Below, in pieces: positions 1-64,000 of a stretch of 64,000 nucleotides of DNA (the stretch's first letter is position 1; each line of letters begins with the position of its first letter). Origin of the DNA: Microbacteriaceae bacterium. Its GTDB lineage: Bacteria; Actinomycetota; Actinomycetes; Actinomycetales; Microbacteriaceae. The DNA lies in NCBI GenBank assembly GCA_025464995.1, contig JAODMO010000054.1, forward strand, positions 62,001 through 126,000, in the 5' to 3' direction. A program made the translations under genes and the position numbers. A model generated the notes under the pieces. It ran no database searches. It was not told where the DNA came from and saw only the letters and a list, made by a program, of their open reading frames with translations.

Positions 1-52
1 CGTGAGCAACGTCTGGCTCGCGGCGCGCGCGAAACGCAGCCGGCTCGCCTGA
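1..52 (+). CDS. possible 3' end of a gene entering from the left
   Basis: Reading from base 2, an open frame of 16 codons ends in TGA at 50-52, with a basic, alanine-rich tail. A GC-rich hairpin follows at 58-72, as expected after a gene end. Too little is present to recognise a family, and another frame stays open across this stretch, so this is only a possible gene end. Confidence 0.2.
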   Translation, partial: VSNVWLAARAKRSRLA

Positions 53-57
53 GTCGG

Positions 58-72
58 GCCCCCGAAAGGGGC
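58..72 (+). terminator. short GC hairpin, possible terminator
   Basis: A 5-bp stem (GCCCC/GGGGC) closes a CGAAA loop. There is no T tract after it, so it is a weak candidate for ending the gene to the left. Confidence 0.25.
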
Positions 73-193
73 GGGGTACAAACTCTCGTGGAATGACGCG
101 GTTTCGCGCCTCTCCAGTAGTCTGTTGATAATCGGTACGCGACGTTTTGTAACGTGTGCCCACATCACAGACACAATCGCTTTGGAGAGCTCT

Positions 194-1471
194 ATGCGCG
201 CCCGATCTTTTGACCACTCGGCCACCCGATCGGGAGCATTCGCTCGCCGTGCCGGTATCGTCACCCTCGCTGCGGCTCTCGTTGCCGTGCCCGTATTCAC
301 CACCGCCCCGGCCTACGCCGCCATCGGCGACTACATCACCGCCGCCGCCTTCCCGGTGGCCACCCTCTCGGGCGGCCAGCAGACCAGCGCCTACTTCAAC
401 GGCGACACCTCGCTCACCTCGGTCGCATCGCCCGGCGTCTGTCAGACGGTCTTCATCGACGGCGTGGCAGTCGACGACGCGAACTACACCGACCCCACCT
501 CGACGCAGCTCAGCTACGACAGCCTCGCGGGCCAGTACAGCGCGACGGCAGGCCAGACCGTCACCGTCGGCTACTTCGACCAGGACAGCAGCCGCGACGA
601 CGGGCTCGACTCTTGCGCGGCTCCCGCGCTCGCCGACATCGCCATCACGGCCTCGGTGACCCTGGGCGAGCCGACTCCTCCCGCTCCTGCTCCGGCCCCC
701 GCAATCGAGCGCTCGGCATCGGCCGCGCCGCTCACGCTCAAGCAGGGCGTGCCGTTCGACCAGATCGTCACCCTCACGCTCGACCCCGGCTTCGACTTTA
801 CCGACGGCGGATTCGTCAGCGCCGGCCCGCAGTCGTCGGCCGGTCTCGAGAACGGTGAGCTGAACCCGCTCGAGGGCATCACCTTCGAGTATGACCAGCC
901 CACGGCCGGCCCGCCGAAGCTGCGCGTGCACGGAACCCCGAAGTACTCGGGCGCCCTCACCACCGGTTTCGGGATCGGCGATGGCGTCTCGTTCGCCACC
1001 GGCCCGCTCGTGCTCAATGTCGCCGACAGGAACGGCTTCGTCGGCCCGATCTCGCTCGACGCCGCCATCGGCAAGCCCATCGCGGGTTCCACCGCCACCA
1101 TCATCGTCGAGGGCCTGCAGGTCGGTGCGGCGTGGAGCGCGACGCTGCGTTCGACGCCGGTCGTCATCGGCACCGGAGCGGTCAACGATGCGGGACGCAT
1201 CGCGGCCGTCGTCACTATCCCGGCCGGCCTCGAGGCCGGCACCCACTCGATCACGGTGCTCAGCACCTCCGCCGCGGGCACCCCCTTCAGCACCGTGGTG
1301 TACTTCACGCTGAGCGCGTCGGGCACCCTGCTCGCGATCTCCGCCTCGGCCGCACAGCTCGCCGCGACCGGCCAGGACCTCGCTCCCAGCCTGTTCATCG
1401 CGGGCGGCCTGCTGCTCGCCGGTGCGGCCCTCGCCAGCATCACGGTGAACCGTCGACGACGCAGCGCCTAG
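194..1471 (+). CDS. secreted surface protein with LAATG sorting signal
   Basis: 425-aa exported protein of unknown ligand. The first 45 residues form a signal peptide (arginine-rich start, then an alanine/valine core ending near APAYA). The middle, from about residue 190, resembles putative Ig-type repeats of bacterial surface proteins, preceded by a proline-rich linker. The C-terminus carries LAATG, a hydrophobic span and RRRR, the layout of a sortase substrate; LAxTG is the motif linked with class E sortases in high-GC Gram-positives. ATG 194 was chosen because GGAG lies just upstream (184-187) and the signal peptide begins there; an in-frame TTG at 125 would add 23 unsupported residues. 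No sortase gene is visible here. Stand-alone gene, followed by a strong terminator. Confidence 0.75.
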   Translation: MRARSFDHSATRSGAFARRAGIVTLAAALVAVPVFTTAPAYAAIGDYITAAAFPVATLSGGQQTSAYFNGDTSLTSVASPGVCQTVFIDGVAVDDANYTDPTSTQLSYDSLAGQYSATAGQTVTVGYFDQDSSRDDGLDSCAAPALADIAITASVTLGEPTPPAPAPAPAIERSASAAPLTLKQGVPFDQIVTLTLDPGFDFTDGGFVSAGPQSSAGLENGELNPLEGITFEYDQPTAGPPKLRVHGTPKYSGALTTGFGIGDGVSFATGPLVLNVADRNGFVGPISLDAAIGKPIAGSTATIIVEGLQVGAAWSATLRSTPVVIGTGAVNDAGRIAAVVTIPAGLEAGTHSITVLSTSAAGTPFSTVVYFTLSASGTLLAISASAAQLAATGQDLAPSLFIAGGLLLAGAALASITVNRRRRSA

Positions 1472-1489
1472 TCGAAAAAGCCGACCGGG

Positions 1490-1518
1490 GGCCCTCGCGC
1501 GAAAGCGCGGGGGCCTTT
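1490..1518 (+). terminator. rho-independent terminator
   Basis: An 11-bp stem (1490-1500 with 1505-1515, one T-G pair) closes a GAAA tetraloop and is followed by TTT. It ends the surface-protein transcript before the riboswitch-controlled glyA unit. Confidence 0.8.
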
Positions 1519-1545
1519 CGCTTCCCCCGATCTTCGCTACACTGG

Positions 1546-1644
1546 TCGGGTCGCAACTGGCGTTGAGATGGGTAACCATCAGGGAGCGAGAAACACGATT
1601 CGGCCGTACGCCTGGGCTGAACGGATACCTTAGTTACATCCGTT
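1546..1644 (+). ncRNA. ZTP (pfl) riboswitch upstream of glyA-folD
   Basis: The leader matches the pfl/ZTP aptamer signature in order: GGGTCGCAACTGGCG at 1548-1562, GGTAACCAT at 1571-1579, GGGAGCG at 1582-1588 and GGCCGTACGCCTGGGC at 1602-1617. The class binds ZTP/ZMP and commonly controls one-carbon and purine genes, which fits glyA and folD downstream. After the aptamer, AACGGAT (1620-1626) pairs with ATCCGTT (1638-1644), with no T tract behind it. The glyA ribosome site AAGGAG is at 1652-1657, so control may act on translation or on an alternative pairing. The aptamer is recognised from conserved bases; the mechanism is inferred. Confidence 0.9.
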
Positions 1645-1663
1645 CGCTGTCAAGGAGTCGCTC

Positions 1664-2950
1664 GTGTCCTCTACCTTCAATTCGCCCCTTTCCGAAGTCG
1701 ACCCCGAGATCGCTCTCGTGCTCGAGCAGGAGCTCGGCCGCCAGCGCGGCACGCTCGAGATGATCGCGAGCGAGAACTTCGTTCCCCGTGCCGTGCTTGA
1801 GGCGCAGGGCTCGGTGCTCACCAACAAGTACGCCGAGGGCTACCCCGGGCGCCGCTACTACGGCGGTTGCGAGTTCGTCGACGTCGCGGAGTCGCTCGCC
1901 ATCTCGCGCGCGAAGAGCCTGTTCGGCGCGTCCTACGCGAACGTCCAGCCCCACTCCGGCGCCTCGGCGAACGCCGCGGTTCTCGCCGCCATCGCGAGCC
2001 CCGGCGACCGCATCCTGGGACTCGAGCTCGCCCACGGCGGCCACCTCACCCACGGCATGAAGCTCAACTTCTCCGGCAAGCTCTACGAGGCGCACGCCTA
2101 CGGCGTCGACCCCGACACCTTCCTCGTCGACATGGACGTCGTGCGCGAGAAGGCCATCGAGACAAGACCGCAGGTGCTCATCGCCGGGTGGAGCGCCTAC
2201 CCGCGCCAGCTCGACTTCGAGGCGTTCCGCGCCATCGCCGACGAGGTGGGCGCCAAGCTGTGGGTCGACATGGCGCACTTCGCCGGGCTCGTCGCCGCCG
2301 GACTGCACCCGAACCCCGTGCCCTTCGCCGACGTCACGTCGTCGACGGTGCACAAGACCATCGGCGGGCCGCGGTCGGGCTTCATCCTGAACAACGATCT
2401 CGACATCCAGAAGAAGATCAACTCGAACGTGTTCCCCGGCCAGCAGGGCGGGCCGCTCATGCACGTCATCGCGGCGAAGGCGACCGCGTTCAAGCTCGCG
2501 GCCGAGCCGGAGTTCAAAGACCGCCAAGAGCGCACCATCCGTGGAGCGCAGATCCTCGCCGAGCGCCTCACTGCCCCCGACGCGAAGGCCGCGGGCATCG
2601 ACGTGCTCACGGGCGGAACCGATGTTCACCTGGTTCTCGTCGACCTGCGCAACTCGGCCATCCACGGACAGGACGCCGAAGACATCCTGCACTCGGTCGG
2701 AATCACCGTGAACCGCAACGCCGTGCCGTTCGACCCGCGCCCCCCGATGACGCCGAGCGGCGTGCGCATCGGCACGCCCGCTCTCGCCACTCGCGGCTTC
2801 GGCGACGCCGAGTTCACCGAGGTCGCCGACATCATCGCGACGGCCCTCAAGCCGACTCCGGATGTCGCGGCCCTCCGTGACCGAGTGCTCAAGCTCACCG
2901 ACGGCTTCCCGCTCTACGAGGGGCTGACCAGCCCGGGTCAGTGGAGCTAG
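1664..2950 (+). CDS. glyA: serine hydroxymethyltransferase
   Basis: 428-aa PLP enzyme interconverting serine plus tetrahydrofolate with glycine plus 5,10-methylene-THF in the cytoplasm. The PLP lysine sits in [13 protein letters not shown] (about K231), and the N-terminal LEMIASENF and [13 protein letters not shown] motifs are intact. Length is typical. The GTG start at 1664 is set by AAGGAG at 1652-1657. folD starts two bases after the stop, so both steps of this one-carbon route are made from the riboswitch-controlled transcript. Confidence 0.98.
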
Positions 2951-2951
2951 C

Positions 2952-3851
2952 ATGATCGCAACTCGACTCGACGGTGTGGCCACCGCGACCGCCGTCAAGA
3001 ACGAACTCAAGGCGCGCATCGACGCCTTGAAGGCGAAGGGCATCACCCCCGGTCTCGGCACCCTGCTCGTGGGCAGCGATCCGGGCTCGCTCTCGTACGT
3101 CGCCGGCAAGCACCGCGACTGCGCGGAGGTGGGCATCGAGTCCATCCGGGCCGACCTCCCCGAGACAGCGACGGCGGAGGAGGTGCGCGCGGCGATCATC
3201 GCGCTCAACCAGAACCCGGCGGTGACCGGCTACATCATCCAGCTCCCGCTGCCCGCCGGTCTCGACGAGAACGCGATGCTCGAGCTCATGGATCCCGACA
3301 AGGACGCCGACGGACTGCATCCCACCAACCTCGGGCGGCTCGTTCTCGGGGTGTCGGGAGAGCTCGACTCGCCGCTTCCATGCACGCCGGCCGGCATCAT
3401 CGAGATGCTTACGCGCTACGACGTCGACATCCCGGGCAAGCACGTCGTCGTCATCGGCCGCGGCCTCACCGTGGGTCGGCCACTCGGACTGCTGCTCACG
3501 CGCAAGGGTGTCGACGCCACCGTCACCCTCACCCACTCGCGCACCGTCGACCTCGAGAGCTACGTGCGCGAGGCCGACATCATCGTCGCGGCGGTGGGCG
3601 TCGCGGGGCTTGTGAAGCCGGAGTGGGTGAGACCCGGCGCCGCCGTGCTCGACGTCGGCATCACGCGCGTCGTCGACCCGGAGACCGGCAAGGCCCGGCT
3701 CCTGGGCGACGTCGACCCGGCCGTGGGCGAGGTCGCCGGTTTCCTCTCGCCCGTTCCCGGCGGAGTCGGTCCGATGACCCGCGCGATGCTCCTGGTGAAC
3801 GTCGTCGAGGCGGCCGAGCGCCGAGCGGCCGAGGCGGCAGACCGTGCCTGA
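2952..3851 (+). CDS. folD: methylenetetrahydrofolate dehydrogenase/cyclohydrolase
   Basis: 299-aa bifunctional enzyme turning 5,10-methylene-THF into 10-formyl-THF. The catalytic [10 protein letters not shown] segment, the QLPLP loop, the DKDADG motif and the nucleotide-binding GRGLTVGRP are all present. It uses the product of GlyA, one base away in the same operon, and both should respond to the upstream ZTP riboswitch. The stop overlaps the next gene by eight bases, so translation is probably coupled. Confidence 0.97.
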
Positions 3852-4314
3852 GCATCCGTCCGTCGCGCGGGTCGAGGCCGCCCTGCGCGAGAACGGCGTC
3901 GAGACCCAGGTGGTCTGGCTGGATGGCGCGGCGAAGACCGCCCCGGAGGCCGCCGCCGCCCTCGGCATCGACGTCGGTGCCATCGCGAACTCGCTCGTCT
4001 TCCTGCTCGACGACGAGCCGGTGCTCGTGATGACGTCGGGCTCGCACCGCGTCGACACGGAATGGCTGGGGCAGCGCGTCGGCGGCAGGTTCTCCCGTGC
4101 CGACGCCGCCACGGTGAAGGATGCGACGGGCCAGGTGATCGGCGGAGTGGCACCGGTCGGCCATCCCGCGCCGCTGCGCACGTTCATCGACGAGGCGCTC
4201 GCCGACCACCCGGAGATCTGGGCCGCCGCGGGCCATGCGCACACCGTCTTCCCCCTGAGGTACGAGCAGCTGGTCGCCGTCACGGGCGGCGTGGAGACCC
4301 CGGTCGTCCCCTAG
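3844..4314 (+). CDS. YbaK/EbsC-type aminoacyl-tRNA deacylase
   Basis: 156-aa single-domain protein of the YbaK/ProX/EbsC superfamily, whose members hydrolyse mischarged aminoacyl-tRNAs. It has the characteristic GGVAPVGHP loop near residue 100 and a TSGSHRVD strand; length is normal for the family. It begins at GTG 3844 inside folD, suggesting coupled translation as third gene of the glyA operon. The tRNA substrate cannot be told from the sequence, and it may be a free-standing trans-editing factor of unknown specificity. Confidence 0.85.
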
Positions 4315-4341
4315 CGCGGCGGGGGCCGCGGCCCGGCACCG

Positions 4342-4520
4342 CTCGCGGCATATCGCTGTTCGGGCGGCCGGACAGGTGCAATATGCCGCGAGTCGGCGCG
4401 GCACTCGCGCGCGAGCGGGCCGCGTCGGCTGGTTTGTCAGAAGCGCGTCTTCCGCGGCGTCCGGAAGCTGCGGAAGTCGCAGATGAATTCGGTGGCCGCG
4501 GGCAGGGGCGGCATATTGCA
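4342..4520. repeat. three-copy CGGCATAT inverted-repeat motif in a 352-bp non-coding gap
   Basis: The gap 4315-4666 has no convincing gene. CTCGCGGCATAT (4342-4353) is a perfect inverted copy of ATATGCCGCGAG (4381-4392), and TGCAATATGCCGC (4377-4389) is a perfect inverted copy of GCGGCATATTGCA (4508-4520). The shared core is GCGGCATAT, present three times. This could be a set of operator sites for the small gene at 4667 or a family-specific dispersed intergenic repeat. Confidence 0.6.
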
Positions 4521-4666
4521 CTCTGCGCCGCCTCCGGACAGCAATTCGCCGCCGCTGGGAGCCGTGGCCCGGTTGGCTCGACACAGACCCGCCGAGCGAC
4601 CCGCCGCGCCCGCGGAGCGCGCCGGACGCATCATCCGCTCCCGCGCACGCCGGTTACAGTGGAGCC

Positions 4667-4791
4667 ATGACTTCGCGATCGTTCTCGTCTGGCAAGTTCC
4701 TCGTTGGCCTCGCGGCGGTGCTCGCCGTGGTTCTCGCGGCCGGGTTCGTCGCCGTCTTCTTCTTCGACGTCAACCTCTTCGGCGCGAGCCT

Positions 4792-4795
<4 letters not shown>
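4667..4795 (+). CDS. small single-pass membrane protein (42 aa)
   Basis: A short frame starting at ATG 4667 with GGAG at 4661-4664. Residues 10-34 form one continuous hydrophobic helix rich in Ala, Val, Leu and Phe, with a short polar tail on each side. The stop codon overlaps the galK stop on the opposite strand. No family recognised. The clean ribosome site, hydrophobic profile and position immediately after the CGGCATAT motif cluster argue that it is real, though so short a frame could be chance. Confidence 0.55.
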
Positions 4796-5948
<1,153 letters not shown>

Positions 5949-5952
<4 letters not shown>

Positions 5953-7049
5953 ACCCGTGCGATTCCCTCTCGAATGAATGCTGCCGTTGCTTCCGGTGTC
6001 ACATCGCCGATCCACGCGCCCATGGCGGCCTCAGACCCGGCCAGGTACTTCAGCTTGTTCTCAGCCCTGCGGGGCGACGTCACCTGCAGCATGAGGCGGA
6101 TGTCGTCACGCCCCACGTTGACCGGTGCTTGGTGCCACGCCGCGATGTACGGCGTGGGGGTGTCGTACAACTTGTCGATGCCGCGCAGCAGCGTGAGGTA
6201 CAGCCCCGCGAGCTCGTCGCGCTCCTCGTCGCTCGTCGCCGCGAAGTCGGGCACATGGCGGTGCGGCAGCATGTGCACCTCGACGGGCCAGCGGGCGGCG
6301 AACGGCACGAACGCGGTCCAGTGCTCGCCGCTCAGCACGACGCGATCGGAGGAGCGTTCGCCCTCGAGGATGGATTCGAACAGGCCGGGCCCGAATCGCT
6401 CGATCGACTCGAGCAGACGCTTCGTGCGGGGCGTCACGTAGGGGTAGGAGTAGATCTGCCCGTGCGGGTGGAGGAGGGTGACCCCGATGGCCTCGCCGCG
6501 GTTTTCGAACGGGAACACCTGCTGGACGCCCGGCAACGCCGAGAGAGCGGCGGTGCGATCTGCCCACGCCTCGATGACTGTGCGCGCGCGCGACCGCGTC
6601 TGGCTGCCGAACGACCCCTCGTGCTCGGGGCTGAAGCACACAACCTCGCACCGGCCGATCGACGGCAGGGTGCGGCCGAGTCCGACGCGGTCGAGCTCGT
6701 CGAGATCGAACTCGGCGCCGATGCGCGGGCCGAACGACGGTGACCGGTTCTCGAAGACGGCGACGTCGTAGTTGCTCGGAACCTCGGAGGGATTGGTGGG
6801 CGTGGCGGGGGCGAGCGGGTCCTGGTCTGCCGGAGGCAGGAAGACGCGATTCTGGCGCGCAGAGGCGATCGAGATCCACTCGCCCGTCAGCACGTCCTGT
6901 CGCATGGTCGCCGTGTCGGGGCGCGGGTCGAGGTGCCGGGCGTCCGCCGAGCGCTCCGGGCCGAGCGTCGTGTCCACGTCGTCGAAGTAGATGAGCTCGC
7001 GGCCGTCTGCCAGGGTCGTGGGCCGTTTCACGATCGCCGAATCTGTCAT
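5949..7049 (-). CDS. galT: galactose-1-phosphate uridylyltransferase
   Basis: 366-aa enzyme exchanging UMP between UDP-glucose and galactose-1-phosphate. The active-site LLHPHGQIYSYPY segment with the HPH nucleophile motif is intact. The start at 7049 (MTDSAIVKRP) is right because further upstream codons would run antisense through the divergent regulator. First gene of the galT-galK operon, read away from the DeoR-family regulator, which is therefore its likely controller. Confidence 0.96.
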
Positions 7050-7113
7050 GCCATTACGATAACGAAACTCGACCTTTTCTTTTCGCAACAATACGCAAGG
7101 AGCAAACGACGAT
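7050..7113. promoter_or_regulatory. divergent control region between galT and the DeoR-type regulator
   Basis: A 64-bp AT-rich gap holds the start signals for both directions. It contains ACGAAAC (7063-7069) and TTTTCG (7080-7085) as loosely inverted A/T-tract elements, the sort of site DeoR regulators bind. AAGGAG at 7097-7102 is the ribosome site for the regulator. The operator assignment is inferred. Confidence 0.4.
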
Positions 7114-7899
7114 TTGGATGCTGCACCGGCCCTCGTGCGCAGGGAGCGCCTGCTCGCCGAGATCGTCGACCGCGGCTTCCTCCGTGTCGCCGACGCGAGC
7201 GTCGAACTCGGCGTGAGTGTCGTGACCGTGCGCGCCGACCTCACCGCCCTCGCGCTCGCGGGCAGCATCGTGCGCGTGCACGGCGGCGCGATGCCCCGCG
7301 GAGCGCTCGTCGACCGGGAGAGTTCGTTCGAGCGCTCCCTTGCCCTCGAGTCGACGGCCAAGGCGGCGATCGGTCGTCGAGCCGCCGCGCTCGTGGCCTC
7401 GGGCGACAGCATCCTGCTCGATGTCGGCACGACGGCGCTCGCTGTGGCGCACTCGCTCGTCGACCGGCGCGACCTCAGCGACGTCGTCGTTGTCACGAGC
7501 GGGCTCAGCATCGCTCTCGCCCTCGAGCAGGCACTGCCGCGCTTCACCGTGATCGTCACGGGTGGCACGCTGCGCCCGCAGCAGCATTCCCTCGTCAACC
7601 CGTACGCGTCGGCACTGCTCGACTCGCTGCACGTCGACATCGCGTTCATCGGCTGCAACGGCGTCGACCCCGTCGCGGGAGTGACGAACGTCAACCTGCC
7701 CGAGGCCGAGGTGAAAGCGCGCATGCTGCGGTCGTCGACGCGGCACGTGATCATCGCCGACGCGAGCAAGATCGGCAAGCGCGCGCTCGGACTCATCGGC
7801 GCGACGACGGAGTTCGACACCCTTGTCACGGCGGGCGACATCCCCGTCGACGTCGTCGCCGCACTCGAGGAGCAGGGCCTCGCAACCCTCTTCGCATGA
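7114..7899 (+). CDS. DeoR-family sugar-responsive transcriptional regulator
   Basis: 261-aa repressor-type protein with an N-terminal winged helix-turn-helix (recognition helix around VSVVTVRADL, residues 31-45) and a DeoR C-terminal effector domain with DVGTTALAVA and IVTGGTLRP, which sense sugar phosphates. The TTG start at 7114 is dictated by AAGGAG eleven bases upstream and by the family N-terminus (RRERLLAEIV). It sits between galTK (divergent) and an aldose epimerase (downstream, same strand), so galactose metabolism is the likely target. Confidence 0.88.
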   Translation: MDAAPALVRRERLLAEIVDRGFLRVADASVELGVSVVTVRADLTALALAGSIVRVHGGAMPRGALVDRESSFERSLALESTAKAAIGRRAAALVASGDSILLDVGTTALAVAHSLVDRRDLSDVVVVTSGLSIALALEQALPRFTVIVTGGTLRPQQHSLVNPYASALLDSLHVDIAFIGCNGVDPVAGVTNVNLPEAEVKARMLRSSTRHVIIADASKIGKRALGLIGATTEFDTLVTAGDIPVDVVAALEEQGLATLFA

Positions 7900-7935
7900 C
7901 GCGACCGGCCGATGCCACGGGGCTAGGCTGATCGA

Positions 7936-8874
7936 ATGCGAGCCCTCACCGGAGAACAATTCGTCCTGACCCGCGCCACGGCGACGGGATCGTCGACCGC
8001 AATCATCACCGAGGTGGCCGCGGCGCTGCGCACACTCGAGATCGACGGCGTGCACCTCACCGAGCCCTACGGGCCCGACGTCGTGCCGCCCTTCGGTGAC
8101 GGCATCGTGCTCGCGCCGTGGCCCAACCGGGTGGAAGACGGCATCTGGATGCACGAGGGCAAGCGCCAGCACCTCGACATCACCGAGCCCTTCCGGCACA
8201 ACGCCATCCACGGACTGCTGCGCAGCACGGCGTACCGCGTCGCCGAGCAGTCAGAGAGCTCCGTCACCCTGTCGGCGACCGTCTTCCCGCAGCACGGCTA
8301 CCCCTTCATGGTCGACACCCGCGTCACCTACGAGCTCGTCGAGGGTGGCATCCGCGTCACCCACGAGTTCCGCAACGCCTCCGCCGTCAAGGCGCCCGTC
8401 GCCGTCGGCACCCACCCGTTCCTGCGTCTCGGCGACGTGCCGACCGACGAGCTCGTGCTGCGCCTGTCGGCGTCGACGCGCTTCGAGACGGATGAGCGCC
8501 TCATTCCGATCGCGGAGAACCCGGTCGACGGCACGAAGTACGACCTGCGCGAGGGCATTGCCGTCAACCGGCTCTACCTCGACGATGCCTTCGGCGGCGT
8601 CGACATCGCGAACGGCGAGAGCGTCAGTTCGCTCACCGCCCCCGACGGTCGTCGGGTCGAGATGTGGCAAGACGAGAACTGCGGTTTCGTCCAGGTGTTC
8701 ACGACCCGCAAGTTCCCGAAAGACGGAGGGCTCGGCCTCGCGGTGGCGATCGAGCCGATGACCGCCGCGCCGAACGCGTTCAACACCGGCGAGGGGCTCC
8801 GCTGGCTCGATCCCGACGAGCACTGGGTCGTCACGTGGGGCATCCGGTATTCTGGAGACACCGCAGGGCAGTAG
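7936..8874 (+). CDS. aldose 1-epimerase family protein
   Basis: 312-aa galactose-mutarotase-fold protein interconverting alpha and beta sugar anomers. Family signals include the substrate-loop APWPNRVEDG, the histidine in NAIHGLLR and the later THPFLRLGD with its histidine. Position after the gal regulator fits a GalM role feeding galactokinase, but the family also includes glucose-6-phosphate and other sugar epimerases, so galM is only probable. Confidence 0.87.
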   Translation: MRALTGEQFVLTRATATGSSTAIITEVAAALRTLEIDGVHLTEPYGPDVVPPFGDGIVLAPWPNRVEDGIWMHEGKRQHLDITEPFRHNAIHGLLRSTAYRVAEQSESSVTLSATVFPQHGYPFMVDTRVTYELVEGGIRVTHEFRNASAVKAPVAVGTHPFLRLGDVPTDELVLRLSASTRFETDERLIPIAENPVDGTKYDLREGIAVNRLYLDDAFGGVDIANGESVSSLTAPDGRRVEMWQDENCGFVQVFTTRKFPKDGGLGLAVAIEPMTAAPNAFNTGEGLRWLDPDEHWVVTWGIRYSGDTAGQ

Positions 8875-8879
8875 CCCTC

Positions 8880-8897
8880 ATGCCGGTCCGCCGGCAT
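8880..8897 (+). terminator. hairpin after the epimerase gene
   Basis: A perfect 7-bp stem ATGCCGG/CCGGCAT closes a TCCG loop just after the epimerase stop; CCATTTTC follows a few bases on. Plausible weak terminator. Confidence 0.45.
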
Positions 8898-8944
8898 CCC
8901 ACTCCATTTTCAAGTCTCGGTGGGCCCGAGCCGAAGGACAGCAC

Positions 8945-10003
8945 GTGACCCCGCCATCCCGAGCCAGCATCCGTCGTTGGCGGCAGTATCTCGCCGACGA
9001 ACGAGCAGAGGCCGCGGTCTACCGCGACCTCGCGGGCAGGCGCACCGGTGAAGAGCGCGAGATCCTGCTGGCGCTCGCCGAGGCTGAGGCGCGCCACGAA
9101 GCGCACTGGGTGGAGCTGCTCGGCGACCAGATCGGCAAGCCCCGCCGGGGCGCACTCCGCACGCGGGCCCTCGGATGGCTCGCCCGTCGTTTCGGCTCGG
9201 TGTTCGTGCTCGCGCTGGCCCAGCGCGCGGAGGCGCGATCCCCGTACGAGGACGACGTCGACGCGACCGCCGCGATGGCCGCCGACGAGCGCATCCACGA
9301 GGAGGTCGTGCGGGGGCTCGCGACGCGCGGGCGAAACCGCCTCTCCGGCACGTTCCGCGCGGCGGTGTTCGGCGCGAACGACGGCCTGGTGAGCAACCTC
9401 GCGCTCGTGCTGGGCATCGGCGCGACGGGCGTCTCGACCCCGATCATCCTGGCCACCGGCCTCGCCGGGCTCCTCGCGGGCGCCCTCTCGATGGGCGCCG
9501 GGGAGTTCGTCTCGGTGCGTTCGCAGCGCGAGCTGCTCTCCGCCTCCAACCCCAACCCCGAGACGCGGAGCGCACTGCCGCACCTCGACGTCGACGCCAA
9601 CGAGCTGTCACTCGTCTACCGCGCCCGCGGCATGTCGGAGGCCGACGCGACCGCGCACGCGACCGAGGTCATGCGCGACCTCACGGTCGATCACTCCAAC
9701 CCCGACGACATCAACAGCCACGAGGAGATCGGCTCGGCGCTCGGCGCCGCCGTGTCGAGCTTCCTGTTCTTCGCCTCGGGCGCGATCATCCCCGTGCTGC
9801 CCTACCTGTTCGGTCTCGAGGGCGCTGCCGCCGTTCTCGTGGCCTCGGTGCTCGTCGGTCTCGCCCTCCTGGGCACCGGCGCCGTCGTGGGCCTGCTGTC
9901 CGGGGCGCCGCCGCTCCTCCGTGCCCTCCGCCAGCTCGCCATCGGGTTCGGCGCGGCGGGCGCCACCTATCTCCTGGGTCTCGCCTTCGGCGTGAGCGCA
10001 TGA
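8945..10003 (+). CDS. ferritin-like domain fused to VIT1/CCC1 metal transporter
   Basis: 352-aa membrane protein. Residues 10-115 form a rubrerythrin/ferritin-like helical domain with Glu/His metal ligands (DERAEAAVYRDL, EAEARHEAHW, DERIHEEVV). Residues 130-352 are a VIT1/CCC1-type iron/manganese transporter with about five membrane spans, beginning at AAVFGANDGLVSNLALVLG. Similar fusions (membrane-bound ferritin type) export iron and protect against oxidative stress. The GTG start follows AAGGAC. Its stop overlaps the next gene's ATG (ATGA), so the two are coupled. Confidence 0.88.
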   Translation: MTPPSRASIRRWRQYLADERAEAAVYRDLAGRRTGEEREILLALAEAEARHEAHWVELLGDQIGKPRRGALRTRALGWLARRFGSVFVLALAQRAEARSPYEDDVDATAAMAADERIHEEVVRGLATRGRNRLSGTFRAAVFGANDGLVSNLALVLGIGATGVSTPIILATGLAGLLAGALSMGAGEFVSVRSQRELLSASNPNPETRSALPHLDVDANELSLVYRARGMSEADATAHATEVMRDLTVDHSNPDDINSHEEIGSALGAAVSSFLFFASGAIIPVLPYLFGLEGAAAVLVASVLVGLALLGTGAVVGLLSGAPPLLRALRQLAIGFGAAGATYLLGLAFGVSA

Positions 10004-10407
10004 TCTCCCTCGAGCTCGGCAGGGCGCTGCGCGACTCGGGGCTCGTCTGGCGTCCCGAGCGCGGTGACAACTTCCGCATCGACCGCGTCGAGGCCGACGC
10101 CGAGGTCTACACGCTCAGCGACATGACCGTCGAGGCGCACACCTTCTCGAGCGGCACCGTGCTCGGGTTCAACGGAACCACCGAATGGGCGCTCGACTCG
10201 GTCGCGCTCGACGATGCCCTGTGGCTGCCGCGCGAAGACCAGCTCCGCGCCCTGCTCGGGCCGGGGTTCGTATCGCTCGAGCGGCTCGAGGGCGGGCACC
10301 GCGTCGTCGCCGTTGTCGACGGAACCCGCCTCGAGTTCGAGGCGGCGGATGCTGCGGACGCCTACGCCCGCACCCTTCTCGCGCTGCTCGACGCGGTCGC
10401 GAGCTGA
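10000..10407 (+). CDS. conserved protein of unknown function, coupled to VIT1 gene
   Basis: 135-aa cytoplasmic protein with no signal or membrane segment. Related short actinobacterial proteins, which share the GFNGTTEWALDSV and ALWLPREDQLR segments, are often labelled CpaE-like or pilus assembly, with no evidence known to me. The ATG overlaps the transporter stop by four bases, so the two may act together, but no function should be assigned. Confidence 0.75.
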   Translation: MISLELGRALRDSGLVWRPERGDNFRIDRVEADAEVYTLSDMTVEAHTFSSGTVLGFNGTTEWALDSVALDDALWLPREDQLRALLGPGFVSLERLEGGHRVVAVVDGTRLEFEAADAADAYARTLLALLDAVAS

Positions 10408-10465
10408 CGCCCGGCGCTCACGAAAGACGTTCAACTCGCACCATAGGCCCGAAAGCGGCGTATGG

Positions 10466-10494
10466 CGAGGGGCTTTTTATTATTGGCCCCCTCG
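10466..10494 (+). terminator. GC stem with AT-rich loop, probable terminator
   Basis: CGAGGGGC (10466-10473) pairs with GCCCCCTCG (10486-10494, one bulge), enclosing a loop that is nearly all A and T, TTTTTATTATTG. The T run lies in the loop rather than after the stem, which is unusual. It separates the transporter pair from the envelope trio downstream. Confidence 0.5.
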
Positions 10495-10563
10495 ATGATT
10501 CTGGATCAGTCGGAGACGACACGGGATGCCTGAGGTTCCCGACCCATGCGAGAAAGGACGAAC

Positions 10564-11325
10564 ATGTCGGACACGTATTCAACGACACCCCCGGTTCAGC
10601 CGTATCCCACCGATGGCGGCACGGATTCGACGGCGGATGTCGCGAAGGAGCAAGCGTCACACGTCGCCGAAAGCGCCGCCGGCGCGGGTGCGAAGGTCGC
10701 CGGAACCGCCAAAGAAGAAGGCGCCAAAGTGCTCGGCGAAGCCAAGACGCAGGTCAAAGACCTGTACGAGCAGACGCGGGGCGAGCTCTCGGAGCAGGCC
10801 GCGTCGCAGCAGGCGAGAGTCGCGACCGGTCTCCACTCGATCAGTGAAGAACTGGGCACCATGGCGGGCAGCGCGTCCGGCGGTGTCGCCAGTGACCTGG
10901 TGCAGCAGGCAGCGACCCGCACGGAGAGCATCGCCAGCTGGCTCGAACAGCGCGACCCCGGTTCGCTCCTCCACGAGGTGCAGAACTTCGCGCGCCAGCG
11001 TCCCGGCACGTTCATCGCCATCGCTGCGGGCGCCGGAATCCTCGCCGGTCGCCTCACTCGCTCGGTGAAGAGCGTGGCGACTGACGCCGCGGAGTCGAAG
11101 GCCGCATCGTCGGGCTCTGCGAGCACGTACACCGCCCCGGCGTACACCGAACCCGCCTACACAGCTCCCGCCTTCGCCGAAACGGCCTACACGGAGGAGG
11201 TCGTCACCGCCGACGCGAACACCGGCCTCGTCGCCGACGACATCACGGGTAGCTACCCCGACGGCCAGTACCCGGTGGACGACACCGTCGTCGGAGAGAC
11301 CCGACTGGGGGAGACGCGCCCGTGA
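10564..11325 (+). CDS. hypothetical helical protein, first gene of envelope/stress trio
   Basis: 253-aa protein with a long Ala/Glu/Lys-rich helical first half (residues 20-110), a short hydrophobic segment near residue 160 (FIAIAAGAGILAG) that could insert in the membrane, and a low-complexity Thr/Ala/Tyr-rich tail (repeated YTAPAYTEPAY type). Starts at ATG 10564 behind AAAGGA. Overlaps the next gene by four bases. Such proteins commonly accompany DUF1469 and DUF3618 proteins; a role in envelope stress is inferred from that context. Confidence 0.7.
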   Translation: MSDTYSTTPPVQPYPTDGGTDSTADVAKEQASHVAESAAGAGAKVAGTAKEEGAKVLGEAKTQVKDLYEQTRGELSEQAASQQARVATGLHSISEELGTMAGSASGGVASDLVQQAATRTESIASWLEQRDPGSLLHEVQNFARQRPGTFIAIAAGAGILAGRLTRSVKSVATDAAESKAASSGSASTYTAPAYTEPAYTAPAFAETAYTEEVVTADANTGLVADDITGSYPDGQYPVDDTVVGETRLGETRP

Positions 11326-11738
11326 CCGACGTCCCCACCCCCTCCGAAGAGAAGGCGGCGCGCACGTCGCTCGGCGACCTGCTGGGCGAAGTCACCCGAG
11401 ATCTCTCGACGCTCATGCGCCAGGAGATCGAGTTGGCCAAGGCGGAGCTGACCCAGTCGGCCAAGCAGACCGGTAAAGGAGCAGGCCTCCTGAGCGGCGC
11501 GGGCTACGCGGCGCTGATGGCGATCTTCTTCCTCTCCATCGCCCTGTGGTGGGGCCTCGGCCACCTGATCGACAACGGCTGGTCTGCCGTCGTCGTCGCG
11601 GTGATCTGGGGCATCATCGGCCTCGTCTTGTACTCCATGGGCAAGAAGGAGATGAAGAAGATCAAGGGTGCGCCGCGCACAGTCGACTCCATCAAACAGG
11701 TTCCCGAAGCATTGAAGAGAAATGAGGAAAACCGATGA
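11322..11738 (+). CDS. phage-holin-family (DUF1469) membrane protein
   Basis: 138-aa protein with an N-terminal amphipathic region (LSTLMRQEIELAKAELTQ) and two adjacent membrane helices (about residues 60-83 and 88-108), the pattern of the Actinobacteria DUF1469 holin-superfamily III proteins. These are chromosomal proteins despite the name, and nothing else here is phage-like. GTG start overlaps the previous stop; its own stop overlaps the next start. Confidence 0.82.
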   Translation: MTDVPTPSEEKAARTSLGDLLGEVTRDLSTLMRQEIELAKAELTQSAKQTGKGAGLLSGAGYAALMAIFFLSIALWWGLGHLIDNGWSAVVVAVIWGIIGLVLYSMGKKEMKKIKGAPRTVDSIKQVPEALKRNEENR

Positions 11739-12301
11739 GCAACCCCGACCAGATCAGAGCGGACATCGAGTCCACGCGCAATGCGCTCGGGCAAGACGTG
11801 GACGCCCTCGCCGACAAGGTGACGCCGGCGAAGATCGTCGACCGCCAGGTCGACAAGGTGAAGTCGGCGTTCGGCTCCGTGCGCGACAGCGTCATGGGAG
11901 CGGCGTCCGATGCACGTGACTCCGCATCATCCGCCGTCGGTGGCGTAGGGGATGTTCCCCACCGCGCCGTCGAGAAGGCGAAGGGCGCGCCGGTCGCTGT
12001 GGGCCTCATCGCCTTCGGCGTGGGATGGCTCGTGTCGTCGCTCATTCCCGCGAGCGAGAAGGAGAAGGAGCTCACGACCTCGCTCAAGGAGTCGGCCCAG
12101 CCCCTCATGGCCGAGGTGACCGACGCCGCCAAGCAGGTCGGCTCGAACCTCGCCCAGCCGGCGAAGGAGGCTGCGCAGGCGGTCGCGAGCACCGCGACCG
12201 ACGCGGTGGACTCCGTGAAGTCGGAGGCGTCGTCGGCCAAGGACGAGGTCGCCTCTGACGCGCGCGAGGCGAAGCACGTCGTGGACGAGCAGCGCTCCTA
12301 G
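11735..12301 (+). CDS. DUF3618 domain protein
   Basis: 188-aa protein. The first 45 residues match DUF3618 (PDQIRADIESTRNALGQDVDALADKV). A glycine-rich hydrophobic stretch near residues 87-107 may be a membrane anchor, followed by a long alanine-rich helical tail. Last of three genes joined by four-base overlaps. The trio likely forms one membrane-associated assembly, possibly stress-induced; the function is unknown. Confidence 0.82.
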   Translation: MSNPDQIRADIESTRNALGQDVDALADKVTPAKIVDRQVDKVKSAFGSVRDSVMGAASDARDSASSAVGGVGDVPHRAVEKAKGAPVAVGLIAFGVGWLVSSLIPASEKEKELTTSLKESAQPLMAEVTDAAKQVGSNLAQPAKEAAQAVASTATDAVDSVKSEASSAKDEVASDAREAKHVVDEQRS

Positions 12302-12313
12302 GCGAGGAAGCGA

Positions 12314-12343
12314 GCGGGGTGTGCCACGGGCGCACCCCGCTTT
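12314..12343 (+). terminator. rho-independent terminator
   Basis: GCGGGGTG (12314-12321) pairs with CACCCCGC (12333-12340) and is followed by TTT. It closes the envelope/stress trio. Confidence 0.75.
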
Positions 12344-12481
12344 CGCGCGTAAGGCGGACCCGGCGCCCTACCCCAAATCGGCGCGGGAGAGAACGTCTAG
12401 GTACGGGCCGCGAGGATTGATACGGTACTTCGTGTAGAGATGCGCACCTCGACGCATTCGGACACAGAGAGTGTTGCGATT

Positions 12482-12820
12482 ATGGGAAAGCTTCTGTACA
12501 GCAGTTCGGCCATAGACATCGGCTTCGACGACCGTGCGCTCGCTCACCTTCAGATCGTCATCGGAGCGAAGTTGCGTCGCGGCGAGAAGTTCTTCTTCTC
12601 CTGGCAGGACAACGTGAATGTCGGCAGCGGCCGCTCATCGATCTGGCTCGAACCGTCCATACCGCTCTACTTCAAGTTCTCCGGCTCTAAACCGGTCAGC
12701 ATCAACAAGGCATGGGTTGATGCGCTCGTGCTGTCGGCGAACAGCACCACCGGGCTGACCTTCCTCCCCGAACCCGGTGCGCCACGCGGAGTGACCGAAC
12801 TGCCTCACAGCCACGTGTAG
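12482..12820 (+). CDS. small conserved protein (DUF7882-like)
   Basis: 112-aa protein beginning MGKLLYSSS. It resembles a short family widespread in Microbacteriaceae, often mislabelled ATP-dependent DNA ligase; the marks are FDDRALAHLQIVIGAKLRRGE and a SWQDNV segment. It has no ligase motif. An upstream in-frame ATG at 12440 would add 14 residues, but the family begins at MGKL. Function unknown. Stand-alone gene. Confidence 0.68.
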   Translation: MGKLLYSSSAIDIGFDDRALAHLQIVIGAKLRRGEKFFFSWQDNVNVGSGRSSIWLEPSIPLYFKFSGSKPVSINKAWVDALVLSANSTTGLTFLPEPGAPRGVTELPHSHV

Positions 12821-12840
12821 CGCTCGTTGCAGGAGGGGCT

Positions 12841-13182
12841 CTATGGCCACCCGATCTCGAAGTCGTCCGCGGTAGCAGAGGCCGACCCCGGTTCGGCGGC
12901 AATGGCGCGGCTCGGCTGGATTGCGGCGAACTTGGCGCGCAGCATATCGATCGCCTCGGAGTCGTCGATCTCGAAGTCCTCCGCGGCGGGCAGTGCCAGA
13001 AGCTGGCTTGCCGGGCCGATGAGGATCTCGGCTGTGCCCGGCACGCCGTCCACGGTGACCACAGGGATGGCGACGGTGTCGGACGAGCTCTGAAGCGCCA
13101 GTGCCTCGGCATACCGCAGCAAGGCGTGGCTCGCCTCGTTGCTGAGGAGGAGTTCGCCGCCTGCATACTCGAGTTTCATCAT
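12841..13182 (-). CDS. small hypothetical protein
   Basis: About 113 aa, no signal peptide or membrane segment. The N-terminal third reads like a small beta-alpha fold (MMKLEYAGGELLLSNEAS), while the C-terminus is acidic with repeated DDFEI and DFEIDD motifs. The start is uncertain: two adjacent ATG codons (13182, 13179) or GTG 13200. No family recognised. Read convergently with the DUF7882-like gene. Confidence 0.55.
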   Translation of the reverse strand: MMKLEYAGGELLLSNEASHALLRYAEALALQSSSDTVAIPVVTVDGVPGTAEILIGPASQLLALPAAEDFEIDDSEAIDMLRAKFAAIQPSRAIAAEPGSASATADDFEIGWP

Positions 13183-13392
13183 GTTTCGTTGCCCGTTCAC
13201 GGCTCGTGGCCCGCAGATCTTAGGCCTGGTCTCGCTGTCTGGTTCAGCTGGTCACTCGAAACTATCCTTCCGCGGCCAGCCGATTCATCTCCTTGCCGCA
13301 GCCCGATTCGTCTGTTAGGAAGCCCCCTGTACCCGTCGGGTCCCGTGGTCAAGCCCCCGCCGGCTCGACGACGACTCCGTAATCTAGCCTCG

Positions 13393-13755
13393 ATGAACAA
13401 CCGTATGAACCCGAGATCGGTGACGGCCGAAGGGCCGGCCAGGGCCGTGTTCGCCGCCGCCGGAGTGAGCTACGCCGCCAGCTGCGCGGTGGGTACCGGC
13501 GTCGCATCCGGGGCCGTCGACCTGCACGGCGCACGGTGGGTTCATCACGCGCTCTACATCACCACCGCCGCGCTCGCCGGGGCTGCCGTCAGTTCCCTGT
13601 TGTGGAGCACGAACAGGGCGGGCTGGATGCTGCTTCCCGCGGCCGTGCCGCTCGCCGCACTCGCCCGGCTGGGCCCGCGATTTCCGCGCCATCCCATCGT
13701 CGCCCTCGCCGCCGCGCCCTTCTTCGTCGCCAGCCTCATCTACTCCCGGAGGTAA
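13393..13755 (+). CDS. small hydrophobic membrane protein
   Basis: 120 aa with four probable membrane helices (about residues 18-38, 50-70, 77-94 and 101-116), joined by short basic loops (PRFPRHP). Starts at ATG 13393; an alternative ATG lies four codons on. It ends five bases before the nitroreductase start, so it is probably in that operon. No family recognised. Confidence 0.6.
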
Positions 13756-13760
13756 CCCCA

Positions 13761-14567
13761 GTGCAGCTTCTCGATGCGATTCGACGTCGGCGCACCACCA
13801 ATGGGCACATGTTGCCCGCGCCGGTGAGCGAGGAGCACCAGAGGCTGCTCATCGAGGTCGCGAGCAGGGCGCCCTCGCAGCTGAACAGCCAGCCCTGGCG
13901 GTTCGTCATCATCGAGGAGCCCGAGACGATCCGGACGATCGCGGCCATCAGCGGTGAGAGCATGAAGACGACGATGTCGAACGGCACCTTCTTCGAGCGC
14001 TACAAGCCGTACTTCAGGTTCAGCACGGCCGAGATGGAGCGGCGGCGCGACGGGATGCTGTTCGACAGGCTCCCCGCGCCGCTGCGCCCGTTCACGAACC
14101 AGGTGTACACGTCGCGCGGGCAGATGCTCATGAACGCCCTGCGGGTGCCCTCGACCCTCGGAGCCGAGAACGAGAAGCTCGTGGCCGGGTCACCGCTGCT
14201 GCTCGGCGTCATGCTCGACAAGGCCGAGAACCGCCCGGGCGAGCTGTCGTCGTTCTACTCCACATTCAGCCTCGGTGCCGCGATCGAGAACATCTGGCTC
14301 ACCACCGTGGAACTCGGCATGGGCATCCAGTTCATCTCCTTCCCGATGGAGGTGCCGGAGAACTGGAGGAAGATCGAGCGGCTGCTCGAGGTGCCCGACG
14401 ATCTCGAGCTCATGGCGGTGTACCGGCTCGGCTACCTGCCGCCCGAGCAGCGCCGCCCCGCAATCGACTGGTCGAGCCGTCAGCGGAAGCTGCCGTCGCA
14501 GTTCGTGTTCCGCGGAACGTGCGCGACGCCGCAGGAAGGATGGGACGACCCCGTCGCGGCGCCGTGA
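13761..14567 (+). CDS. nitroreductase family protein
   Basis: 268-aa flavin enzyme of the nitroreductase superfamily, likely an FMN-dependent NAD(P)H oxidoreductase. N-terminal [15 protein letters not shown] and [15 protein letters not shown] are the FMN-binding segments; [17 protein letters not shown] is the conserved C-terminal helix. The GTG start is preceded by a strong GGAGGT (13749-13754 region). Physiological substrate unknown. Somewhat longer than minimal members because of an insert around residues 75-110. Confidence 0.85.
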
Positions 14568-14660
14568 CGGGTGTCGGATCTCGCCTGCGCGCGTTGCCGC
14601 GCCTCTACCCAGGTGCACGACGACGCTGAGCGTCGTCGCACCGGGCGAGGAGTCCGCTGT

Positions 14661-15053
14661 TCAATTCAGCGCGGTGCCGTTCGTGGTGAGCGGTTCCCGC
14701 GCCCGCGGCGAGACGCCGAGCAGCAACGCCGCGCCGCCCGTGCCGAACAACAGCAGGTGGTCGATGATCGTCGTGCCCGATGGGAGCAGGCCGCCGAGGT
14801 GCTCGTCGAGCGTGCCGCCGATGCCCATCACGACGAACAGCGCCCCGACGAGCAGCAGCACGCCCTGGATCACCTTCGCGGGGGTGTGCGTCGACCCGAC
14901 GAACAGCAGCGCGACCGCGCACAAGGTGTAGACGATGTCGTTGAACGTGTCGACGTTGAGCACCCCGAGCATGCGTTCGCCTTCGATGAACCAGCCGACG
15001 AAGGCGTGACTCCCCAGCAGAACCCCGAGCATCACCGCGTAAGCCTTGGCCAT
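14661..15053 (-). CDS. DUF4383 membrane protein
   Basis: 130-aa integral membrane protein with four helices (roughly residues 4-22, 40-55, 62-82 and 95-115), matching small DUF4383 proteins in length and layout. ATG 15053 is preceded by GGGGGAGAG, which decides the start over codons further upstream that lie in the SDR gene. Follows the SDR gene on the same strand by 10 bp, so co-transcribed. Function unknown. Confidence 0.75.
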   Translation of the reverse strand: MAKAYAVMLGVLLGSHAFVGWFIEGERMLGVLNVDTFNDIVYTLCAVALLFVGSTHTPAKVIQGVLLLVGALFVVMGIGGTLDEHLGGLLPSGTTIIDHLLLFGTGGAALLLGVSPRAREPLTTNGTALN

Positions 15054-15063
15054 CTCTCTCCCC

Positions 15064-15903
15064 CTACAGAATCGGCTTGCCGCCGGTGACCGCGATGACG
15101 GCACCGGAGATGTAGCTGGCCTCGTCCGAGGCGAGCATCACGAAGACGGGCGCGACCTCTGCGGGCTGGCCGGGACGACCGAGCGGGGTGTCCTTCCCGA
15201 ACTGCTCGACCGCCTCGGCCGGCATGGTCGAGGGGATGAGCGGCGTCCAGATCGGCCCGGGCGCGACCACGTTGGCGCGGATGCCCCGCGGTCCGAGCAG
15301 CTGCGAGAGAGACGCCGTCATGTTCGAGATGCCGGCCTTCGTCGTGGCGTACGGCAGCAGCTGCGGAGACGGGGTGTCGCTCTGGATCGAGGATGTCGCG
15401 ATGATCGACGACCCGCTCGACATGTGGGGCAGCGCGGCCTTGACGAGGTAGAAGTATGCGCTCAGGTTCGTCGCGAGCGTGTAGTCCCACTCCTCGTCTT
15501 CGATCTCGGTGATGTCGTCATGTGTGCGCTGGAAGGCGGCGTTGTGCACGAGCACGTCGACCCGACCGAACTCGGTCACGGTCTGCTCGACGAGCGCGCG
15601 GCACTGCTCGGGCTTCGAGAGGTCACCGGGAAAGAGCACGGCCTTGCGCCCGGCGGCCTCGACGAGCTCGCGCGTGCTCTGCGCGTCTTCCTCCTCTTCG
15701 AGGTAGGAGATCACGACGTCGGCGCCCTCGCGCGCGAACGCGATCGCCGTCGCCTTGCCGATTCCGCTGTCGGCGCCCGTGATGATCGAGACCTTGCCCT
15801 CGAGCCGTCCGGAACCCCTGTAGCTGTCCTCACCGTGGTCGGGGGCCGGGGTCATCTCGTTCGTGGCGCCGGGCGCGTCCTGCTGCTGTGCGGGCTGGGA
15901 CAT
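15064..15903 (-). CDS. SDR-family oxidoreductase (YghA/general-stress-39 type)
   Basis: 279-aa short-chain dehydrogenase. NAD(P)-binding GADSGIGKA near residue 43, the NAAFQ strand motif, catalytic Ser in ATSSIQS and YATTK (Tyr/Lys dyad) are all intact. The extended N-terminus with PAPDHGEDSYRGSGRLEGK is typical of the YghA/YdaD subgroup, stress-induced in several bacteria. Substrate unknown. Upstream gene of a two-gene unit with the DUF4383 protein. Confidence 0.88.
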   Translation of the reverse strand: MSQPAQQQDAPGATNEMTPAPDHGEDSYRGSGRLEGKVSIITGADSGIGKATAIAFAREGADVVISYLEEEEDAQSTRELVEAAGRKAVLFPGDLSKPEQCRALVEQTVTEFGRVDVLVHNAAFQRTHDDITEIEDEEWDYTLATNLSAYFYLVKAALPHMSSGSSIIATSSIQSDTPSPQLLPYATTKAGISNMTASLSQLLGPRGIRANVVAPGPIWTPLIPSTMPAEAVEQFGKDTPLGRPGQPAEVAPVFVMLASDEASYISGAVIAVTGGKPIL

Positions 15904-15989
15904 GGTGTCTCCTTCGATGGCGATGTGGGGTGCCTATCAATCTCCGCAGAGTCTCGTCGCCGCAACAAGGGGGTTGATATCCGGACGTG

Positions 15990-16559
15990 TCAGCGTCGAG
16001 CCTTCACGACCGACCGGACCACGCTGATCGCGATGCCTCCGGCGAGCAGCCATGGACCGGCGACGAGGATCGGGTCGATCCATCCGTGATTCAGGTCGAC
16101 GCGCTTCGTGCCGAACCGCGATGAGACCCCATGGCGTTTCGCCTCGCTGAGGATTCCCGTCTGGGTGATCGGATTGTCGGGCTGGGCAGTGGCGAACGAG
16201 CGGATGTGGCTCTCGATCGCGTCGACGCGGTCTGAGGCCAGAAGGATGAGCCAGTGTGCGGCTCGCCCCTCGCTGAATTTCGCGTACGAGTAGCGGCGCA
16301 TCGCCCCGGAGAGTCCCCGCAGCGGCGACGAGGTGCCGAAGACCGGGGTGAGGAACTCGTGCTCGATCGACCGCTCCCGTGGCCATCTCTCCTCCTGGCG
16401 CTCTGGGAATGTCCAGTGGGCCCCGGTCTCGAGGTCGTGTCGCTCGCGCGGCACCGCCGGCCGGTCGGCGGGGTCGAGATCGGCACCCCACCCCGGGATG
16501 CGGGCGCGCAGCTCCTCGCGCGACGGGTGGTGTTCGTGCTTGTCTGCGGTGTATGGCAT
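15990..16559 (-). CDS. hypothetical protein with C-terminal membrane segment
   Basis: 189-aa protein; the first 150 residues are soluble and polar (ARIPGWGADLDPADRPAVPRE), and residues 165-182 are hydrophobic, probably a tail anchor. No family confidently recognised. It starts 16 bases after the dehydrogenase stop and is thus likely in the same operon; similar genes next to this dehydrogenase type suggest a linked but unknown role. Confidence 0.65.
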   Translation of the reverse strand: MPYTADKHEHHPSREELRARIPGWGADLDPADRPAVPRERHDLETGAHWTFPERQEERWPRERSIEHEFLTPVFGTSSPLRGLSGAMRRYSYAKFSEGRAAHWLILLASDRVDAIESHIRSFATAQPDNPITQTGILSEAKRHGVSSRFGTKRVDLNHGWIDPILVAGPWLLAGGIAISVVRSVVKARR

Positions 16560-16575
16560 GGCGTTTTGCTCCTTC

Positions 16576-17724
16576 TCAACCGGCGTTCGGAACGATCACG
16601 GGCTTGATGCAGCCATCGAGCTTCGCGGAGAACATGTGATATCCCTCGGCGATGTGCTCGAGCGGGATGCGGTGGGTGACGATGTCGTTCGGCTTGAAGT
16701 AGCCGCTCTTGATGTGTTCGAAGAGTCGCGGCCACTGGCGCTTGACCGGCGCCTGGTTCATGCGGAGGGTGAGGCCCTTGTTCATGGCGTCGCCGAACTT
16801 CACGGCACTGAACATGGGGCCGTAGGCGCCCATGACCGAGACGGTTCCGCCCTTGCGCACCGAGTCGATAGCCCAGTTGAGCGCTATGGGTGAGCCGCCC
16901 TGCAGCTTGAACTTCGTCGCCGTGACGTGCTGGGTGAAGTTGCCGTCGGCCTCCGCACCGACCGCGTCGATCACGACGTCGGCCCCGAGGTAGTCGGTGG
17001 CGCGCTTCATCTCGACGACGATGTCGTCGTACTCCGCGAAGTTGTAGGTCTCGGCATGGGCGAAGGTCCGCGCCTTCTCGAGGCGGTACTCGAGGTGGTC
17101 GATCACGATGACGCGGCCTGCGCCCATGAGCCACGACGACCTGGCGGCGAACAGCCCGACCGGGCCGGCGCCGAAGACGACGACCGTGTCGCCCTCGCTG
17201 ATGTCACCGAGTTGCGCGCCGAAGTAGCCGGTGGAGAGGGCGTCGGTCATGAGCAGCGCGTCCTCATCCTCGATTCCCTCGGGGATGATGGATGGCCCGA
17301 CATCGGCGAAGGGAACCCGCACGAACTCCGCCTGGCCGCCGTCGTACCCGCCGCAGGTGTGCGAGTATCCGTAGATGCCGCCGACCGCGGTCGCGTTCGG
17401 GTTGACATTGTGGCAGTTCGAGTACAGGCCGCGCGCGCAGAAGTAGCACGAGCCGCAGTACACGTTGAAGGGCACCATCACGCGGTCGCCACGCTTGAGG
17501 TTCTGCACCGACGAGCCGACCTCTTCGACGACGCCGATGAACTCGTGACCGAAAGTCATGCCCACCCGGGTGTCGGGCATGAGCCCGTGATACAGGTGGA
17601 GATCCGAGCCGCAGATGGCGGCGAGGGTCACCCTCACGATCGCGTCGTTCGGATGCTCGATCTTCGGAATGTCTTTCTCGTACACCGCCACCTTGTAGGG
17701 CCCGCGGTACTCCATTGCTCGCAT
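16576..17724 (-). CDS. zinc-dependent alcohol/formaldehyde dehydrogenase
   Basis: 382-aa medium-chain dehydrogenase of the glutathione-independent formaldehyde dehydrogenase group. Catalytic-zinc Cys in AAICGSDLHLYHG, GHEFIGVVEEVG, the structural-zinc cysteine cluster CGSCYFCARGLYSNC and the NAD-binding GAGPVGLFAA are all present. Likely oxidises formaldehyde or another small aldehyde/alcohol with NAD. First gene of a minus-strand pair with the tail-anchored unknown. Confidence 0.9.
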   Translation of the reverse strand: MRAMEYRGPYKVAVYEKDIPKIEHPNDAIVRVTLAAICGSDLHLYHGLMPDTRVGMTFGHEFIGVVEEVGSSVQNLKRGDRVMVPFNVYCGSCYFCARGLYSNCHNVNPNATAVGGIYGYSHTCGGYDGGQAEFVRVPFADVGPSIIPEGIEDEDALLMTDALSTGYFGAQLGDISEGDTVVVFGAGPVGLFAARSSWLMGAGRVIVIDHLEYRLEKARTFAHAETYNFAEYDDIVVEMKRATDYLGADVVIDAVGAEADGNFTQHVTATKFKLQGGSPIALNWAIDSVRKGGTVSVMGAYGPMFSAVKFGDAMNKGLTLRMNQAPVKRQWPRLFEHIKSGYFKPNDIVTHRIPLEHIAEGYHMFSAKLDGCIKPVIVPNAG

Positions 17725-17824
17725 TCTCTGCCTCCTCTGTGGGTGATTGGGCCAGCGTCACACGCGTCGCCAGCCCAATCAAGGCCTTGCGTGTTGGCGT
17801 GGACTCGGCCGACCGGTCAGTTGG

Positions 17825-18472
17825 TCACTGCCGGTCGCTGTGCGGATGGTGCAGGTGCCACGCCGGGGCTTCAGAACGGATGCCGGGCATCGTCGTGACG
17901 TTGTGGCGGGGCGGTGGGCACGATGTCGCCCACTCGAGCGACCGCGCACCTCCCCGCGGATCGTCGGCCGTGACCACGGGTGCCGCGCGGGTGGTCAGGT
18001 AGACGTTGTAGAAGAACGGCATCATGCAGGTCGTGAGGATCGCCCCTCCGACGGTCGACAGCTGATGTATCCACGTCACGTTGTCCTCGGGCGGGTAGGC
18101 GGCGTAGCGCCGCGGCATGCGGTGACGCCGATCCGGTGCTGGATGAGGGAGGTCGTGTGGAACCCGATGAAGAGACGCCAGAAGTGCATCTTGCGAGCGT
18201 CTCGTCGAGCACCTTCCCGGTCCACCTCGGAGCTGGTTGTGCTGCTCCTGAGTGTCGACGACGCCGAGACCCGGCGCGAAGAGCTGAGCCCGGATGACGA
18301 GGGCGAGCCCTCCCGCGAAGCAGAGGTACGCGAACGACGTGACGAGATACGTGTACCCGATCTGCTTGTGATCGGTCGATGTGATGTGTTGGGCCAGACC
18401 GAAGCGACGGTGCATCGTCGGTGGCGCGGCCGGGTGACGGTCGGTCGCCCCATGGTCGCTGTCATGTTGCAC
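17825..18472 (-). pseudogene. ctaD: decayed cytochrome c oxidase subunit I gene
   Basis: Three pieces of CtaD survive in order. The N-terminus (about 81 codons, 18472-18230) has TSTDHKQIGYTYLVTSF and VVDTQEQHNQL. A middle piece in another frame (about 18195-18121) carries KMHFWRLFIGFH and IQHRIG. The C-terminus, back in the first frame (18118-17825), has MPRRYAAYPPED, FFYNVYLT, SLEWATSCPPPRH and LHHP. Roughly 370 residues of a normal ~570-residue protein are missing between the first two pieces, including most heme and copper ligands, and there is a frameshift near 18121. It cannot make an oxidase. A working copy must exist elsewhere for aerobic growth; this looks like a dying paralogue. Confidence 0.85.
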
Positions 18473-18672
18473 CTTTCGTTCGTGGCACTCGCTACGAATG
18501 AATCACGGAGTGTACGCCGGGTCAGGGGAGCTGACGGATGCGGGCGCGCGGGGGCGGATCATCGCCGTTCCGACGTCCCTTGCCGGAGACACATAATTCA
18601 TCCGATTTGTCTACCCCAACCGCGCATCTGCTCGGGAAGGCTTGTAATGGGAGAACAAATTGAGGAGCAGCA

Positions 18673-18960
18673 ATGAGCATGGTGACCACCGCCCCAGGGC
18701 AGCTGGAGATCATCGCGATCTCGGACGCCGAGTGGCGCGTCAGCGACCCAAGCCGCCGCCAGGACGACGCCCTGTGCCTCGTCGGGTTCGTGCAGCGAGT
18801 CGACGACGTCTTCGAGGTAACCCTCATCGGCCGCCCACGTGAACGTCTCTACTTCGCCTCCTTCGACGAGGCCACCTGCTTCCTCGGCGTCTCCGCTCGC
18901 GACTCCAGGAGTCCCGCGCAGGCCCCGCGCCGGCGCACGTCGACGCAGGGCGGCGCCTGA
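18673..18960 (+). CDS. small hypothetical protein
   Basis: 95-aa soluble protein with a compact beta-rich core (QLEIIAISDAEWRVSD, LCLVGFVQRVDDVFEVTLI) and a basic, disordered tail. Strong GAGGAG at 18662-18667 supports ATG 18673. Isolated gene with no operon partner. Family not recognised. Confidence 0.6.
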   Translation: MSMVTTAPGQLEIIAISDAEWRVSDPSRRQDDALCLVGFVQRVDDVFEVTLIGRPRERLYFASFDEATCFLGVSARDSRSPAQAPRRRTSTQGGA

Positions 18961-19096
18961 CCGCATCCGCCGTCTCCATAGACGCGGATACACTGCCCCC
19001 GTACCTGCTGCCCCGGCAGACGACGAGCAACGACCGCGTATCGCGATGCGAGGCGCCAACTGAGGGTCGCCGTCGCCGGAACGGTCGTGGCGCGGA

Positions 19097-19369
19097 CTAC
19101 AGGTTGTCGAGCACCTCGCGGTTCGCTTCGTGCTGGATCGCCTGCGCGGCCTCGGTGTCGGGCTGGTCGTTGCCCACCACGAGCTGGGTCCACTGCACCG
19201 GCATGCCGGGCGAGAAGAGTATCTCGACGCCGCTGCCACCGTTGATCGGTGGAATGCGCACGTAGCCGCCACCACTCTGGATGGCGGTGAGAATCTGATC
19301 ACGGAGCTCAGCGACGGGATCGGGAAGGAAGTAGTCCTTACCATCCACGGTGAGTCGATTGATGAGCAC
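19097..19369 (-). CDS. small hypothetical protein
   Basis: 90 aa from a GTG start at 19369, preceded by AGGAA. Soluble, beta-rich middle (GGYVRIPPINGGSGVEILFSPG). Divergent from the EAL gene with a 102-bp gap. Short proteins of this style are common in related genomes; no function is known to me. Confidence 0.6.
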   Translation of the reverse strand: MLINRLTVDGKDYFLPDPVAELRDQILTAIQSGGGYVRIPPINGGSGVEILFSPGMPVQWTQLVVGNDQPDTEAAQAIQHEANREVLDNL

Positions 19370-19471
19370 GAATTCCTACTTCCACATGGGGACTGCATTT
19401 GCAGCTCGGGTTCACACGTTACCCTTGCCGCAGAACATTTTCGGGGGCATCGGTCGAACCGGGGCAATTTG

Positions 19472-20221
19472 ATGAATCTAGCGGCAGACCTTGACGGCGC
19501 AGTGCTGCGCGGTGAGATAGTCGCCGTCTTCCAGCCCCAGTTGGATGTCCGCACCGGCTGCATAGTGGGGGTCGAGGCGCTCGCACGGTGGAATCATCCG
19601 CACCTCGGGTCCATTCCGCCCCAGACGTTCATCGCCATCGCGGAGGAGCACGAGCTCATCGGCGAGATCGGCGACTTCATGATCGACGAGGGATGCCGGT
19701 GCGCCGCGGAGTGGAATTCGCCGGGTCGCCGGGTGGAAGTCGCGGTGAACGTCTCGGCTGCCCAGCTGCTGACCCTCGATTTCCTGGAACGCGTGACCGA
19801 CAACCTCGCGAAGTACTCCCTCCCGGCAGACCACATCGTGATCGAGATCACGGAATCGCTTCCGGTGCTCGATGTGCCGGAGGTCGCAGACCGGCTCGTG
19901 CACCTCCGCCGACTCGGTCTCGGGATCTCGATCGACGACTACGGAACGGGATACTCCTTGCTCGCTCGATTCGGAACCGTGCCCGCGACGGAGATCAAGA
20001 TCGACCAGAGCCTCATCCAGGCCAGCGGGGAGAGCACCCACCTCATCGGTGACGCCGTCGAGAGAGCCCATGCGATGCGCGTGCGCGTCGTCGCCGAGGG
20101 AATCGAGACCGAGGAGCAGTTGCAGCGCGCCCGCGACCTCGGCTGCGACCGCGTGCAGGGCTATCTGCTCGGACGTCCCGCCTCGGAATGCGACACGGCG
20201 CGCCTGCTTTCCGTAAGCTGA
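19472..20221 (+). CDS. EAL-domain c-di-GMP phosphodiesterase
   Basis: 249-aa stand-alone EAL domain that would linearise c-di-GMP. All catalytic elements are visible: EALARW (about residue 35), NVSAAQL, EITES, DDYGTGYS, EIKIDQSL, VVAEGIETEEQ and RVQGYLLGRP, so activity is expected. There is no sensor or membrane domain, so control must come from transcription or partners. ATG 19472 was chosen since the domain begins right after it; the ribosome site is weak (GGGGC). It precedes the RsbQ-like hydrolase and diguanylate cyclase, giving synthesis and breakdown of one messenger side by side. Confidence 0.9.
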   Translation: MNLAADLDGAVLRGEIVAVFQPQLDVRTGCIVGVEALARWNHPHLGSIPPQTFIAIAEEHELIGEIGDFMIDEGCRCAAEWNSPGRRVEVAVNVSAAQLLTLDFLERVTDNLAKYSLPADHIVIEITESLPVLDVPEVADRLVHLRRLGLGISIDDYGTGYSLLARFGTVPATEIKIDQSLIQASGESTHLIGDAVERAHAMRVRVVAEGIETEEQLQRARDLGCDRVQGYLLGRPASECDTARLLSVS

Positions 20222-20273
20222 GGAGTCGGCGCGGCGTGCGTCGGAGAGCTGGACCTGGGAGGATCTGGGAGAT

Positions 20274-21086
20274 TTGACCGCTACCGATGAGCGCTCGGTC
20301 GTCCGGCGCAACAATGTGACCGTCAGCGGCAACCCCGACGGTCGTCCCATCGTCTTCGCGCACGGCTTCGGGTGCAACCAGGACGTCTGGCGCGACGTGA
20401 CGCCGGCCTTCCTGGCCGAGTACAAGGTGGTGCTGTTCGACCACGTGGGCGCCGGGGATTCCGACCTCGCCGCGTACGACTTCGCGAAGTACGACTCGCT
20501 GCACGGATACGCGGACGACCTGCTCGAGATCCTCGACGACCTCGACCTCGTCGACGTCGTGTTCGTCGGACACTCCGTCAGCGCGATGGTCGGAGTGCTG
20601 GCGGCGAGCCGTGCTCCGGCGCTATTCGGCGCGCTGGTTCTCGTCGGGCCGTCGCCGCGTTACATCAATGACGCGGATTACGTCGGCGGGTTCGAGTCCG
20701 TTGACATCCATGCGCTTCTCGACGACCTCGACTCCAACTATTTCGGCTGGTCGGCCCTCATGGCACCGGTCATAACGGGCAACCCCGACCGGCCCGAGAT
20801 CGGGCAGCAACTCACCCGCATTTTCTGTGCGACGGACCCGACCATCGCGAGGCACTTCGCGCGCGTCACCTTCCTCTCCGACAACCGTGCCGACCTCGCC
20901 TTCGTTACAACGCCCACCCTCGTCCTCCAGTGCTCCGACGACGTGATCGCGCCGGCCGTAGTGGGACGTTACGTGCACGAGCACATTTCCGGCAGCACCC
21001 TCGTGACCCTCGAAACCACCGGGCACACCCCGAGCCTGTCAGGACCGCTGGAGCTCGCGGAAACCATCCTGGCCTTCGTGGAGTGA
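20274..21086 (+). CDS. RsbQ-like alpha/beta hydrolase
   Basis: 270-aa alpha/beta hydrolase strongly resembling Bacillus RsbQ throughout, including APAF/FDHVGAGDSDLAAYD, GHSVSAMVGVLA, VGPSPRYIND, NPDRPEI, FCATDPTIARHFA and QCSDDVIAP. Catalytic Ser101, Asp222/223 and His251 are present. RsbQ acts with the PAS protein RsbP in energy-stress signalling, apparently by making or holding a small ligand; plant KAI2/D14 receptors share the fold. Starts at TTG 20274 after GGGAGA. Its TGA overlaps the GTG of the PAS-GAF-GGDEF gene, so the pair is translationally coupled. Confidence 0.9.
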   Translation: MTATDERSVVRRNNVTVSGNPDGRPIVFAHGFGCNQDVWRDVTPAFLAEYKVVLFDHVGAGDSDLAAYDFAKYDSLHGYADDLLEILDDLDLVDVVFVGHSVSAMVGVLAASRAPALFGALVLVGPSPRYINDADYVGGFESVDIHALLDDLDSNYFGWSALMAPVITGNPDRPEIGQQLTRIFCATDPTIARHFARVTFLSDNRADLAFVTTPTLVLQCSDDVIAPAVVGRYVHEHISGSTLVTLETTGHTPSLSGPLELAETILAFVE

Positions 21087-22525
21087 ACCTCACCGAGGGG
21101 CTGGGTGAGTCGCAGGCCTCGTTCGAGCACCTCTACGAGAACGCGCCGTGCGGCTACCTCTCCATCGCACTCGACGGCGTCATCGTTCGCGCCAACGGCA
21201 CGTTCCTCGCCTGGACCGGCTATCGGCGCGACGACCTGGTCGGCGTGCCTCTCGTGACGCTGCTCCACACGGGAAGCCAACTGCTCTACGAGACGCGGTA
21301 CCTCCCTGCGCTGCTGCTCAACGGCGAGGCGCTCGAGGTGGCGCTGGAACTACGGCGCGCTGACGGCACGTCGATGCCGATCCTCGTCAACGGCGCCCTG
21401 GTGCGCGACGAATCGGGCGCGCCCCAGGGCGTGCGGTTCGCGATCTTCGACTCGAGCGTGCGCCAGGGGTACGAGCGACAGCTGCTCGCCGCCCGGCGCC
21501 TGGCCGAATCATCCGAGTCGCACGTCCGCTCGCTGCAGGATGCGTCGAGTCGCTTCGGCGCGGCGACGACGGATGGTGCGCTCGCCGACGCTATCGCGCT
21601 CACTGTGCGCGGGGCGTTCGCTGCATCGGGCGCCTCGGTGTACCTGGTCGACGACGAGGGTTCGCTGCAGCGGGCCTCGGGTGATTCGCCCGCGGGATCG
21701 CTTCCGCCCTTCGGATCGGGATTGGCGGAGGTGGCGATGCGCGGGTCGCGCACCGTCGTCGTGAACCGGCCGAGCGCGAGTGCCCGGCCCGACATCGCCG
21801 ACGCACTGCGGGCAGCCCGCGCCGAGACGCTCGTCGTGGTGCCGTTGCGCGACGGTGACCGGCCACTCGGCGTCGTCGTCGCAGTCTTCGGCCGCGCCCG
21901 AACATTCGACACCGCCGACACCGACCTGCAGGAAGCGCTCGTGCGCCAGGCGGAGCAGGCGCTCATCCGCATCCGCCTGCAGGGCCAGCTGGAGCGCTTG
22001 GCGCTCTACGACCAGTTGACGGGCCTCGCGCGACGGAACGTCGTGCGCGAACGGCTCATGGACGCGATCAGGCTTGCGGAGCTCACGAACAGGTCGATGG
22101 CACTCGTCTTCATCGACCTCGACGGCTTCAAGGCGATCAACGATGAGCTCGGACATGTCGTGGGCGACAGCGTGCTCACGCAGGTCGGCGAGCGCTTGCA
22201 GTCGGTTGTGCGCAAGGGAGACGTGGTCGGCAGATTCGGCGGCGACGAATTCGTGGTCATCTGCGAGAACGCGGATATCGGAGCCGTCGAACGCGTCAGC
22301 GAACGCCTGCACGCCGCCATCCGCGAACCGTTCACGGGCACGGCGAGCGGGGCGGTGCTGACGGGCAGCATCGGCGTCGCCATCCATTCCGCGCGCGGGC
22401 ACAGCGACCTCTCACCTGACGCCATGATCGAGTGCGCGGACGAGGCCATGTACCGGTCGAAGCGTGCGGGCAAGAACCGCACCACGATCGTGGCCAGTGA
22501 GGCGGAGAATGAGCGGAGGAGGTGA
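21083..22525 (+). CDS. PAS-GAF-GGDEF diguanylate cyclase
   Basis: 480-aa cytoplasmic protein making c-di-GMP from two GTP. PAS domain at about residues 10-130 (FEHLYENAPCGYLSI), GAF-like domain at 150-295, GGDEF domain at 305-470 with DQLTGLARR, FIDLDGFKAIND, and intact RFGGDEF at 384-390. An RKGD inhibitory site five residues upstream suggests product feedback. No membrane helices. GTG 21083 overlaps the stop of the RsbQ-like gene; by analogy to RsbQ-RsbP the PAS domain is the likely receiver of the hydrolase signal (inference). Confidence 0.9.
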   Translation: MNLTEGLGESQASFEHLYENAPCGYLSIALDGVIVRANGTFLAWTGYRRDDLVGVPLVTLLHTGSQLLYETRYLPALLLNGEALEVALELRRADGTSMPILVNGALVRDESGAPQGVRFAIFDSSVRQGYERQLLAARRLAESSESHVRSLQDASSRFGAATTDGALADAIALTVRGAFAASGASVYLVDDEGSLQRASGDSPAGSLPPFGSGLAEVAMRGSRTVVVNRPSASARPDIADALRAARAETLVVVPLRDGDRPLGVVVAVFGRARTFDTADTDLQEALVRQAEQALIRIRLQGQLERLALYDQLTGLARRNVVRERLMDAIRLAELTNRSMALVFIDLDGFKAINDELGHVVGDSVLTQVGERLQSVVRKGDVVGRFGGDEFVVICENADIGAVERVSERLHAAIREPFTGTASGAVLTGSIGVAIHSARGHSDLSPDAMIECADEAMYRSKRAGKNRTTIVASEAENERRR

Positions 22526-22530
22526 CTGTC

Positions 22531-22775
22531 ATGACACGACGTCCCATGCCGGTCGATCCACCGGCTCTTCTCACCAGCCCGGCATTCGCGCAGGGCAGGG
22601 TGCTTCCCGCGGGGCCGACCCTGTACGTGGGCGGCCAGAACGGCACCGACGCCTCGTGGCGCCCTTCGTGCGTCGCAGGGCCGTCTCCGTGCCGGCGGTG
22701 ACACCCGCCCGACCGGGAGCCCTCGTCGAGATCGAGGCCGTGGCGGGGGTGCCCGAGCGCCCAGCTCGCCTCTAG
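22531..22775 (+). pseudogene. RidA/YjgF-family gene remnant
   Basis: Starts well (GGAGGAGG then ATG 22531) with the RidA N-terminus PPALLTSPAFAQGRVLP and TLYVGGQNGTDA, but after about 42 codons the frame breaks and stops at 22701. The RidA C-terminal end (AVTPARPGALVEIEAVAGV) resumes in another frame and ends at 22775. The central half of the ~130-residue domain, including the arginine that binds the substrate carboxylate, is gone. Not functional as RidA. It lies just where the base composition drops at the left edge of the accessory island. Confidence 0.75.
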
Positions 22776-22903
22776 TGCCCGCGAGGCCCCACGGCGACGT
22801 TGGTCCCTAGGGCGTCACTTCGATGCGAGCATCGTCACAAAGAGAGGACGACAAGCGTTGCGGACGGAGCCTCTCAATGATGGCAAGTGGGTGAAGACCT
22901 GTC

Positions 22904-23767
22904 TCAATGTTGCGACCGAAATTGAATGTAGGTGCCCGGTCTCGCTTGGGCGAGGTGGGCCGCGGCGGTTTCGGTGATCACACCCACTACTGGGTAGCCG
23001 CCCGTGACGGGATGATCCGCGAGAAACACGATTGGAAGTCCGGTAGGCGGAACTTGAATCGACCCCACGACACACCCTTCGCTGGGTAGAGACCCTTCAG
23101 AGACTGCGAGAGGACTCCCCGAAAGTCGGGCACCCACTCTGTCGCAATCGTTGGTCACCGTCCATCTTGTAGTCAGCAACACGTCGCGACTCGGTTTGTC
23201 GAGAAGGTGATCCCTGGGCCCCCAGAAGAACCCGAGGGTCAAGGTGGCTGGCGCCTCAAAAGTCGGGACCACTCCCGTGTATCGCGGTTCTCCGTCCGAC
23301 TGCAGAAGCTCCCACTGAGTACCTGAAGTGGCGGGACGGGTTCCGAAGTTTCCGAGCGAATCCCAGGAGGCGGATCCGAGGACTCGGTTTCCGACGATTC
23401 CCCCTTCGATCGCTAAGTAGGCGCGGAGGCCGGTGGTGGCGGGGTCGAGCCGCAGAATCGATGCTGCCGGGAGGAAGAACAGGCTCGGTTCGGGAACGGG
23501 GTGCGAGTCCACTGTCACGCCGACGGTGGCTCCGGCGACGGAACACCAGCGGCCTTCTGTGAGCCGGGCGGAGAAGCCGCCGAGCAGTATCTCAATGCCA
23601 GCGGCGGTAGGCGGATTTCCCACTATGCGATTGGCAAGAGAGTGGCTGGCAAGATCTGCTGCACCTGATGTGGAGACGCCGAGGTGCGCATACCCTGGGC
23701 GACCGAGGTCTTGAACTGTCGTGAATGGTCCTGGGTCGATGATTTCAACGAATCCAGTCATCGTCAT
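22904..23767 (-). CDS. pxpC: 5-oxoprolinase subunit C (KipA/allophanate hydrolase subunit 2 family)
   Basis: 287-aa AHS2-family protein. With PxpA and PxpB it forms the ATP-dependent enzyme that opens 5-oxoproline (pyroglutamate) to glutamate. Typical N-terminus VEIIDPGPFTTVQDLGRPGY, GVSTSGAADLASHSLANRIVG, and the late FLADHPVTGGYPVVG segment. The start overlaps the pxpB stop by four bases; an alternative ATG lies at 23761. Codon use is less GC-biased than in flanking core genes. Without PxpA beside it, an allophanate-type role would also have been possible. Confidence 0.88.
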   Translation of the reverse strand: MTMTGFVEIIDPGPFTTVQDLGRPGYAHLGVSTSGAADLASHSLANRIVGNPPTAAGIEILLGGFSARLTEGRWCSVAGATVGVTVDSHPVPEPSLFFLPAASILRLDPATTGLRAYLAIEGGIVGNRVLGSASWDSLGNFGTRPATSGTQWELLQSDGEPRYTGVVPTFEAPATLTLGFFWGPRDHLLDKPSRDVLLTTRWTVTNDCDRVGARLSGSPLAVSEGSLPSEGCVVGSIQVPPTGLPIVFLADHPVTGGYPVVGVITETAAAHLAQARPGTYIQFRSQH

Positions 23768-24393
23768 GTCGCTGTTGGCACGAAACGGATCGCATCCCCG
23801 ACATCGAGTAGGGCCGGAGAATCCGCGTTGACGTCCCAGAGAAGGGCATCAGTGTGACCGATGCAATGCCAACCTCCCGGAGTGCCGCCAGGATAAATCA
23901 AGGTCTGATTGCCTGTGATCGCGACGGTTCCGGATTCAATGCGTTGCCGCGGGCTGGGGAGTCGGGGCACGGCGATCCGGTCGGGAGTGCCTTTGATGTA
24001 GGCGACTCCAGGAGCGAACCCGAAAAACTCGACGATGTGTTCCGCGTCACTGTGCGCCGCAATCACTTCCTCCACAGTGAGGTGCGCTGCGCGTGCGACG
24101 GCAGGTAAGTCGGGTCCGTCGTATCGCACCCGAATCTCACGGAGAGGCCCCATCGGGGCTTCGGCTCCCTGCTCCAACGATGCGAGGGCATCGTTGATCA
24201 CAGCTCTGAGCAGCGGGAGTTCGTGAGCGTTCCGCGCGACGACGAGAACTGTCGTTGCGGCTGGGACGATGTCTTCGGCGACATTGTTCTTGTCGACTGC
24301 ACGGAGGGCTGAAGCCAGGGCTCGCGGAGAGCTGTCCGCTGGCTCGATAAGGAGTCCTCGGGCGCCAGCCGGGAGTACGACTGCATCAGTCAT
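23764..24393 (-). CDS. pxpB: 5-oxoprolinase subunit B (KipI/allophanate hydrolase subunit 1 family)
   Basis: 209-aa AHS1-family protein with YDGPDLPAVARAAHLT, the FFGFAPGVAYIKG signature and a C-terminal GTPGGWHCIGHT segment. It pairs with PxpC in the ATPase/transfer part of 5-oxoprolinase. Overlaps pxpA by eight bases and pxpC by four, so the three subunits are coupled in the order A-B-C. It is a little shorter than many homologues. Confidence 0.88.
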   Translation of the reverse strand: MTDAVVLPAGARGLLIEPADSSPRALASALRAVDKNNVAEDIVPAATTVLVVARNAHELPLLRAVINDALASLEQGAEAPMGPLREIRVRYDGPDLPAVARAAHLTVEEVIAAHSDAEHIVEFFGFAPGVAYIKGTPDRIAVPRLPSPRQRIESGTVAITGNQTLIYPGGTPGGWHCIGHTDALLWDVNADSPALLDVGDAIRFVPTAT

Positions 24394-25153
24394 GTCCGAG
24401 TCCTCGGAGACTCACGCCGGCGTCTTCTAGCGCGGTCCGTACGGCGGAAGCTATGAGTGCTGCGCCGGGGGTATCGCTGTGCACGCATATGGCGGCGACG
24501 GGTTCGGGTAAGTGCACCTCGACGGTTTTGTCGATTGACGTGATGCGAAGTTCGGTCACCGCGCGTACAGCGCGGGTTGCTGCTTCTGCGGGATCGGTGA
24601 TGACGGCGCCGGGTTGACTGCGCGGAACCAGAAGACCGTTCGTCTGGTACGCGCGGTCAGCGAATATTTCGGACAATGTTGCCAGCCCGGCATCGCGAGC
24701 CAAACGCTCCATGACTGTCCCGGCCTGGCAGACGATCGGCAGCCCGGGATTGAAAAGTGTCACGGCCTCGACGATTGCGCCTGCTGCATCAGGGTCGAGA
24801 GCGGCCGTGTTGTAGAGAGCCCCGTGCGCTTTGAGGTAGGAAACGTGACCACCGACAGACCGAGACAGAGTATTCAGTGCCCCTAGCTGGTACAGGATTT
24901 CGTCTACGAGGTCAGCGGGCGGCACCTCCACGCGTCGCCTGCCAAATCCTGCAAGATCTCGGTAGGACACGTGCGCCCCGATCGCTACGCCCCGATCGAC
25001 GGCTGCGCGACAAGTCCTCCGGATGATCATCGGATCGCCACCGTGAAAGCCGCAAGCTATGTTTGCGCCGGTGACAATGTCCAGAAGCGCTTCGTCGTCA
25101 CCGAACGCCCACGCGCCAAAGCCTTCACCCAAGTCGCTTTCTAGAAGAACCAT
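24386..25153 (-). CDS. pxpA: 5-oxoprolinase subunit A (LamB/YcsF family)
   Basis: 255-aa protein with the LamB/YcsF start ESDLGEGFGAW and TGANIACGFHGGDP, AIGAHVSYRDLAGFGRR, VSYLKAHGALYN and EIFADRAYQ. This is the catalytic partner that hydrolyses the phosphorylated lactam. It begins 123 bp after the DUF1989 gene stop on the same strand; the gap (25154-25276) holds no recognisable gene. Together with pxpB and pxpC it makes a complete 5-oxoprolinase. Confidence 0.9.
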   Translation of the reverse strand: MVLLESDLGEGFGAWAFGDDEALLDIVTGANIACGFHGGDPMIIRRTCRAAVDRGVAIGAHVSYRDLAGFGRRRVEVPPADLVDEILYQLGALNTLSRSVGGHVSYLKAHGALYNTAALDPDAAGAIVEAVTLFNPGLPIVCQAGTVMERLARDAGLATLSEIFADRAYQTNGLLVPRSQPGAVITDPAEAATRAVRAVTELRITSIDKTVEVHLPEPVAAICVHSDTPGAALIASAVRTALEDAGVSLRGLGHD

Positions 25154-25276
25154 TGTGGTGTCTCATTTCTAGTTGTGCATGTCTGTGGCGGAACGTCTCA
25201 GTGTGCCGGCGAACCTTTGGGTGCGCTGTCGACGATTCCTGGAAGCGGCAACACGGTTCAGTGCAGAAGAGACGCC

Positions 25277-26110
25277 CTATGCCCACTGCACCGGATTGAT
25301 TGCGTGCGTCCCCGTGTAATTCGCTCGAGTCGGGGGCGCCCATCCCTGCAGCGCATCTTCGGGGAGCTTGTAGATGTCCACGCCAATGGGGTGGCAGGTT
25401 TCAACGGGGTCTTGAGCATTCTCTCCCCACATTGGAAGCGACAGGTCGCCGCCCGGACAGGTAGAAAGTGCCATGAGGAGGTCGATTTCTGCGAAGAGCT
25501 CGAAGTGGTCGCCTGGTTGTGCCGGACAGGTCTTCATAAAGTACTGGTCATCACTGTTGAGCCCGGTGCACTGGAAGACATTGATGACGTCGTGCACGTC
25601 GAATTCAGTCAACCGGTAGGGCTGGATAGCCCGAACGAGGTTGGAGTGGCAGTGATAGTCAAAGTCCACGTCGACCAGCATCTTGTTCACATAGGGGTCG
25701 CAACGAGTGCCGAGAAGGTCGTGAACTCGCCCCCCCTCTGAATCGACTCCGTAGTTCTTCAGCGTGTCGGAGATGATCGTTGCGAGAGGCCGCAGGAACG
25801 GCAGGGTTGACCAGAGTCGATCGAATTCAGTGACGTGTGCGGCGTGGAGCTGTCGGGTGCGTGCGGCCCAGAAGCGCTCGCGGGGGTCATGGCGATTCCA
25901 GATGTTGAGGTCCCCCACCTGAGGCCCTCCCACGGTGCGAAGTCGAACGACATGTCCAGCCGGCACCTCCCAAGCACGCCCGGAGCGAATGGGAATCTCG
26001 AAACTGTCGACGAGCGTACGCCCATCCGTCTCTGCGAAGCGGCCGTAGAGGTCGCGGTCGACCGTAAGGGGGCTCTCGGCCTGTGCCTGGTATGCGGCTT
26101 CGGTACTCAT
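25277..26110 (-). CDS. DUF1989 / urea-carboxylase-associated family protein
   Basis: 277-aa DUF1989 protein. A cupin-like N-terminal half (SGRAWEVPAGHVVRLRTVGGPQVGDLNIWN) is followed by conserved cysteines in INVFQCTGLN and the segments KTCPAQPGD and LSTCPGGDLSLPM. Relatives sit next to urea carboxylase and nitrogen-compound catabolism genes and are suspected enzymes or chaperones of that metabolism. Between the GntR regulator (52 bp upstream) and pxpA, it probably belongs to the same catabolic unit, perhaps generating or processing the pxp substrate; the exact reaction is unknown. Confidence 0.8.
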   Translation of the reverse strand: MSTEAAYQAQAESPLTVDRDLYGRFAETDGRTLVDSFEIPIRSGRAWEVPAGHVVRLRTVGGPQVGDLNIWNRHDPRERFWAARTRQLHAAHVTEFDRLWSTLPFLRPLATIISDTLKNYGVDSEGGRVHDLLGTRCDPYVNKMLVDVDFDYHCHSNLVRAIQPYRLTEFDVHDVINVFQCTGLNSDDQYFMKTCPAQPGDHFELFAEIDLLMALSTCPGGDLSLPMWGENAQDPVETCHPIGVDIYKLPEDALQGWAPPTRANYTGTHAINPVQWA

Positions 26111-26162
26111 GCGTTGCTCTCCTGAGGTGTCTAGCTATGGCTTTTTGTGGCTTAGCGGATGG

Positions 26163-26816
26163 TTAGCGTCGGCGGTCGAGCGCGCGCAGATTTTCGATAA
26201 TCAAGGCTTCGGAGTCGTCGAGGTAGGACATCAATTCCCGCCGCGCTTGATCGCGGCGGCCCCCGACGAGCGATTCGTAGATTTCCCGATCTCGCGGGGT
26301 CCAGATCTTTTGAAATTCGCCTTCGTCGGGCATGAATGCGAGAACGAGCCGTAGCTGCGCCACGATGTTTGCGAAGTACTCGTTCATTAGAGGTGATTGA
26401 GCGAGCTTGATAATAGCCTGGTGAAAGCGAACGCCGGCGGTTCCGACCCCGCTCCAGTCACTTGCTGCTCCGCGTTCCTCGGTTTCTGTGACGATAGAGG
26501 AGAGTTCCTCGAAGACGTGCTCCGGTGCGGTCGAAGCCCGGTCGATCGCGGCCGCTTCGACCATCCTCCTCACCTCGTAGATGTCGTGCACCTCTGCCAT
26601 ATCCAGACGGCGAACGGCGACGCCGCTGTTCAGCCGAGATACAGCTAGGCCGTCGCGAACGAGGATGCGTAGAGCTTCCCGTGCTGTGTGCCGCGAAACG
26701 TCGTGATTTGCCGCAATCTCGTTGTCCTTCAATCGATCGTCCGAACGAAGACGCCCCTCGATCACGTCGAGACGAAGCGAGTGCGCCACACGATCCGCAG
26801 CTGTTACGTCTGTCAT
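26163..26816 (-). CDS. GntR-family regulator with FCD domain
   Basis: 217-aa FadR-subfamily regulator. Winged helix at residues 1-75 (ADRVAHSLRLDVIEGRL, HDVSRHTAREALRILV) and an all-helical FCD ligand domain at 80-215 with the metal-site histidine in RFHQAI. First gene of the leftward catabolic unit and divergent from the ABC transporter, so it likely controls both from the 191-bp gap. The ligand is probably the imported compound or a breakdown product. Confidence 0.88.
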   Translation of the reverse strand: MTDVTAADRVAHSLRLDVIEGRLRSDDRLKDNEIAANHDVSRHTAREALRILVRDGLAVSRLNSGVAVRRLDMAEVHDIYEVRRMVEAAAIDRASTAPEHVFEELSSIVTETEERGAASDWSGVGTAGVRFHQAIIKLAQSPLMNEYFANIVAQLRLVLAFMPDEGEFQKIWTPRDREIYESLVGGRRDQARRELMSYLDDSEALIIENLRALDRRR

Positions 26817-26829
26817 GCATCAAGGTCTA

Positions 26830-26858
26830 GCAAATAGTCCAACGATCTGCAAATGGTC
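26830..26858. promoter_or_regulatory. direct repeat, candidate GntR operator
   Basis: GCAAATAGTC (26830-26839) and GCAAATGGTC (26849-26858) are near-identical, 19 bp apart, about two helical turns, right at the start of the GntR gene and inside the divergent gap. A good candidate for autoregulation and for control of the transporter; not the classic palindrome of this subfamily. Confidence 0.4.
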
Positions 26859-27007
26859 TTTCTGCGTGAATCCGTGACTTTGTACGGGACATCCGGGCAG
26901 CCCGCGACTGCCGAAACAAGATGTTAACAAAAAACGTAGGACAATCCGGCGCAATGGCTGTTAGCGTTCTGAAACCAACGTCGTCCCGCTTCCGAAAGGT
27001 TCTCACC

Positions 27008-27775
27008 GTGTCCAAGTCTGTCGACAAAATGCCCGCAGTCCAGATGCGGCATGTCTCGAAGGCATTCCATGGCCAGACCGTGTTGGACGATGTCTCGTTG
27101 GCGGTGAACGCTGGGAGCGTTACCGCATTGATCGGGCCGAGTGGGGCGGGCAAGAGCACCTTGCTGCGTTGCGTAAACCTGCTTGAACGGCCCGACTCGG
27201 GCGAGGTCGAAGTGGAAGGGCACGCGCTGGATGTGTCCAAACCCGTCCCGGCCAAAGAGCTCGCGGCCCTTCGGCGGTCAGTCGGCATGGTGTTCCAATC
27301 CTTCAACCTGTTCCCGCATCTAACGGTCCGGCGCAACATCACTCTGCCGCAAGAACGAATCCTGGGCCGGCCAAGCAAAGAAGCCGGCGTTAGAACAGAC
27401 GCACTGCTGACGCGTGTCGGCCTTGGTGGCAAAGCAGACGCCTACCCGGGGACTCTTTCAGGTGGGCAGCAGCAGCGCATCGCCATCGCTCGCGCTCTTG
27501 CTCTGGATCCCAAGGTGATGCTCTTCGACGAGCCCACTTCCGCGTTAGACCCCGAACTCGGCATGGAGGTTCTCGCCGTCATGCGGGAGCTGGCCGCGGA
27601 AGGCATGACGATGATCGTCGTCACGCATGAAATGCATTTTGCCCGCGAGGTCTCAGATCACCTCGTCGTGATGGCGGACGGAAGAATCATTGAGCAGGGT
27701 AATCCAGTCACGCTCATGGCAGATCCTCAGCACGAAAGAACTCGCAAGTTCCTCGCGGCGGTGACTGATCGATGA
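27008..27775 (+). CDS. polar amino-acid ABC transporter, ATP-binding protein
   Basis: 255-aa ATPase of the GlnQ/HisP group. Walker A GPSGAGKST, Q-loop MVFQSFNLFPHLTV, signature LSGGQQQR, Walker B VMLFDEPTSALDP and switch His in VVTHEM are intact. GTG 27008 with GAAAGG upstream was preferred; ATG 27029 is a fair alternative, while the ATG at 26921 would add an unlikely leader. First of four importer genes, the next starting within its stop. Confidence 0.92.
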   Translation: MSKSVDKMPAVQMRHVSKAFHGQTVLDDVSLAVNAGSVTALIGPSGAGKSTLLRCVNLLERPDSGEVEVEGHALDVSKPVPAKELAALRRSVGMVFQSFNLFPHLTVRRNITLPQERILGRPSKEAGVRTDALLTRVGLGGKADAYPGTLSGGQQQRIAIARALALDPKVMLFDEPTSALDPELGMEVLAVMRELAAEGMTMIVVTHEMHFAREVSDHLVVMADGRIIEQGNPVTLMADPQHERTRKFLAAVTDR

Positions 27776-28416
27776 TCGACCTTCTCCAACCCGTACTGAT
27801 AGGGCTTCCTTTTTCGCTCGGCGTTGCCACTGGAGCATTTCTCCTAGGCGCAATCCTTGGCGTTCCCATCGTGGCCCTTCTGCGGTCGAACTCCCGAGTT
27901 GCACGCGAGCTCACCAGGCTCGTCGTGGACATCATTCGCGGAGTGCCGATAGTTGTGTGGCTATTCGTTCTGTATTTCGGAGTATCGGTCGGTCAATTTC
28001 GGTTCGATGCCTTGTCGGCCGCGGTGATCGGGCTTGGAGTTGTGTCGGCCGCGTATCTCGCTGAGGTCTACAGAGGGGCGCTGCTCAGTATCCCTGCAAC
28101 CCAATTCGAAGCGTCAAGCGCTCTTGGATTCTCGCGCTTCACCACTTACAAGGCGATCATTGCGCCCCAAGCCATCAAAGTCGCTCTCCCGGCTGCGACC
28201 ACATTCGCTATAGCGCTCCTCAAAGACACATCAATCGCCTCGGTCATCGGAGTGACGGAGATCGCATTCTTGACCCAGAATGCTACGCGTGCGTCACCTG
28301 CCGGCCTCGAGTACTACGCCATCGCGTGCGCAGCCTATATCGCGATGGCTCTACCGCTAGGTTTGCTCTCCCGCGGGCTTGATCGCCGTCTACGCCGATC
28401 GGGGGTTACAGCATGA
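27772..28416 (+). CDS. polar amino-acid ABC transporter permease 1
   Basis: 214-aa HisM/GlnP-type permease with about five membrane helices and the coupling-helix EAA segment (FEASSALGFSRFTTYKAIIAPQ; E-A-x3-G). RGVPIVVWLFVLYFG is the classic N-terminal motif. Overlaps the ATPase stop (ATGA) and the next permease start, so the subunits are coupled. Forms a heterodimer with permease 2. Confidence 0.92.
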   Translation: MIDLLQPVLIGLPFSLGVATGAFLLGAILGVPIVALLRSNSRVARELTRLVVDIIRGVPIVVWLFVLYFGVSVGQFRFDALSAAVIGLGVVSAAYLAEVYRGALLSIPATQFEASSALGFSRFTTYKAIIAPQAIKVALPAATTFAIALLKDTSIASVIGVTEIAFLTQNATRASPAGLEYYAIACAAYIAMALPLGLLSRGLDRRLRRSGVTA

Positions 28417-29051
28417 TCGAGTGGCTGCCACCACTGTTGTCGGGGCTGTTGCTGAGTCTCCAGATCACCGCCATCAGCCTTGCTATCGGGCTTCCACTGG
28501 GGCTTCTCTTCGCCGTACTCGTTCAATCACAATCGCGGATTGTCCGGTGGGTGACCGTTGGCGTGGTTGAGATTGGTCGAGGTGCGCCTGCCTTAGTCGT
28601 TCTGCAGTTCGTGTACTACGGACTCCCCTCGGCAGGCATCACACTTGATGACATACCTTCGGCCTGGATCGCTCTCTCCTTCACGACCGCGTCGTTCACG
28701 AGTGAGATTATGAGAGGCGGGCTCGAGGCGGTCGCGCGGGGGCAGCACGAGGCCTCGTCAGCTCTCGGTTTCGCACGAGGTGACGCCTTCCGATTCGTCG
28801 TTCTACCGCAGGCCATGCGGGTGGCCCTTCCTGGTCTCCTAGGGTTCGCGATTCAGATTTTCCAGGCCACCTCGCTCACCTTCACAATCGCGGTTCCTGA
28901 ACTTCTCAGCCGCGCCTACTCCATTGGCGCTTCATCGTTCCGGTATGTCGAAGTGCTACTTCTCGCCGGTCTCCTGTATGCCGTGATCGCCGTCCCCGCG
29001 AGTCGGCTCGTTGCCCGACTCGAGCGGCGCCTTAGTCGTCACCTCGCCTGA
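28413..29051 (+). CDS. polar amino-acid ABC transporter permease 2
   Basis: 212-aa paralogue of permease 1, with RGAPALVVLQFVYYGLP and coupling segment EASSALGFARGDAFR. About five helices. Starts within the previous stop. Two different permeases plus one ATPase is the normal His/Glu/Gln-type importer build. Confidence 0.92.
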   Translation: MIEWLPPLLSGLLLSLQITAISLAIGLPLGLLFAVLVQSQSRIVRWVTVGVVEIGRGAPALVVLQFVYYGLPSAGITLDDIPSAWIALSFTTASFTSEIMRGGLEAVARGQHEASSALGFARGDAFRFVVLPQAMRVALPGLLGFAIQIFQATSLTFTIAVPELLSRAYSIGASSFRYVEVLLLAGLLYAVIAVPASRLVARLERRLSRHLA

Positions 29052-29085
29052 TCCTGCACCGCCCAACTCACACAGAAGGACCATC

Positions 29086-29928
29086 ATGAAATTGCGTATT
29101 ACCTTCGTCGCAGCAGCCGCGCTGGCTGTCGTGATCGCTGCCACCGGTTGCAGCTCGGACACGACAGCATCGAATTCCGCCGCGGCAGATTGCACACCAG
29201 AGCACGAATTCGACACAATCACCGCCGGATCTCTGACAGTGGGCGTTCCCACATTCCTTCCTTACACGCAGATCCTCGACGGCGCCCCTAGCGGCGTCGA
29301 TGGAGACATCATCAACGCATTCGCCAAAGCAGAATGCCTCGACGTCGTGGCCACCCCTCTCGACTACAGCGGGCTCATCCCGGCCGTCCAACAGAACCGC
29401 ATCGACGTGGCCATTGGCTCGATCTACCGCACGGTGGCGCGCGCTGAACAAGCTAGTGTCACCGAGCCGATCTACCTCGACCAGATGGGCGTCATCTCGT
29501 CAGAGGGTGTGAGTTCAGTCGACGACATGAGAGGCCTTCGAGTTGGTGCGATCGACGGCAACCTCTGGGTCGAGGATCTCCAGGCCAGCCTCGGTGGAGA
29601 TCTGTCTCTGTACCCGTCGTCGGTTGAGCTGCAACAGGATCTCGAAACTGGACGCATCGACGTGGCAATCGACAGCTATGGGGCTGCGAGTCTCAGCTAT
29701 GCGGACTCCGATTACCAGGTGAAGGTCATCGATGAAAGCGACGAGATCGCCGCATCGACCAATCCCGGCCAAACCGGCTTCTACGCAGCCAAGAACGCGA
29801 AGGAGCTTACGGACGCTCTCGACGAACAGATCACGAGGATGAAAGATGATGGCACCCTTGCCGACATCCTCACCACTTGGGACCTCGATCCGACGGCGGC
29901 AGAGACCGGCGACAGCAGACTCATCTAA
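29086..29928 (+). CDS. ABC transporter substrate-binding lipoprotein (family 3)
   Basis: 280-aa lipoprotein catching the substrate outside the cell. Signal peptide with lipobox ATGC (Cys about residue 21), then the SBP family 3 fold: GSLTVGVPTFLPYTQ, GVDGDIINAFAKA, PLDYSGLIPAVQQNRIDVAIG. The Arg/Asp residues that grip alpha-amino acids in this family are not all obvious, so the ligand could be a related carboxylate such as pyroglutamate. ATG 29086 follows AAGGA; the upstream ATG would precede the signal peptide by 25 residues. Confidence 0.9.
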   Translation: MKLRITFVAAAALAVVIAATGCSSDTTASNSAAADCTPEHEFDTITAGSLTVGVPTFLPYTQILDGAPSGVDGDIINAFAKAECLDVVATPLDYSGLIPAVQQNRIDVAIGSIYRTVARAEQASVTEPIYLDQMGVISSEGVSSVDDMRGLRVGAIDGNLWVEDLQASLGGDLSLYPSSVELQQDLETGRIDVAIDSYGAASLSYADSDYQVKVIDESDEIAASTNPGQTGFYAAKNAKELTDALDEQITRMKDDGTLADILTTWDLDPTAAETGDSRLI

Positions 29929-29932
29929 AAAC

Positions 29933-29962
29933 GCGGGGTGGGCCTTGAGCGGCCCGCCCCGC
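29933..29962 (+). terminator. 12-bp GC hairpin between binding-protein and racemase genes
   Basis: GCGGGGTGGGCC (29933-29944) pairs with GGCCCGCCCCGC (29951-29962) around a TTGAGC loop, with one G-U pair. No T tract follows, so it may be a partial terminator or an mRNA-stabilising element that keeps the binding protein at higher level than the racemase. Confidence 0.6.
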
Positions 29963-29989
29963 TCCGAACTCGACAGGGAAGCAGCTCAT

Positions 29990-30655
29990 ATGTCGTCCTC
30001 ACTCGCCCGCGTGGGCATTCTCGTGCCATCGACCGACACCATGGTGGAGCAGGAATTGCCCCATCGCCTGAGGGACCTAGCATCGTGCCATTTTGCGCGT
30101 ATGTCGTTGAAGTCTGTGACAGAGCCGGACCTGCGGGCGATGGAGCTCGAGGCGGAGAAAGAGGCCGCCATTCTTTCCGACATGCGTCCCGACATACTTA
30201 TTTTCGCCTGCACTAGCGGCACATTCATTCTCGGCGCTGAACATGAAGCGGATCTAGCCGCGCGTCTGGCAAGGGCTTCAGGCAGTGCAGTGGTGACCAC
30301 GGCTCGTGCGATGGTGGACGCCCTCCGCAACCATGGCAGCCGGGTTCGCCTTCGGACCCCCTACGACGCCCAGATCACGCAAGCCGAAGTGACTTACCTA
30401 GAGTCATTCGGCTTGACGGCCACGTCCAGCGAAGCGCTGGGACTCACTCTCGATCACGACATCGCCGATGTGCGGCCTGGAGACTTGGAGAACTTCGTCA
30501 AAGGAGATGACGATGCCGATGTGGTGATGTTGAGTTGCACCAATCTCAGAGCCCTCGACAACTATGAAACGCTGGTCGCTCGGGCCGGCCTGCCTGTCGT
30601 AACGAGTAACCTCGCGGCTGCCACCGCGGCCCGCAGACTTCTGCTCTCCAACTGA
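29990..30655 (+). CDS. Asp/Glu racemase superfamily protein (maleate isomerase / arylmalonate decarboxylase-like)
   Basis: 221-aa two-domain fold with the paired catalytic cysteines FACTSGTFI (about residue 65) and LSCTNLRALD (about residue 180). These are the SCTNLR-type motifs of maleate cis-trans isomerase and arylmalonate decarboxylase more than hydantoin racemase. Starts at ATG 29990. Last gene of the island, behind the importer and a hairpin. It may isomerise or racemise the imported acid before or after 5-oxoprolinase; substrate unknown. Confidence 0.82.
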   Translation: MSSSLARVGILVPSTDTMVEQELPHRLRDLASCHFARMSLKSVTEPDLRAMELEAEKEAAILSDMRPDILIFACTSGTFILGAEHEADLAARLARASGSAVVTTARAMVDALRNHGSRVRLRTPYDAQITQAEVTYLESFGLTATSSEALGLTLDHDIADVRPGDLENFVKGDDDADVVMLSCTNLRALDNYETLVARAGLPVVTSNLAAATAARRLLLSN

Positions 30656-31096
30656 ATCACCAACGTTCTCACCGTTGGGGCCGGACCCACGGACGTACTC
30701 GCGCCTCATCGCTTGAGAGCGCCAACGGTCCGTTGTCGTCGCCCGTGCAACGGTCGAAGACAACTATCGGCAGCCAACGCTCAGGCCAGACGGGGTCACC
30801 GTCACTTGGTTGGGTAGTGGTGCCCCCACCCTGCGGGTAGCTCCTCGAGCCGAAGCCCATCGGCATGGACGAGGCAATCGCGCACGTCGTCACGAGCTAG
30901 GTAAGGCGGGCATGGCGGTCCCGACAGGTGCAGGCACGTCGCCAAGAGCGTCTCATACGCAACGCACCACAAGCTCTACTGTGGCGGCGACAAGCGCGAC
31001 GGAGCGAGCGACACGAGAAGATCTAGATGGTGCAGGATCGGCTTTTCGAGGGTCCGAGGTCGACGCGGGCGCAGCGCGGAGGGCTCAACACGAAGC
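30656..31096. other. non-coding stretch at the right end of the island
   Basis: About 440 bp with no supportable gene on either strand. A small hairpin (CCAACG/CGTTGG, 30660-30678) follows the racemase gene. The rest reads as degraded sequence, consistent with lost parts of the recombinase whose 3' end follows. No intact repeats or attachment core were recognised. Confidence 0.5.
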
Positions 31097-31222
31097 GGCG
31101 TGCAGCGCACGCTTGGTCACAAGTCGGCGGCAACGACCTCAGGCGGCTACAGCGACCTCTTCGATGACGACGTGGATGCCGCACTGGATGCGACCGGTTC
31201 AGCGGCGTTCGTGGGCAGATAG
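31097..31222 (+). pseudogene. C-terminal remnant of a tyrosine recombinase (integrase)
   Basis: In one frame ending at TAG 31222, the translation contains VQRTLGHKSAATT then YSDLFDDDVDAALDAT. This matches the C-terminus of actinobacterial phage/ICE integrases, where LGH holds the catalytic histidine and the tyrosine of YxDLFDDDLD is the nucleophile. The upstream catalytic core with the first Arg and HxxR is not readable. It ends 78 bp from a tRNA gene 3' end, the usual place for an integrase gene, so an element probably inserted at tRNA-Lys and later decayed. Confidence 0.65.
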
Positions 31223-31300
31223 TGGGCACACGCCGACGATGCCGCTTCAAACACGCCGCGCGATCGTGGCCATTCCTCGCGACCGCGCGGATCCCAAGGG

Positions 31301-31373
31301 TGGGCCCCGTCGGGCTCGAACCGACGACCCACGGATTAAAAGTCCGATGCTCTACCAACTGAGCTAGAGGCCC
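31301..31373 (-). tRNA. tRNA-Lys (anticodon TTT)
   Basis: 73-nt tRNA on the minus strand. The acceptor stem GGGCCTC/GGGGCCC pairs fully with one U-G, the D-arm is GCTC-AGTTGGTA-GAGC, the anticodon stem TCGGA/TCCGT frames loop CTTTTAA (anticodon TTT, lysine), and the T-arm is GTCGG-TTCGAGC-CCGAC. The discriminator base is A; CCA is not encoded. Its 3' end points to the integrase remnant. Confidence 0.96.
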
Positions 31374-31397
31374 CTGCGTTAAATGTAGCGTGTAGTG

Positions 31398-32027
31398 ATG
31401 ACCGATGAGTTCCATAAGCCGACGCAGTACTCCGGCGACAAGTTCGACACCTACGAGGGCGGACAGGATCCCGCTCAGATTCTGCGTGTCGCGCACGACA
31501 GCGCCCACGCCCTCGTGGCGCGAGGCCGGGAGACCACCGACCCCGCGGTCGTGGAGCGTCTCGTCGCGTACACAGACGAGAACGGCGTCGACGCCCTCTC
31601 CGAGCTGTGGGCACGCTCGAGCGCCAAGAGCCTGCCCGGGGCGCTCTGGCGCATCTACCTGCTGCGCCTGTTGATCCGCCAGGACGCGGATGGCACGGCC
31701 TATCTCTTCCAGCGCGGCACCGAGGTGCTCGGCACGATCGACGCCGCAGTCGCCGGCGCTCCCATGCCCACCGGCCCCGATGAGATCACCGACCTCGCCG
31801 ACGAGATCCTTCGCGGAGTCTTCCGCGGCGACTTCGCGACGGCGCTCGACCGTGCCGCAGCGTTCTGCCGCATCACCTCGGCCGGCTGTGTGAGCGTCGC
31901 CGACGACGTCGACATCGTCACGCCCGAGCGAGCCACCGAACTCACCCGCCGCGCGCTCCGCCTCACCCTCACCGGCGATGAGCTCAGCGCGTGCGCGCGA
32001 CTCGACCGTGCCGGCAACCTCGATTAG
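31398..32027 (+). CDS. conserved actinobacterial protein of unknown function
   Basis: 209-aa soluble helical protein beginning MTDEFHKPTQYSGDKFDTYEGG. Close relatives in Microbacteriaceae are sometimes mislabelled as an RNA polymerase subunit; no polymerase motif is present. The middle has SLPGALWRIYLLRLLIR; the C-terminus is a mixed helical region. GTG 31395 directly precedes the ATG chosen. Core-genome composition again, so the island ends at the tRNA. Function unknown. Confidence 0.75.
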   Translation: MTDEFHKPTQYSGDKFDTYEGGQDPAQILRVAHDSAHALVARGRETTDPAVVERLVAYTDENGVDALSELWARSSAKSLPGALWRIYLLRLLIRQDADGTAYLFQRGTEVLGTIDAAVAGAPMPTGPDEITDLADEILRGVFRGDFATALDRAAAFCRITSAGCVSVADDVDIVTPERATELTRRALRLTLTGDELSACARLDRAGNLD

Positions 32028-32058
32028 AGGGCCGAGACCTCGCCGTGAGCGAACAGAA

Positions 32059-32089
32059 CTGACACGGCGGAGCGCAACGTCTGTAAAAT
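32059..32089 (+). promoter_or_regulatory. sigma-70-like promoter ahead of structured RNA
   Basis: CTGACA (32059-32064) and TAAAAT (32084-32089), spaced 19 bp, resemble housekeeping -35 and -10 boxes. In DNA this GC-rich such an A/T run stands out. The predicted start near 32095 coincides with the first base of a stable hairpin. Confidence 0.5.
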
Positions 32090-32094
32090 AGATC

Positions 32095-32144
32095 GAGCCG
32101 GGCCGCGGTAACCCCGGGCTCCACTAATAGCCGCTTCGAGCGGC
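32095..32144 (+). ncRNA. candidate structured leader or small RNA upstream of sigK
   Basis: Two hairpins stand directly after the promoter: GAGCC(GGG)...(CCC)GGCTC at 32095-32121, and GCCGCT-TCG-AGCGGC at 32130-32144. No open frame covers them, and the transcript would run about 180 nt before the sigK start. It may be a regulatory 5' leader or an independent small RNA. No known RNA family was recognised. Confidence 0.4.
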
Positions 32145-32275
32145 CTTGCGCCGAGAGGCGTTCTGCGGCCCGGCACCTCCCTGTCGCCGCACCCGATGTC
32201 ACGATCACATGGCAATCCCGCGCCGAGGGCAATCCGATTCAAGGGTTGTGTCGAACTACTGTCATGCTAGGACTC

Positions 32276-32863
32276 ATGACACGCGACGCTGACGATCAGG
32301 GCTTCGTGCCTGCGGTCTCGGCGACGAGTGACGAGTTGCTGGCGTCCGTCGCCCTCGGCGATCAGGGAGCGTTCGCGTCGTTGTACGACCAGATGGCCCC
32401 GCGCGTGTTCGGTCTCGTGCGTCGGTTGCTGCGGGATCACGCTCAATCTGAGGAAGTCACCCAGGAGATCTTCCTCGAGATATGGGAGAACGCGACCCGC
32501 TACGACGCCCGCAAGGGTGGAGCATCCACGTGGATCATGACCATGGCGCATCGCCGTGCGGTCGACCGCGTGCGGGCGTCCCAGGCGTCGCGAAACCGCG
32601 ACACCAAGATCGGCATCCGTGACTACGATGCCGCTTACGACAACGTCTCGGAGGCCGTACAGATTCGTATCGAGCACGAGAGGGTGGAAAAGGCGATGCT
32701 TCGACTCACCGAACTGCAACGACAAGCCGTCTCCCTCGCGTACTACGGCGGCTACAGCCACAGCGAGGTGGCAGAACTTCTGAGCGTGCCGATCGGCACA
32801 GTGAAGACACGACTGCGAGACGGCATGATCCGCCTCCGCGACGAGATGGGGGTGGCATCGTGA
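32276..32863 (+). CDS. sigK: ECF sigma factor SigK
   Basis: 195-aa ECF sigma factor. Region 2 near residues 25-95 (GAFASLYDQMAPRVFGLVRRLL, EEVTQEIFLEIWENA) and region 4 near 140-190 (LQRQAVSLAYYGGYSHSEVAELLSVPIGTVKTRLRDG). The following RskA-type gene overlaps the stop, the normal SigK-anti-SigK pair that answers envelope or redox signals. The start is uncertain: ATG 32276 with AGGA close by, ATG 32264, or GTG 32246. Confidence 0.9.
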   Translation: MTRDADDQGFVPAVSATSDELLASVALGDQGAFASLYDQMAPRVFGLVRRLLRDHAQSEEVTQEIFLEIWENATRYDARKGGASTWIMTMAHRRAVDRVRASQASRNRDTKIGIRDYDAAYDNVSEAVQIRIEHERVEKAMLRLTELQRQAVSLAYYGGYSHSEVAELLSVPIGTVKTRLRDGMIRLRDEMGVAS

Positions 32864-33666
32864 GTGACAACATTCGTAAGAACGATGCGGATACCGCCTC
32901 CCTGACGGGCGCGTACGCCCTCAACGCCTTGAGCCCCGAGGAGCACGCTGCGTTCGAGCTGGAGCTCGCCGACTCCGAGTCGCTGCGGCAGGAGGCGACC
33001 GAGCTCGCCGACACCGCCGTGCTGCTCGGTGCGGCCACCGAGCCCGTGCAGCCACCGCCCGCCCTCAAGGCGAGCATCATGGATCGCATCGCGTCCATGC
33101 CGCAGCTGCCGCCGCTCTCCCCGCCCGTGGAGGCGGTTCTCGAGGGGACTGCGCCGTCGCCGTCGCCGAGGGTCAGCGCCGGTGAGCGCAAGGCGCAGGC
33201 ACGCTGGTTCTCCCGTCCGGCTGTCGTGCTCGCGAGCGCTGCCGCCGTCATCGGTCTGGTCGCCGGGGGCGGGGTGCTCGTCAATACCATCGGCGAGGCA
33301 CAGACCCGACAGGTCATGGCCGATCGTCTCGCCGAGATCAACGCGGCGGGCGATGCCCAGCACGCCGTGTCCGACGTCTCTGGCGGAGGCACGGCGACGC
33401 TGGTCTGGTCGAACGAATTGCTCTCCGCCGCTCTCATCGTCGAGGGCATCGACACGCTGCCCGACGACAAGGTGTACGAGCTCTGGTACATCGGCGAGGA
33501 CACCGGCCCACGTGCCGCTGGAACCTTCACGGTCGACGGCGACGGCAAGGTCTGGAGCGTGCTCGACGGCGACATGCAGGCCGGCGACGCCGTCGCCGTC
33601 ACCGTGGAGCCACGCGGTGGCTCGGAGCGCCCGACCGGTGTACCGGTCGTCGCGATTCAGAGCTAG
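32860..33666 (+). CDS. rskA: anti-sigma-K factor RskA
   Basis: 268-aa membrane anti-sigma factor. A short N-terminal anti-sigma region (residues 12-70; TGAYALNALSPEEHAAFELEL), one membrane helix at about 125-150, then an extracytoplasmic RskA domain (residues 155-268) with KVYELWYIGEDTGPRAAGTF. It would hold SigK at the membrane until regulated proteolysis. GTG overlaps the sigK stop. No zinc-binding HxxxCxxC is visible, as usual for RskA. Confidence 0.93.
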   Translation: MSDNIRKNDADTASLTGAYALNALSPEEHAAFELELADSESLRQEATELADTAVLLGAATEPVQPPPALKASIMDRIASMPQLPPLSPPVEAVLEGTAPSPSPRVSAGERKAQARWFSRPAVVLASAAAVIGLVAGGGVLVNTIGEAQTRQVMADRLAEINAAGDAQHAVSDVSGGGTATLVWSNELLSAALIVEGIDTLPDDKVYELWYIGEDTGPRAAGTFTVDGDGKVWSVLDGDMQAGDAVAVTVEPRGGSERPTGVPVVAIQS

Positions 33667-33682
33667 CCGAGACATCCCGAAC

Positions 33683-33720
33683 CGGGAGACGCCTGTCGCG
33701 AGTGCGACAGGCGTCTCCCG
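33683..33720. terminator. strong bidirectional terminator
   Basis: A perfect 17-bp stem (33683-33699 with 33704-33720) closes a GAGT loop between the convergent rskA and pstB genes. Being symmetrical it can serve both strands. Confidence 0.85.
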
Positions 33721-33736
33721 TGTGGACGGTACGTGA

Positions 33737-34516
33737 CTATCCGAACTTGCCGGAGACGTAGTCCTCCGTCGCCTGCACGCTCGGCTTGGAGAACATCGTC
33801 GCGGTGTCGTCGTATTCGATGAGCTTGCCGGGTGAGCCGGTGCCCGCGATGTTGAAGAAGGCCGTGCGGTCGGAGACACGCGAGGCCTGCTGCATGTTGT
33901 GGGTCACGATGACGATCGTGTAGTCCTTCTTGAGGTCTTCGATGAGGTCTTCGATCGCGAGCGTCGAGATGGGGTCGAGCGCCGAGCACGGCTCGTCCAT
34001 GAGGATCACCTCGGGCGATACGGCGATGGCGCGGGCGATGCACAGGCGCTGCTGCTGTCCACCCGAGAGGCCGGAGCCGGGGAGCGCCAGGCGGTCCTTC
34101 ACCTCTTTCCACAGGTTCGCGCCCTGCAGGCTCCTTTCGACGAGCTCGTCGCCCTCGCTCTTCGTCATGCGGCGGTTGTTGAGTTTCACTCCCGCGAGCA
34201 CATTGTCGCGGATAGACATCGTCGGAAACGGGTTCGGCCGCTGGAACACCATGCCCACCTGGCGCCGCACGAGCACCGGGTCGACGCCGGTCGCGTAGAG
34301 GTTGTTGCCGTCGATGCGCACCTCACCCTCGACGTAGGCGCCGGGGATGACCTCGTGCATGCGATTGAGCGTGCGCAGGAAGGTCGACTTGCCACAACCG
34401 CTCGGCCCGATGAAGGCGGTCACGGTGCGCGGCTCGATCGTCAGCGTGACGTCTTCGACGGCCTTGAACTTGCTGTAGTAGACGTTGAGGTCGGTGACTT
34501 CGATGCGCTTAGACAC
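33737..34516 (-). CDS. pstB: phosphate ABC transporter ATP-binding protein
   Basis: 259-aa ATPase powering high-affinity phosphate import. Walker [11 protein letters not shown]-loop [10 protein letters not shown], signature LSGGQQQR, Walker [14 protein letters not shown], switch His in VTHNMQQA. The PstB-specific NPFPTMSI and PCSALDPI segments are present. GTG start; 28 bp after pstA. Last gene of pstSCAB. Confidence 0.97.
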
Positions 34517-34544
34517 GAGTTTCCTTACTTTCTGCCAGCGTGAG

Positions 34545-35633
34545 CTAGCGGCCGAGCTTGGGGGAGAAGATGCGGGCGATGAGTCGGGCGATGAGGTTGA
34601 GCACCATCACGATGACGATGAGGGCGAGCGCTCCGGCCCACGCGCGTTCGAGGTAGGGCTGCACGTCGCTGCCCGGGTTCGCGTACTGGGTGTACACGAA
34701 CACCGGCAGTGACATCATCTTCTCGTCGAAGAGGTTGTAGTTCATGCTCGCCGTGAAGCCCGCGATCAGCAGCAGCGGAGCGGTCTCGCCGATGACGCGC
34801 GAGATGGCGAGCGTGACGCCCGTAGTGATTCCGGCAATGGATGTCGGGATGACGATCTTCAGGATCGTGAGCCACTTCGGCACACCGAGCGCGTACGACG
34901 CCTCGCGCAGCTCGTTGGGGACGAGTTTGAGCATCTCCTCGCTCGAACGCACGACCACGGGGATCATCAGCAGCGAGAGTGCCACGGCCCCGCCGAGACC
35001 GAAACGAACGCCCGGGTCTTTGAGGATCAAGGAGAAGAACGCGTAGGCGAACAGGCCCGCGACGATGGACGGGATGCCCGTCATGACGTCGACGAAGAAC
35101 GTGATCGCCCTCGCGAGCCGGCCGCGGCCGTACTCGACGAGGTAGATAGCGGTGAGCAGTCCGACGGGCACCGAGATGACGGTCGCCGCGCCCGTGATGA
35201 GCAGTGTGCCCATGATGGCGTGCAGTGCGCCGCCACCCTCGCCGACGACGTTGCGCATCGACTGGGAGAAGAAGTCGACGTCGAAACGGGGGAGGCCGGC
35301 GACGAGCACCGTGTAGAGCAGCGACACGAGGGGTAGGAGCGCGATGATGAAGGCCGTCGCGACGAGGGAGGTGACAAGGCGGTCGCGCGCCTGGCGGGCG
35401 CCCTCCACGAGGTGGGTGACGACGAAGATGAGGATGTCGAAGACGACCGTGCCGAGGAAGAGCGCCGCGGCGATGTTGAAGTCACCGCCGTTGGCGCTGC
35501 GGACGAAGCCGAAGATCACGAGGAATACGAGCCAGCTCAGGCCGAGCAGGGCCCACGGCGCCCAGCGCGGCAGGCGTCCGGCCGTGAGGGAATTGGCGGA
35601 GACATCCCCGGGGCTGGCGGTTGCGGCGGTCAC
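34545..35633 (-). CDS. pstA: phosphate ABC transporter permease PstA
   Basis: 362-aa permease with six or more membrane helices plus an extended N-terminus carrying two extra spans (residues 28-110) before the core. Coupling segment [21 protein letters not shown]. It starts at a GTG overlapping the pstC stop (TAGTG). The long N-terminus is common in actinobacterial PstA. Confidence 0.95.
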
Positions 35634-36568
35634 TAGTTCGCTCCAGAGAACGCCTTGCGGCGATTGATGACGACGCGGGCGATGGAGTTGATGACGAACG
35701 TGATGGCGAAGAGGATGAGGCCCGTCGCGATGAGCACATTGACGTCGATGCCGTGCGCCTCGGGGAAGTTCAGCGCGATGTTTCCCGCGATCGTCGGCGA
35801 GTTGGTCGACCCGGTGAGCACGAAGGTGATCAGGAGGGCGGGCGACAGCACCATGGCGACGACCATGGTCTCGCCGAGGGCGCGCCCGAGTCCGAGCATC
35901 GCGGCGGAGATCATGCCGGGGCGGCCGAACGGCAGCACCGCCATCTGAATCATCTCCCAGCGGGTGGCACCGAGGGCCAGCGCGGCCTCCTCGTGGAGCC
36001 GGGGCGTCTGGAGGAAGACCTCACGGGTGACCGCGGTGATGATCGGGATGATCATGACGGCGAGCACGATGGCGACGGTGAGCACGGTGCGCCCGGTTCC
36101 GGAGACCGGCGCGGAGAAGAGCGGAAACCAGCCGAAGTGGTCGACGAGCCAGTTGTACAGCGGGGTGACCGCCGGGGCGAGCACCTTGATGCCCCACAGG
36201 CCGAAGACGACGGAGGGAACCGCCGCGAGCAGGTCGATGATGTAGCCGAGCATCTGGGCTACGCGGCGCGGCGCGTAGTGCGAGATGAAGAGGGCGATGC
36301 CGATGGAGATCGGCAGCGCCATGACGAGGGCGAGGAACGCGGCCCAGACCGTGCCGAAGGCGAGCGGTGCGACGTAGGCCCAGAAGCTCGACGGGGCGCC
36401 CTTGAGGTCGGCCGGGTCGGCCATGAGAGCCGGGATGCTCTGGGCGAAGAGGAAGACGGCCACCGCGGCCAGCGCGACAAGGATGATGATGCCCGCGGTC
36501 ACGGTGCTGCCGGAGAAGACGCGATCTCCGAGCCGGAGCTTGGCTCGCGACGTTGGTGCAGTCGTCAT
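35633..36568 (-). CDS. pstC: phosphate ABC transporter permease PstC
   Basis: 311-aa permease, six membrane helices, coupling segment HEEAALALGATRWEMIQMAV. The start MTTAPTSRAKL at 36568 was chosen; an in-frame ATG at 36586 is an alternative with no better ribosome site. Separated from pstS by a strong hairpin. Confidence 0.94.
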   Translation of the reverse strand: MTTAPTSRAKLRLGDRVFSGSTVTAGIIILVALAAVAVFLFAQSIPALMADPADLKGAPSSFWAYVAPLAFGTVWAAFLALVMALPISIGIALFISHYAPRRVAQMLGYIIDLLAAVPSVVFGLWGIKVLAPAVTPLYNWLVDHFGWFPLFSAPVSGTGRTVLTVAIVLAVMIIPIITAVTREVFLQTPRLHEEAALALGATRWEMIQMAVLPFGRPGMISAAMLGLGRALGETMVVAMVLSPALLITFVLTGSTNSPTIAGNIALNFPEAHGIDVNVLIATGLILFAITFVINSIARVVINRRKAFSGAN

Positions 36569-36627
36569 TGGTGTTCCGGGACCCATCTGCTGGAGGTGAA
36601 GTGGTGGTGGCGGGTCGAACCCGCCGG

Positions 36628-36696
36628 ACCCAAGTCTGTCGGGCCGTGGATCACCGTGCAATCAGCACGGCGATCCACAGCCCGACAGGTCTGGGT
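36628..36696 (-). terminator. 32-bp imperfect hairpin between pstS and pstC
   Basis: Arms 36628-36659 and 36665-36696 pair along 32 positions with two mismatches and a few G-U pairs around a 5-nt loop. A smaller perfect hairpin (GGCGGGT/ACCCGCC) lies just beyond, at about 36609-36625. No T tract. Such elements commonly stop or stabilise most pstS mRNA so the binding protein outnumbers the membrane subunits. Confidence 0.75.
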
Positions 36697-36701
36697 GGTT
36701 G

Positions 36702-37802
36702 TTACTTGATCGCCTCGATGGCGGTCGCTACCTTGGCCGACAGGTCGGCGGAGAGGGGAGCGGCTCCGGCGGAGTCGGCCGCTTCGGCCTGGCCGTCTTC
36801 CGAGGTGAGGTACGAGAGGTAGGCCTTGACGAGCGGGCCGACCTCGGCGTCCGTGTACTCCTGGCATGCGATGACGTAGCTCACGAGCACGAGCGGGTAG
36901 TGGCTCGGGTCGGTCGTCTTGCGGTCGACCGCGATCGCGAGGTCGGTCGCGTCGCGACCCTCGACGAGCGGCGACTCCTCGACGACGGCAGCTGCCGCCT
37001 CCGGCGAGTAGGCGACGAACTCGTCGCCGACCTTGATCTTCGCGACACCGAGGTCGCCGGCCTTCGACGCGTCGGCGTAGCCGATGGTGTTCGTGCCGTT
37101 GGTCACTGCGTCGACGACGCCCGAGGTGCCCTGGGCGGCCTCGCCACCGGAGTAGGGGAAGGTGTCGGCTGCTTCTGCGTCCCACACGTCGGGAGCGACC
37201 TTGCCGAGGTAGTCGGCGAAGTTCTTGGTGGTACCCGAGTCGTCGGCGCGGTGGACGGCCGTGATCGGAGCGGAGGGAAGCGTCGCGTCCTGGTTCAGGG
37301 CGGCGATTGCCGCGTCATCCCACGTCGTGATGGTGCCCTTGAAGATGCCGGCGAGGACGGTCGCGTCGAGGTTGAGGTCGTCGACACCCTCCACGTTGAA
37401 GATCACGGCGATGGGGGAGATGTAGACGGGAACCTCGACATAGCCGGTGTCGGCGACGCAGGAGGCGAAGCCGCCCTCGATCTCCTCGTCCTTGAGTGAC
37501 GAGTCGGATCCGGCGAAGTCGGTGCCGCCGGCGATGAACGCCTCACGGCCTGCACCCGAACCGGACGGCTCGTAGTTGATCGTCACGGCGGGGTTGGCCG
37601 TCTGGAATGCCGCGACCCATGCGTCCTGCGCACTGCCCTGCGACGATGCTCCGGCGCCGTCCAGGGTGCCGGAGAGGTCGCTGGCCGTCTCGCCTGCGGG
37701 GGTGCTCTCGTTGGCTGCGCAGCCGCTGAAGAGCATGGTGCCTGCGATGGCGATGGCAGCGACGCTGCCGAAGCGCTTGAAGTTCGATGTTGCCGTCTTC
37801 AC
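36702..37802 (-). CDS. pstS: phosphate-binding lipoprotein PstS
   Basis: 366-aa periplasmic-side binding protein. Signal peptide with lipobox FSGC (Cys28), then the PstS fold: LDGAGASSQGSAQDAW, INYEPSGSGAGREAFIAG, AVHRADDSGTTKNFADYLG, the phosphate-gripping loops. First gene of pstSCAB, preceded by a PHO box at 37904-37921. Confidence 0.97.
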   Translation of the reverse strand: MKTATSNFKRFGSVAAIAIAGTMLFSGCAANESTPAGETASDLSGTLDGAGASSQGSAQDAWVAAFQTANPAVTINYEPSGSGAGREAFIAGGTDFAGSDSSLKDEEIEGGFASCVADTGYVEVPVYISPIAVIFNVEGVDDLNLDATVLAGIFKGTITTWDDAAIAALNQDATLPSAPITAVHRADDSGTTKNFADYLGKVAPDVWDAEAADTFPYSGGEAAQGTSGVVDAVTNGTNTIGYADASKAGDLGVAKIKVGDEFVAYSPEAAAAVVEESPLVEGRDATDLAIAVDRKTTDPSHYPLVLVSYVIACQEYTDAEVGPLVKAYLSYLTSEDGQAEAADSAGAAPLSADLSAKVATAIEAIK

Positions 37803-37903
37803 GGGTTTCCCTTCGGGAATGTTTCGGGACTACTACAGGATGAGGGCCGGTGCCGACCCGATACACGACGCTATGCGCGGAGATTAACCAGACTCGCCCC
37901 GAG

Positions 37904-37921
37904 AGGTGAACGGGAGGTAAA
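37904..37921 (-). promoter_or_regulatory. PHO box (RegX3/PhoP-type) upstream of pstS
   Basis: On the minus strand the sequence reads GTTTACC TCCC GTTCACC, two 7-nt direct repeats with 11-bp periodicity, the established actinobacterial PHO-box form. It lies about 100 bp before the pstS start. The RegX3 regulator that should bind it is encoded at 50306-50986. Confidence 0.8.
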
Positions 37922-37935
37922 CGAGCGGCGAAACC

Positions 37936-38916
37936 TTAGGCAAGCGCCGGGCCGTGCGTCTCCACGGCGACGATCCCGTGCTGCGAGAACGTGCGGGCGA
38001 CGTGCATGACGGCGTACTCGCCCGTTGACAGCTCCGCCGCACGGCGCAGCGCCGAGTCGGTCGGCGACTCGGTGACGCGCGCGATCTCGAGGATGATCTC
38101 CGGAAGCACGGGCCCATGGCTGCACAGCACGGCCGACACACGCTTCGCCATGCGCTTGGCGACGAGCCTCTCCACATCGGCCGTGCCCATCTCCCAGGCG
38201 TCCTGGCTGAGCGTCTCCGTCTCCTTCACCGGCGACCCGAGCGCTCCGGCGAGCGGCGCGATGGTCGCGAGGCACCGGGCGGCGGTGCTCGACACGAGTT
38301 TGGTGGGCGAGAACGCCGCGATCGCGGGCGCGATGCTGAGCGCCTGGTCGGCGCCCCGCTGCATGAGGGGCCGGGTGGCGTCGGGGCCGTCCCACATGGA
38401 GGGTGGTACGGCGGTTCCGTGGCGCAGGGCGATGATCGCGAACGTGCGTGCCCTTCCGGCCGCGAAGCGTTCCTCGAAGCGGTCGACGATGTCGATGTCG
38501 TGCGCGTAGCTGAGCTTCTTGCGTACCTTGTCGATCGGCACCCACTCGACGGCGGAGATCTCGGAGTTCGGCTTGAAGGTCGAGGCGTCCAGGGCCTTCT
38601 CGGTCACCTCGCTCGACCAGTAGTAGACCACCTTCTCGCGGCCGTTCGGCAGCGTGTACTCGACCGTGCCGAGGGGCGCGCCGAGCGTGATCGCGAGCCC
38701 GGTCTCCTCCTCGATCTCCCGCACGGCAGTCTGCGGCAGCGTCTCGCCCGGGTCGACCTTGCCTTTCGGCAGAGACACGTCGGCACGGTTGCCGCGGTGC
38801 ACGAGCAGCACGAGCGCCTTGCCTGCAACCACACGCCAGCAGAGCGCGCCGGCCGCGAGCACGGGGAGGGGCGGTTCGCTCACCGTGAGGTTCGCCGGCA
38901 GTCGCTCGCGGTGCAT
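37936..38916 (-). CDS. MutT1-like Nudix hydrolase with histidine-phosphatase domain
   Basis: 326-aa two-domain protein. An N-terminal Nudix domain (residues 15-145) has the Nudix box GKVDPGETLPQTAVREIEEETG. A C-terminal histidine-phosphatase domain (165-326) has LRHGTA with the phospho-accepting His. Mycobacterial MutT1 has this build and cleaves 8-oxo-dGTP and dinucleoside polyphosphates. Position next to ppk1 suggests polyphosphate or nucleotide housekeeping. An alternative GTG start is at 38883. Confidence 0.87.
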   Translation of the reverse strand: MHRERLPANLTVSEPPLPVLAAGALCWRVVAGKALVLLVHRGNRADVSLPKGKVDPGETLPQTAVREIEEETGLAITLGAPLGTVEYTLPNGREKVVYYWSSEVTEKALDASTFKPNSEISAVEWVPIDKVRKKLSYAHDIDIVDRFEERFAAGRARTFAIIALRHGTAVPPSMWDGPDATRPLMQRGADQALSIAPAIAAFSPTKLVSSTAARCLATIAPLAGALGSPVKETETLSQDAWEMGTADVERLVAKRMAKRVSAVLCSHGPVLPEIILEIARVTESPTDSALRRAAELSTGEYAVMHVARTFSQHGIVAVETHGPALA

Positions 38917-39049
38917 AACGTCATGCGTTCATTCTGCCCGCCCCCATGCCCTCCCGCGCAACCCGCCCGCGCGTCGCGCGTTTCGCCGTGGGAGGTCTCG
39001 AACCCACGGCCTTCGGCAAGACCACAGGGGATGGCCCGACGGACGTGGG

Positions 39050-39547
39050 TCAGACGAGCGTCGTGAGCTCGCGGGTCGCGTTGTCCCACAGTCGGGCGCC
39101 GACCATCTGCCCGTCGGATGCCGCGGGCAGCCCGTCGAACGCGATCGCGAGTTGCGCCGCCGTGAGTCGTCGGGCGAGCGTGACGTGCGGCGTCCACCGG
39201 TCGGGAAGCGTCACCTCGAGCACACCGGGTTGTGTCGCGTGCGCCGCGGCGTGCAGCTCGAGCAGGTCGCGCGAGACGACGACCGCGCGGGCGAGCACGA
39301 AGCTGCCGCGTCGCGGGCCGAAGATCACGAAACCGGCGAACCGCAGCGTGAGGGGCAGCGCCCGCAGTGCCGCGGCGAGCTCGTCGCCCGCTGCGAGCTC
39401 CGGCCCGACGGCGATGCTGATGTGCGGACGGTTGCTCGCGGAGGCGTGGCTCGCGAGGCTCGGCAGGCCCGCCGCGGCCACGGTGTCCCAGTCTCTCCGG
39501 ATGGCGGCATCCGTCGTCTCGTCGAACGTCAGCTCGAGGCTGCGCAT
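39050..39547 (-). CDS. 2'-5' RNA ligase family (2H phosphoesterase) protein
   Basis: 165-aa 2H-superfamily protein with the two histidine motifs HISIAV (about residue 42) and HVTLAR (about residue 121). Members are RNA 2',3'-cyclic phosphodiesterases/ligases. It lies 14 bp after ppk1 on the same strand and may share its transcript. Cellular role not known. Confidence 0.82.
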   Translation of the reverse strand: MRSLELTFDETTDAAIRRDWDTVAAAGLPSLASHASASNRPHISIAVGPELAAGDELAAALRALPLTLRFAGFVIFGPRRGSFVLARAVVVSRDLLELHAAAHATQPGVLEVTLPDRWTPHVTLARRLTAAQLAIAFDGLPAASDGQMVGARLWDNATRELTTLV

Positions 39548-39561
39548 GACCCCGCGCGCCG

Positions 39562-41739
<2,178 letters not shown>

Positions 41740-41796
41740 CCCGCCATCATCCCATTTGCTCGTGGATGACGGATGAACGACTTCTCGTCGCAGCTC

Positions 41797-42729
41797 TCAC
41801 GGGGCGGCGTACTGCACGTCGATCGAGTGGTCGGCGAATCCGAGCGACCGGTACAGGCCGAGGGCCGGTGCGTTGTCGCCCTCGACATACAGCGAGGCGG
41901 TGCGGATGCCGCGTTCGGCGAGCCGCGCGAGCCCGGCCCGCACGAGCCGTCGGCCCAGCCCCTCGCCCTGGCGATCCGGCGAGACCCCGACGACGTAGAA
42001 CTCGCCGACGCCGTGCTCGACCTTGAGCCAGCAGTAGCCGATGAGCTCGGCTCCGTCGTGCAGCAACAGGAGGTCGGCCGCCTCGAACCACGACTCGCGC
42101 ATGAGTACGTCGAGGTCGGCGCGGGTCACGCGGCCCTGCTCGGGGTGGCTCGCGAAGGCGCGGGCGTTGAGCGCGAGCCAGGCGTCGGGGTCGAAGGCGC
42201 TCGCGGCGCTGGCAACGCCGGTGCCTTGGGCGAGTAGGCCGTCCGCGGCCGTACTGAAACCCGCGTCCGTTGAGCGTTCTGGGGCCCCGATGCGGTCGCT
42301 GGGCGACCTGCTCGACCCGCCGTGACCGGGCGCGGGGGCGACTTTCACCCGCAACTGCAGCAGCTCCCGCACCGGCACGAGCCCGCGGCTTGCCGCGAGC
42401 GCCCGGGCGGCGGGGTGATCGCCGTGGGCCCACACGCGCAGGCCCGACGGAATCCGCTCGAGCAGGGCGTCGAGCAGCTCGCCGCCGTGACCGTGCTGTC
42501 GCGCATCGGGGTCGACCACGAGCTCGGCTTCGCTCTCCGCGAGGAGGGCGGCGGCGACATCCCCGATCGCCAGAATCGTGCGCGAACCCGTCGCGAGGTC
42601 GACGAGGCTGCCGTCGGAGAAGGGCGGCTGCCCGTCGAAGCGGGTGGCCCGCTGCACGAGGGTGTCGAACCACACCGGTTTGGCCGGCAGCTCGTGGATG
42701 CCGTGTGAAGCCGCTCCGGAGTCGGGCAT
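41797..42729 (-). CDS. mshD: mycothiol synthase
   Basis: 310-aa protein with two GNAT acetyltransferase domains, acetylating Cys-GlcN-Ins to mycothiol, the major actinobacterial thiol. The C-terminal domain has YVVGVSPDRQGEGLGRRL (acetyl-CoA loop) and LYVEGDNAPALGLYRSLGF. A low-complexity insert at about residues 130-165 links the domains. 10 bp after the GlnR-like gene. Confidence 0.93.
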   Translation of the reverse strand: MPDSGAASHGIHELPAKPVWFDTLVQRATRFDGQPPFSDGSLVDLATGSRTILAIGDVAAALLAESEAELVVDPDARQHGHGGELLDALLERIPSGLRVWAHGDHPAARALAASRGLVPVRELLQLRVKVAPAPGHGGSSRSPSDRIGAPERSTDAGFSTAADGLLAQGTGVASAASAFDPDAWLALNARAFASHPEQGRVTRADLDVLMRESWFEAADLLLLHDGAELIGYCWLKVEHGVGEFYVVGVSPDRQGEGLGRRLVRAGLARLAERGIRTASLYVEGDNAPALGLYRSLGFADHSIDVQYAAP

Positions 42730-42739
42730 GGGGTACCGG

Positions 42740-43432
42740 TCAGTTGGCGAGCGGCGCGGGGAAGCGCTCGTTTTCGTCTTCGTAGACGTTGAAGCGGTAG
42801 CCGACGTTGCGCACCGTGCCGATGAGCGACTCGAGGTCGCCGAGCTTCGCGCGCAAACGACGGACGTGCACGTCGACGGTGCGTGTGCCGCCGAAGTAGT
42901 CGTAACCCCACACCTCGCTCAACAGCTGTTCGCGGGTGAAGACGCGGGAGGGGTGCGTGGCGAGGAAGCGCAGCAGCTCGAACTCTTTGAACGTGAGGTC
43001 GAGCGGCTTGCCGTGCACCTTCGCTGAGTAGCTCGCCTCGTCGATGACGACACCGGACGCCTGGATCTTGCTGCTCGACTTGTCTTGCGCCTGGCGGCCG
43101 ATGGCGAGCCGGATGCGGGCGTCGGCCTCGGCAGGCCCCGCGCCCTCGAGGATGACGTCGTCTACACCCCAGTCGGCGCTGACCGCGGTGAGGCCGCCCT
43201 CGGTGAGGATCAGGATGAGGGGAACCGTGACGCCGGTGGTGTGCAGGATCTTGCACAGCGACTTCGAGCTGGCGAGATCGAAGCGGGCGTCGATGAAGAT
43301 GAGGTCGCACGTGGGCGCGGTGATGAGCGAAGCCGGCTCGGCCGGTATCTGCCGAGTTTTATGACTCAGTAGCCCCAATGCGGGGAGTACGTCATCGTCG
43401 CCCGCAGAGGTCAGGATAAGCAGCTGCGCCAC
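42740..43432 (-). CDS. GlnR-like orphan response regulator (OmpR family)
   Basis: 230-aa regulator. The receiver half (1-115) keeps only one of the usual acidic residues (IFIDARFD, about D48) and lacks the conserved lysine and the acid pair of ordinary receivers. The winged-helix half (130-225) is standard ([36 protein letters not shown]). No kinase gene is adjacent. This matches GlnR-type regulators of nitrogen genes, which work without phosphorylation. GTG start with GGAGG. Confidence 0.83.
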
Positions 43433-43483
43433 GGGTCCTCCAAAGTGCCTGCGCCCAGTCTACAAGCGCCTTAAGATTGCTTC

Positions 43484-43741
43484 GTGACCTGGCAGCTAGC
43501 AAGCATCCTCCCCGTGTGGGCCGTCGCGATCATCGGTGCGGTGCTGATCGGGCTGATCGCCCACCCCGACCACTACTTCGCGTGGGTCGCCATCGTGTTC
43601 GCAGTCACGGTCATCGGCGCCTTCGTGGTGCAGCTGGCGATCCGCCGCAAGGAGGGCTTCGTCTCGCGCGTCATGACGTCGACCGGAGGTGCCCTCGTGG
43701 TGCTCGCCGCGGCATCCGTGGTCTTCCTCGTCATTTCCTGA
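43484..43741 (+). CDS. small three-helix membrane protein
   Basis: 85 aa with three hydrophobic spans (about residues 6-26, 31-52 and 64-84). GTG start at 43484, divergent from the GlnR-like gene with a 51-bp gap. Function unknown. Confidence 0.65.
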   Translation: MTWQLASILPVWAVAIIGAVLIGLIAHPDHYFAWVAIVFAVTVIGAFVVQLAIRRKEGFVSRVMTSTGGALVVLAAASVVFLVIS

Positions 43742-43788
43742 TCCTGTCGCGCCGTGCGGGTACCGGCCCCAGCGGTTAGGCTGGAGTC

Positions 43789-43899
43789 ATGATCGTCGCC
43801 CTGGAACTCTTCTACACCGGACTCCTCGTGCTGGCGAGCCTCGCGATCGCGTACACGTCGGTCGTCGTGCTCTACAACCTCTTCCGTGGCCAGCGCTGA
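43789..43899 (+). CDS. 36-aa single-pass membrane peptide
   Basis: ATG 43789 with GGAG at 43783-43786. Residues 3-29 form one hydrophobic helix, ending LYNLFRGQR. The stop lies inside the next gene, whose GTG at 43886 starts before it, so the two overlap by 14 bases. Too short for family assignment, but ribosome site and overlap support translation. Confidence 0.55.
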   Translation: MIVALELFYTGLLVLASLAIAYTSVVVLYNLFRGQR

Positions 43900-44542
43900 G
43901 CGCGCCTCCGATGATGGGCAGGGCCGCAGCGTGATCGAGCTCAACGCCGATCTTCCCGCCGAGCTCGTTCCGCTCTCCTGGCTCATCGGGCTCTGGGAGG
44001 GCACGGGCGTCGTGCACTACGCCGTCGGCGACGAGGTGCGCGAGCACGAGTTCGGGCAGCGGCTCAGTTTCACCCACGACGGCCTGCCGTACCTCAACTA
44101 CACGTCGTACACCTGGTCACTCAACCCCTCGGCAGGGCACGAGGCCGGCTCGACCCACGTCGTCGAGACGGGCTACTGGCGGCTCAGCCGCCCCTCGCAC
44201 GAGGGCGACGCCGGGCCGGCGATGCTTCCGGGCGTCGGTGCGAAGCCCTACGCCGACGCCGAGTCGGTCGAGGCCCTGCGCAACAACGACGGCGGCTTCG
44301 ACATCGAGGTCTCCCTCGTACATCCGCTCGGGGTCAGCGAGCTCTACGTCGGCCAGATCACGGGTCCGCGCATCGACTTGGCGACGGATGCCGTGCTGCG
44401 CACGGCCTCGGCCAAGGAGTATTCGGCGGCGACGCGCATGTACGGCCTCGTCGAGGGCCGACTGTTGTGGGCCTGGGACATCGCCGCGCTCGGCCAGGAC
44501 CTGCGCACCCATTCCTCGGGGAGCCTCTCCCGTGTCGAATAA
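43886..44542 (+). CDS. nitrobindin-like (FABP/DUF1794) protein
   Basis: 218-aa beta-barrel protein with the GxWxGxG motif as GLWEGTG near residue 36 and a C-terminal His in RTHSSGSLSR. This aligns with the heme-ligand His of nitrobindins, which scavenge peroxynitrite/NO-related species. An insert near residues 105-130 is extra. GTG start overlaps the 36-aa gene; its end overlaps ygfZ by 11 bases. Confidence 0.82.
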   Translation: MASAERASDDGQGRSVIELNADLPAELVPLSWLIGLWEGTGVVHYAVGDEVREHEFGQRLSFTHDGLPYLNYTSYTWSLNPSAGHEAGSTHVVETGYWRLSRPSHEGDAGPAMLPGVGAKPYADAESVEALRNNDGGFDIEVSLVHPLGVSELYVGQITGPRIDLATDAVLRTASAKEYSAATRMYGLVEGRLLWAWDIAALGQDLRTHSSGSLSRVE

Positions 44543-45611
44543 TACCTCACCCTTCGAGTCGCTGCCGGGCGCCGTCGGATCCCCGCCCCAGCACTACGGC
44601 AACCCGCTCGGCGAGCAGAAGCTGCTTGCCTCCGGCGCCGCGGTCGTCGACCTCGGACACCGCGGCATCGTCGCCGTGAGCGGCCCCGACCGGCTGAGCT
44701 GGCTCGACTCGCTCACCTCGCAGTCGATCAAGGGCCTGCAGCCCGGCCAGTCGAGCGAGACGCTGCAGCTCGACGTCAATGGGCGGCTCGAGTACGCCAT
44801 GCGCGTCGTCGACGACGGCGAGACGACGTGGCTGCTCGTGGATGCCGCGGAGGCCGAGGGACTCCTCGCCTGGCTCAGCAAGATGCGCTTCATGCTGCGC
44901 GTCGAGCTCGCCGACCGCAGCGCCGACTTCTCGACCATCGGTGCGCTCGGCACATCGCCGGTCGAGCCCGCTGTGCCCCACGGCGTGCCGCTCGTCTGGC
45001 GCGACCCCTGGGCCGCGGTCGCGCAGGGCGGCCACCAGTACTCGACCGTGGCCGAGCATCCCGGCACCGCGTGGACGTACAGCGAGACGCTCGTCGACGC
45101 GGCCGGTCTCGCCGCGGCATCCACCTTGCCCGTCGCGGGAACGCTCGCGCTCGACGCCCTGCGCATCGCCGCGTGGCGGCCGCGACTGGCCACGGAGGGC
45201 GACGAGCGCACGATCCCGCACGAGCTCGACTGGCTGCGCTCAGCCGTGCACCTCACCAAGGGCTGCTATCGCGGCCAGGAGACGGTGGCGAAGGTGCACA
45301 ACCTCGGGCACCCGCCGCGCCGACTCGTGATGCTGCACCTCGACGGGTCTGACGGCGTACTGCCTGCGCCCGGCGACGCGGTGATGCTCGGAGACGACTC
45401 CGTCGGCAGCATCACCTCGAGCGCCCTGCACTTCGAGCTCGGCCCGATCGCGCTCGCCGTGATCAAGCGCACCGTCGAGCACGATGCCGTGCTCGACGTC
45501 CTCTCCGACGGAATCCGCATCGCCGCGGCACAAGAAGTGATCGTGCCGCGTGACGCGGGCGCCGAGGCCAACGTGCCCCGGCTGCCGCGACTCGGGGCCG
45601 TCCGCCGCTGA
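44532..45611 (+). CDS. ygfZ: YgfZ/GcvT-fold iron-sulfur assembly protein
   Basis: 359-aa folate-binding GcvT-like protein with the YgfZ signature KGCYRGQE near residue 242, holding the critical cysteine. These proteins help repair or assemble Fe-S clusters in a folate-dependent way. GTG 44532 was chosen because GVSGPDRLSWLDSLTS-type N-terminal sequence follows closely; upstream codons lie inside the nitrobindin gene. Confidence 0.9.
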   Translation: MSNNTSPFESLPGAVGSPPQHYGNPLGEQKLLASGAAVVDLGHRGIVAVSGPDRLSWLDSLTSQSIKGLQPGQSSETLQLDVNGRLEYAMRVVDDGETTWLLVDAAEAEGLLAWLSKMRFMLRVELADRSADFSTIGALGTSPVEPAVPHGVPLVWRDPWAAVAQGGHQYSTVAEHPGTAWTYSETLVDAAGLAAASTLPVAGTLALDALRIAAWRPRLATEGDERTIPHELDWLRSAVHLTKGCYRGQETVAKVHNLGHPPRRLVMLHLDGSDGVLPAPGDAVMLGDDSVGSITSSALHFELGPIALAVIKRTVEHDAVLDVLSDGIRIAAAQEVIVPRDAGAEANVPRLPRLGAVRR

Positions 45612-45613
45612 CC

Positions 45614-46735
45614 GTGTCGCCCGCGACGCCCTCGTCGGCTGACCGGCTGCGCCGCTTTGAGCGCAGCATGCGTCGTCGCCTCGACGTGAAGATCGCGGTG
45701 AAGCGGGCCTGGAACTCCCTTCCCGCCGCCCTGCAGATCGTCGTCGCCGTTGTCGGCAGCTACGCGTTCGCCCACTACGTGCTCGGCCACTCCGTGCCGC
45801 TGCTCGCCATGACGGTGGTCGTCTCCACGCTCGGATTCGGCCGGGACGCACGACCTCGACGGGTGTTCGACTCGGTTGTCGGCATTCTCATCGGCATCCT
45901 GTTCAGCGAGGTGCTGTTCACGTTCCTCGGCAGCGGGATCTGGCAGATCGCGATCATCCTGTTCCTCACCTTCGTCGTCGCGCGACTCGTTTCGCCGAGC
46001 GCCGCGTTCGCGGCGGCCGCGGGCGTGCAGTCGCTGCTCGTGATGATGCTGCCCGCCCCCGACGGGGGAGTGCTCGTGCGCAGCGTCGACGGTCTCGTCG
46101 GCGGGGTCGTCGCGCTGCTCGTGACGGCGCTCGTGCCGCGTGACCCGCGTGCGATCGCCCGTCGCGATGCCGGCCGGCTGCTGTCCACCCTCGCCGAGTC
46201 GTTCGATGCGCTGCTCGACGGACTGCGAACGGGGGATGAGGCGGCCGCGGGCCTCGCCGTCGAGAGGCTGCGCCGCACCCAGCCGCTCGTCGACGACTGG
46301 AACGCGTCCCTCGACTCGGCACTGTCGATCGCGCGCATCTCGCCGTTCCTGCGGCGGCACCTGACCGCGCTGCGCCACCAGGCGCGCGTGCTGCACGGCC
46401 TCGACATGGCGGCGCGGCACCTGCGGGTTCTCGATCGGCGGGTCTCATTCCTGCTGCGCGACGGCGTCGCCCGTCCCGAGCTCGCCGCGCTGCTCGCCGA
46501 GATCGACACGAGCATCGCGCTGCTCGGCGCGAGCATCGACGAGGAGGGCAGGGCGGGGGATGCCGCGGCGGTGCTCGAGGCGATCGCGCCGCGGCTCGAC
46601 CCGGCGGTCATCGTGCCGGGGGCGCCCGTCACCGAGACGATCATCGTGCTGCTCAGCCGGCCGCTCGTGGTCGACCTGCTCATTGCGACGGGCCGCTCGG
46701 GCGATGAGGCGCGCGCTCTGCTGCCCGAGGTGTAG
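45614..46735 (+). CDS. FUSC-family membrane protein
   Basis: 373-aa protein with about six N-terminal membrane helices (residues 35-185) followed by a long cytoplasmic helical domain. GFGRDARPRRVFDSVVGILIG is the FUSC-type conserved loop. Relatives are aromatic-acid efflux or channel proteins; substrate unknown. GTG start two bases after ygfZ, so same operon. Confidence 0.82.
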   Translation: MSPATPSSADRLRRFERSMRRRLDVKIAVKRAWNSLPAALQIVVAVVGSYAFAHYVLGHSVPLLAMTVVVSTLGFGRDARPRRVFDSVVGILIGILFSEVLFTFLGSGIWQIAIILFLTFVVARLVSPSAAFAAAAGVQSLLVMMLPAPDGGVLVRSVDGLVGGVVALLVTALVPRDPRAIARRDAGRLLSTLAESFDALLDGLRTGDEAAAGLAVERLRRTQPLVDDWNASLDSALSIARISPFLRRHLTALRHQARVLHGLDMAARHLRVLDRRVSFLLRDGVARPELAALLAEIDTSIALLGASIDEEGRAGDAAAVLEAIAPRLDPAVIVPGAPVTETIIVLLSRPLVVDLLIATGRSGDEARALLPEV

Positions 46736-46742
46736 CCGCCGC

Positions 46743-47534
46743 TCAGCGGCCCCAGTCGAAGCCGTTCGGCGCCACCGCCGGCCACGCGACGGTGAGCTCG
46801 CCGAGCCTCCACCGCGCCTTGGTGCCGAGCACCGGCCACCCCTCGTCGCGCAGCGCCGCCGCGGTCGCGATCCAGCGCTGGCTCGGCGCGTAGGTGGAGA
46901 GTGGCGCGTTGTACTGCCAGTGCCGGTCGAGCGCGCGCAGGTACTCGTGCACCCTCTCGCCGTCGACGTTGCGGTGGATCAGCACTTTCGGCAGCCGCTC
47001 GGCCACGATCGACGGTTTGTCGAGTCCGGCGAGCCGCAGCGACACGGTGAGCGATTGCGGGCCGGCGGCCGTGACATCCACCCAACTGGCCACCCGTCCG
47101 ACCTCGTTGCAGGTGCCCTCGACAAGCACGCCGCCGGGCTGCAGGCGGTCGACACAGCGGTGCCAGTTCTCGAGCACGAGCGACTCGTCGTACTGCCGCA
47201 GCACGTTGAGCGCACGGATGACCGCGGCGCGACGCCCATCGGGCAGCGGAACCTCGAACCCGCCGAGCCGGAAGCTCACGCCCGGCCGCTTCGACAGGTT
47301 CGCGTGGGCGACGCGTGCCGGGTCGATCTCGATGCCGATCACCTCGACGTCTGGGCGCACGCGCGACAGGCGCTGGAGCAGTTCGAGACTGGTGGTGGCG
47401 GATGCCCCGTAGCCGAGATCGACCACGAGCGGGTCACTCGCCCGGCGCAGCGCGGGCAGCGTCGCGATCCAGCGATCGACCCTGCGCAACCTGTTGGTGC
47501 CCGTCGTGCCGCGCGTGATCGAACCGATGGGCAT
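46743..47534 (-). CDS. class I SAM-dependent methyltransferase
   Basis: 263-aa methyltransferase fold: motif I VVDLGYGASATTSLELL near residue 37, acidic loop GIEIDPARVAHA, and RALNVLRQY region. The target is not evident. Convergent with the FUSC gene and divergent from gpmA with a 38-bp gap. Confidence 0.8.
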   Translation of the reverse strand: MPIGSITRGTTGTNRLRRVDRWIATLPALRRASDPLVVDLGYGASATTSLELLQRLSRVRPDVEVIGIEIDPARVAHANLSKRPGVSFRLGGFEVPLPDGRRAAVIRALNVLRQYDESLVLENWHRCVDRLQPGGVLVEGTCNEVGRVASWVDVTAAGPQSLTVSLRLAGLDKPSIVAERLPKVLIHRNVDGERVHEYLRALDRHWQYNAPLSTYAPSQRWIATAAALRDEGWPVLGTKARWRLGELTVAWPAVAPNGFDWGR

Positions 47535-47572
47535 GATCCAAGCCTAGGCGGCGGGTCGGTAGGCTGATTCCC

Positions 47573-48316
47573 ATGACTTACACGCTCATCCTCCTGCGCC
47601 ATGGCAACTCCGACTGGAACCAGAAGAACCTCTTCACCGGTTGGGTGGACGTGCGACTGAGCGACCAGGGCGTCGAGGAGGCTCGCCGGGCCGGCGAACT
47701 GCTCGCGGCATCCGGTCTCACCCCCGAGATCCTGTACACGAGCGTTCTCACCCGCGCGATCCAGACCGCGAACCTCGCGCTCGAGGTCGCCGACCGGCTG
47801 TGGATCCCGGTGAAGCGCACGTGGCGCCTCAACGAGCGCCACTACGGAGCGCTGCAGGGACTCGACAAGGCGGAGACGCTGGAGAAGTTCGGGCCCGAGA
47901 AGTTCATGGAGTGGCGACGCAGCTTCGACGTGCCGCCGCCGCCCCTCGACGACGACGCCGAGTACAGCCAGGTGGGCGACGAGCGCTACGTCGGCATCGA
48001 CGGCGAACTGCCCCGCACCGAGAGCCTCAAGCTCGTCATCGACCGCATGCTTCCGTACTGGGAGAGCGACATCACCGTCGACCTCGCCGCGGGCAAGACG
48101 GTGCTCGTGACGGCACACGGCAACTCGCTGCGTGCGCTCATCAAGCACCTCGACGGCATCAGCGACGCCGACATCTCCGAACTCAACGTTCCCACCGGCA
48201 TCCCGCTCGTCTACGAGCTCGACGACGATTTCGTGCCGGTCAAGCCCGCGTACTACCTCGACCCGGAGGCAGCGGCCGCGGGTGCCGCGGCGGTGGCGAA
48301 TCAGGGCAAGAAGTAG
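47573..48316 (+). CDS. gpmA: 2,3-bisphosphoglycerate-dependent phosphoglycerate mutase
   Basis: 247-aa glycolytic enzyme interconverting 3- and 2-phosphoglycerate. [10 protein letters not shown] with catalytic His (about 10), [13 protein letters not shown], and [13 protein letters not shown] with the second His. Length is typical of dimeric GpmA. Confidence 0.97.
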
Positions 48317-48334
48317 CCTGTGCGCGCGCGGCGT

Positions 48335-48991
48335 CTAGCTGTGCGCGTGAACGGCCCAGTCGCCCGTCGCGAGGTACTGCACCTTCTTGGCGATCGACAC
48401 GGCGTGGTCGGCGAAACGCTCATGGTAGCGCGAGGCCAGGGTCGCATCGACGGTGTCGACGGCCGCGCCCTTCCACGTCTCGCCCAGGACCTTGTCGAAG
48501 ACGCTCAGGTGCAGGGCGTCGATGCGGTCGTCGTCGTTGCGAATCTCCTCGGCGAGACGCGTGTCTTCCGTGGTGAGCAACTCGACCAGCTTGTTGGCGA
48601 TGGCGACGTCGAGCGCGCCCAGCTCGGCGAAGGTGGCGCGCAGGCTCTTCGGAACGACCTTGTCGGGAAAGCGGTAGCGGGCGAGCTGGGCGATGTGCTC
48701 AGACATGTCGCCCATGCGCTCGAGGGATGCCGAAATGCGCAGTGCGCTCACGACGATGCGAAGGTCGCGGGCGACCGGCTGCTGGCGGGCGAGGATGTTG
48801 ATGGCCAGCTCGTCGAGCTGGAGGGCGGCGACGTCGATCTTCTCGTCGTCGGCGATGACGGTCTCGGCCAGGGAGACGTTGGAGTCGTTGAACGCGCGGG
48901 TGGCGTTATCGATGGAGGCGGCAACCAGGGTCGCGATCTCGATAAGACGCTCCTGGACTTCTCGGAGCTCCTGCTGGAATACCTCGCGCAC
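48335..48991 (-). CDS. phoU: phosphate signalling complex accessory protein PhoU
   Basis: 218-aa all-helical protein, two PhoU repeats with the acidic metal-binding motifs EVIADDEKID-type and ERMGDMSEHIAQ. It links Pst transport status to the SenX3 kinase, encoded divergently. GTG start with AAAGGG. Shares a control region bearing PHO-box repeats. Confidence 0.94.
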   Translation of the reverse strand: MREVFQQELREVQERLIEIATLVAASIDNATRAFNDSNVSLAETVIADDEKIDVAALQLDELAINILARQQPVARDLRIVVSALRISASLERMGDMSEHIAQLARYRFPDKVVPKSLRATFAELGALDVAIANKLVELLTTEDTRLAEEIRNDDDRIDALHLSVFDKVLGETWKGAAVDTVDATLASRYHERFADHAVSIAKKVQYLATGDWAVHAHS

Positions 48992-49055
48992 GTTTTGTCC
49001 CTTTCGCTGCGGGCATGGTCAATCCCGCACAGTTCATAGCAGACTGCCCCCGCCA

Positions 49056-49084
49056 GGTGAACAGCGGGTGTTGGGAGGCTGAAC
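49056..49084. promoter_or_regulatory. triple PHO-box array between phoU and senX3
   Basis: GGTGAAC (49056), GGTGTTG (49067) and GCTGAAC (49078) are spaced exactly 11 bp apart, the periodicity of RegX3/PhoP sites. The outer units are strong, the middle one weak. Suggests autoregulation of phoU and senX3-regX3. Confidence 0.65.
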
Positions 49085-49157
49085 ACTGGACGAAGCGCAC
49101 TGGGCATCCGGGCCCGGCAGTGAGTCCACCTGTCAAGTTGTAACTAACCTAGTCGCT

Positions 49158-50309
49158 ATGGACTCCGAATGGCTGGTGCCCTTGTCGCTTGTCTTCGGGT
49201 TTGTCGTCGGAGCCGGCATGGTCGCGATCGTGGTGCTGGCCGCCAACCGCGGACAGCGCGCTGTCGCCGTGGTGAGCTCGGCCGTGCCCGACGGGGTGGA
49301 TGCCGTCATTGATGCGCTCGAGTCGGCCGGAGTCGTTCTGGATCCCTCCAACAACGTCGTCAAGGTAAGTCCAGGAGCGCTCGCCTTCGGGCTCGTCTCA
49401 CAGCAGTCTCTCGTGCACCCGCAGCTCGTGCGCCTCGTCGACCGGGTGCGCCGCTCGGGCGAGTCGATCACCGAGGAGGTGCATCTGCCGCGCGGCCCGT
49501 TCGGCGACGCCAACCTCTACCTCTTCGTGCGGGTGGCGCGGCTCGGGGCCCGCTACATCCTGTTGCTCGCGGAAGACCGCACGGAGGCGTACCGCCTCGA
49601 TGACGTCCGCCGCGACTTCGTGGCGAACATCAGCCACGAGCTCAAGACGCCCATCGGGGCGGTCGGCCTGCTGGCGGAGGCGCTCTCCTTCGCCGCCGAC
49701 GACGCCGATCAGGTGCGAAAGTTCGCGAAACGGCTCACCAAGGAGTCGGAGCGACTCGCCCGCATCACGCAGGAGATCATCGAGCTCTCGCGGCTGCAGG
49801 CGGCGGATGCGCTGGCCAAGCCGGAGCTCGTGTCGATCGACAACGTGATCTCGCTCGCGATCGACCAGAATCGGGTCGCGGCAGACGCGCAATCGGTGCA
49901 GCTCGTGAGCGGCGGCCAGAAGCGCACGACGGTCTACGGTGACGAGGCGCTCCTCGTGGTCGCGCTGCACAACCTCATCGCCAACGCCATCCAGTACTCG
50001 ACGTCGCCGGCCCGCGTCGGCATCGGGGTGAGCCGATCCGGCGGCATCGTCGAGATCGCCGTGACCGACCAGGGAATCGGTATCCCGGATGAGGACCTCG
50101 ATCGCGTCTTCGAGCGGTTCTTCCGCATCGACCCGGCGCGCAGTCGCAACACCGGCGGTTCGGGGCTCGGCCTCAGCATCGTCAAGCACGTCGCCCACAA
50201 CCATGGCGGTGATGTTCGCGTCTGGTCACAGCTGGGCAGCGGGTCCACCTTCACCATCCGACTGCCGGAAGCGAACGACGCCACCACCCGCCCAGGAGAA
50301 GAACAATGA
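49158..50309 (+). CDS. senX3: phosphate-sensing histidine kinase SenX3
   Basis: 383-aa kinase. One N-terminal membrane helix (7-28), a PAS-like region (40-140), then the dimerisation/phosphoacceptor domain with His160 in VANISHELKTPIG and ATPase domain (245-375) with VTDQGIGIPDEDLDRVFERFFR and GGSGLGLSI. Overlaps regX3 by four bases. A single membrane helix with little outside fits sensing through PhoU/Pst. Confidence 0.95.
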   Translation: MDSEWLVPLSLVFGFVVGAGMVAIVVLAANRGQRAVAVVSSAVPDGVDAVIDALESAGVVLDPSNNVVKVSPGALAFGLVSQQSLVHPQLVRLVDRVRRSGESITEEVHLPRGPFGDANLYLFVRVARLGARYILLLAEDRTEAYRLDDVRRDFVANISHELKTPIGAVGLLAEALSFAADDADQVRKFAKRLTKESERLARITQEIIELSRLQAADALAKPELVSIDNVISLAIDQNRVAADAQSVQLVSGGQKRTTVYGDEALLVVALHNLIANAIQYSTSPARVGIGVSRSGGIVEIAVTDQGIGIPDEDLDRVFERFFRIDPARSRNTGGSGLGLSIVKHVAHNHGGDVRVWSQLGSGSTFTIRLPEANDATTRPGEEQ

Positions 50310-50986
50310 CATCGATCCTCATCGTCGAAGACGAGCCTTCGCTCAGCGAGCCGCTCGCCTACCTGCTCGAGCGTGAGGGGTACGAGACCACGATCGTCGC
50401 CGACGGGCTCGCGGCCGTCGCCGCCTTCGACCGCAACGGCGCCGACCTGGTGCTGCTCGACCTCATGCTGCCCGGGCTGTCGGGCACCGAGGTGTGCCGG
50501 GAGATCCGCACGCGGTCGACCGTGCCGATCATCATGCTCACCGCGAAAGACAGCGAGATCGATATCGTGGTCGGTCTCGAGCTGGGTGCCGACGACTACG
50601 TGACCAAGCCGTACTCGACGCGCGAGCTGCTCGCGCGCATCCGGGCGGTGCTCCGCCGTCGCATCGAGGTCGAGGACGACCGCGAATCGGTGCTCGAGGC
50701 CGGCTCGGTGCGCATGGACATCGAGAGGCACACCGTGTCGGTCGATGGCGTGGAGACGGCGATGCCTCTCAAGGAGTTCGAGCTGCTCGAACTGCTGCTG
50801 CGCAACTCGGGCCGCGTGCTCACCCGCGGCCAGCTGATCGACCGGGTGTGGGGCGCTGACTACTTCGGCGACACCAAGACGCTCGACGTGCACATCAAGC
50901 GCATCCGTTCGCGCATCGAGAAGGTGCCGTCGGAACCCACGATGCTCGTGACAGTGCGCGGACTGGGCTACCGTTTCGAGGCGTAG
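50306..50986 (+). CDS. regX3: response regulator RegX3
   Basis: 226-aa OmpR-family regulator: receiver with D9/E10, phospho-Asp52 (VLLDLMLPG) and KPYSTRELLARI lysine; winged helix from about residue 130 (KEFELLELLLRNSGRVLTRGQL). Expected to bind the PHO boxes at 37904-37921 and 49056-49084. Ends before a strong terminator. Confidence 0.95.
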   Translation: MTSILIVEDEPSLSEPLAYLLEREGYETTIVADGLAAVAAFDRNGADLVLLDLMLPGLSGTEVCREIRTRSTVPIIMLTAKDSEIDIVVGLELGADDYVTKPYSTRELLARIRAVLRRRIEVEDDRESVLEAGSVRMDIERHTVSVDGVETAMPLKEFELLELLLRNSGRVLTRGQLIDRVWGADYFGDTKTLDVHIKRIRSRIEKVPSEPTMLVTVRGLGYRFEA

Positions 50987-50992
50987 GCCGCA

Positions 50993-51035
50993 CGTGAGAA
51001 GAGGGGCCCCGCCGAGCGGACCCCCTCTTCTCACG
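50993..51035. terminator. strong bidirectional terminator
   Basis: A perfect 14-bp stem (50993-51006 with 51022-51035) has a 15-nt loop. Lies between regX3 and the convergent lipoprotein gene; symmetrical, so usable from both sides. Confidence 0.8.
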
Positions 51036-51046
51036 TTGCGTCGCGG

Positions 51047-51547
51047 CTAGCCGGCCGGCGTGCTTGTCGGCGAGCTCGAGGGGTCGATGGGAAGCAGCGT
51101 GCTGTACTCGGGAAGGCTGGCGTCGAGCACCGGCACGAGCACCTGCTCGCCCTGATGCGACCCGTACTGGGCGTACAGCGGCATGAGGCCGCCGACCTCG
51201 ACGTCGGCGTCCGACAGCACGAGCGTGTCTTCGCCCGGCTGGCCGAACGACGCGGAGGAGTCGCCCGCGACATAGAGCTGCTTCTTGCCGGACCCGTCGC
51301 CGTACTCGAGGTTGACGAAGACGCCCTTGCTGCTGGTGTTGACGGCTGTCAGCACGAGGTTGACATCGGTGCCGTCCTCACTGATCGCCAGCACGTTGCG
51401 CACCTTGACGTCGCCGACGCTGAGGCTGACCCCGTCGCTCGGGTCGTATTCGATGAGTGTCGCCTTCTCGGAGAAGAGCGAGCAACCGGTCGTGCCAAGA
51501 AGCACAGCGCCGATGAGAATGGCGGATGCCGCACCGCGAGCAATCAC
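51047..51547 (-). CDS. secreted lipoprotein of unknown function
   Basis: 166-aa lipoprotein: GTG 51547 preceded by GGAGGG starts a signal peptide with lipobox LLGTTGC. The mature part is a beta-rich domain ([39 protein letters not shown]) similar to small actinobacterial cell-envelope proteins of unknown role, ending in a Ser/Pro/Thr tail. An upstream ATG at 51598 would precede the signal peptide by 17 residues. Divergent from carD. Confidence 0.8.
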
Positions 51548-51643
51548 TGGACCCTCCAGTACAGAGAAATTGATACCAGGATCGGGCGTTGACCGCACAG
51601 CCCTGCTGGAGCACCAGTTTAGCCAGAGCGGGTGTCCAAGCGG

Positions 51644-51661
51644 GGTAAGGCTGCCCTTACC
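51644..51661. promoter_or_regulatory. palindrome GGTAAGG-CTGC-CCTTACC in carD promoter region
   Basis: A perfect 7-bp inverted repeat around four bases, 46 bp before the carD start and in the divergent gap with the lipoprotein gene. It looks like an operator. It recalls DtxR/IdeR boxes but the spacing does not fit that consensus well. Confidence 0.45.
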
Positions 51662-51707
51662 TGAGAGGCATTATGGTAAACTCGACGCCCGGAAAGGACG
51701 GGACAGT

Positions 51708-52205
51708 ATGTTGTTCGAGGTCGGAGAAACCGTCGTCTACCCGCGTCATGGAGCGGCGACCATCACAGAGGTCAAGACCCGGGTCATCAAGGGCACCGAG
51801 AAGCTGTACCTCACTCTTCGCGTCGCCGAGGGGGACTTGACCATCGAGGTCCCGGCCGACAACGTCGACCTCGTCGGTGTGCGTGATGTCATCAACCACG
51901 AGGGACTCGACGAGGTGTTCGGTGTCCTGCGGGCGCCATTCACGGAGGAGCCGACCAACTGGTCTCGCCGATACAAGGCTAATCTCGAGAAGCTCGCCAC
52001 CGGCGAGGTACTGAGAGTGGCCGAGGTCGTTCGCGACCTGTGGCGCCGTGACCAAGACAAAGGACTCTCGGCGGGAGAGAAGCGCATGCTCGTGAAGGCG
52101 CGGCAGGTGCTGACCTCCGAGCTCGCGCTCGCAGAGAAGATCGACGAAGAGAAGGCGACAATCGTGCTCGACCAGGTACTCTCCTCCGACAGCGTGGCCA
52201 CCTAA
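51708..52205 (+). CDS. carD: CarD-family RNA polymerase-binding regulator
   Basis: 165-aa global regulator that stabilises open promoter complexes, driving rRNA and other genes. N-terminal RNAP-interaction domain (residues 1-55; [19 protein letters not shown]) and C-terminal helical DNA-binding domain (55-165; [38 protein letters not shown]). AAGGAC before ATG 51708. The stop touches ispDF. Confidence 0.96.
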
Positions 52206-52240
52206 TCGCCCCCGTCACCGGCTCCACCGTCGCGATCGTC

Positions 52241-53377
52241 GTGGTCGCGGCGGGCAGCGGCACTCGACTGGGCGCCCCGGAGCCCAAGGCCTTCGTCTCC
52301 GTCGGCGGCAAGACGATCCTCGAGCACGCGCTCGACCGCGTCTTCTCCATTCGGGATGCGGCGCAGGTGATCGTCGTGGCGCCCGCCGCCCAACTCGACG
52401 CCGCTCGAGAGATCGCGCTGCGCGTCGCCGGCCCCGCGGCCGACCATGTCGCGGTGGTCGCCGGGGGTGACACCAGGCAGCGGTCGGTATCCGCCGGCCT
52501 CGCATTGCTCGAGCCGACGGTCGGGGTCGTGCTCGTACACGACTCCGCCCGCTCGTTCACCCCGCCGAGCCAGTTCGAGGCGGTGATCGCGGGTGTCCGA
52601 GCCACCGGCGGCGGAATCGTGCCCGGGCTCGCCGTCGCCGACACGATCAAGCAGCTCGACTGGACGGGCGTCGTCGAACGCACCGTCGACCGGTCGCAGC
52701 TCGTCGCGGTGCAGACCCCGCAGGGCTTCCCGCGCGACGGGCTGCTCTCCGCGTACGCCGCCGCGGCCGACGACTACACCGACGACGCCGCCCTGTTCGC
52801 GGCCGCGGGCCTACCGGTGACCGTCGTCGACGGCGACCCGCTCGCATTCAAGATCACGACCCCGTGGGACCTCCGCCGAGCGGAGTCCGTCGTCGGGGAG
52901 GCGTCGGCTCCCGTCATCCGCACCGGCATCGGAATAGACGTCCACGGCTTCGACGACGCCCGGCCACTCTGGCTTGCCGGACTCCACTGGCCGGACGAGC
53001 CTGGCCTCGCCGGCCACAGCGACGGGGATGCCGTGGCGCACGCCACGTGCGACGCGCTGCTCTCCGCCGCCGGCCTCGGCGACATCGGCGGCCGCTTCGG
53101 CACCGACGACCCGTTGTTCGCCGGCGCGCACGGCGACATATTCGTGCGGGAGACCGTGCGGCTGCTGGCGGAAGCGGGCTTCACGATCGACAACGTGGCG
53201 GTGCAGGTCGTCGGCAACCGGCCGCGGGTGAGCCCGCGACGCGTCGAGATGGAACAACGGATGTCGGCGCTCGTGGGTGCTCCCGTCAGCGTCTCGGCGA
53301 CAACCACCGACGGGCTCGGCTTCACCGGGCGAGGCGAGGGCGTGACGGCAATCGCCACCGCACTGGTGCGCCGCTAA
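52241..53377 (+). CDS. ispDF: bifunctional IspD-IspF of the MEP isoprenoid pathway
   Basis: 378-aa fusion (from GTG 52241): residues 1-222 are IspD, CDP-ME synthase ([32 protein letters not shown]); residues 227-378 are IspF, MEcPP synthase (GIDVHGF metal ligands, [31 protein letters not shown]). The family N-terminus needs about 12 more residues (TVAIVV before VAAGSG). That sequence is present in frame back to ATC 52205, which overlaps the last base of the carD TAA; no ATG/GTG/TTG lies there. Translation may begin at ATC. Confidence 0.93.
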
Positions 53378-53387
53378 ACTTGCCCGC

Positions 53388-54806
53388 GTGACTGTACGCC
53401 TCTACGACTCCAAATCGCAGGTCATCACCGATTTCGTGCCGATAGTGGCCGGTCAGGTGGGCCTCTACGTCTGCGGGCCGACCGTGCAGTCGTCGCCTCA
53501 CATCGGACACCTGCGATCCGCGCTCGTCTACGACCTCTGGCGCCGGTGGCTCGTGTACCGCGGGTACGACGTGACCCTCGTGCGCAACGTCACCGACATC
53601 GACGACAAGATCCTGGCGAACGCGTCGTCGACGACGGAGGAATGGTGGGCGCTCGCGTACCGCTACGAGATCGAGTTCACGAGCGGCTACAACCGCCTCG
53701 GCATCCAACCCCCCACGTACGAGCCGCGAGCCACCGCGAGCATCGGCGACATGCAGGCCATCATCCAGCGCCTCGTCGACAACGGACACGCGTACCCGGC
53801 GACGGATGGCTCGGGCGACGTCTACTTCGACACGACGAGTTGGCCCGCCTACGGTGCCTTGACGAACCAGAAGCCCGGCGACATGGTGGCGGCGTCCGAC
53901 GCCGACGTCCGGGGCAAGCGAGCCGCGCAAGACTTCGCGCTGTGGAAGGCGCACAAGAACTCCGAGCCGGAGTCGGCCGCGTGGCCGTCGCCATGGGGCG
54001 CCGGCCGTCCCGGCTGGCACATCGAGTGCTCGGCGATGAGCGCGCGGTACCTCGGCGGGCACTTCGACATCCACGGCGGCGGGCTCGACCTGCGGTTCCC
54101 ACACCACGAGAACGAGCTCGCACAGTCGACGGCGGCCGGCGACGAGTTCGCGAACTACTGGGTGCACAACGGGCTCGTCAATATCAACGGCCAGAAGATG
54201 TCGAAGTCGCTCGGTAACTCCATCTACGCGTCCGAGTTCCTCGATCTCGCCCGGCCGCTCGTCATCCGCTACTACCTCGGCGCCGCGCACTACCGTTCCA
54301 CCATCGACTACCACGACGGTGCACTCGTCGAGGCGGAGGCCGCGCTCGAGCGCATCGAGGTCTTCCTCGACCGCTCGCAACGTCGCATCGCCAGCACACG
54401 GTTCGTCGCCGCGGGTGTACCCACCGTGCCGGAGGAGTTCGGCGAGGCGATGGACGACGACCTGGCGATACCGCAAGCGCTCGCCGTGCTGCACGAGCAC
54501 GTGCGGGCCGGGAATGCCGCGCTCGACAGCGAGGATCTCGCCCTCGTCGCCCGCATCCGGGCCGAGGTCTTGGCGATGGCCGAGGTGCTCGGCATCAACC
54601 CCGGCGCGCCCGAGTGGGCCACTGTAAGCTCTCTACCGGCGGAACGGGCACTGGCCTCCCTCGTCGAACGGCTTATTGCCGACCGTGAGCACGCACGGGA
54701 GACCCGCGATTTCAGCGCAGCTGACCGCATTCGTGATGAACTAGTGGCCGCGGGCATCTCTATTGAGGACACCCCGTCCGGCCCCCATTGGAGTATTGAG
54801 TCGTGA
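53388..54806 (+). CDS. cysS: cysteinyl-tRNA synthetase
   Basis: 472-aa class I synthetase charging tRNA-Cys. Zinc ligand Cys in [12 protein letters not shown]-type motif [13 protein letters not shown] as [10 protein letters not shown], and the [17 protein letters not shown] segment. GTG 53388 lies 10 bp after ispDF. Overlaps rlmB by four bases. The ispDF-cysS-rlmB order is widely conserved in actinobacteria. Confidence 0.97.
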
Positions 54807-55831
54807 AGAATCCAGGTAACAAGCCGCGCGCAGGCGCCGTCCGCAAGACGAGCACGGGCAAGCAGGTCGGCTCGGGTGGCCAGGGCCGACAGGCTCTCGA
54901 GGGCAAGAAGCCGACCCCCAAGGCGGTTGATCGCCCGTACCACCCCGCGGGGAAGCGCAAGGCCGCGAACGAGCGTTTCGAGGCGGCCGGCGGCCGTAAG
55001 CCGTCGCGTGGCAAGGAGGCGCCCGGCGCCGAGCAGCGGCCCCAGCAGCAGCAACGCCGCGCCAAGTCGGGCGACGAGGTCGAGGTCGTGACCGGCCGCA
55101 ACTCCGTGCTCGAGGCCTTGCGTGCCAAGATCCCCGCCCAGACGCTCTACATGGCGACGCGCATCGAGTACGACGACCGCGTCAAGGAGGTCGTGAAGAT
55201 CGCGACGACCCGCGGCATCCCGATTCTCGAGGTCATGCGCCCCGAGCTCGACCGCCTCGCCGGTTTCGACTCGGTGCACCAGGGCCTCGCGCTCAAGGTG
55301 CCGCCCTACGAGTACGCGCACCCGATGGAGCTGCTCGAGAAGATCGAGAAGTCCGGTCGCGTTCCGCTGCTCGTGGCGCTCGACGGCATCACCGACCCGC
55401 GCAACCTCGGTGCCATCATCCGCTCGGTCGCGGCCTTCGGCGGACACGGAGTCATCGTGCCCCAGCGCCGGTCGGTCGGGCTCACGGCCTCCGCGTGGAA
55501 GACCTCCGCCGGTGCCGCCGCTCGCACGCCCGTCGCCATGGCGTCGAACCTGAACGCCACGATCAAGGCCTACAAGGAGCGCGGCGTGTTCGTGCTCGGC
55601 CTCGCGGGCGACGGCGAGGTCTCGCTTCCCGACCTCGCCCTCGCGAAAGAGCCGGTGCTGCTCGTCATCGGAAGCGAGGGCAAGGGGCTGTCACGCCTCG
55701 TCACCGAGAACTGCGACGCCGTGGTGTCGATTCCGATCAACGCCGCGACCGAGTCGCTCAACGCCGGCATCGCCGCGTCCGTCGCTCTCTACGAGGTCAG
55801 CCGCCTGCGCGCGGCCGCCAAGAAGAGGTAA
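54803..55831 (+). CDS. rlmB: 23S rRNA 2'-O-methyltransferase (RlmB/TrmH family)
   Basis: 342-aa SpoU-family methyltransferase. A basic, lysine-rich disordered N-terminus (1-85) precedes the substrate-binding domain (90-165) and the knotted SAM domain (185-342) with DGITDPRNLGAIIRS, VIGSEGKGLSRLV and SLNAGIAASVALYE. Expected to methylate G2251-type positions in 23S rRNA. Last gene of the carD-ispDF-cysS-rlmB run. Confidence 0.93.
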   Translation: MKNPGNKPRAGAVRKTSTGKQVGSGGQGRQALEGKKPTPKAVDRPYHPAGKRKAANERFEAAGGRKPSRGKEAPGAEQRPQQQQRRAKSGDEVEVVTGRNSVLEALRAKIPAQTLYMATRIEYDDRVKEVVKIATTRGIPILEVMRPELDRLAGFDSVHQGLALKVPPYEYAHPMELLEKIEKSGRVPLLVALDGITDPRNLGAIIRSVAAFGGHGVIVPQRRSVGLTASAWKTSAGAAARTPVAMASNLNATIKAYKERGVFVLGLAGDGEVSLPDLALAKEPVLLVIGSEGKGLSRLVTENCDAVVSIPINAATESLNAGIAASVALYEVSRLRAAAKKR

Positions 55832-55875
55832 CCGCCCGCCTCGCCACTCAGCCGACTGAGGGCGCGCCGGGCGCA

Positions 55876-57150
55876 TCAGACCGACGAACGCCAGTCGTCG
55901 GCGACCGTGTCGACCGGCACGGTGATGGTGCCCGTCGGGGGATCGATGACGGTCGCCTCGTCGCGCCGGTGCCGCAGCACGTTGTCGATGTAACTCGACA
56001 CGGCCTCGGCGAGCGGTACGTCCCGTGCCTCGTTCTGCGAGAGGTACCAGCGGTGGTCGAGCAGCTGGTGGAAGACCTCGGCAGGCTCGAGCCGCCCCTT
56101 GAGCTCCTTCGGGATGGCGCGGATGACCGGCTCGAACACCCTCTGCGCCCACTCGTGCGCGACGACCTCCTCGTCGATGTTCTGCTTGCCGAAGCTCGCG
56201 GTGTACGAGTCGAGGTCGTTGAGCAGGCGGCGCGCCTGGTTCTCCTGCGCGTCGAGTCCCGTCAGTCGCAGCAGCCGCCGCGAGTGATGTCCGGCGTCGA
56301 CGACTTTCGGCTGGATGCGCACCTTCGTGCCCGTGTCATCCGTCTTGATCGCCAGTTCCTCGATGTCGAAGCCGAGCTCGTTGAGGCGCTGCACGCGCTC
56401 GTTGATCCTCCAGCGCTCAGACGAGTCGAACTGCTCGGAGCCCGTGAGCTCCTTCCACAGCGTGCGGTACTGGGCGACGATTCCGTCGCTGATGGCGATG
56501 GGGTCGACCTCCTCGGCCATCTTGCCGCCGGCCTGCAGGTCGAAGAGCTCGCCCGCGATGTTGACGCGCGCGATCTCGAGGTCGTTCTCCCGCTGGCCGT
56601 TCGAGAGGCCGTCGTACAGCTGGCCGGTCTCGGCGTCGACGAGGTAGGCCGCAAAGGCGCCGGCGTCGCGGCGGAACAGCGTGTTCGAAAGCGAGACGTC
56701 GCCCCAGAAGAACCCGATGACGTGCAGGCGCACGAGCAGCACCGCGAGGGCGTCGACGAGCCGGGTCGCGGTGTCGGGGCGGAGTGTCTGCGAGAACAGG
56801 GCGCGGTAGGGCAGCGAGAACTTGAGGTGGCGGGTGACGAGGGCCGACTCGAGCGGATCGTCGCGCTCGGTCGTGCGATTGGTGATGACGGCGACGGGGT
56901 CGACGCACGGGATGTCGAGTCGCTGGAGCGTGCGCAGCACCTCGTACTCCTTGCGCGCCAGCTCGCCCGACGTCTCCTTGATGGCGACGACGTAGCCGCT
57001 CAGGTGCACGAATCGCACGAGGTGTCGCGAGATGCCCTTCGGCAGGGCGGCGATGTTCTCGTCGGGCCAGACCTCGAGCGGCGAGCTCCAGGGCAGGTCC
57101 AGCAGTGCCGGATCCACCGTCGCAGCGGTGATGTTCAGTGAGCCACTCAT
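55876..57150 (-). CDS. DUF4032 domain protein (kinase-like fold)
   Basis: 424-aa protein with a kinase-like region in the first half (VAIKETSGELARKEYEVLRTL, LHVIGFFWGDVSLSNTLF, where WGDVSLSN resembles an HxDxxxxN catalytic loop with Trp-Gly for His) and a C-terminal DUF4032 domain. Function unknown. Convergent with rlmB. Confidence 0.85.
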   Translation of the reverse strand: MSGSLNITAATVDPALLDLPWSSPLEVWPDENIAALPKGISRHLVRFVHLSGYVVAIKETSGELARKEYEVLRTLQRLDIPCVDPVAVITNRTTERDDPLESALVTRHLKFSLPYRALFSQTLRPDTATRLVDALAVLLVRLHVIGFFWGDVSLSNTLFRRDAGAFAAYLVDAETGQLYDGLSNGQRENDLEIARVNIAGELFDLQAGGKMAEEVDPIAISDGIVAQYRTLWKELTGSEQFDSSERWRINERVQRLNELGFDIEELAIKTDDTGTKVRIQPKVVDAGHHSRRLLRLTGLDAQENQARRLLNDLDSYTASFGKQNIDEEVVAHEWAQRVFEPVIRAIPKELKGRLEPAEVFHQLLDHRWYLSQNEARDVPLAEAVSSYIDNVLRHRRDEATVIDPPTGTITVPVDTVADDWRSSV

Positions 57151-57200
57151 GGTCGTTGCCGTTTCTTCGAATCAGGGATGCTGCGTGATCGCTGGTTAAC

Positions 57201-57265
57201 GGGATCGAGCTTGCCGGGATCGCCCTGCGGTTGCTCCGCGGGCGGTCTCGACAAGCTCGATACCC
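57201..57265. repeat. dispersed-type intergenic inverted repeat
   Basis: ATCGAGCTTG (57204-57213) and CAAGCTCGAT (57252-57261) are perfect 10-bp inverted arms; inside them CGCCCTGCGG/CCGCGGGCG pair again. The phrase GTCTCGACAAGCTCGATACC is, to my knowledge, very common in intergenic DNA of Micrococcales. Likely a mobile or REP-like repeat, here between the DUF4032 gene and the end of the ATPase gene. Confidence 0.5.
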
Positions 57266-57274
57266 ATGCTCCGA

Positions 57275-58375
<1,101 letters not shown>

Positions 58376-58582
58376 GACTATTAATGCTCCTTCACCGGCA
58401 GGTACGTGCCGGACGATCCGAGTGAATGGACAGCGACTAGGGGTCGCCAGAATCATTATGGCACTAACTCCCGCACAGCCGCCGTTTGGGCGATTCCCAG
58501 AATGCGCTCCTAAGATCGGAAAAGCTCGCTGTTCCCTGATTCTTCGAGCGCCAACTTTTCCCTTCATCTCCTGTGAGGTTCG

Positions 58583-59509
58583 ATGACGTACGGCACTTCT
58601 GGCAGCGACCGCCAGAGCAAGAACGAGCGACGCGAAGCGGCGCGCGAAAAAGCGAAGGTGCTTCGTGACCAGCAGCGCAAGAAGGAGAAGCGCAGCAAGG
58701 TCGTGCTGCAGGGTGGTGTGATCATCGCCTCGCTCGCGATCCTCATGGTCATCGGCCTGGTCATCGTCAACTCGGTGAAGGCGCCGAGCCCCGGTCCGCG
58801 CAACATGCTCAGCGACGGCATCCTCATCGGCGAGGGTTTCACCGCGACGCCCACTGCCGCCCTTCAGCCCGGGGAGGACCCGGTGCCGAACGTGGTGGAT
58901 GAATCTTCCGACGTCATCCACATCCAGATGTTCGTCGACTACTTCTGCCCGATCTGCGGCGAGTTCGAGAAGGCCAACGGCGACCAGATCACCACGTGGG
59001 TCGAGAGCGGCGCCGCGAGCGTGGAGATCTTCCCGATGGCGATCCTCGACAGGCTGTCGCAGGGCACGAAGTACGCGACCAGGGCCGCCAACGCCGCGGC
59101 GTGTGTCGCAGACGCCTCGCCCGACCAGTACTACGACTTCAACACGATCCTGTTCGAGAACCAGCCGAAGGAGGGCTCGGCCGGACTCACCGATGCGCAG
59201 CTCATCGCGCTGACGGAGGAGGCGGGCGTCGCCAAGCCGAGCGTCATCGCCAACTGCATCGAAGAGCAGAAGTTCAAGAACTGGGTCGCGGATGCGCGCG
59301 CGCGCGCCCAGAACGGTCCGATCCCCAACAGCAACGTCGACAGTGTCGCCGGAACGCCCACGGTCATCGTCAACGGCGTGAAGTACACCGGTGCGCTCAA
59401 CGATCCGAAGGCGTTCTCCGCCTTCGTCATCCAGGCCGAGAACACGAACTTCAACGAGAAGTCCACCGCGACTCCCACTCCGACGCCCACCCCGACCCCG
59501 GCGCCCTAG
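58583..59509 (+). CDS. membrane-anchored DsbA-family thiol oxidoreductase
   Basis: 308-aa protein: a charged cytoplasmic N-terminus (residues 8-36), one membrane helix (about 40-62), then a DsbA-like thioredoxin fold with active-site CPIC in FCPICGEFE and cis-Pro loop GTPTVIV. Ends in a repeated Thr-Pro tail. Likely makes or repairs disulfides outside the cell. Divergent from the ATPase gene with a 207-bp gap. Confidence 0.88.
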
Positions 59510-59528
59510 AACAGATAGCGTTGTGGGC

Positions 59529-60356
<828 letters not shown>

Positions 60357-60400
60357 GCGACACGCGACACGCGGCATGACGACCGTGCCCGAATCGACGG

Positions 60401-60862
60401 ATGCCCGTGCCTGAGTCACCGGAATCCGCTGAGGCCCGAGGCGCCTACTCCCTCGAGATCGAAGAGGGGATAGCGACGCTGTACCGCGCGAGCAAGGCAC
60501 GCGCGAAGTCGCTGCTGGCGCGGTTCGACCCCGACCTGCCGATGGCCGGCTACCTCGTGTTGCGGTACGTGATGGCTCATGAGCCCGTGCGCGCCGGCGG
60601 GATCTCCGTGGCGCTCGACATGGACAAGAGCGCGGTGAGCCGCCAGATCTCGATGCTGCGCGAGAGCGGGCTGTTGCTCAGTCAGCCGGATCCGGACGAC
60701 GGCCGGGCGTCGCTTCTCATCTCCAGCGACTCCGCGAAGACCGCGCTCGAGTCGTTCAGGGCCGACCTGAAGTCGGACTACCAGCGCATCCTCGAGTCGT
60801 GGGACACCGACGAGATCCACACGTTCGCGGCGCTGCTCGCGAAGTTCAACGCCCGGTTCTGA
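60401..60862 (+). CDS. MarR-family transcriptional regulator
   Basis: 153-aa winged-helix dimer-type regulator: GGISVALDMDKSAVSRQISML is the recognition region (about 65-88), DPDDGRASLL the wing, flanked by dimerisation helices. Start could be ATG 60401 or GTG 60407. Between nadE and pnuC, possibly regulating either, but no operator is evident. Confidence 0.87.
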   Translation: MPVPESPESAEARGAYSLEIEEGIATLYRASKARAKSLLARFDPDLPMAGYLVLRYVMAHEPVRAGGISVALDMDKSAVSRQISMLRESGLLLSQPDPDDGRASLLISSDSAKTALESFRADLKSDYQRILESWDTDEIHTFAALLAKFNARF

Positions 60863-60952
60863 GCGGATGCTCGAGGGAATGCCCGGCAGGCACGAAGGGT
60901 GTCACGGTAGCGTTCGACCTGCCCGGGCGAGCGAGGCACCCGAGAGGGAGAC

Positions 60953-61615
60953 ATGACAGTCATTCGGTGGCTCTTCGACGCCCAACTCGTGATCGGCGAC
61001 CAGACGGTGCTGTGGCGCGAGATCATCGGCAACGTGTTCGGCCTCCTCAGCGCACTGGGCGGCATGCGCCGCAGGGTGTGGGCGTGGCCCGTCGGCATCG
61101 TCGGCAACGTGCTGCTGTTCACCGTGTTCCTCGGCGCCGTCTTCGACACACCGAACCCGGTCAACCTGCTCGGCCAGGCCGGGCGGCAGCTGATGTTCAT
61201 CGTGGTCTCCGTCTACGGCTGGTACTCGTGGCGTCATCACCGCGACACGGATGGCTCGGCCGTCGAGCCCCGTTGGGCGGGTAACCGCGCACGCATCCTG
61301 CTCGCCGTCGGCCTCGTCGCCGGCACCGCCATCCTCACCCCCGTCTTCCGCACGTTGGGCTCCTTCGAACCGGTGTGGGCCGACGCCTGGATCTTCACGG
61401 GCTCGCTGCTCGCGACCTACGGAATGGCCAAGGGGTGGGTCGAGTTCTGGCTCATCTGGGTCGCCGTCGACCTCGTCGGCGTTCCGCTGCTCATCAGCGC
61501 GGGCTACTACGCCTCCGCGTTCATGTACGTCTTCTACGGGGTCTTCACGCTCGTCGGGTTCTTCGTCTGGGCGCGTGCGCGCGTGCGCACCTCCCGACTC
61601 ATCGCCGTCTCGTAG
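60953..61615 (+). CDS. pnuC: PnuC-family nicotinamide riboside transporter
   Basis: 220-aa membrane protein with about seven helices, matching PnuC: NVFGLLSALGGMRRRVWAWPVGIVGN, GQAGRQLMFIVVSVYGWYSW, and VDLVGVPLLI. Brings in nicotinamide riboside (or a related vitamin) by facilitated diffusion. GAGAGGGAG before ATG 60953. Close to nadE, fitting NAD salvage. Confidence 0.9.
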   Translation: MTVIRWLFDAQLVIGDQTVLWREIIGNVFGLLSALGGMRRRVWAWPVGIVGNVLLFTVFLGAVFDTPNPVNLLGQAGRQLMFIVVSVYGWYSWRHHRDTDGSAVEPRWAGNRARILLAVGLVAGTAILTPVFRTLGSFEPVWADAWIFTGSLLATYGMAKGWVEFWLIWVAVDLVGVPLLISAGYYASAFMYVFYGVFTLVGFFVWARARVRTSRLIAVS

Positions 61616-61756
61616 AGCGCGGGCGGGCGGGCGTGCTGCGTCTTGCGACGCAATGCGTCGGAATGTGACGATCCCGACCTGCGATTCGGGGCGAAGCTTG
61701 CGAGTCTGGATGGACACAGTCGATCAGCGGGCCATCCCGCCCCTCCGGAGGAATCC

Positions 61757-62728
61757 ATGTCAGCTCAGACACCCCTTGTCGCCCCGCCCAAGAAGCGCGG
61801 TCGTCTCTACGCCATCATCGCCGCCGCCATCGTCGTGGTCATCGCGATTGTCATCGGCATCTCCGTCGCCAACTCGGCGAAGTCGTCGGGTGACGGCGCG
61901 GCAGCTGGCGACGGCGCGATCACGAAGGGCCTCGGCTCCGAGGCCGACCCGGTGAAGATCGGTGTCGTGGGGGCTAGCGACCCCTACTGGGAGGTCTACA
62001 AGCAGGCCACGGCCGACGCCGGCATCTCGGTCGAGATCGTCGACTTCACCGACTACGCGCAGCCCAACCCCGCGCTGACCGAGGGAGACCTCGACCTCAA
62101 CCAGTTCCAGCACATCATCTACCTCGCCCAGTACAACGAGTCGGCGGGCGAAGACCTCGCGCCGATCGGCGCGACGGCCATCTACCCGCTCGGTCTCTAC
62201 TCGACCAAGTACACCTCGGTCGACGACATCAAGGAGGGCGAGACGGTCGCCATCCCGAACGACGCCAGCAACCTGGCCCGCGCCCTGCTCGTGCTGCAGG
62301 CGTCCGATCTCGTCGAACTGAAGGATGGCGGCAGCCCGTTCTCCACCGTCGACGACGTGCTTCCCTCGTCCAAGGTGAAGGTCACGACCCTCGACGCCGC
62401 GCTCACCCCGACGTCGCTCCCCGACGTCGCCGCCGCGATCATCAACAACGACTTCGTCGAAGACGCCGGCCTGTCCTTCGACGACGCCATCGCGAGCGAC
62501 GACCCGACAGACCCGTCCGCGCAGCCCTACATCAACATCTTCGCCGCGCGCGCCGAAGACAAGGACAACGAGGTGCTCGGCGAACTGGTCAAGATCTTCC
62601 AAAACACGAAGAGCGTCACCGACGGCCTGCAGGAGACGTCCGGCGGCACCGCGACCCTCGTCACCACACCGGTCGACGAGCTCGTGGACTCCCTGAAGAA
62701 GGTCCAGTCGGACTACGCGAGCCAGTAG
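61757..62728 (+). CDS. metQ: MetQ/NlpA-family methionine-binding protein, membrane-anchored
   Basis: 323-aa binding protein. Residues 17-40 are an uncleaved-type membrane anchor (LYAIIAAAIVVVIAIVIGISV) with no lipobox cysteine, unlike most MetQ lipoproteins. The rest is NlpA fold: DPVKIGVVGASDPYWEVYK, FTDYAQPNPALTEGDLDLNQFQH. First gene of metQNI; strong GGAGGAAT before ATG 61757. No SAM riboswitch recognised upstream. Confidence 0.88.
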   Translation: MSAQTPLVAPPKKRGRLYAIIAAAIVVVIAIVIGISVANSAKSSGDGAAAGDGAITKGLGSEADPVKIGVVGASDPYWEVYKQATADAGISVEIVDFTDYAQPNPALTEGDLDLNQFQHIIYLAQYNESAGEDLAPIGATAIYPLGLYSTKYTSVDDIKEGETVAIPNDASNLARALLVLQASDLVELKDGGSPFSTVDDVLPSSKVKVTTLDAALTPTSLPDVAAAIINNDFVEDAGLSFDDAIASDDPTDPSAQPYINIFAARAEDKDNEVLGELVKIFQNTKSVTDGLQETSGGTATLVTTPVDELVDSLKKVQSDYASQ

Positions 62729-62736
62729 GACGAGCG

Positions 62737-63765
62737 ATGCCGATCATCCGAATCACCGACGTCACCAAGGTCTTCCCGCCCCGATCTCGGGGAGAGGCGC
62801 CGGCTCCGGCACTCGACGGCGTGAGCCTCGACGTGGAGAAGGGTGACATCTTCGGCATCATCGGCTACTCGGGCGCGGGCAAGAGCACGCTGGTGCGGCT
62901 CATCAACGCGCTCGAGAAGCCGACGTCCGGCACCGTCGTGGTCGACGGCATCGAGGTGAGCTCTCTCGCCGAGGGCAAGCTCGGCAAGGTGCGACTCGGC
63001 ATCGGCATGGTCTTCCAGCAGTTCAACCTGTTCACGTCGCGCACGGTGTGGGGCAACATCGAGTACCCGCTGCGTGTCGCCGGCGTTCCGAAGGAGCAAT
63101 ACCAGGCGCGAGTGTCAGAGCTCCTGCACTTCGTCGGACTGGTCGACCAGGCGCACGCCTACCCCGACCAGCTCTCCGGCGGGCAGAAGCAGCGAGTGGG
63201 CATCGCCCGCGCGCTCGCGACGAGCCCCGCCATCCTGCTCGCGGACGAGGCGACGAGCGCGCTCGACCCGGAGACCACGCGAGAGGTGCTCGCGCTCCTC
63301 AAGCGGGTGAACGAGGAGTTCGGCGTGACGATCGTCGTGATCACCCACGAGATGGAGGTCATCCGCTCCATCGCGCACAAGGTGGCGGTGATGGAGAACG
63401 GGCGCATCGTCGAGCGTGGCGATGTCTTCGACATCTTCTCCGCGCCCGTCGCAGAGGCCACGAAGCGCTTCGTGTCGACGATCGTCACCTCGGTGCCCGA
63501 CGGCGTATCGCTCGAGGCGCTCCGGGTGCGGCATCCCGGTCGCATCGTCACCTTCTCCTTCGCCGACGGCAGCACCTCGCAATCGGCGGTGTTCCTCACG
63601 CTCGGCGCGGCCGGCATCGGATTCGAGCTCGTGTACGGCGGCATCAACGAGGTGCAGGCGCGCACCTTCGGACACCTCACGCTGGCTCTCACGGGTGACG
63701 ACGCCGTGGTGGATGCGGCGCTGGACGAGATACGGTCGGTCGCAGAAGTGACGGAGGTGGCTTGA
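62737..63765 (+). CDS. metN: methionine ABC transporter ATP-binding protein
   Basis: 342-aa ATPase: Walker A GYSGAGKST, signature LSGGQKQRVGIARA, Walker B ILLADEATSALDP, switch His in VITHEM, and a C-terminal NIL/ACT-like domain (about 265-340) that in MetN senses intracellular methionine. Eight bp after metQ. Confidence 0.95.
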   Translation: MPIIRITDVTKVFPPRSRGEAPAPALDGVSLDVEKGDIFGIIGYSGAGKSTLVRLINALEKPTSGTVVVDGIEVSSLAEGKLGKVRLGIGMVFQQFNLFTSRTVWGNIEYPLRVAGVPKEQYQARVSELLHFVGLVDQAHAYPDQLSGGQKQRVGIARALATSPAILLADEATSALDPETTREVLALLKRVNEEFGVTIVVITHEMEVIRSIAHKVAVMENGRIVERGDVFDIFSAPVAEATKRFVSTIVTSVPDGVSLEALRVRHPGRIVTFSFADGSTSQSAVFLTLGAAGIGFELVYGGINEVQARTFGHLTLALTGDDAVVDAALDEIRSVAEVTEVA

Positions 63766-63766
63766 C

Positions 63767-64000
63767 ATGGAACAGCTCATCGAACTGTCACCGAAGCTGT
63801 GGACCGCGGTCGGCGAGACCTTCTACATCGTCGGCTTCGCCATGCTCGTGGGCGGCCTTCTCGGCCTGCTCCTCGGGCTCGGGCTGTACGTCAGCAGGCA
63901 GGGCAGCATCCTCCAGAACCGGCCCGTCTTCGCCATCCTCAACTTCGTGGTGAACACCTTCCGCCCGATCCCCTTCATCATCTTCGTCGCGGCCGTGCAG
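63767..64000 (+). CDS. metI: methionine ABC transporter permease (truncated by window end)
   Basis: First 78 codons of a MetI permease, starting one base after the metN stop. A membrane helix near residues 15-40 and NFVVNTFRPIPFIIFVAAVQ, the conserved MetI segment, identify it. Continues past base 64000. Confidence 0.9.
   Translation, partial: MEQLIELSPKLWTAVGETFYIVGFAMLVGGLLGLLLGLGLYVSRQGSILQNRPVFAILNFVVNTFRPIPFIIFVAAVQ

Follow-up and report, generated by a model that had tools for sequence, protein, structure and literature searches.

In 2011, Nadezhdin, Brody and Price described 45 RsbQ-PAS pairs coupled to a phosphatase, a histidine kinase or a diguanylate cyclase (PMC3183031). The modules with a diguanylate cyclase were reported in both Gram-positive and Gram-negative bacteria, and three of them also carry a C-terminal phosphodiesterase domain (PMC3183031). 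Two models were set out: delivery of a small molecule by the hydrolase, and direct contact, in which occupancy of the pocket serves as the signal. The authors proposed direct RsbQ-PAS contact; the cue sensed by the pair was unknown to them (Nadezhdin et al., 2011). An AlphaFold2 model published in 2025 has RsbQ sandwiched between PAS domains and linkers (PMC12143880). Here, an RsbQ-PAS locus of a Microbacteriaceae bacterium is analysed in the window (the whole stretch of DNA that was analysed, 64,000 nucleotides).

Gene organization and active sites

An earlier note, made from the sequence alone, had placed a close RsbQ homologue with a full catalytic triad between an active-looking EAL phosphodiesterase and a PAS-GAF-GGDEF cyclase with intact active and inhibitory sites. 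Its gene order, coordinates and strand were confirmed on the sequence. The features are as follows.

19472-20221 (+): stand-alone EAL c-di-GMP phosphodiesterase, 249 aa; Pfam EAL at residues 6-236, catalytic positions intact
20274-21086 (+): RsbQ-type alpha/beta hydrolase of 270 aa, starting with TTG; top PDB hit B. subtilis RsbQ, triad present
20574-20576 (+): codon of the catalytic Ser101 of RsbQ
21083-21086 (+): 4-nt overlap of RsbQ stop and cyclase GTG start, probable translational coupling
21083-22525 (+): PAS-GAF-GGDEF diguanylate cyclase, 480 aa (Pfam)
21146-21451 (+): RsbP-type PAS domain of the cyclase; Pfam PAS_9 at residues 22-123, class residues
21269-21322 (+): F-alpha helix of the PAS domain (residues 63-80), Arg72 at the RsbP Y59 position; AlphaFold2 secondary structure, spacing from PMC3183031
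21455-21562 (+): helical PAS-GAF linker, residues 125-160 (AlphaFold2)
21581-21964 (+): GAF domain of the cyclase; Pfam GAF_2 at residues 167-294
22001-22480 (+): GGDEF domain of the cyclase, Pfam residues 307-466; active site GGDEF 386-390, inhibitory site RKGD 377-380

The RsbQ frame runs from TTG (20274) to TGA (21086) and the cyclase frame opens at GTG (21083), an overlap that makes the claimed translational coupling probable. An in-frame cyclase start occurs at the same -4 offset in 81/98 loci, counted by choosing the start nearest to -4, which favours the count, and with two loci present twice. A promoter scan of the locus covering one promoter type gave no site (only 0.2 chance sites expected), and a terminator scan of the locus found none.

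Pfam assigned the RsbQ homologue to the alpha/beta hydrolases, and a PDB search returned B. subtilis RsbQ (1wom) first with E = 1e-87, followed far behind by Olei00960 (5e-62) and plant D14/KAI2 (about 1e-60). KAI2 and D14 are signalling hydrolases with a Ser-Asp-His triad that act as receptors. The triad of the homologue, S101-D223-H251, is complete, in agreement with the earlier reading. The cyclase GGDEF domain (Pfam E = 9e-42) likewise has both sites as proposed, an A-site GGDEF and an RxxD I-site; within the PAS-GAF-GGDEF class these are intact in 60/62 and 61/62 sequences, respectively. The EAL protein (Pfam E = 4e-63) does look active, retaining all of the checked positions that we take to be catalytic (E35, N93, E125, T127, E128, D155, D156, K176, E209, E212 and Q229).

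Conservation of the pairing

The earlier note had made conservation of the RsbQ-PAS-GGDEF pairing a check on its reading, and the pairing is conserved: among 68 sampled RsbQ places in the family Microbacteriaceae, an RsbP-type PAS gene lies directly downstream of RsbQ in 66 and contains an in-frame GGDEF domain in 64. By genome tables transcribed by hand before tallying, RsbQ is present in 63/398 family genomes and an RsbP-type PAS in 64/396, and the two coincide in 62 genomes, a co-occurrence far beyond chance. The exceptions are G284, with RsbQ at a contig end and no PAS, and G036 and G312, with a PAS and no RsbQ (best RsbQ matches only 29 and 30% identical). Because the latter two keep their PAS-cyclase genes, the cyclase can persist without RsbQ. 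No natural RsbQ-PAS fusion was flagged among the surveyed RsbQ loci.

An RsbQ-PAS input wired to c-di-GMP turnover is well supported by the order of the genes, their co-occurrence, the domain make-up and the intact sites. To this extent the proposal that RsbQ is wired to c-di-GMP stands; it is not a new idea, the coupling of RsbQ-PAS to a diguanylate cyclase having been described in kind in 2011 (PMC3183031).

Proposed mechanism

The locus probably encodes a bipartite RsbQ-PAS sensor with c-di-GMP output, in which RsbQ contacts the PAS domain to set the cyclase, the EAL enzyme removes the product and one sensor sets the level in the cell. RsbQ would be made in step with the cyclase and would touch the PAS dimer, probably at F-alpha and the first part of the linker. 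Once its pocket has met a ligand or substrate, RsbQ would shift PAS-GAF-GGDEF via two long helices and so set cyclase activity. The GAF domain may supply a second input, the RxxD site would limit the product and the upstream EAL enzyme would remove it. Direct contact, the need for the active site and the direction of the effect (activation) are taken by analogy from B. subtilis.

A product-delivery scheme (Model 1 of Nadezhdin et al., and the version favoured in the earlier note), in which RsbQ would convert a metabolite to a small molecule acting in the PAS pocket as the true signal, is considered somewhat unlikely. The triad is kept in nearly all of 125 aligned RsbQ sequences (Ser in 124 with Cys in one; Asp and His each in 124 with one gap), and triad mutants of B. 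subtilis RsbQ are null (PMC3183031). A receptor role, however, fits the direct-contact data (PMC3183031) and the 2025 AlphaFold2 model (PMC12143880) equally well, and Nadezhdin et al. knew of neither a ligand nor a cofactor for the PAS domain (PMC3183031). The nearness in sequence of the RsbQ homologue to the plant receptors noted above also speaks against it.

PAS domain and putative contact surface

The class residues in RsbP comprise nine tested positions (C10, L13, L48, Q53, F55, C56, Y59, E72 and P86) together with P62 (PMC3183031). Counted without gaps from the conserved Cys, with RsbP itself not in the alignment, seven of the ten are identical in the cyclase PAS domain (C10, L13, L48, Q53, P62, E72 and P86) and three differ (F55 to L, C56 to Y and Y59 to R). 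Mutation of F55 and Y59 in B. subtilis RsbP disrupted the contact with RsbQ, F55A disrupting RsbQ binding (PMC3183031); that these contact positions are Leu68 and Arg72 here counts against the preferred explanation. Arg at the Y59 position is usual for the cyclase-type PAS, being found in 57/63 rows of the PAS-GAF-GGDEF class (96 rows in all, classes set by locus number). The letters DIT, a motif that RsbQ-PAS modules lack after the PAS domain (PMC3183031), were found there in 0/120 sequences. The AlphaFold2 model of the whole cyclase (mean pLDDT 90.7, pTM 0.63) has helices at 125-160 and 277-308 with the GAF domain between them.

Covariation of RsbQ Asp74 with PAS Arg72 ranked 6 of 36942 over all 120 pairs and fell to rank 6098 (z 0.8) within the cyclase class, so that it reflects a clade split, and an Asp74-Arg72 salt bridge was rejected. 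For PAS residues 66-79, a range picked after the top covarying pairs had been seen, the top 200 pairs included 46 against 19.9 expected (all pairs), 39 against 19.9 (GGDEF class), 33 against 20.0 (all cyclases) and 17 against 19.7 (PPM class). With the bounds of the published helix (63-75) the values were 33 against 18.4 for all pairs and 16 against 18.4 for the GGDEF class, i.e. no enrichment in the latter. With the AlphaFold2 helix (63-80) they were 50 (all pairs) and 42 (GGDEF class) against 25.5, 35 against 25.7 (all cyclases) and 22 against 25.4 (PPM). Covariation between RsbQ and F-alpha thus depends on the helix bounds and is absent in the PPM class; it is a weak hint of contact.

The EAL gene and the c-di-GMP enzymes of the genome

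RsbQ has a separate EAL gene next to it in 28/68 family places; of the other 40, nine have an EAL domain fused to the output. Such figures would suit an EAL gene that is a chance neighbour outside the module, as would G037, of the same genus, in which a 63%-identical EAL is located far from RsbQ, and G153, in which the adjoining EAL has an in-frame stop. We nevertheless regard chance adjacency as unlikely. The 28 adjoining genes (26 divergent, two co-directional) have intact catalytic positions, the exceptions being one or two gapped rows and a single Gln for E212, and EAL relatives (E <= 1e-30) occur in 52/63 genomes with RsbQ versus 50/335 without, a count that is uncorrected for kinship and includes fused EALs.

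A search of the genome detected one GGDEF and one EAL domain, both in the RsbQ cluster, and gave no match to HD_5. As these are the only ones detected, one sensor would set the c-di-GMP level of the cell. At 95.6% completeness and 5.8% contamination, the assembly could lack a second GGDEF. The finding of the sole detected GGDEF and EAL both linked to RsbQ in one genome seems to be new. In 14 of the 63 RsbQ-bearing family genomes no GGDEF other than the RsbQ-linked one is detected; 47 have two or more GGDEF matches, so sole control is not general.

As regards targets of c-di-GMP, a PilZ search of the genome gave no match. The 24-residue MshEN motif RLGxx...Q (PMC5013675) was sought in strict and relaxed forms in the N-terminal stretch of the PilB-like protein L137 and was not found; a pilus-ATPase circuit was rejected as a target, the one MshEN protein of the genome lacking the binding motif.

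Outputs of the RsbQ-PAS input

That RsbQ is a plain metabolic esterase, merely co-transcribed, with the GAF domain or another input setting the cyclase, is highly improbable: PAS-cyclases without RsbQ (G036 and G312), RsbQ relatives behind which no RsbP-type PAS was detected (L089, L132, L187 and L189) and the position of the GAF domain, closer to the output than the PAS, would suit it, but an RsbP-type PAS lies directly behind RsbQ in 120/125 loci with four kinds of output (PAS profile built from 96 of those same loci).

Beyond the family, loci of the phylum sample mostly have a phosphatase as output (21/26 places; PPM and HK labels from single-sequence phmmer, two of the HK labels being weak at 28 and 25 bits). 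Domain assignment by Pfam covered nine named loci together with one locus of the family, none of them from the phylum sample. A plasmid search gave 66 records with RsbQ relatives. Of two that were examined, one carried no annotation; on the other, from Rhizobium sp. TH2, an annotated PAS gene is upstream of the hydrolase, not downstream.

In a second clade, RsbQ-PAS is joined to GGDEF-EAL proteins with a mostly degenerate GGDEF and an intact EAL, which are probably phosphodiesterases. G248 holds an intact synthase-type pair and a degradase-type pair, so that RsbQ paralogues could act in opposite directions. G241 was rejected as another such genome; both kinds are present, but its PAS-GAF-GGDEF copy (L036) reads NTNEF and has no RxxD. 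Within one phylum the same RsbQ-PAS input has been moved among phosphatase, synthase and probable degradase outputs.

A broader reading is offered tentatively, as a possibility that we rate below even. Here, as in a dozen or more relatives, one RsbQ would be the only gate to c-di-GMP, RsbQ-PAS commanding the sole cyclase (here with the sole EAL beside it); the sister clade would use the same input for degrading GGDEF-EAL proteins, and in one cell, that of G248, RsbQ paralogues could have opposite effects on c-di-GMP. In a cell with RsbQ-PAS on the only detected cyclase, the c-di-GMP level would be a simple readout in a search for the ligand and could also decide between the product-delivery and direct-contact models.

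Comparison with known systems

The locus resembles the cyclase modules of 2011 (PMC3183031) in having the RsbQ gene directly upstream, an RsbP-type PAS as the most N-terminal domain, helical linkers and a diguanylate cyclase output. It differs in that a GAF domain sits between PAS and GGDEF (no mention of GAF was found in PMC3183031), a separate EAL gene lies in cis, Leu and Arg stand in place of F55 and Y59, and no further GGDEF or EAL was detected in the genome. RsbQ and a PAS input are common to B. subtilis RsbQ-RsbP, in which the output is a PPM phosphatase on the sigma-B pathway, whereas here it is c-di-GMP synthesis. Plant KAI2 and D14 belong to the same hydrolase family by sequence, with different partners and output. 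In Moorella RsbT/MtG (PMC12143880), a GGDEF cyclase is under the control of a stress-signalling partner, again with a GAF domain in between; there the partner is RsbT and the N-terminal domain of MtG is of the RsbU type, whereas here they are an alpha/beta hydrolase and a PAS domain.

Gene cluster and neighbouring genes

The features discussed here are the following (window coordinates).

19472-22525, + strand: three genes, in the order
EAL protein, 249 aa, + strand, first of the three
alpha/beta hydrolase (RsbQ homologue), 270 aa, + strand, TTG start 52 nt past the EAL stop
PAS-GAF-GGDEF protein, 480 aa, + strand, GTG start, 4-nt overlap with the hydrolase stop
17825-18472, - strand: COX1-like fragment, 215-aa frame matching profile positions 1-43 of 436 (E 5e-5, below Pfam's cut-off)
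22904-26110, - strand: 5-oxoprolinase-type genes (CT_A_B, CT_C_D, LamB_YcsF) and a DUF1989 gene

Domain assignments of the three cluster proteins are secure (Pfam). By sequence, the solved structure closest to the hydrolase is that of B. subtilis RsbQ (1wom, E 1e-87); Olei00960 (5e-62) and plant D14/KAI2 (about 1e-60) come next. The triad S101, D223 and H251 is present, each position being kept in 124 of 125 aligned relatives, which bears out the RsbQ homologue with full triad described in the earlier note. The overlapping cyclase gene and the upstream EAL phosphodiesterase of that note were likewise recovered: the GGDEF motif and the RxxD inhibitory site of the cyclase are both intact, as is every catalytic position checked in the EAL protein. 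An AlphaFold2 model of the cyclase, calculated from 45 sequences (mean pLDDT 90.7, pTM 0.63), consists of PAS, a 36-residue helix, GAF, a 32-residue helix and GGDEF, in that order.

The frame at 17825-18472, which resembles the N-terminal end of cytochrome oxidase subunit I, looks like a gene remnant. Beyond the 5-oxoprolinase-type and DUF1989 genes lie a GntR-like regulator and an amino-acid ABC transporter, both named by eye from translations.

RsbQ-PAS pairing within the family

RsbQ was found (E<=1e-40) in 63 of the 398 family genomes sampled, that of the window included. All 67 RsbQ places beyond the window were examined, 68 with the window. Conservation of the RsbQ-PAS-GGDEF pairing, proposed earlier as a test, held: an RsbP-type PAS lies directly downstream of RsbQ on the same strand in 66 of the 68, the exceptions being L098, which is cut by a contig end, and L089, the second RsbQ copy of genome G040. 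The outputs were GGDEF (55), GGDEF-EAL (9), no output call (2; one ends with the contig, and locus L068 has GGDEF matches in other frames or pieces) and no PAS (2). Searching in the opposite direction, from the PAS by itself, gave 64 of 396 genomes; 62 of these also carry RsbQ, and the remaining two, G036 and G312, encode the PAS protein but no RsbQ (best matches 29 and 30% identity). The pairing is therefore near-obligate, not absolute.

The G036 orphan (L190:3900-5318) codes for a PAS-GAF-GGDEF protein of the RsbQ-linked type in a genome that lacks a close RsbQ, and offers a natural setting in which to see how the cyclase behaves without its partner. The G312 orphan (L191:3041-4795) is a PAS-GGDEF-EAL gene, also without a close RsbQ.

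Two kinds of c-di-GMP output

Of 62 proteins in the PAS-GAF-GGDEF class, 60 keep an intact GGDEF motif and 61 keep RxxD; the exceptions are L036 (G241) and L038 (G143). Because the GGDEF-EAL class retains the GGDEF motif in 3/9 and RxxD in 0/9, and has kept every EAL position checked in 9/9, it probably degrades c-di-GMP. Genomes G241 and G248 carry one copy of each kind; the synthase-type copy has an intact GGDEF in G248 only. The altered motifs, NTNEF (L036) and REDEF (L038), occur in RsbQ-linked proteins of one genus (g80), and on this account these two are perhaps not cyclases.

EAL neighbour and sole copies

In 28 of the 68 family places the gene immediately upstream of RsbQ is a separate EAL gene, which is divergent in 26 and runs in the same direction as RsbQ in two (the window and G261); the one adjoining RsbQ in G153 is broken by an in-frame stop. 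Genes related to the window EAL (E<=1e-30, fused EALs included, kinship ignored) occur in 52/63 genomes with RsbQ versus 50/335 without. G037, of the same genus as the window, has a 63%-identical EAL distant from its RsbQ. The EAL gene is genuinely, though loosely, associated with RsbQ.

In the genome of the window (2.87 Mb; completeness 95.6%, contamination 5.8%) a single GGDEF match and a single EAL match were found, and both lie inside the cluster; EAL matches were counted for this genome only. It gave no HD_5 or PilZ match, and its one MshEN protein shows no match to the published binding motif (PMC5013675) in the N-terminal stretch scanned. Exactly one GGDEF match was found in 16 of the 63 RsbQ genomes and more in 47. 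At the loci examined, the single GGDEF is the RsbQ-linked one in 14 of the 16 (ten of these genomes >=90% complete); the loci of the other two, G113 and G284, stop at contig ends. The cluster gains interest in that it may be the cell's only c-di-GMP control point.

Outputs outside the family and RsbQ tree

RsbQ was present in 24 of 396 genomes of the phylum sample, including that of the window. The 26 further places comprised 21 PPM (SpoIIE-type), two histidine kinase (weak match), one GGDEF and two without PAS. Thirty-one named loci (two duplicates dropped; Pfam check on nine of the proteins) gave 22 PPM, six GGDEF, two histidine kinase and one without PAS; the six GGDEF loci belong, by title, to Cryobacterium, Agromyces, Subtercola and an Aeromicrobium MAG, whose two loci cluster with Cryobacterium on the RsbQ tree.

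This tree (123 rows, L098 and L189 omitted) was calculated by a quick method and is unrooted, and 50 of its 120 inner branches are open. The GGDEF-EAL group forms a single clade (support 100, starred), separate from the PAS-GAF-GGDEF sequences. PPM sequences, this clade, the kinases and one GGDEF stand together behind one starred branch (95). As the starred branches require at least two changes for GGDEF, c-di-GMP output was probably adopted by RsbQ-PAS more than once.

At locus L189 (G678) the RsbQ relative is remote (35% identity), and the 774-aa frame behind it gave a GGDEF match but no RsbP-type PAS. RsbQ relatives also occur on 66 plasmid records (e.g. NZ_CP062233.1), Streptomyces and rhizobia among them; 24 of the 66 were typed as conjugative.

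Comparison with the published RsbQ-PAS module

Seven of the ten RsbP-PAS positions named by Nadezhdin et al. (2011; PMC3183031) are identical in the window PAS, as placed by ungapped spacing from Cys23 without an aligned RsbP. On the same spacing, the differing positions are F55 (L68), C56 (Y69) and Y59 (R72); F55 and Y59 are the two at which mutation disrupts RsbQ binding, according to that paper. The Y59 position is R in 57 of 63 PAS-GAF-GGDEF-class rows and H in all 43 PPM rows (over 120 pairs), a difference in the alignment that may mark a shifted contact or merely descent.

Titles and abstract starts of the open-licence literature on RsbQ/RsbP with c-di-GMP and on Microbacteriaceae with c-di-GMP contained no sole-cyclase case or EAL neighbour. 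Coupling of RsbQ-PAS to diguanylate cyclases was already reported, with two proposed signalling models, by Nadezhdin et al. (2011; PMC3183031), and is cited in a 2025 eLife paper (PMC12143880), where RsbP and RsbQ are also modelled together with AlphaFold2. The window cluster is confirmed as a well-conserved member of this published RsbQ-PAS kind.
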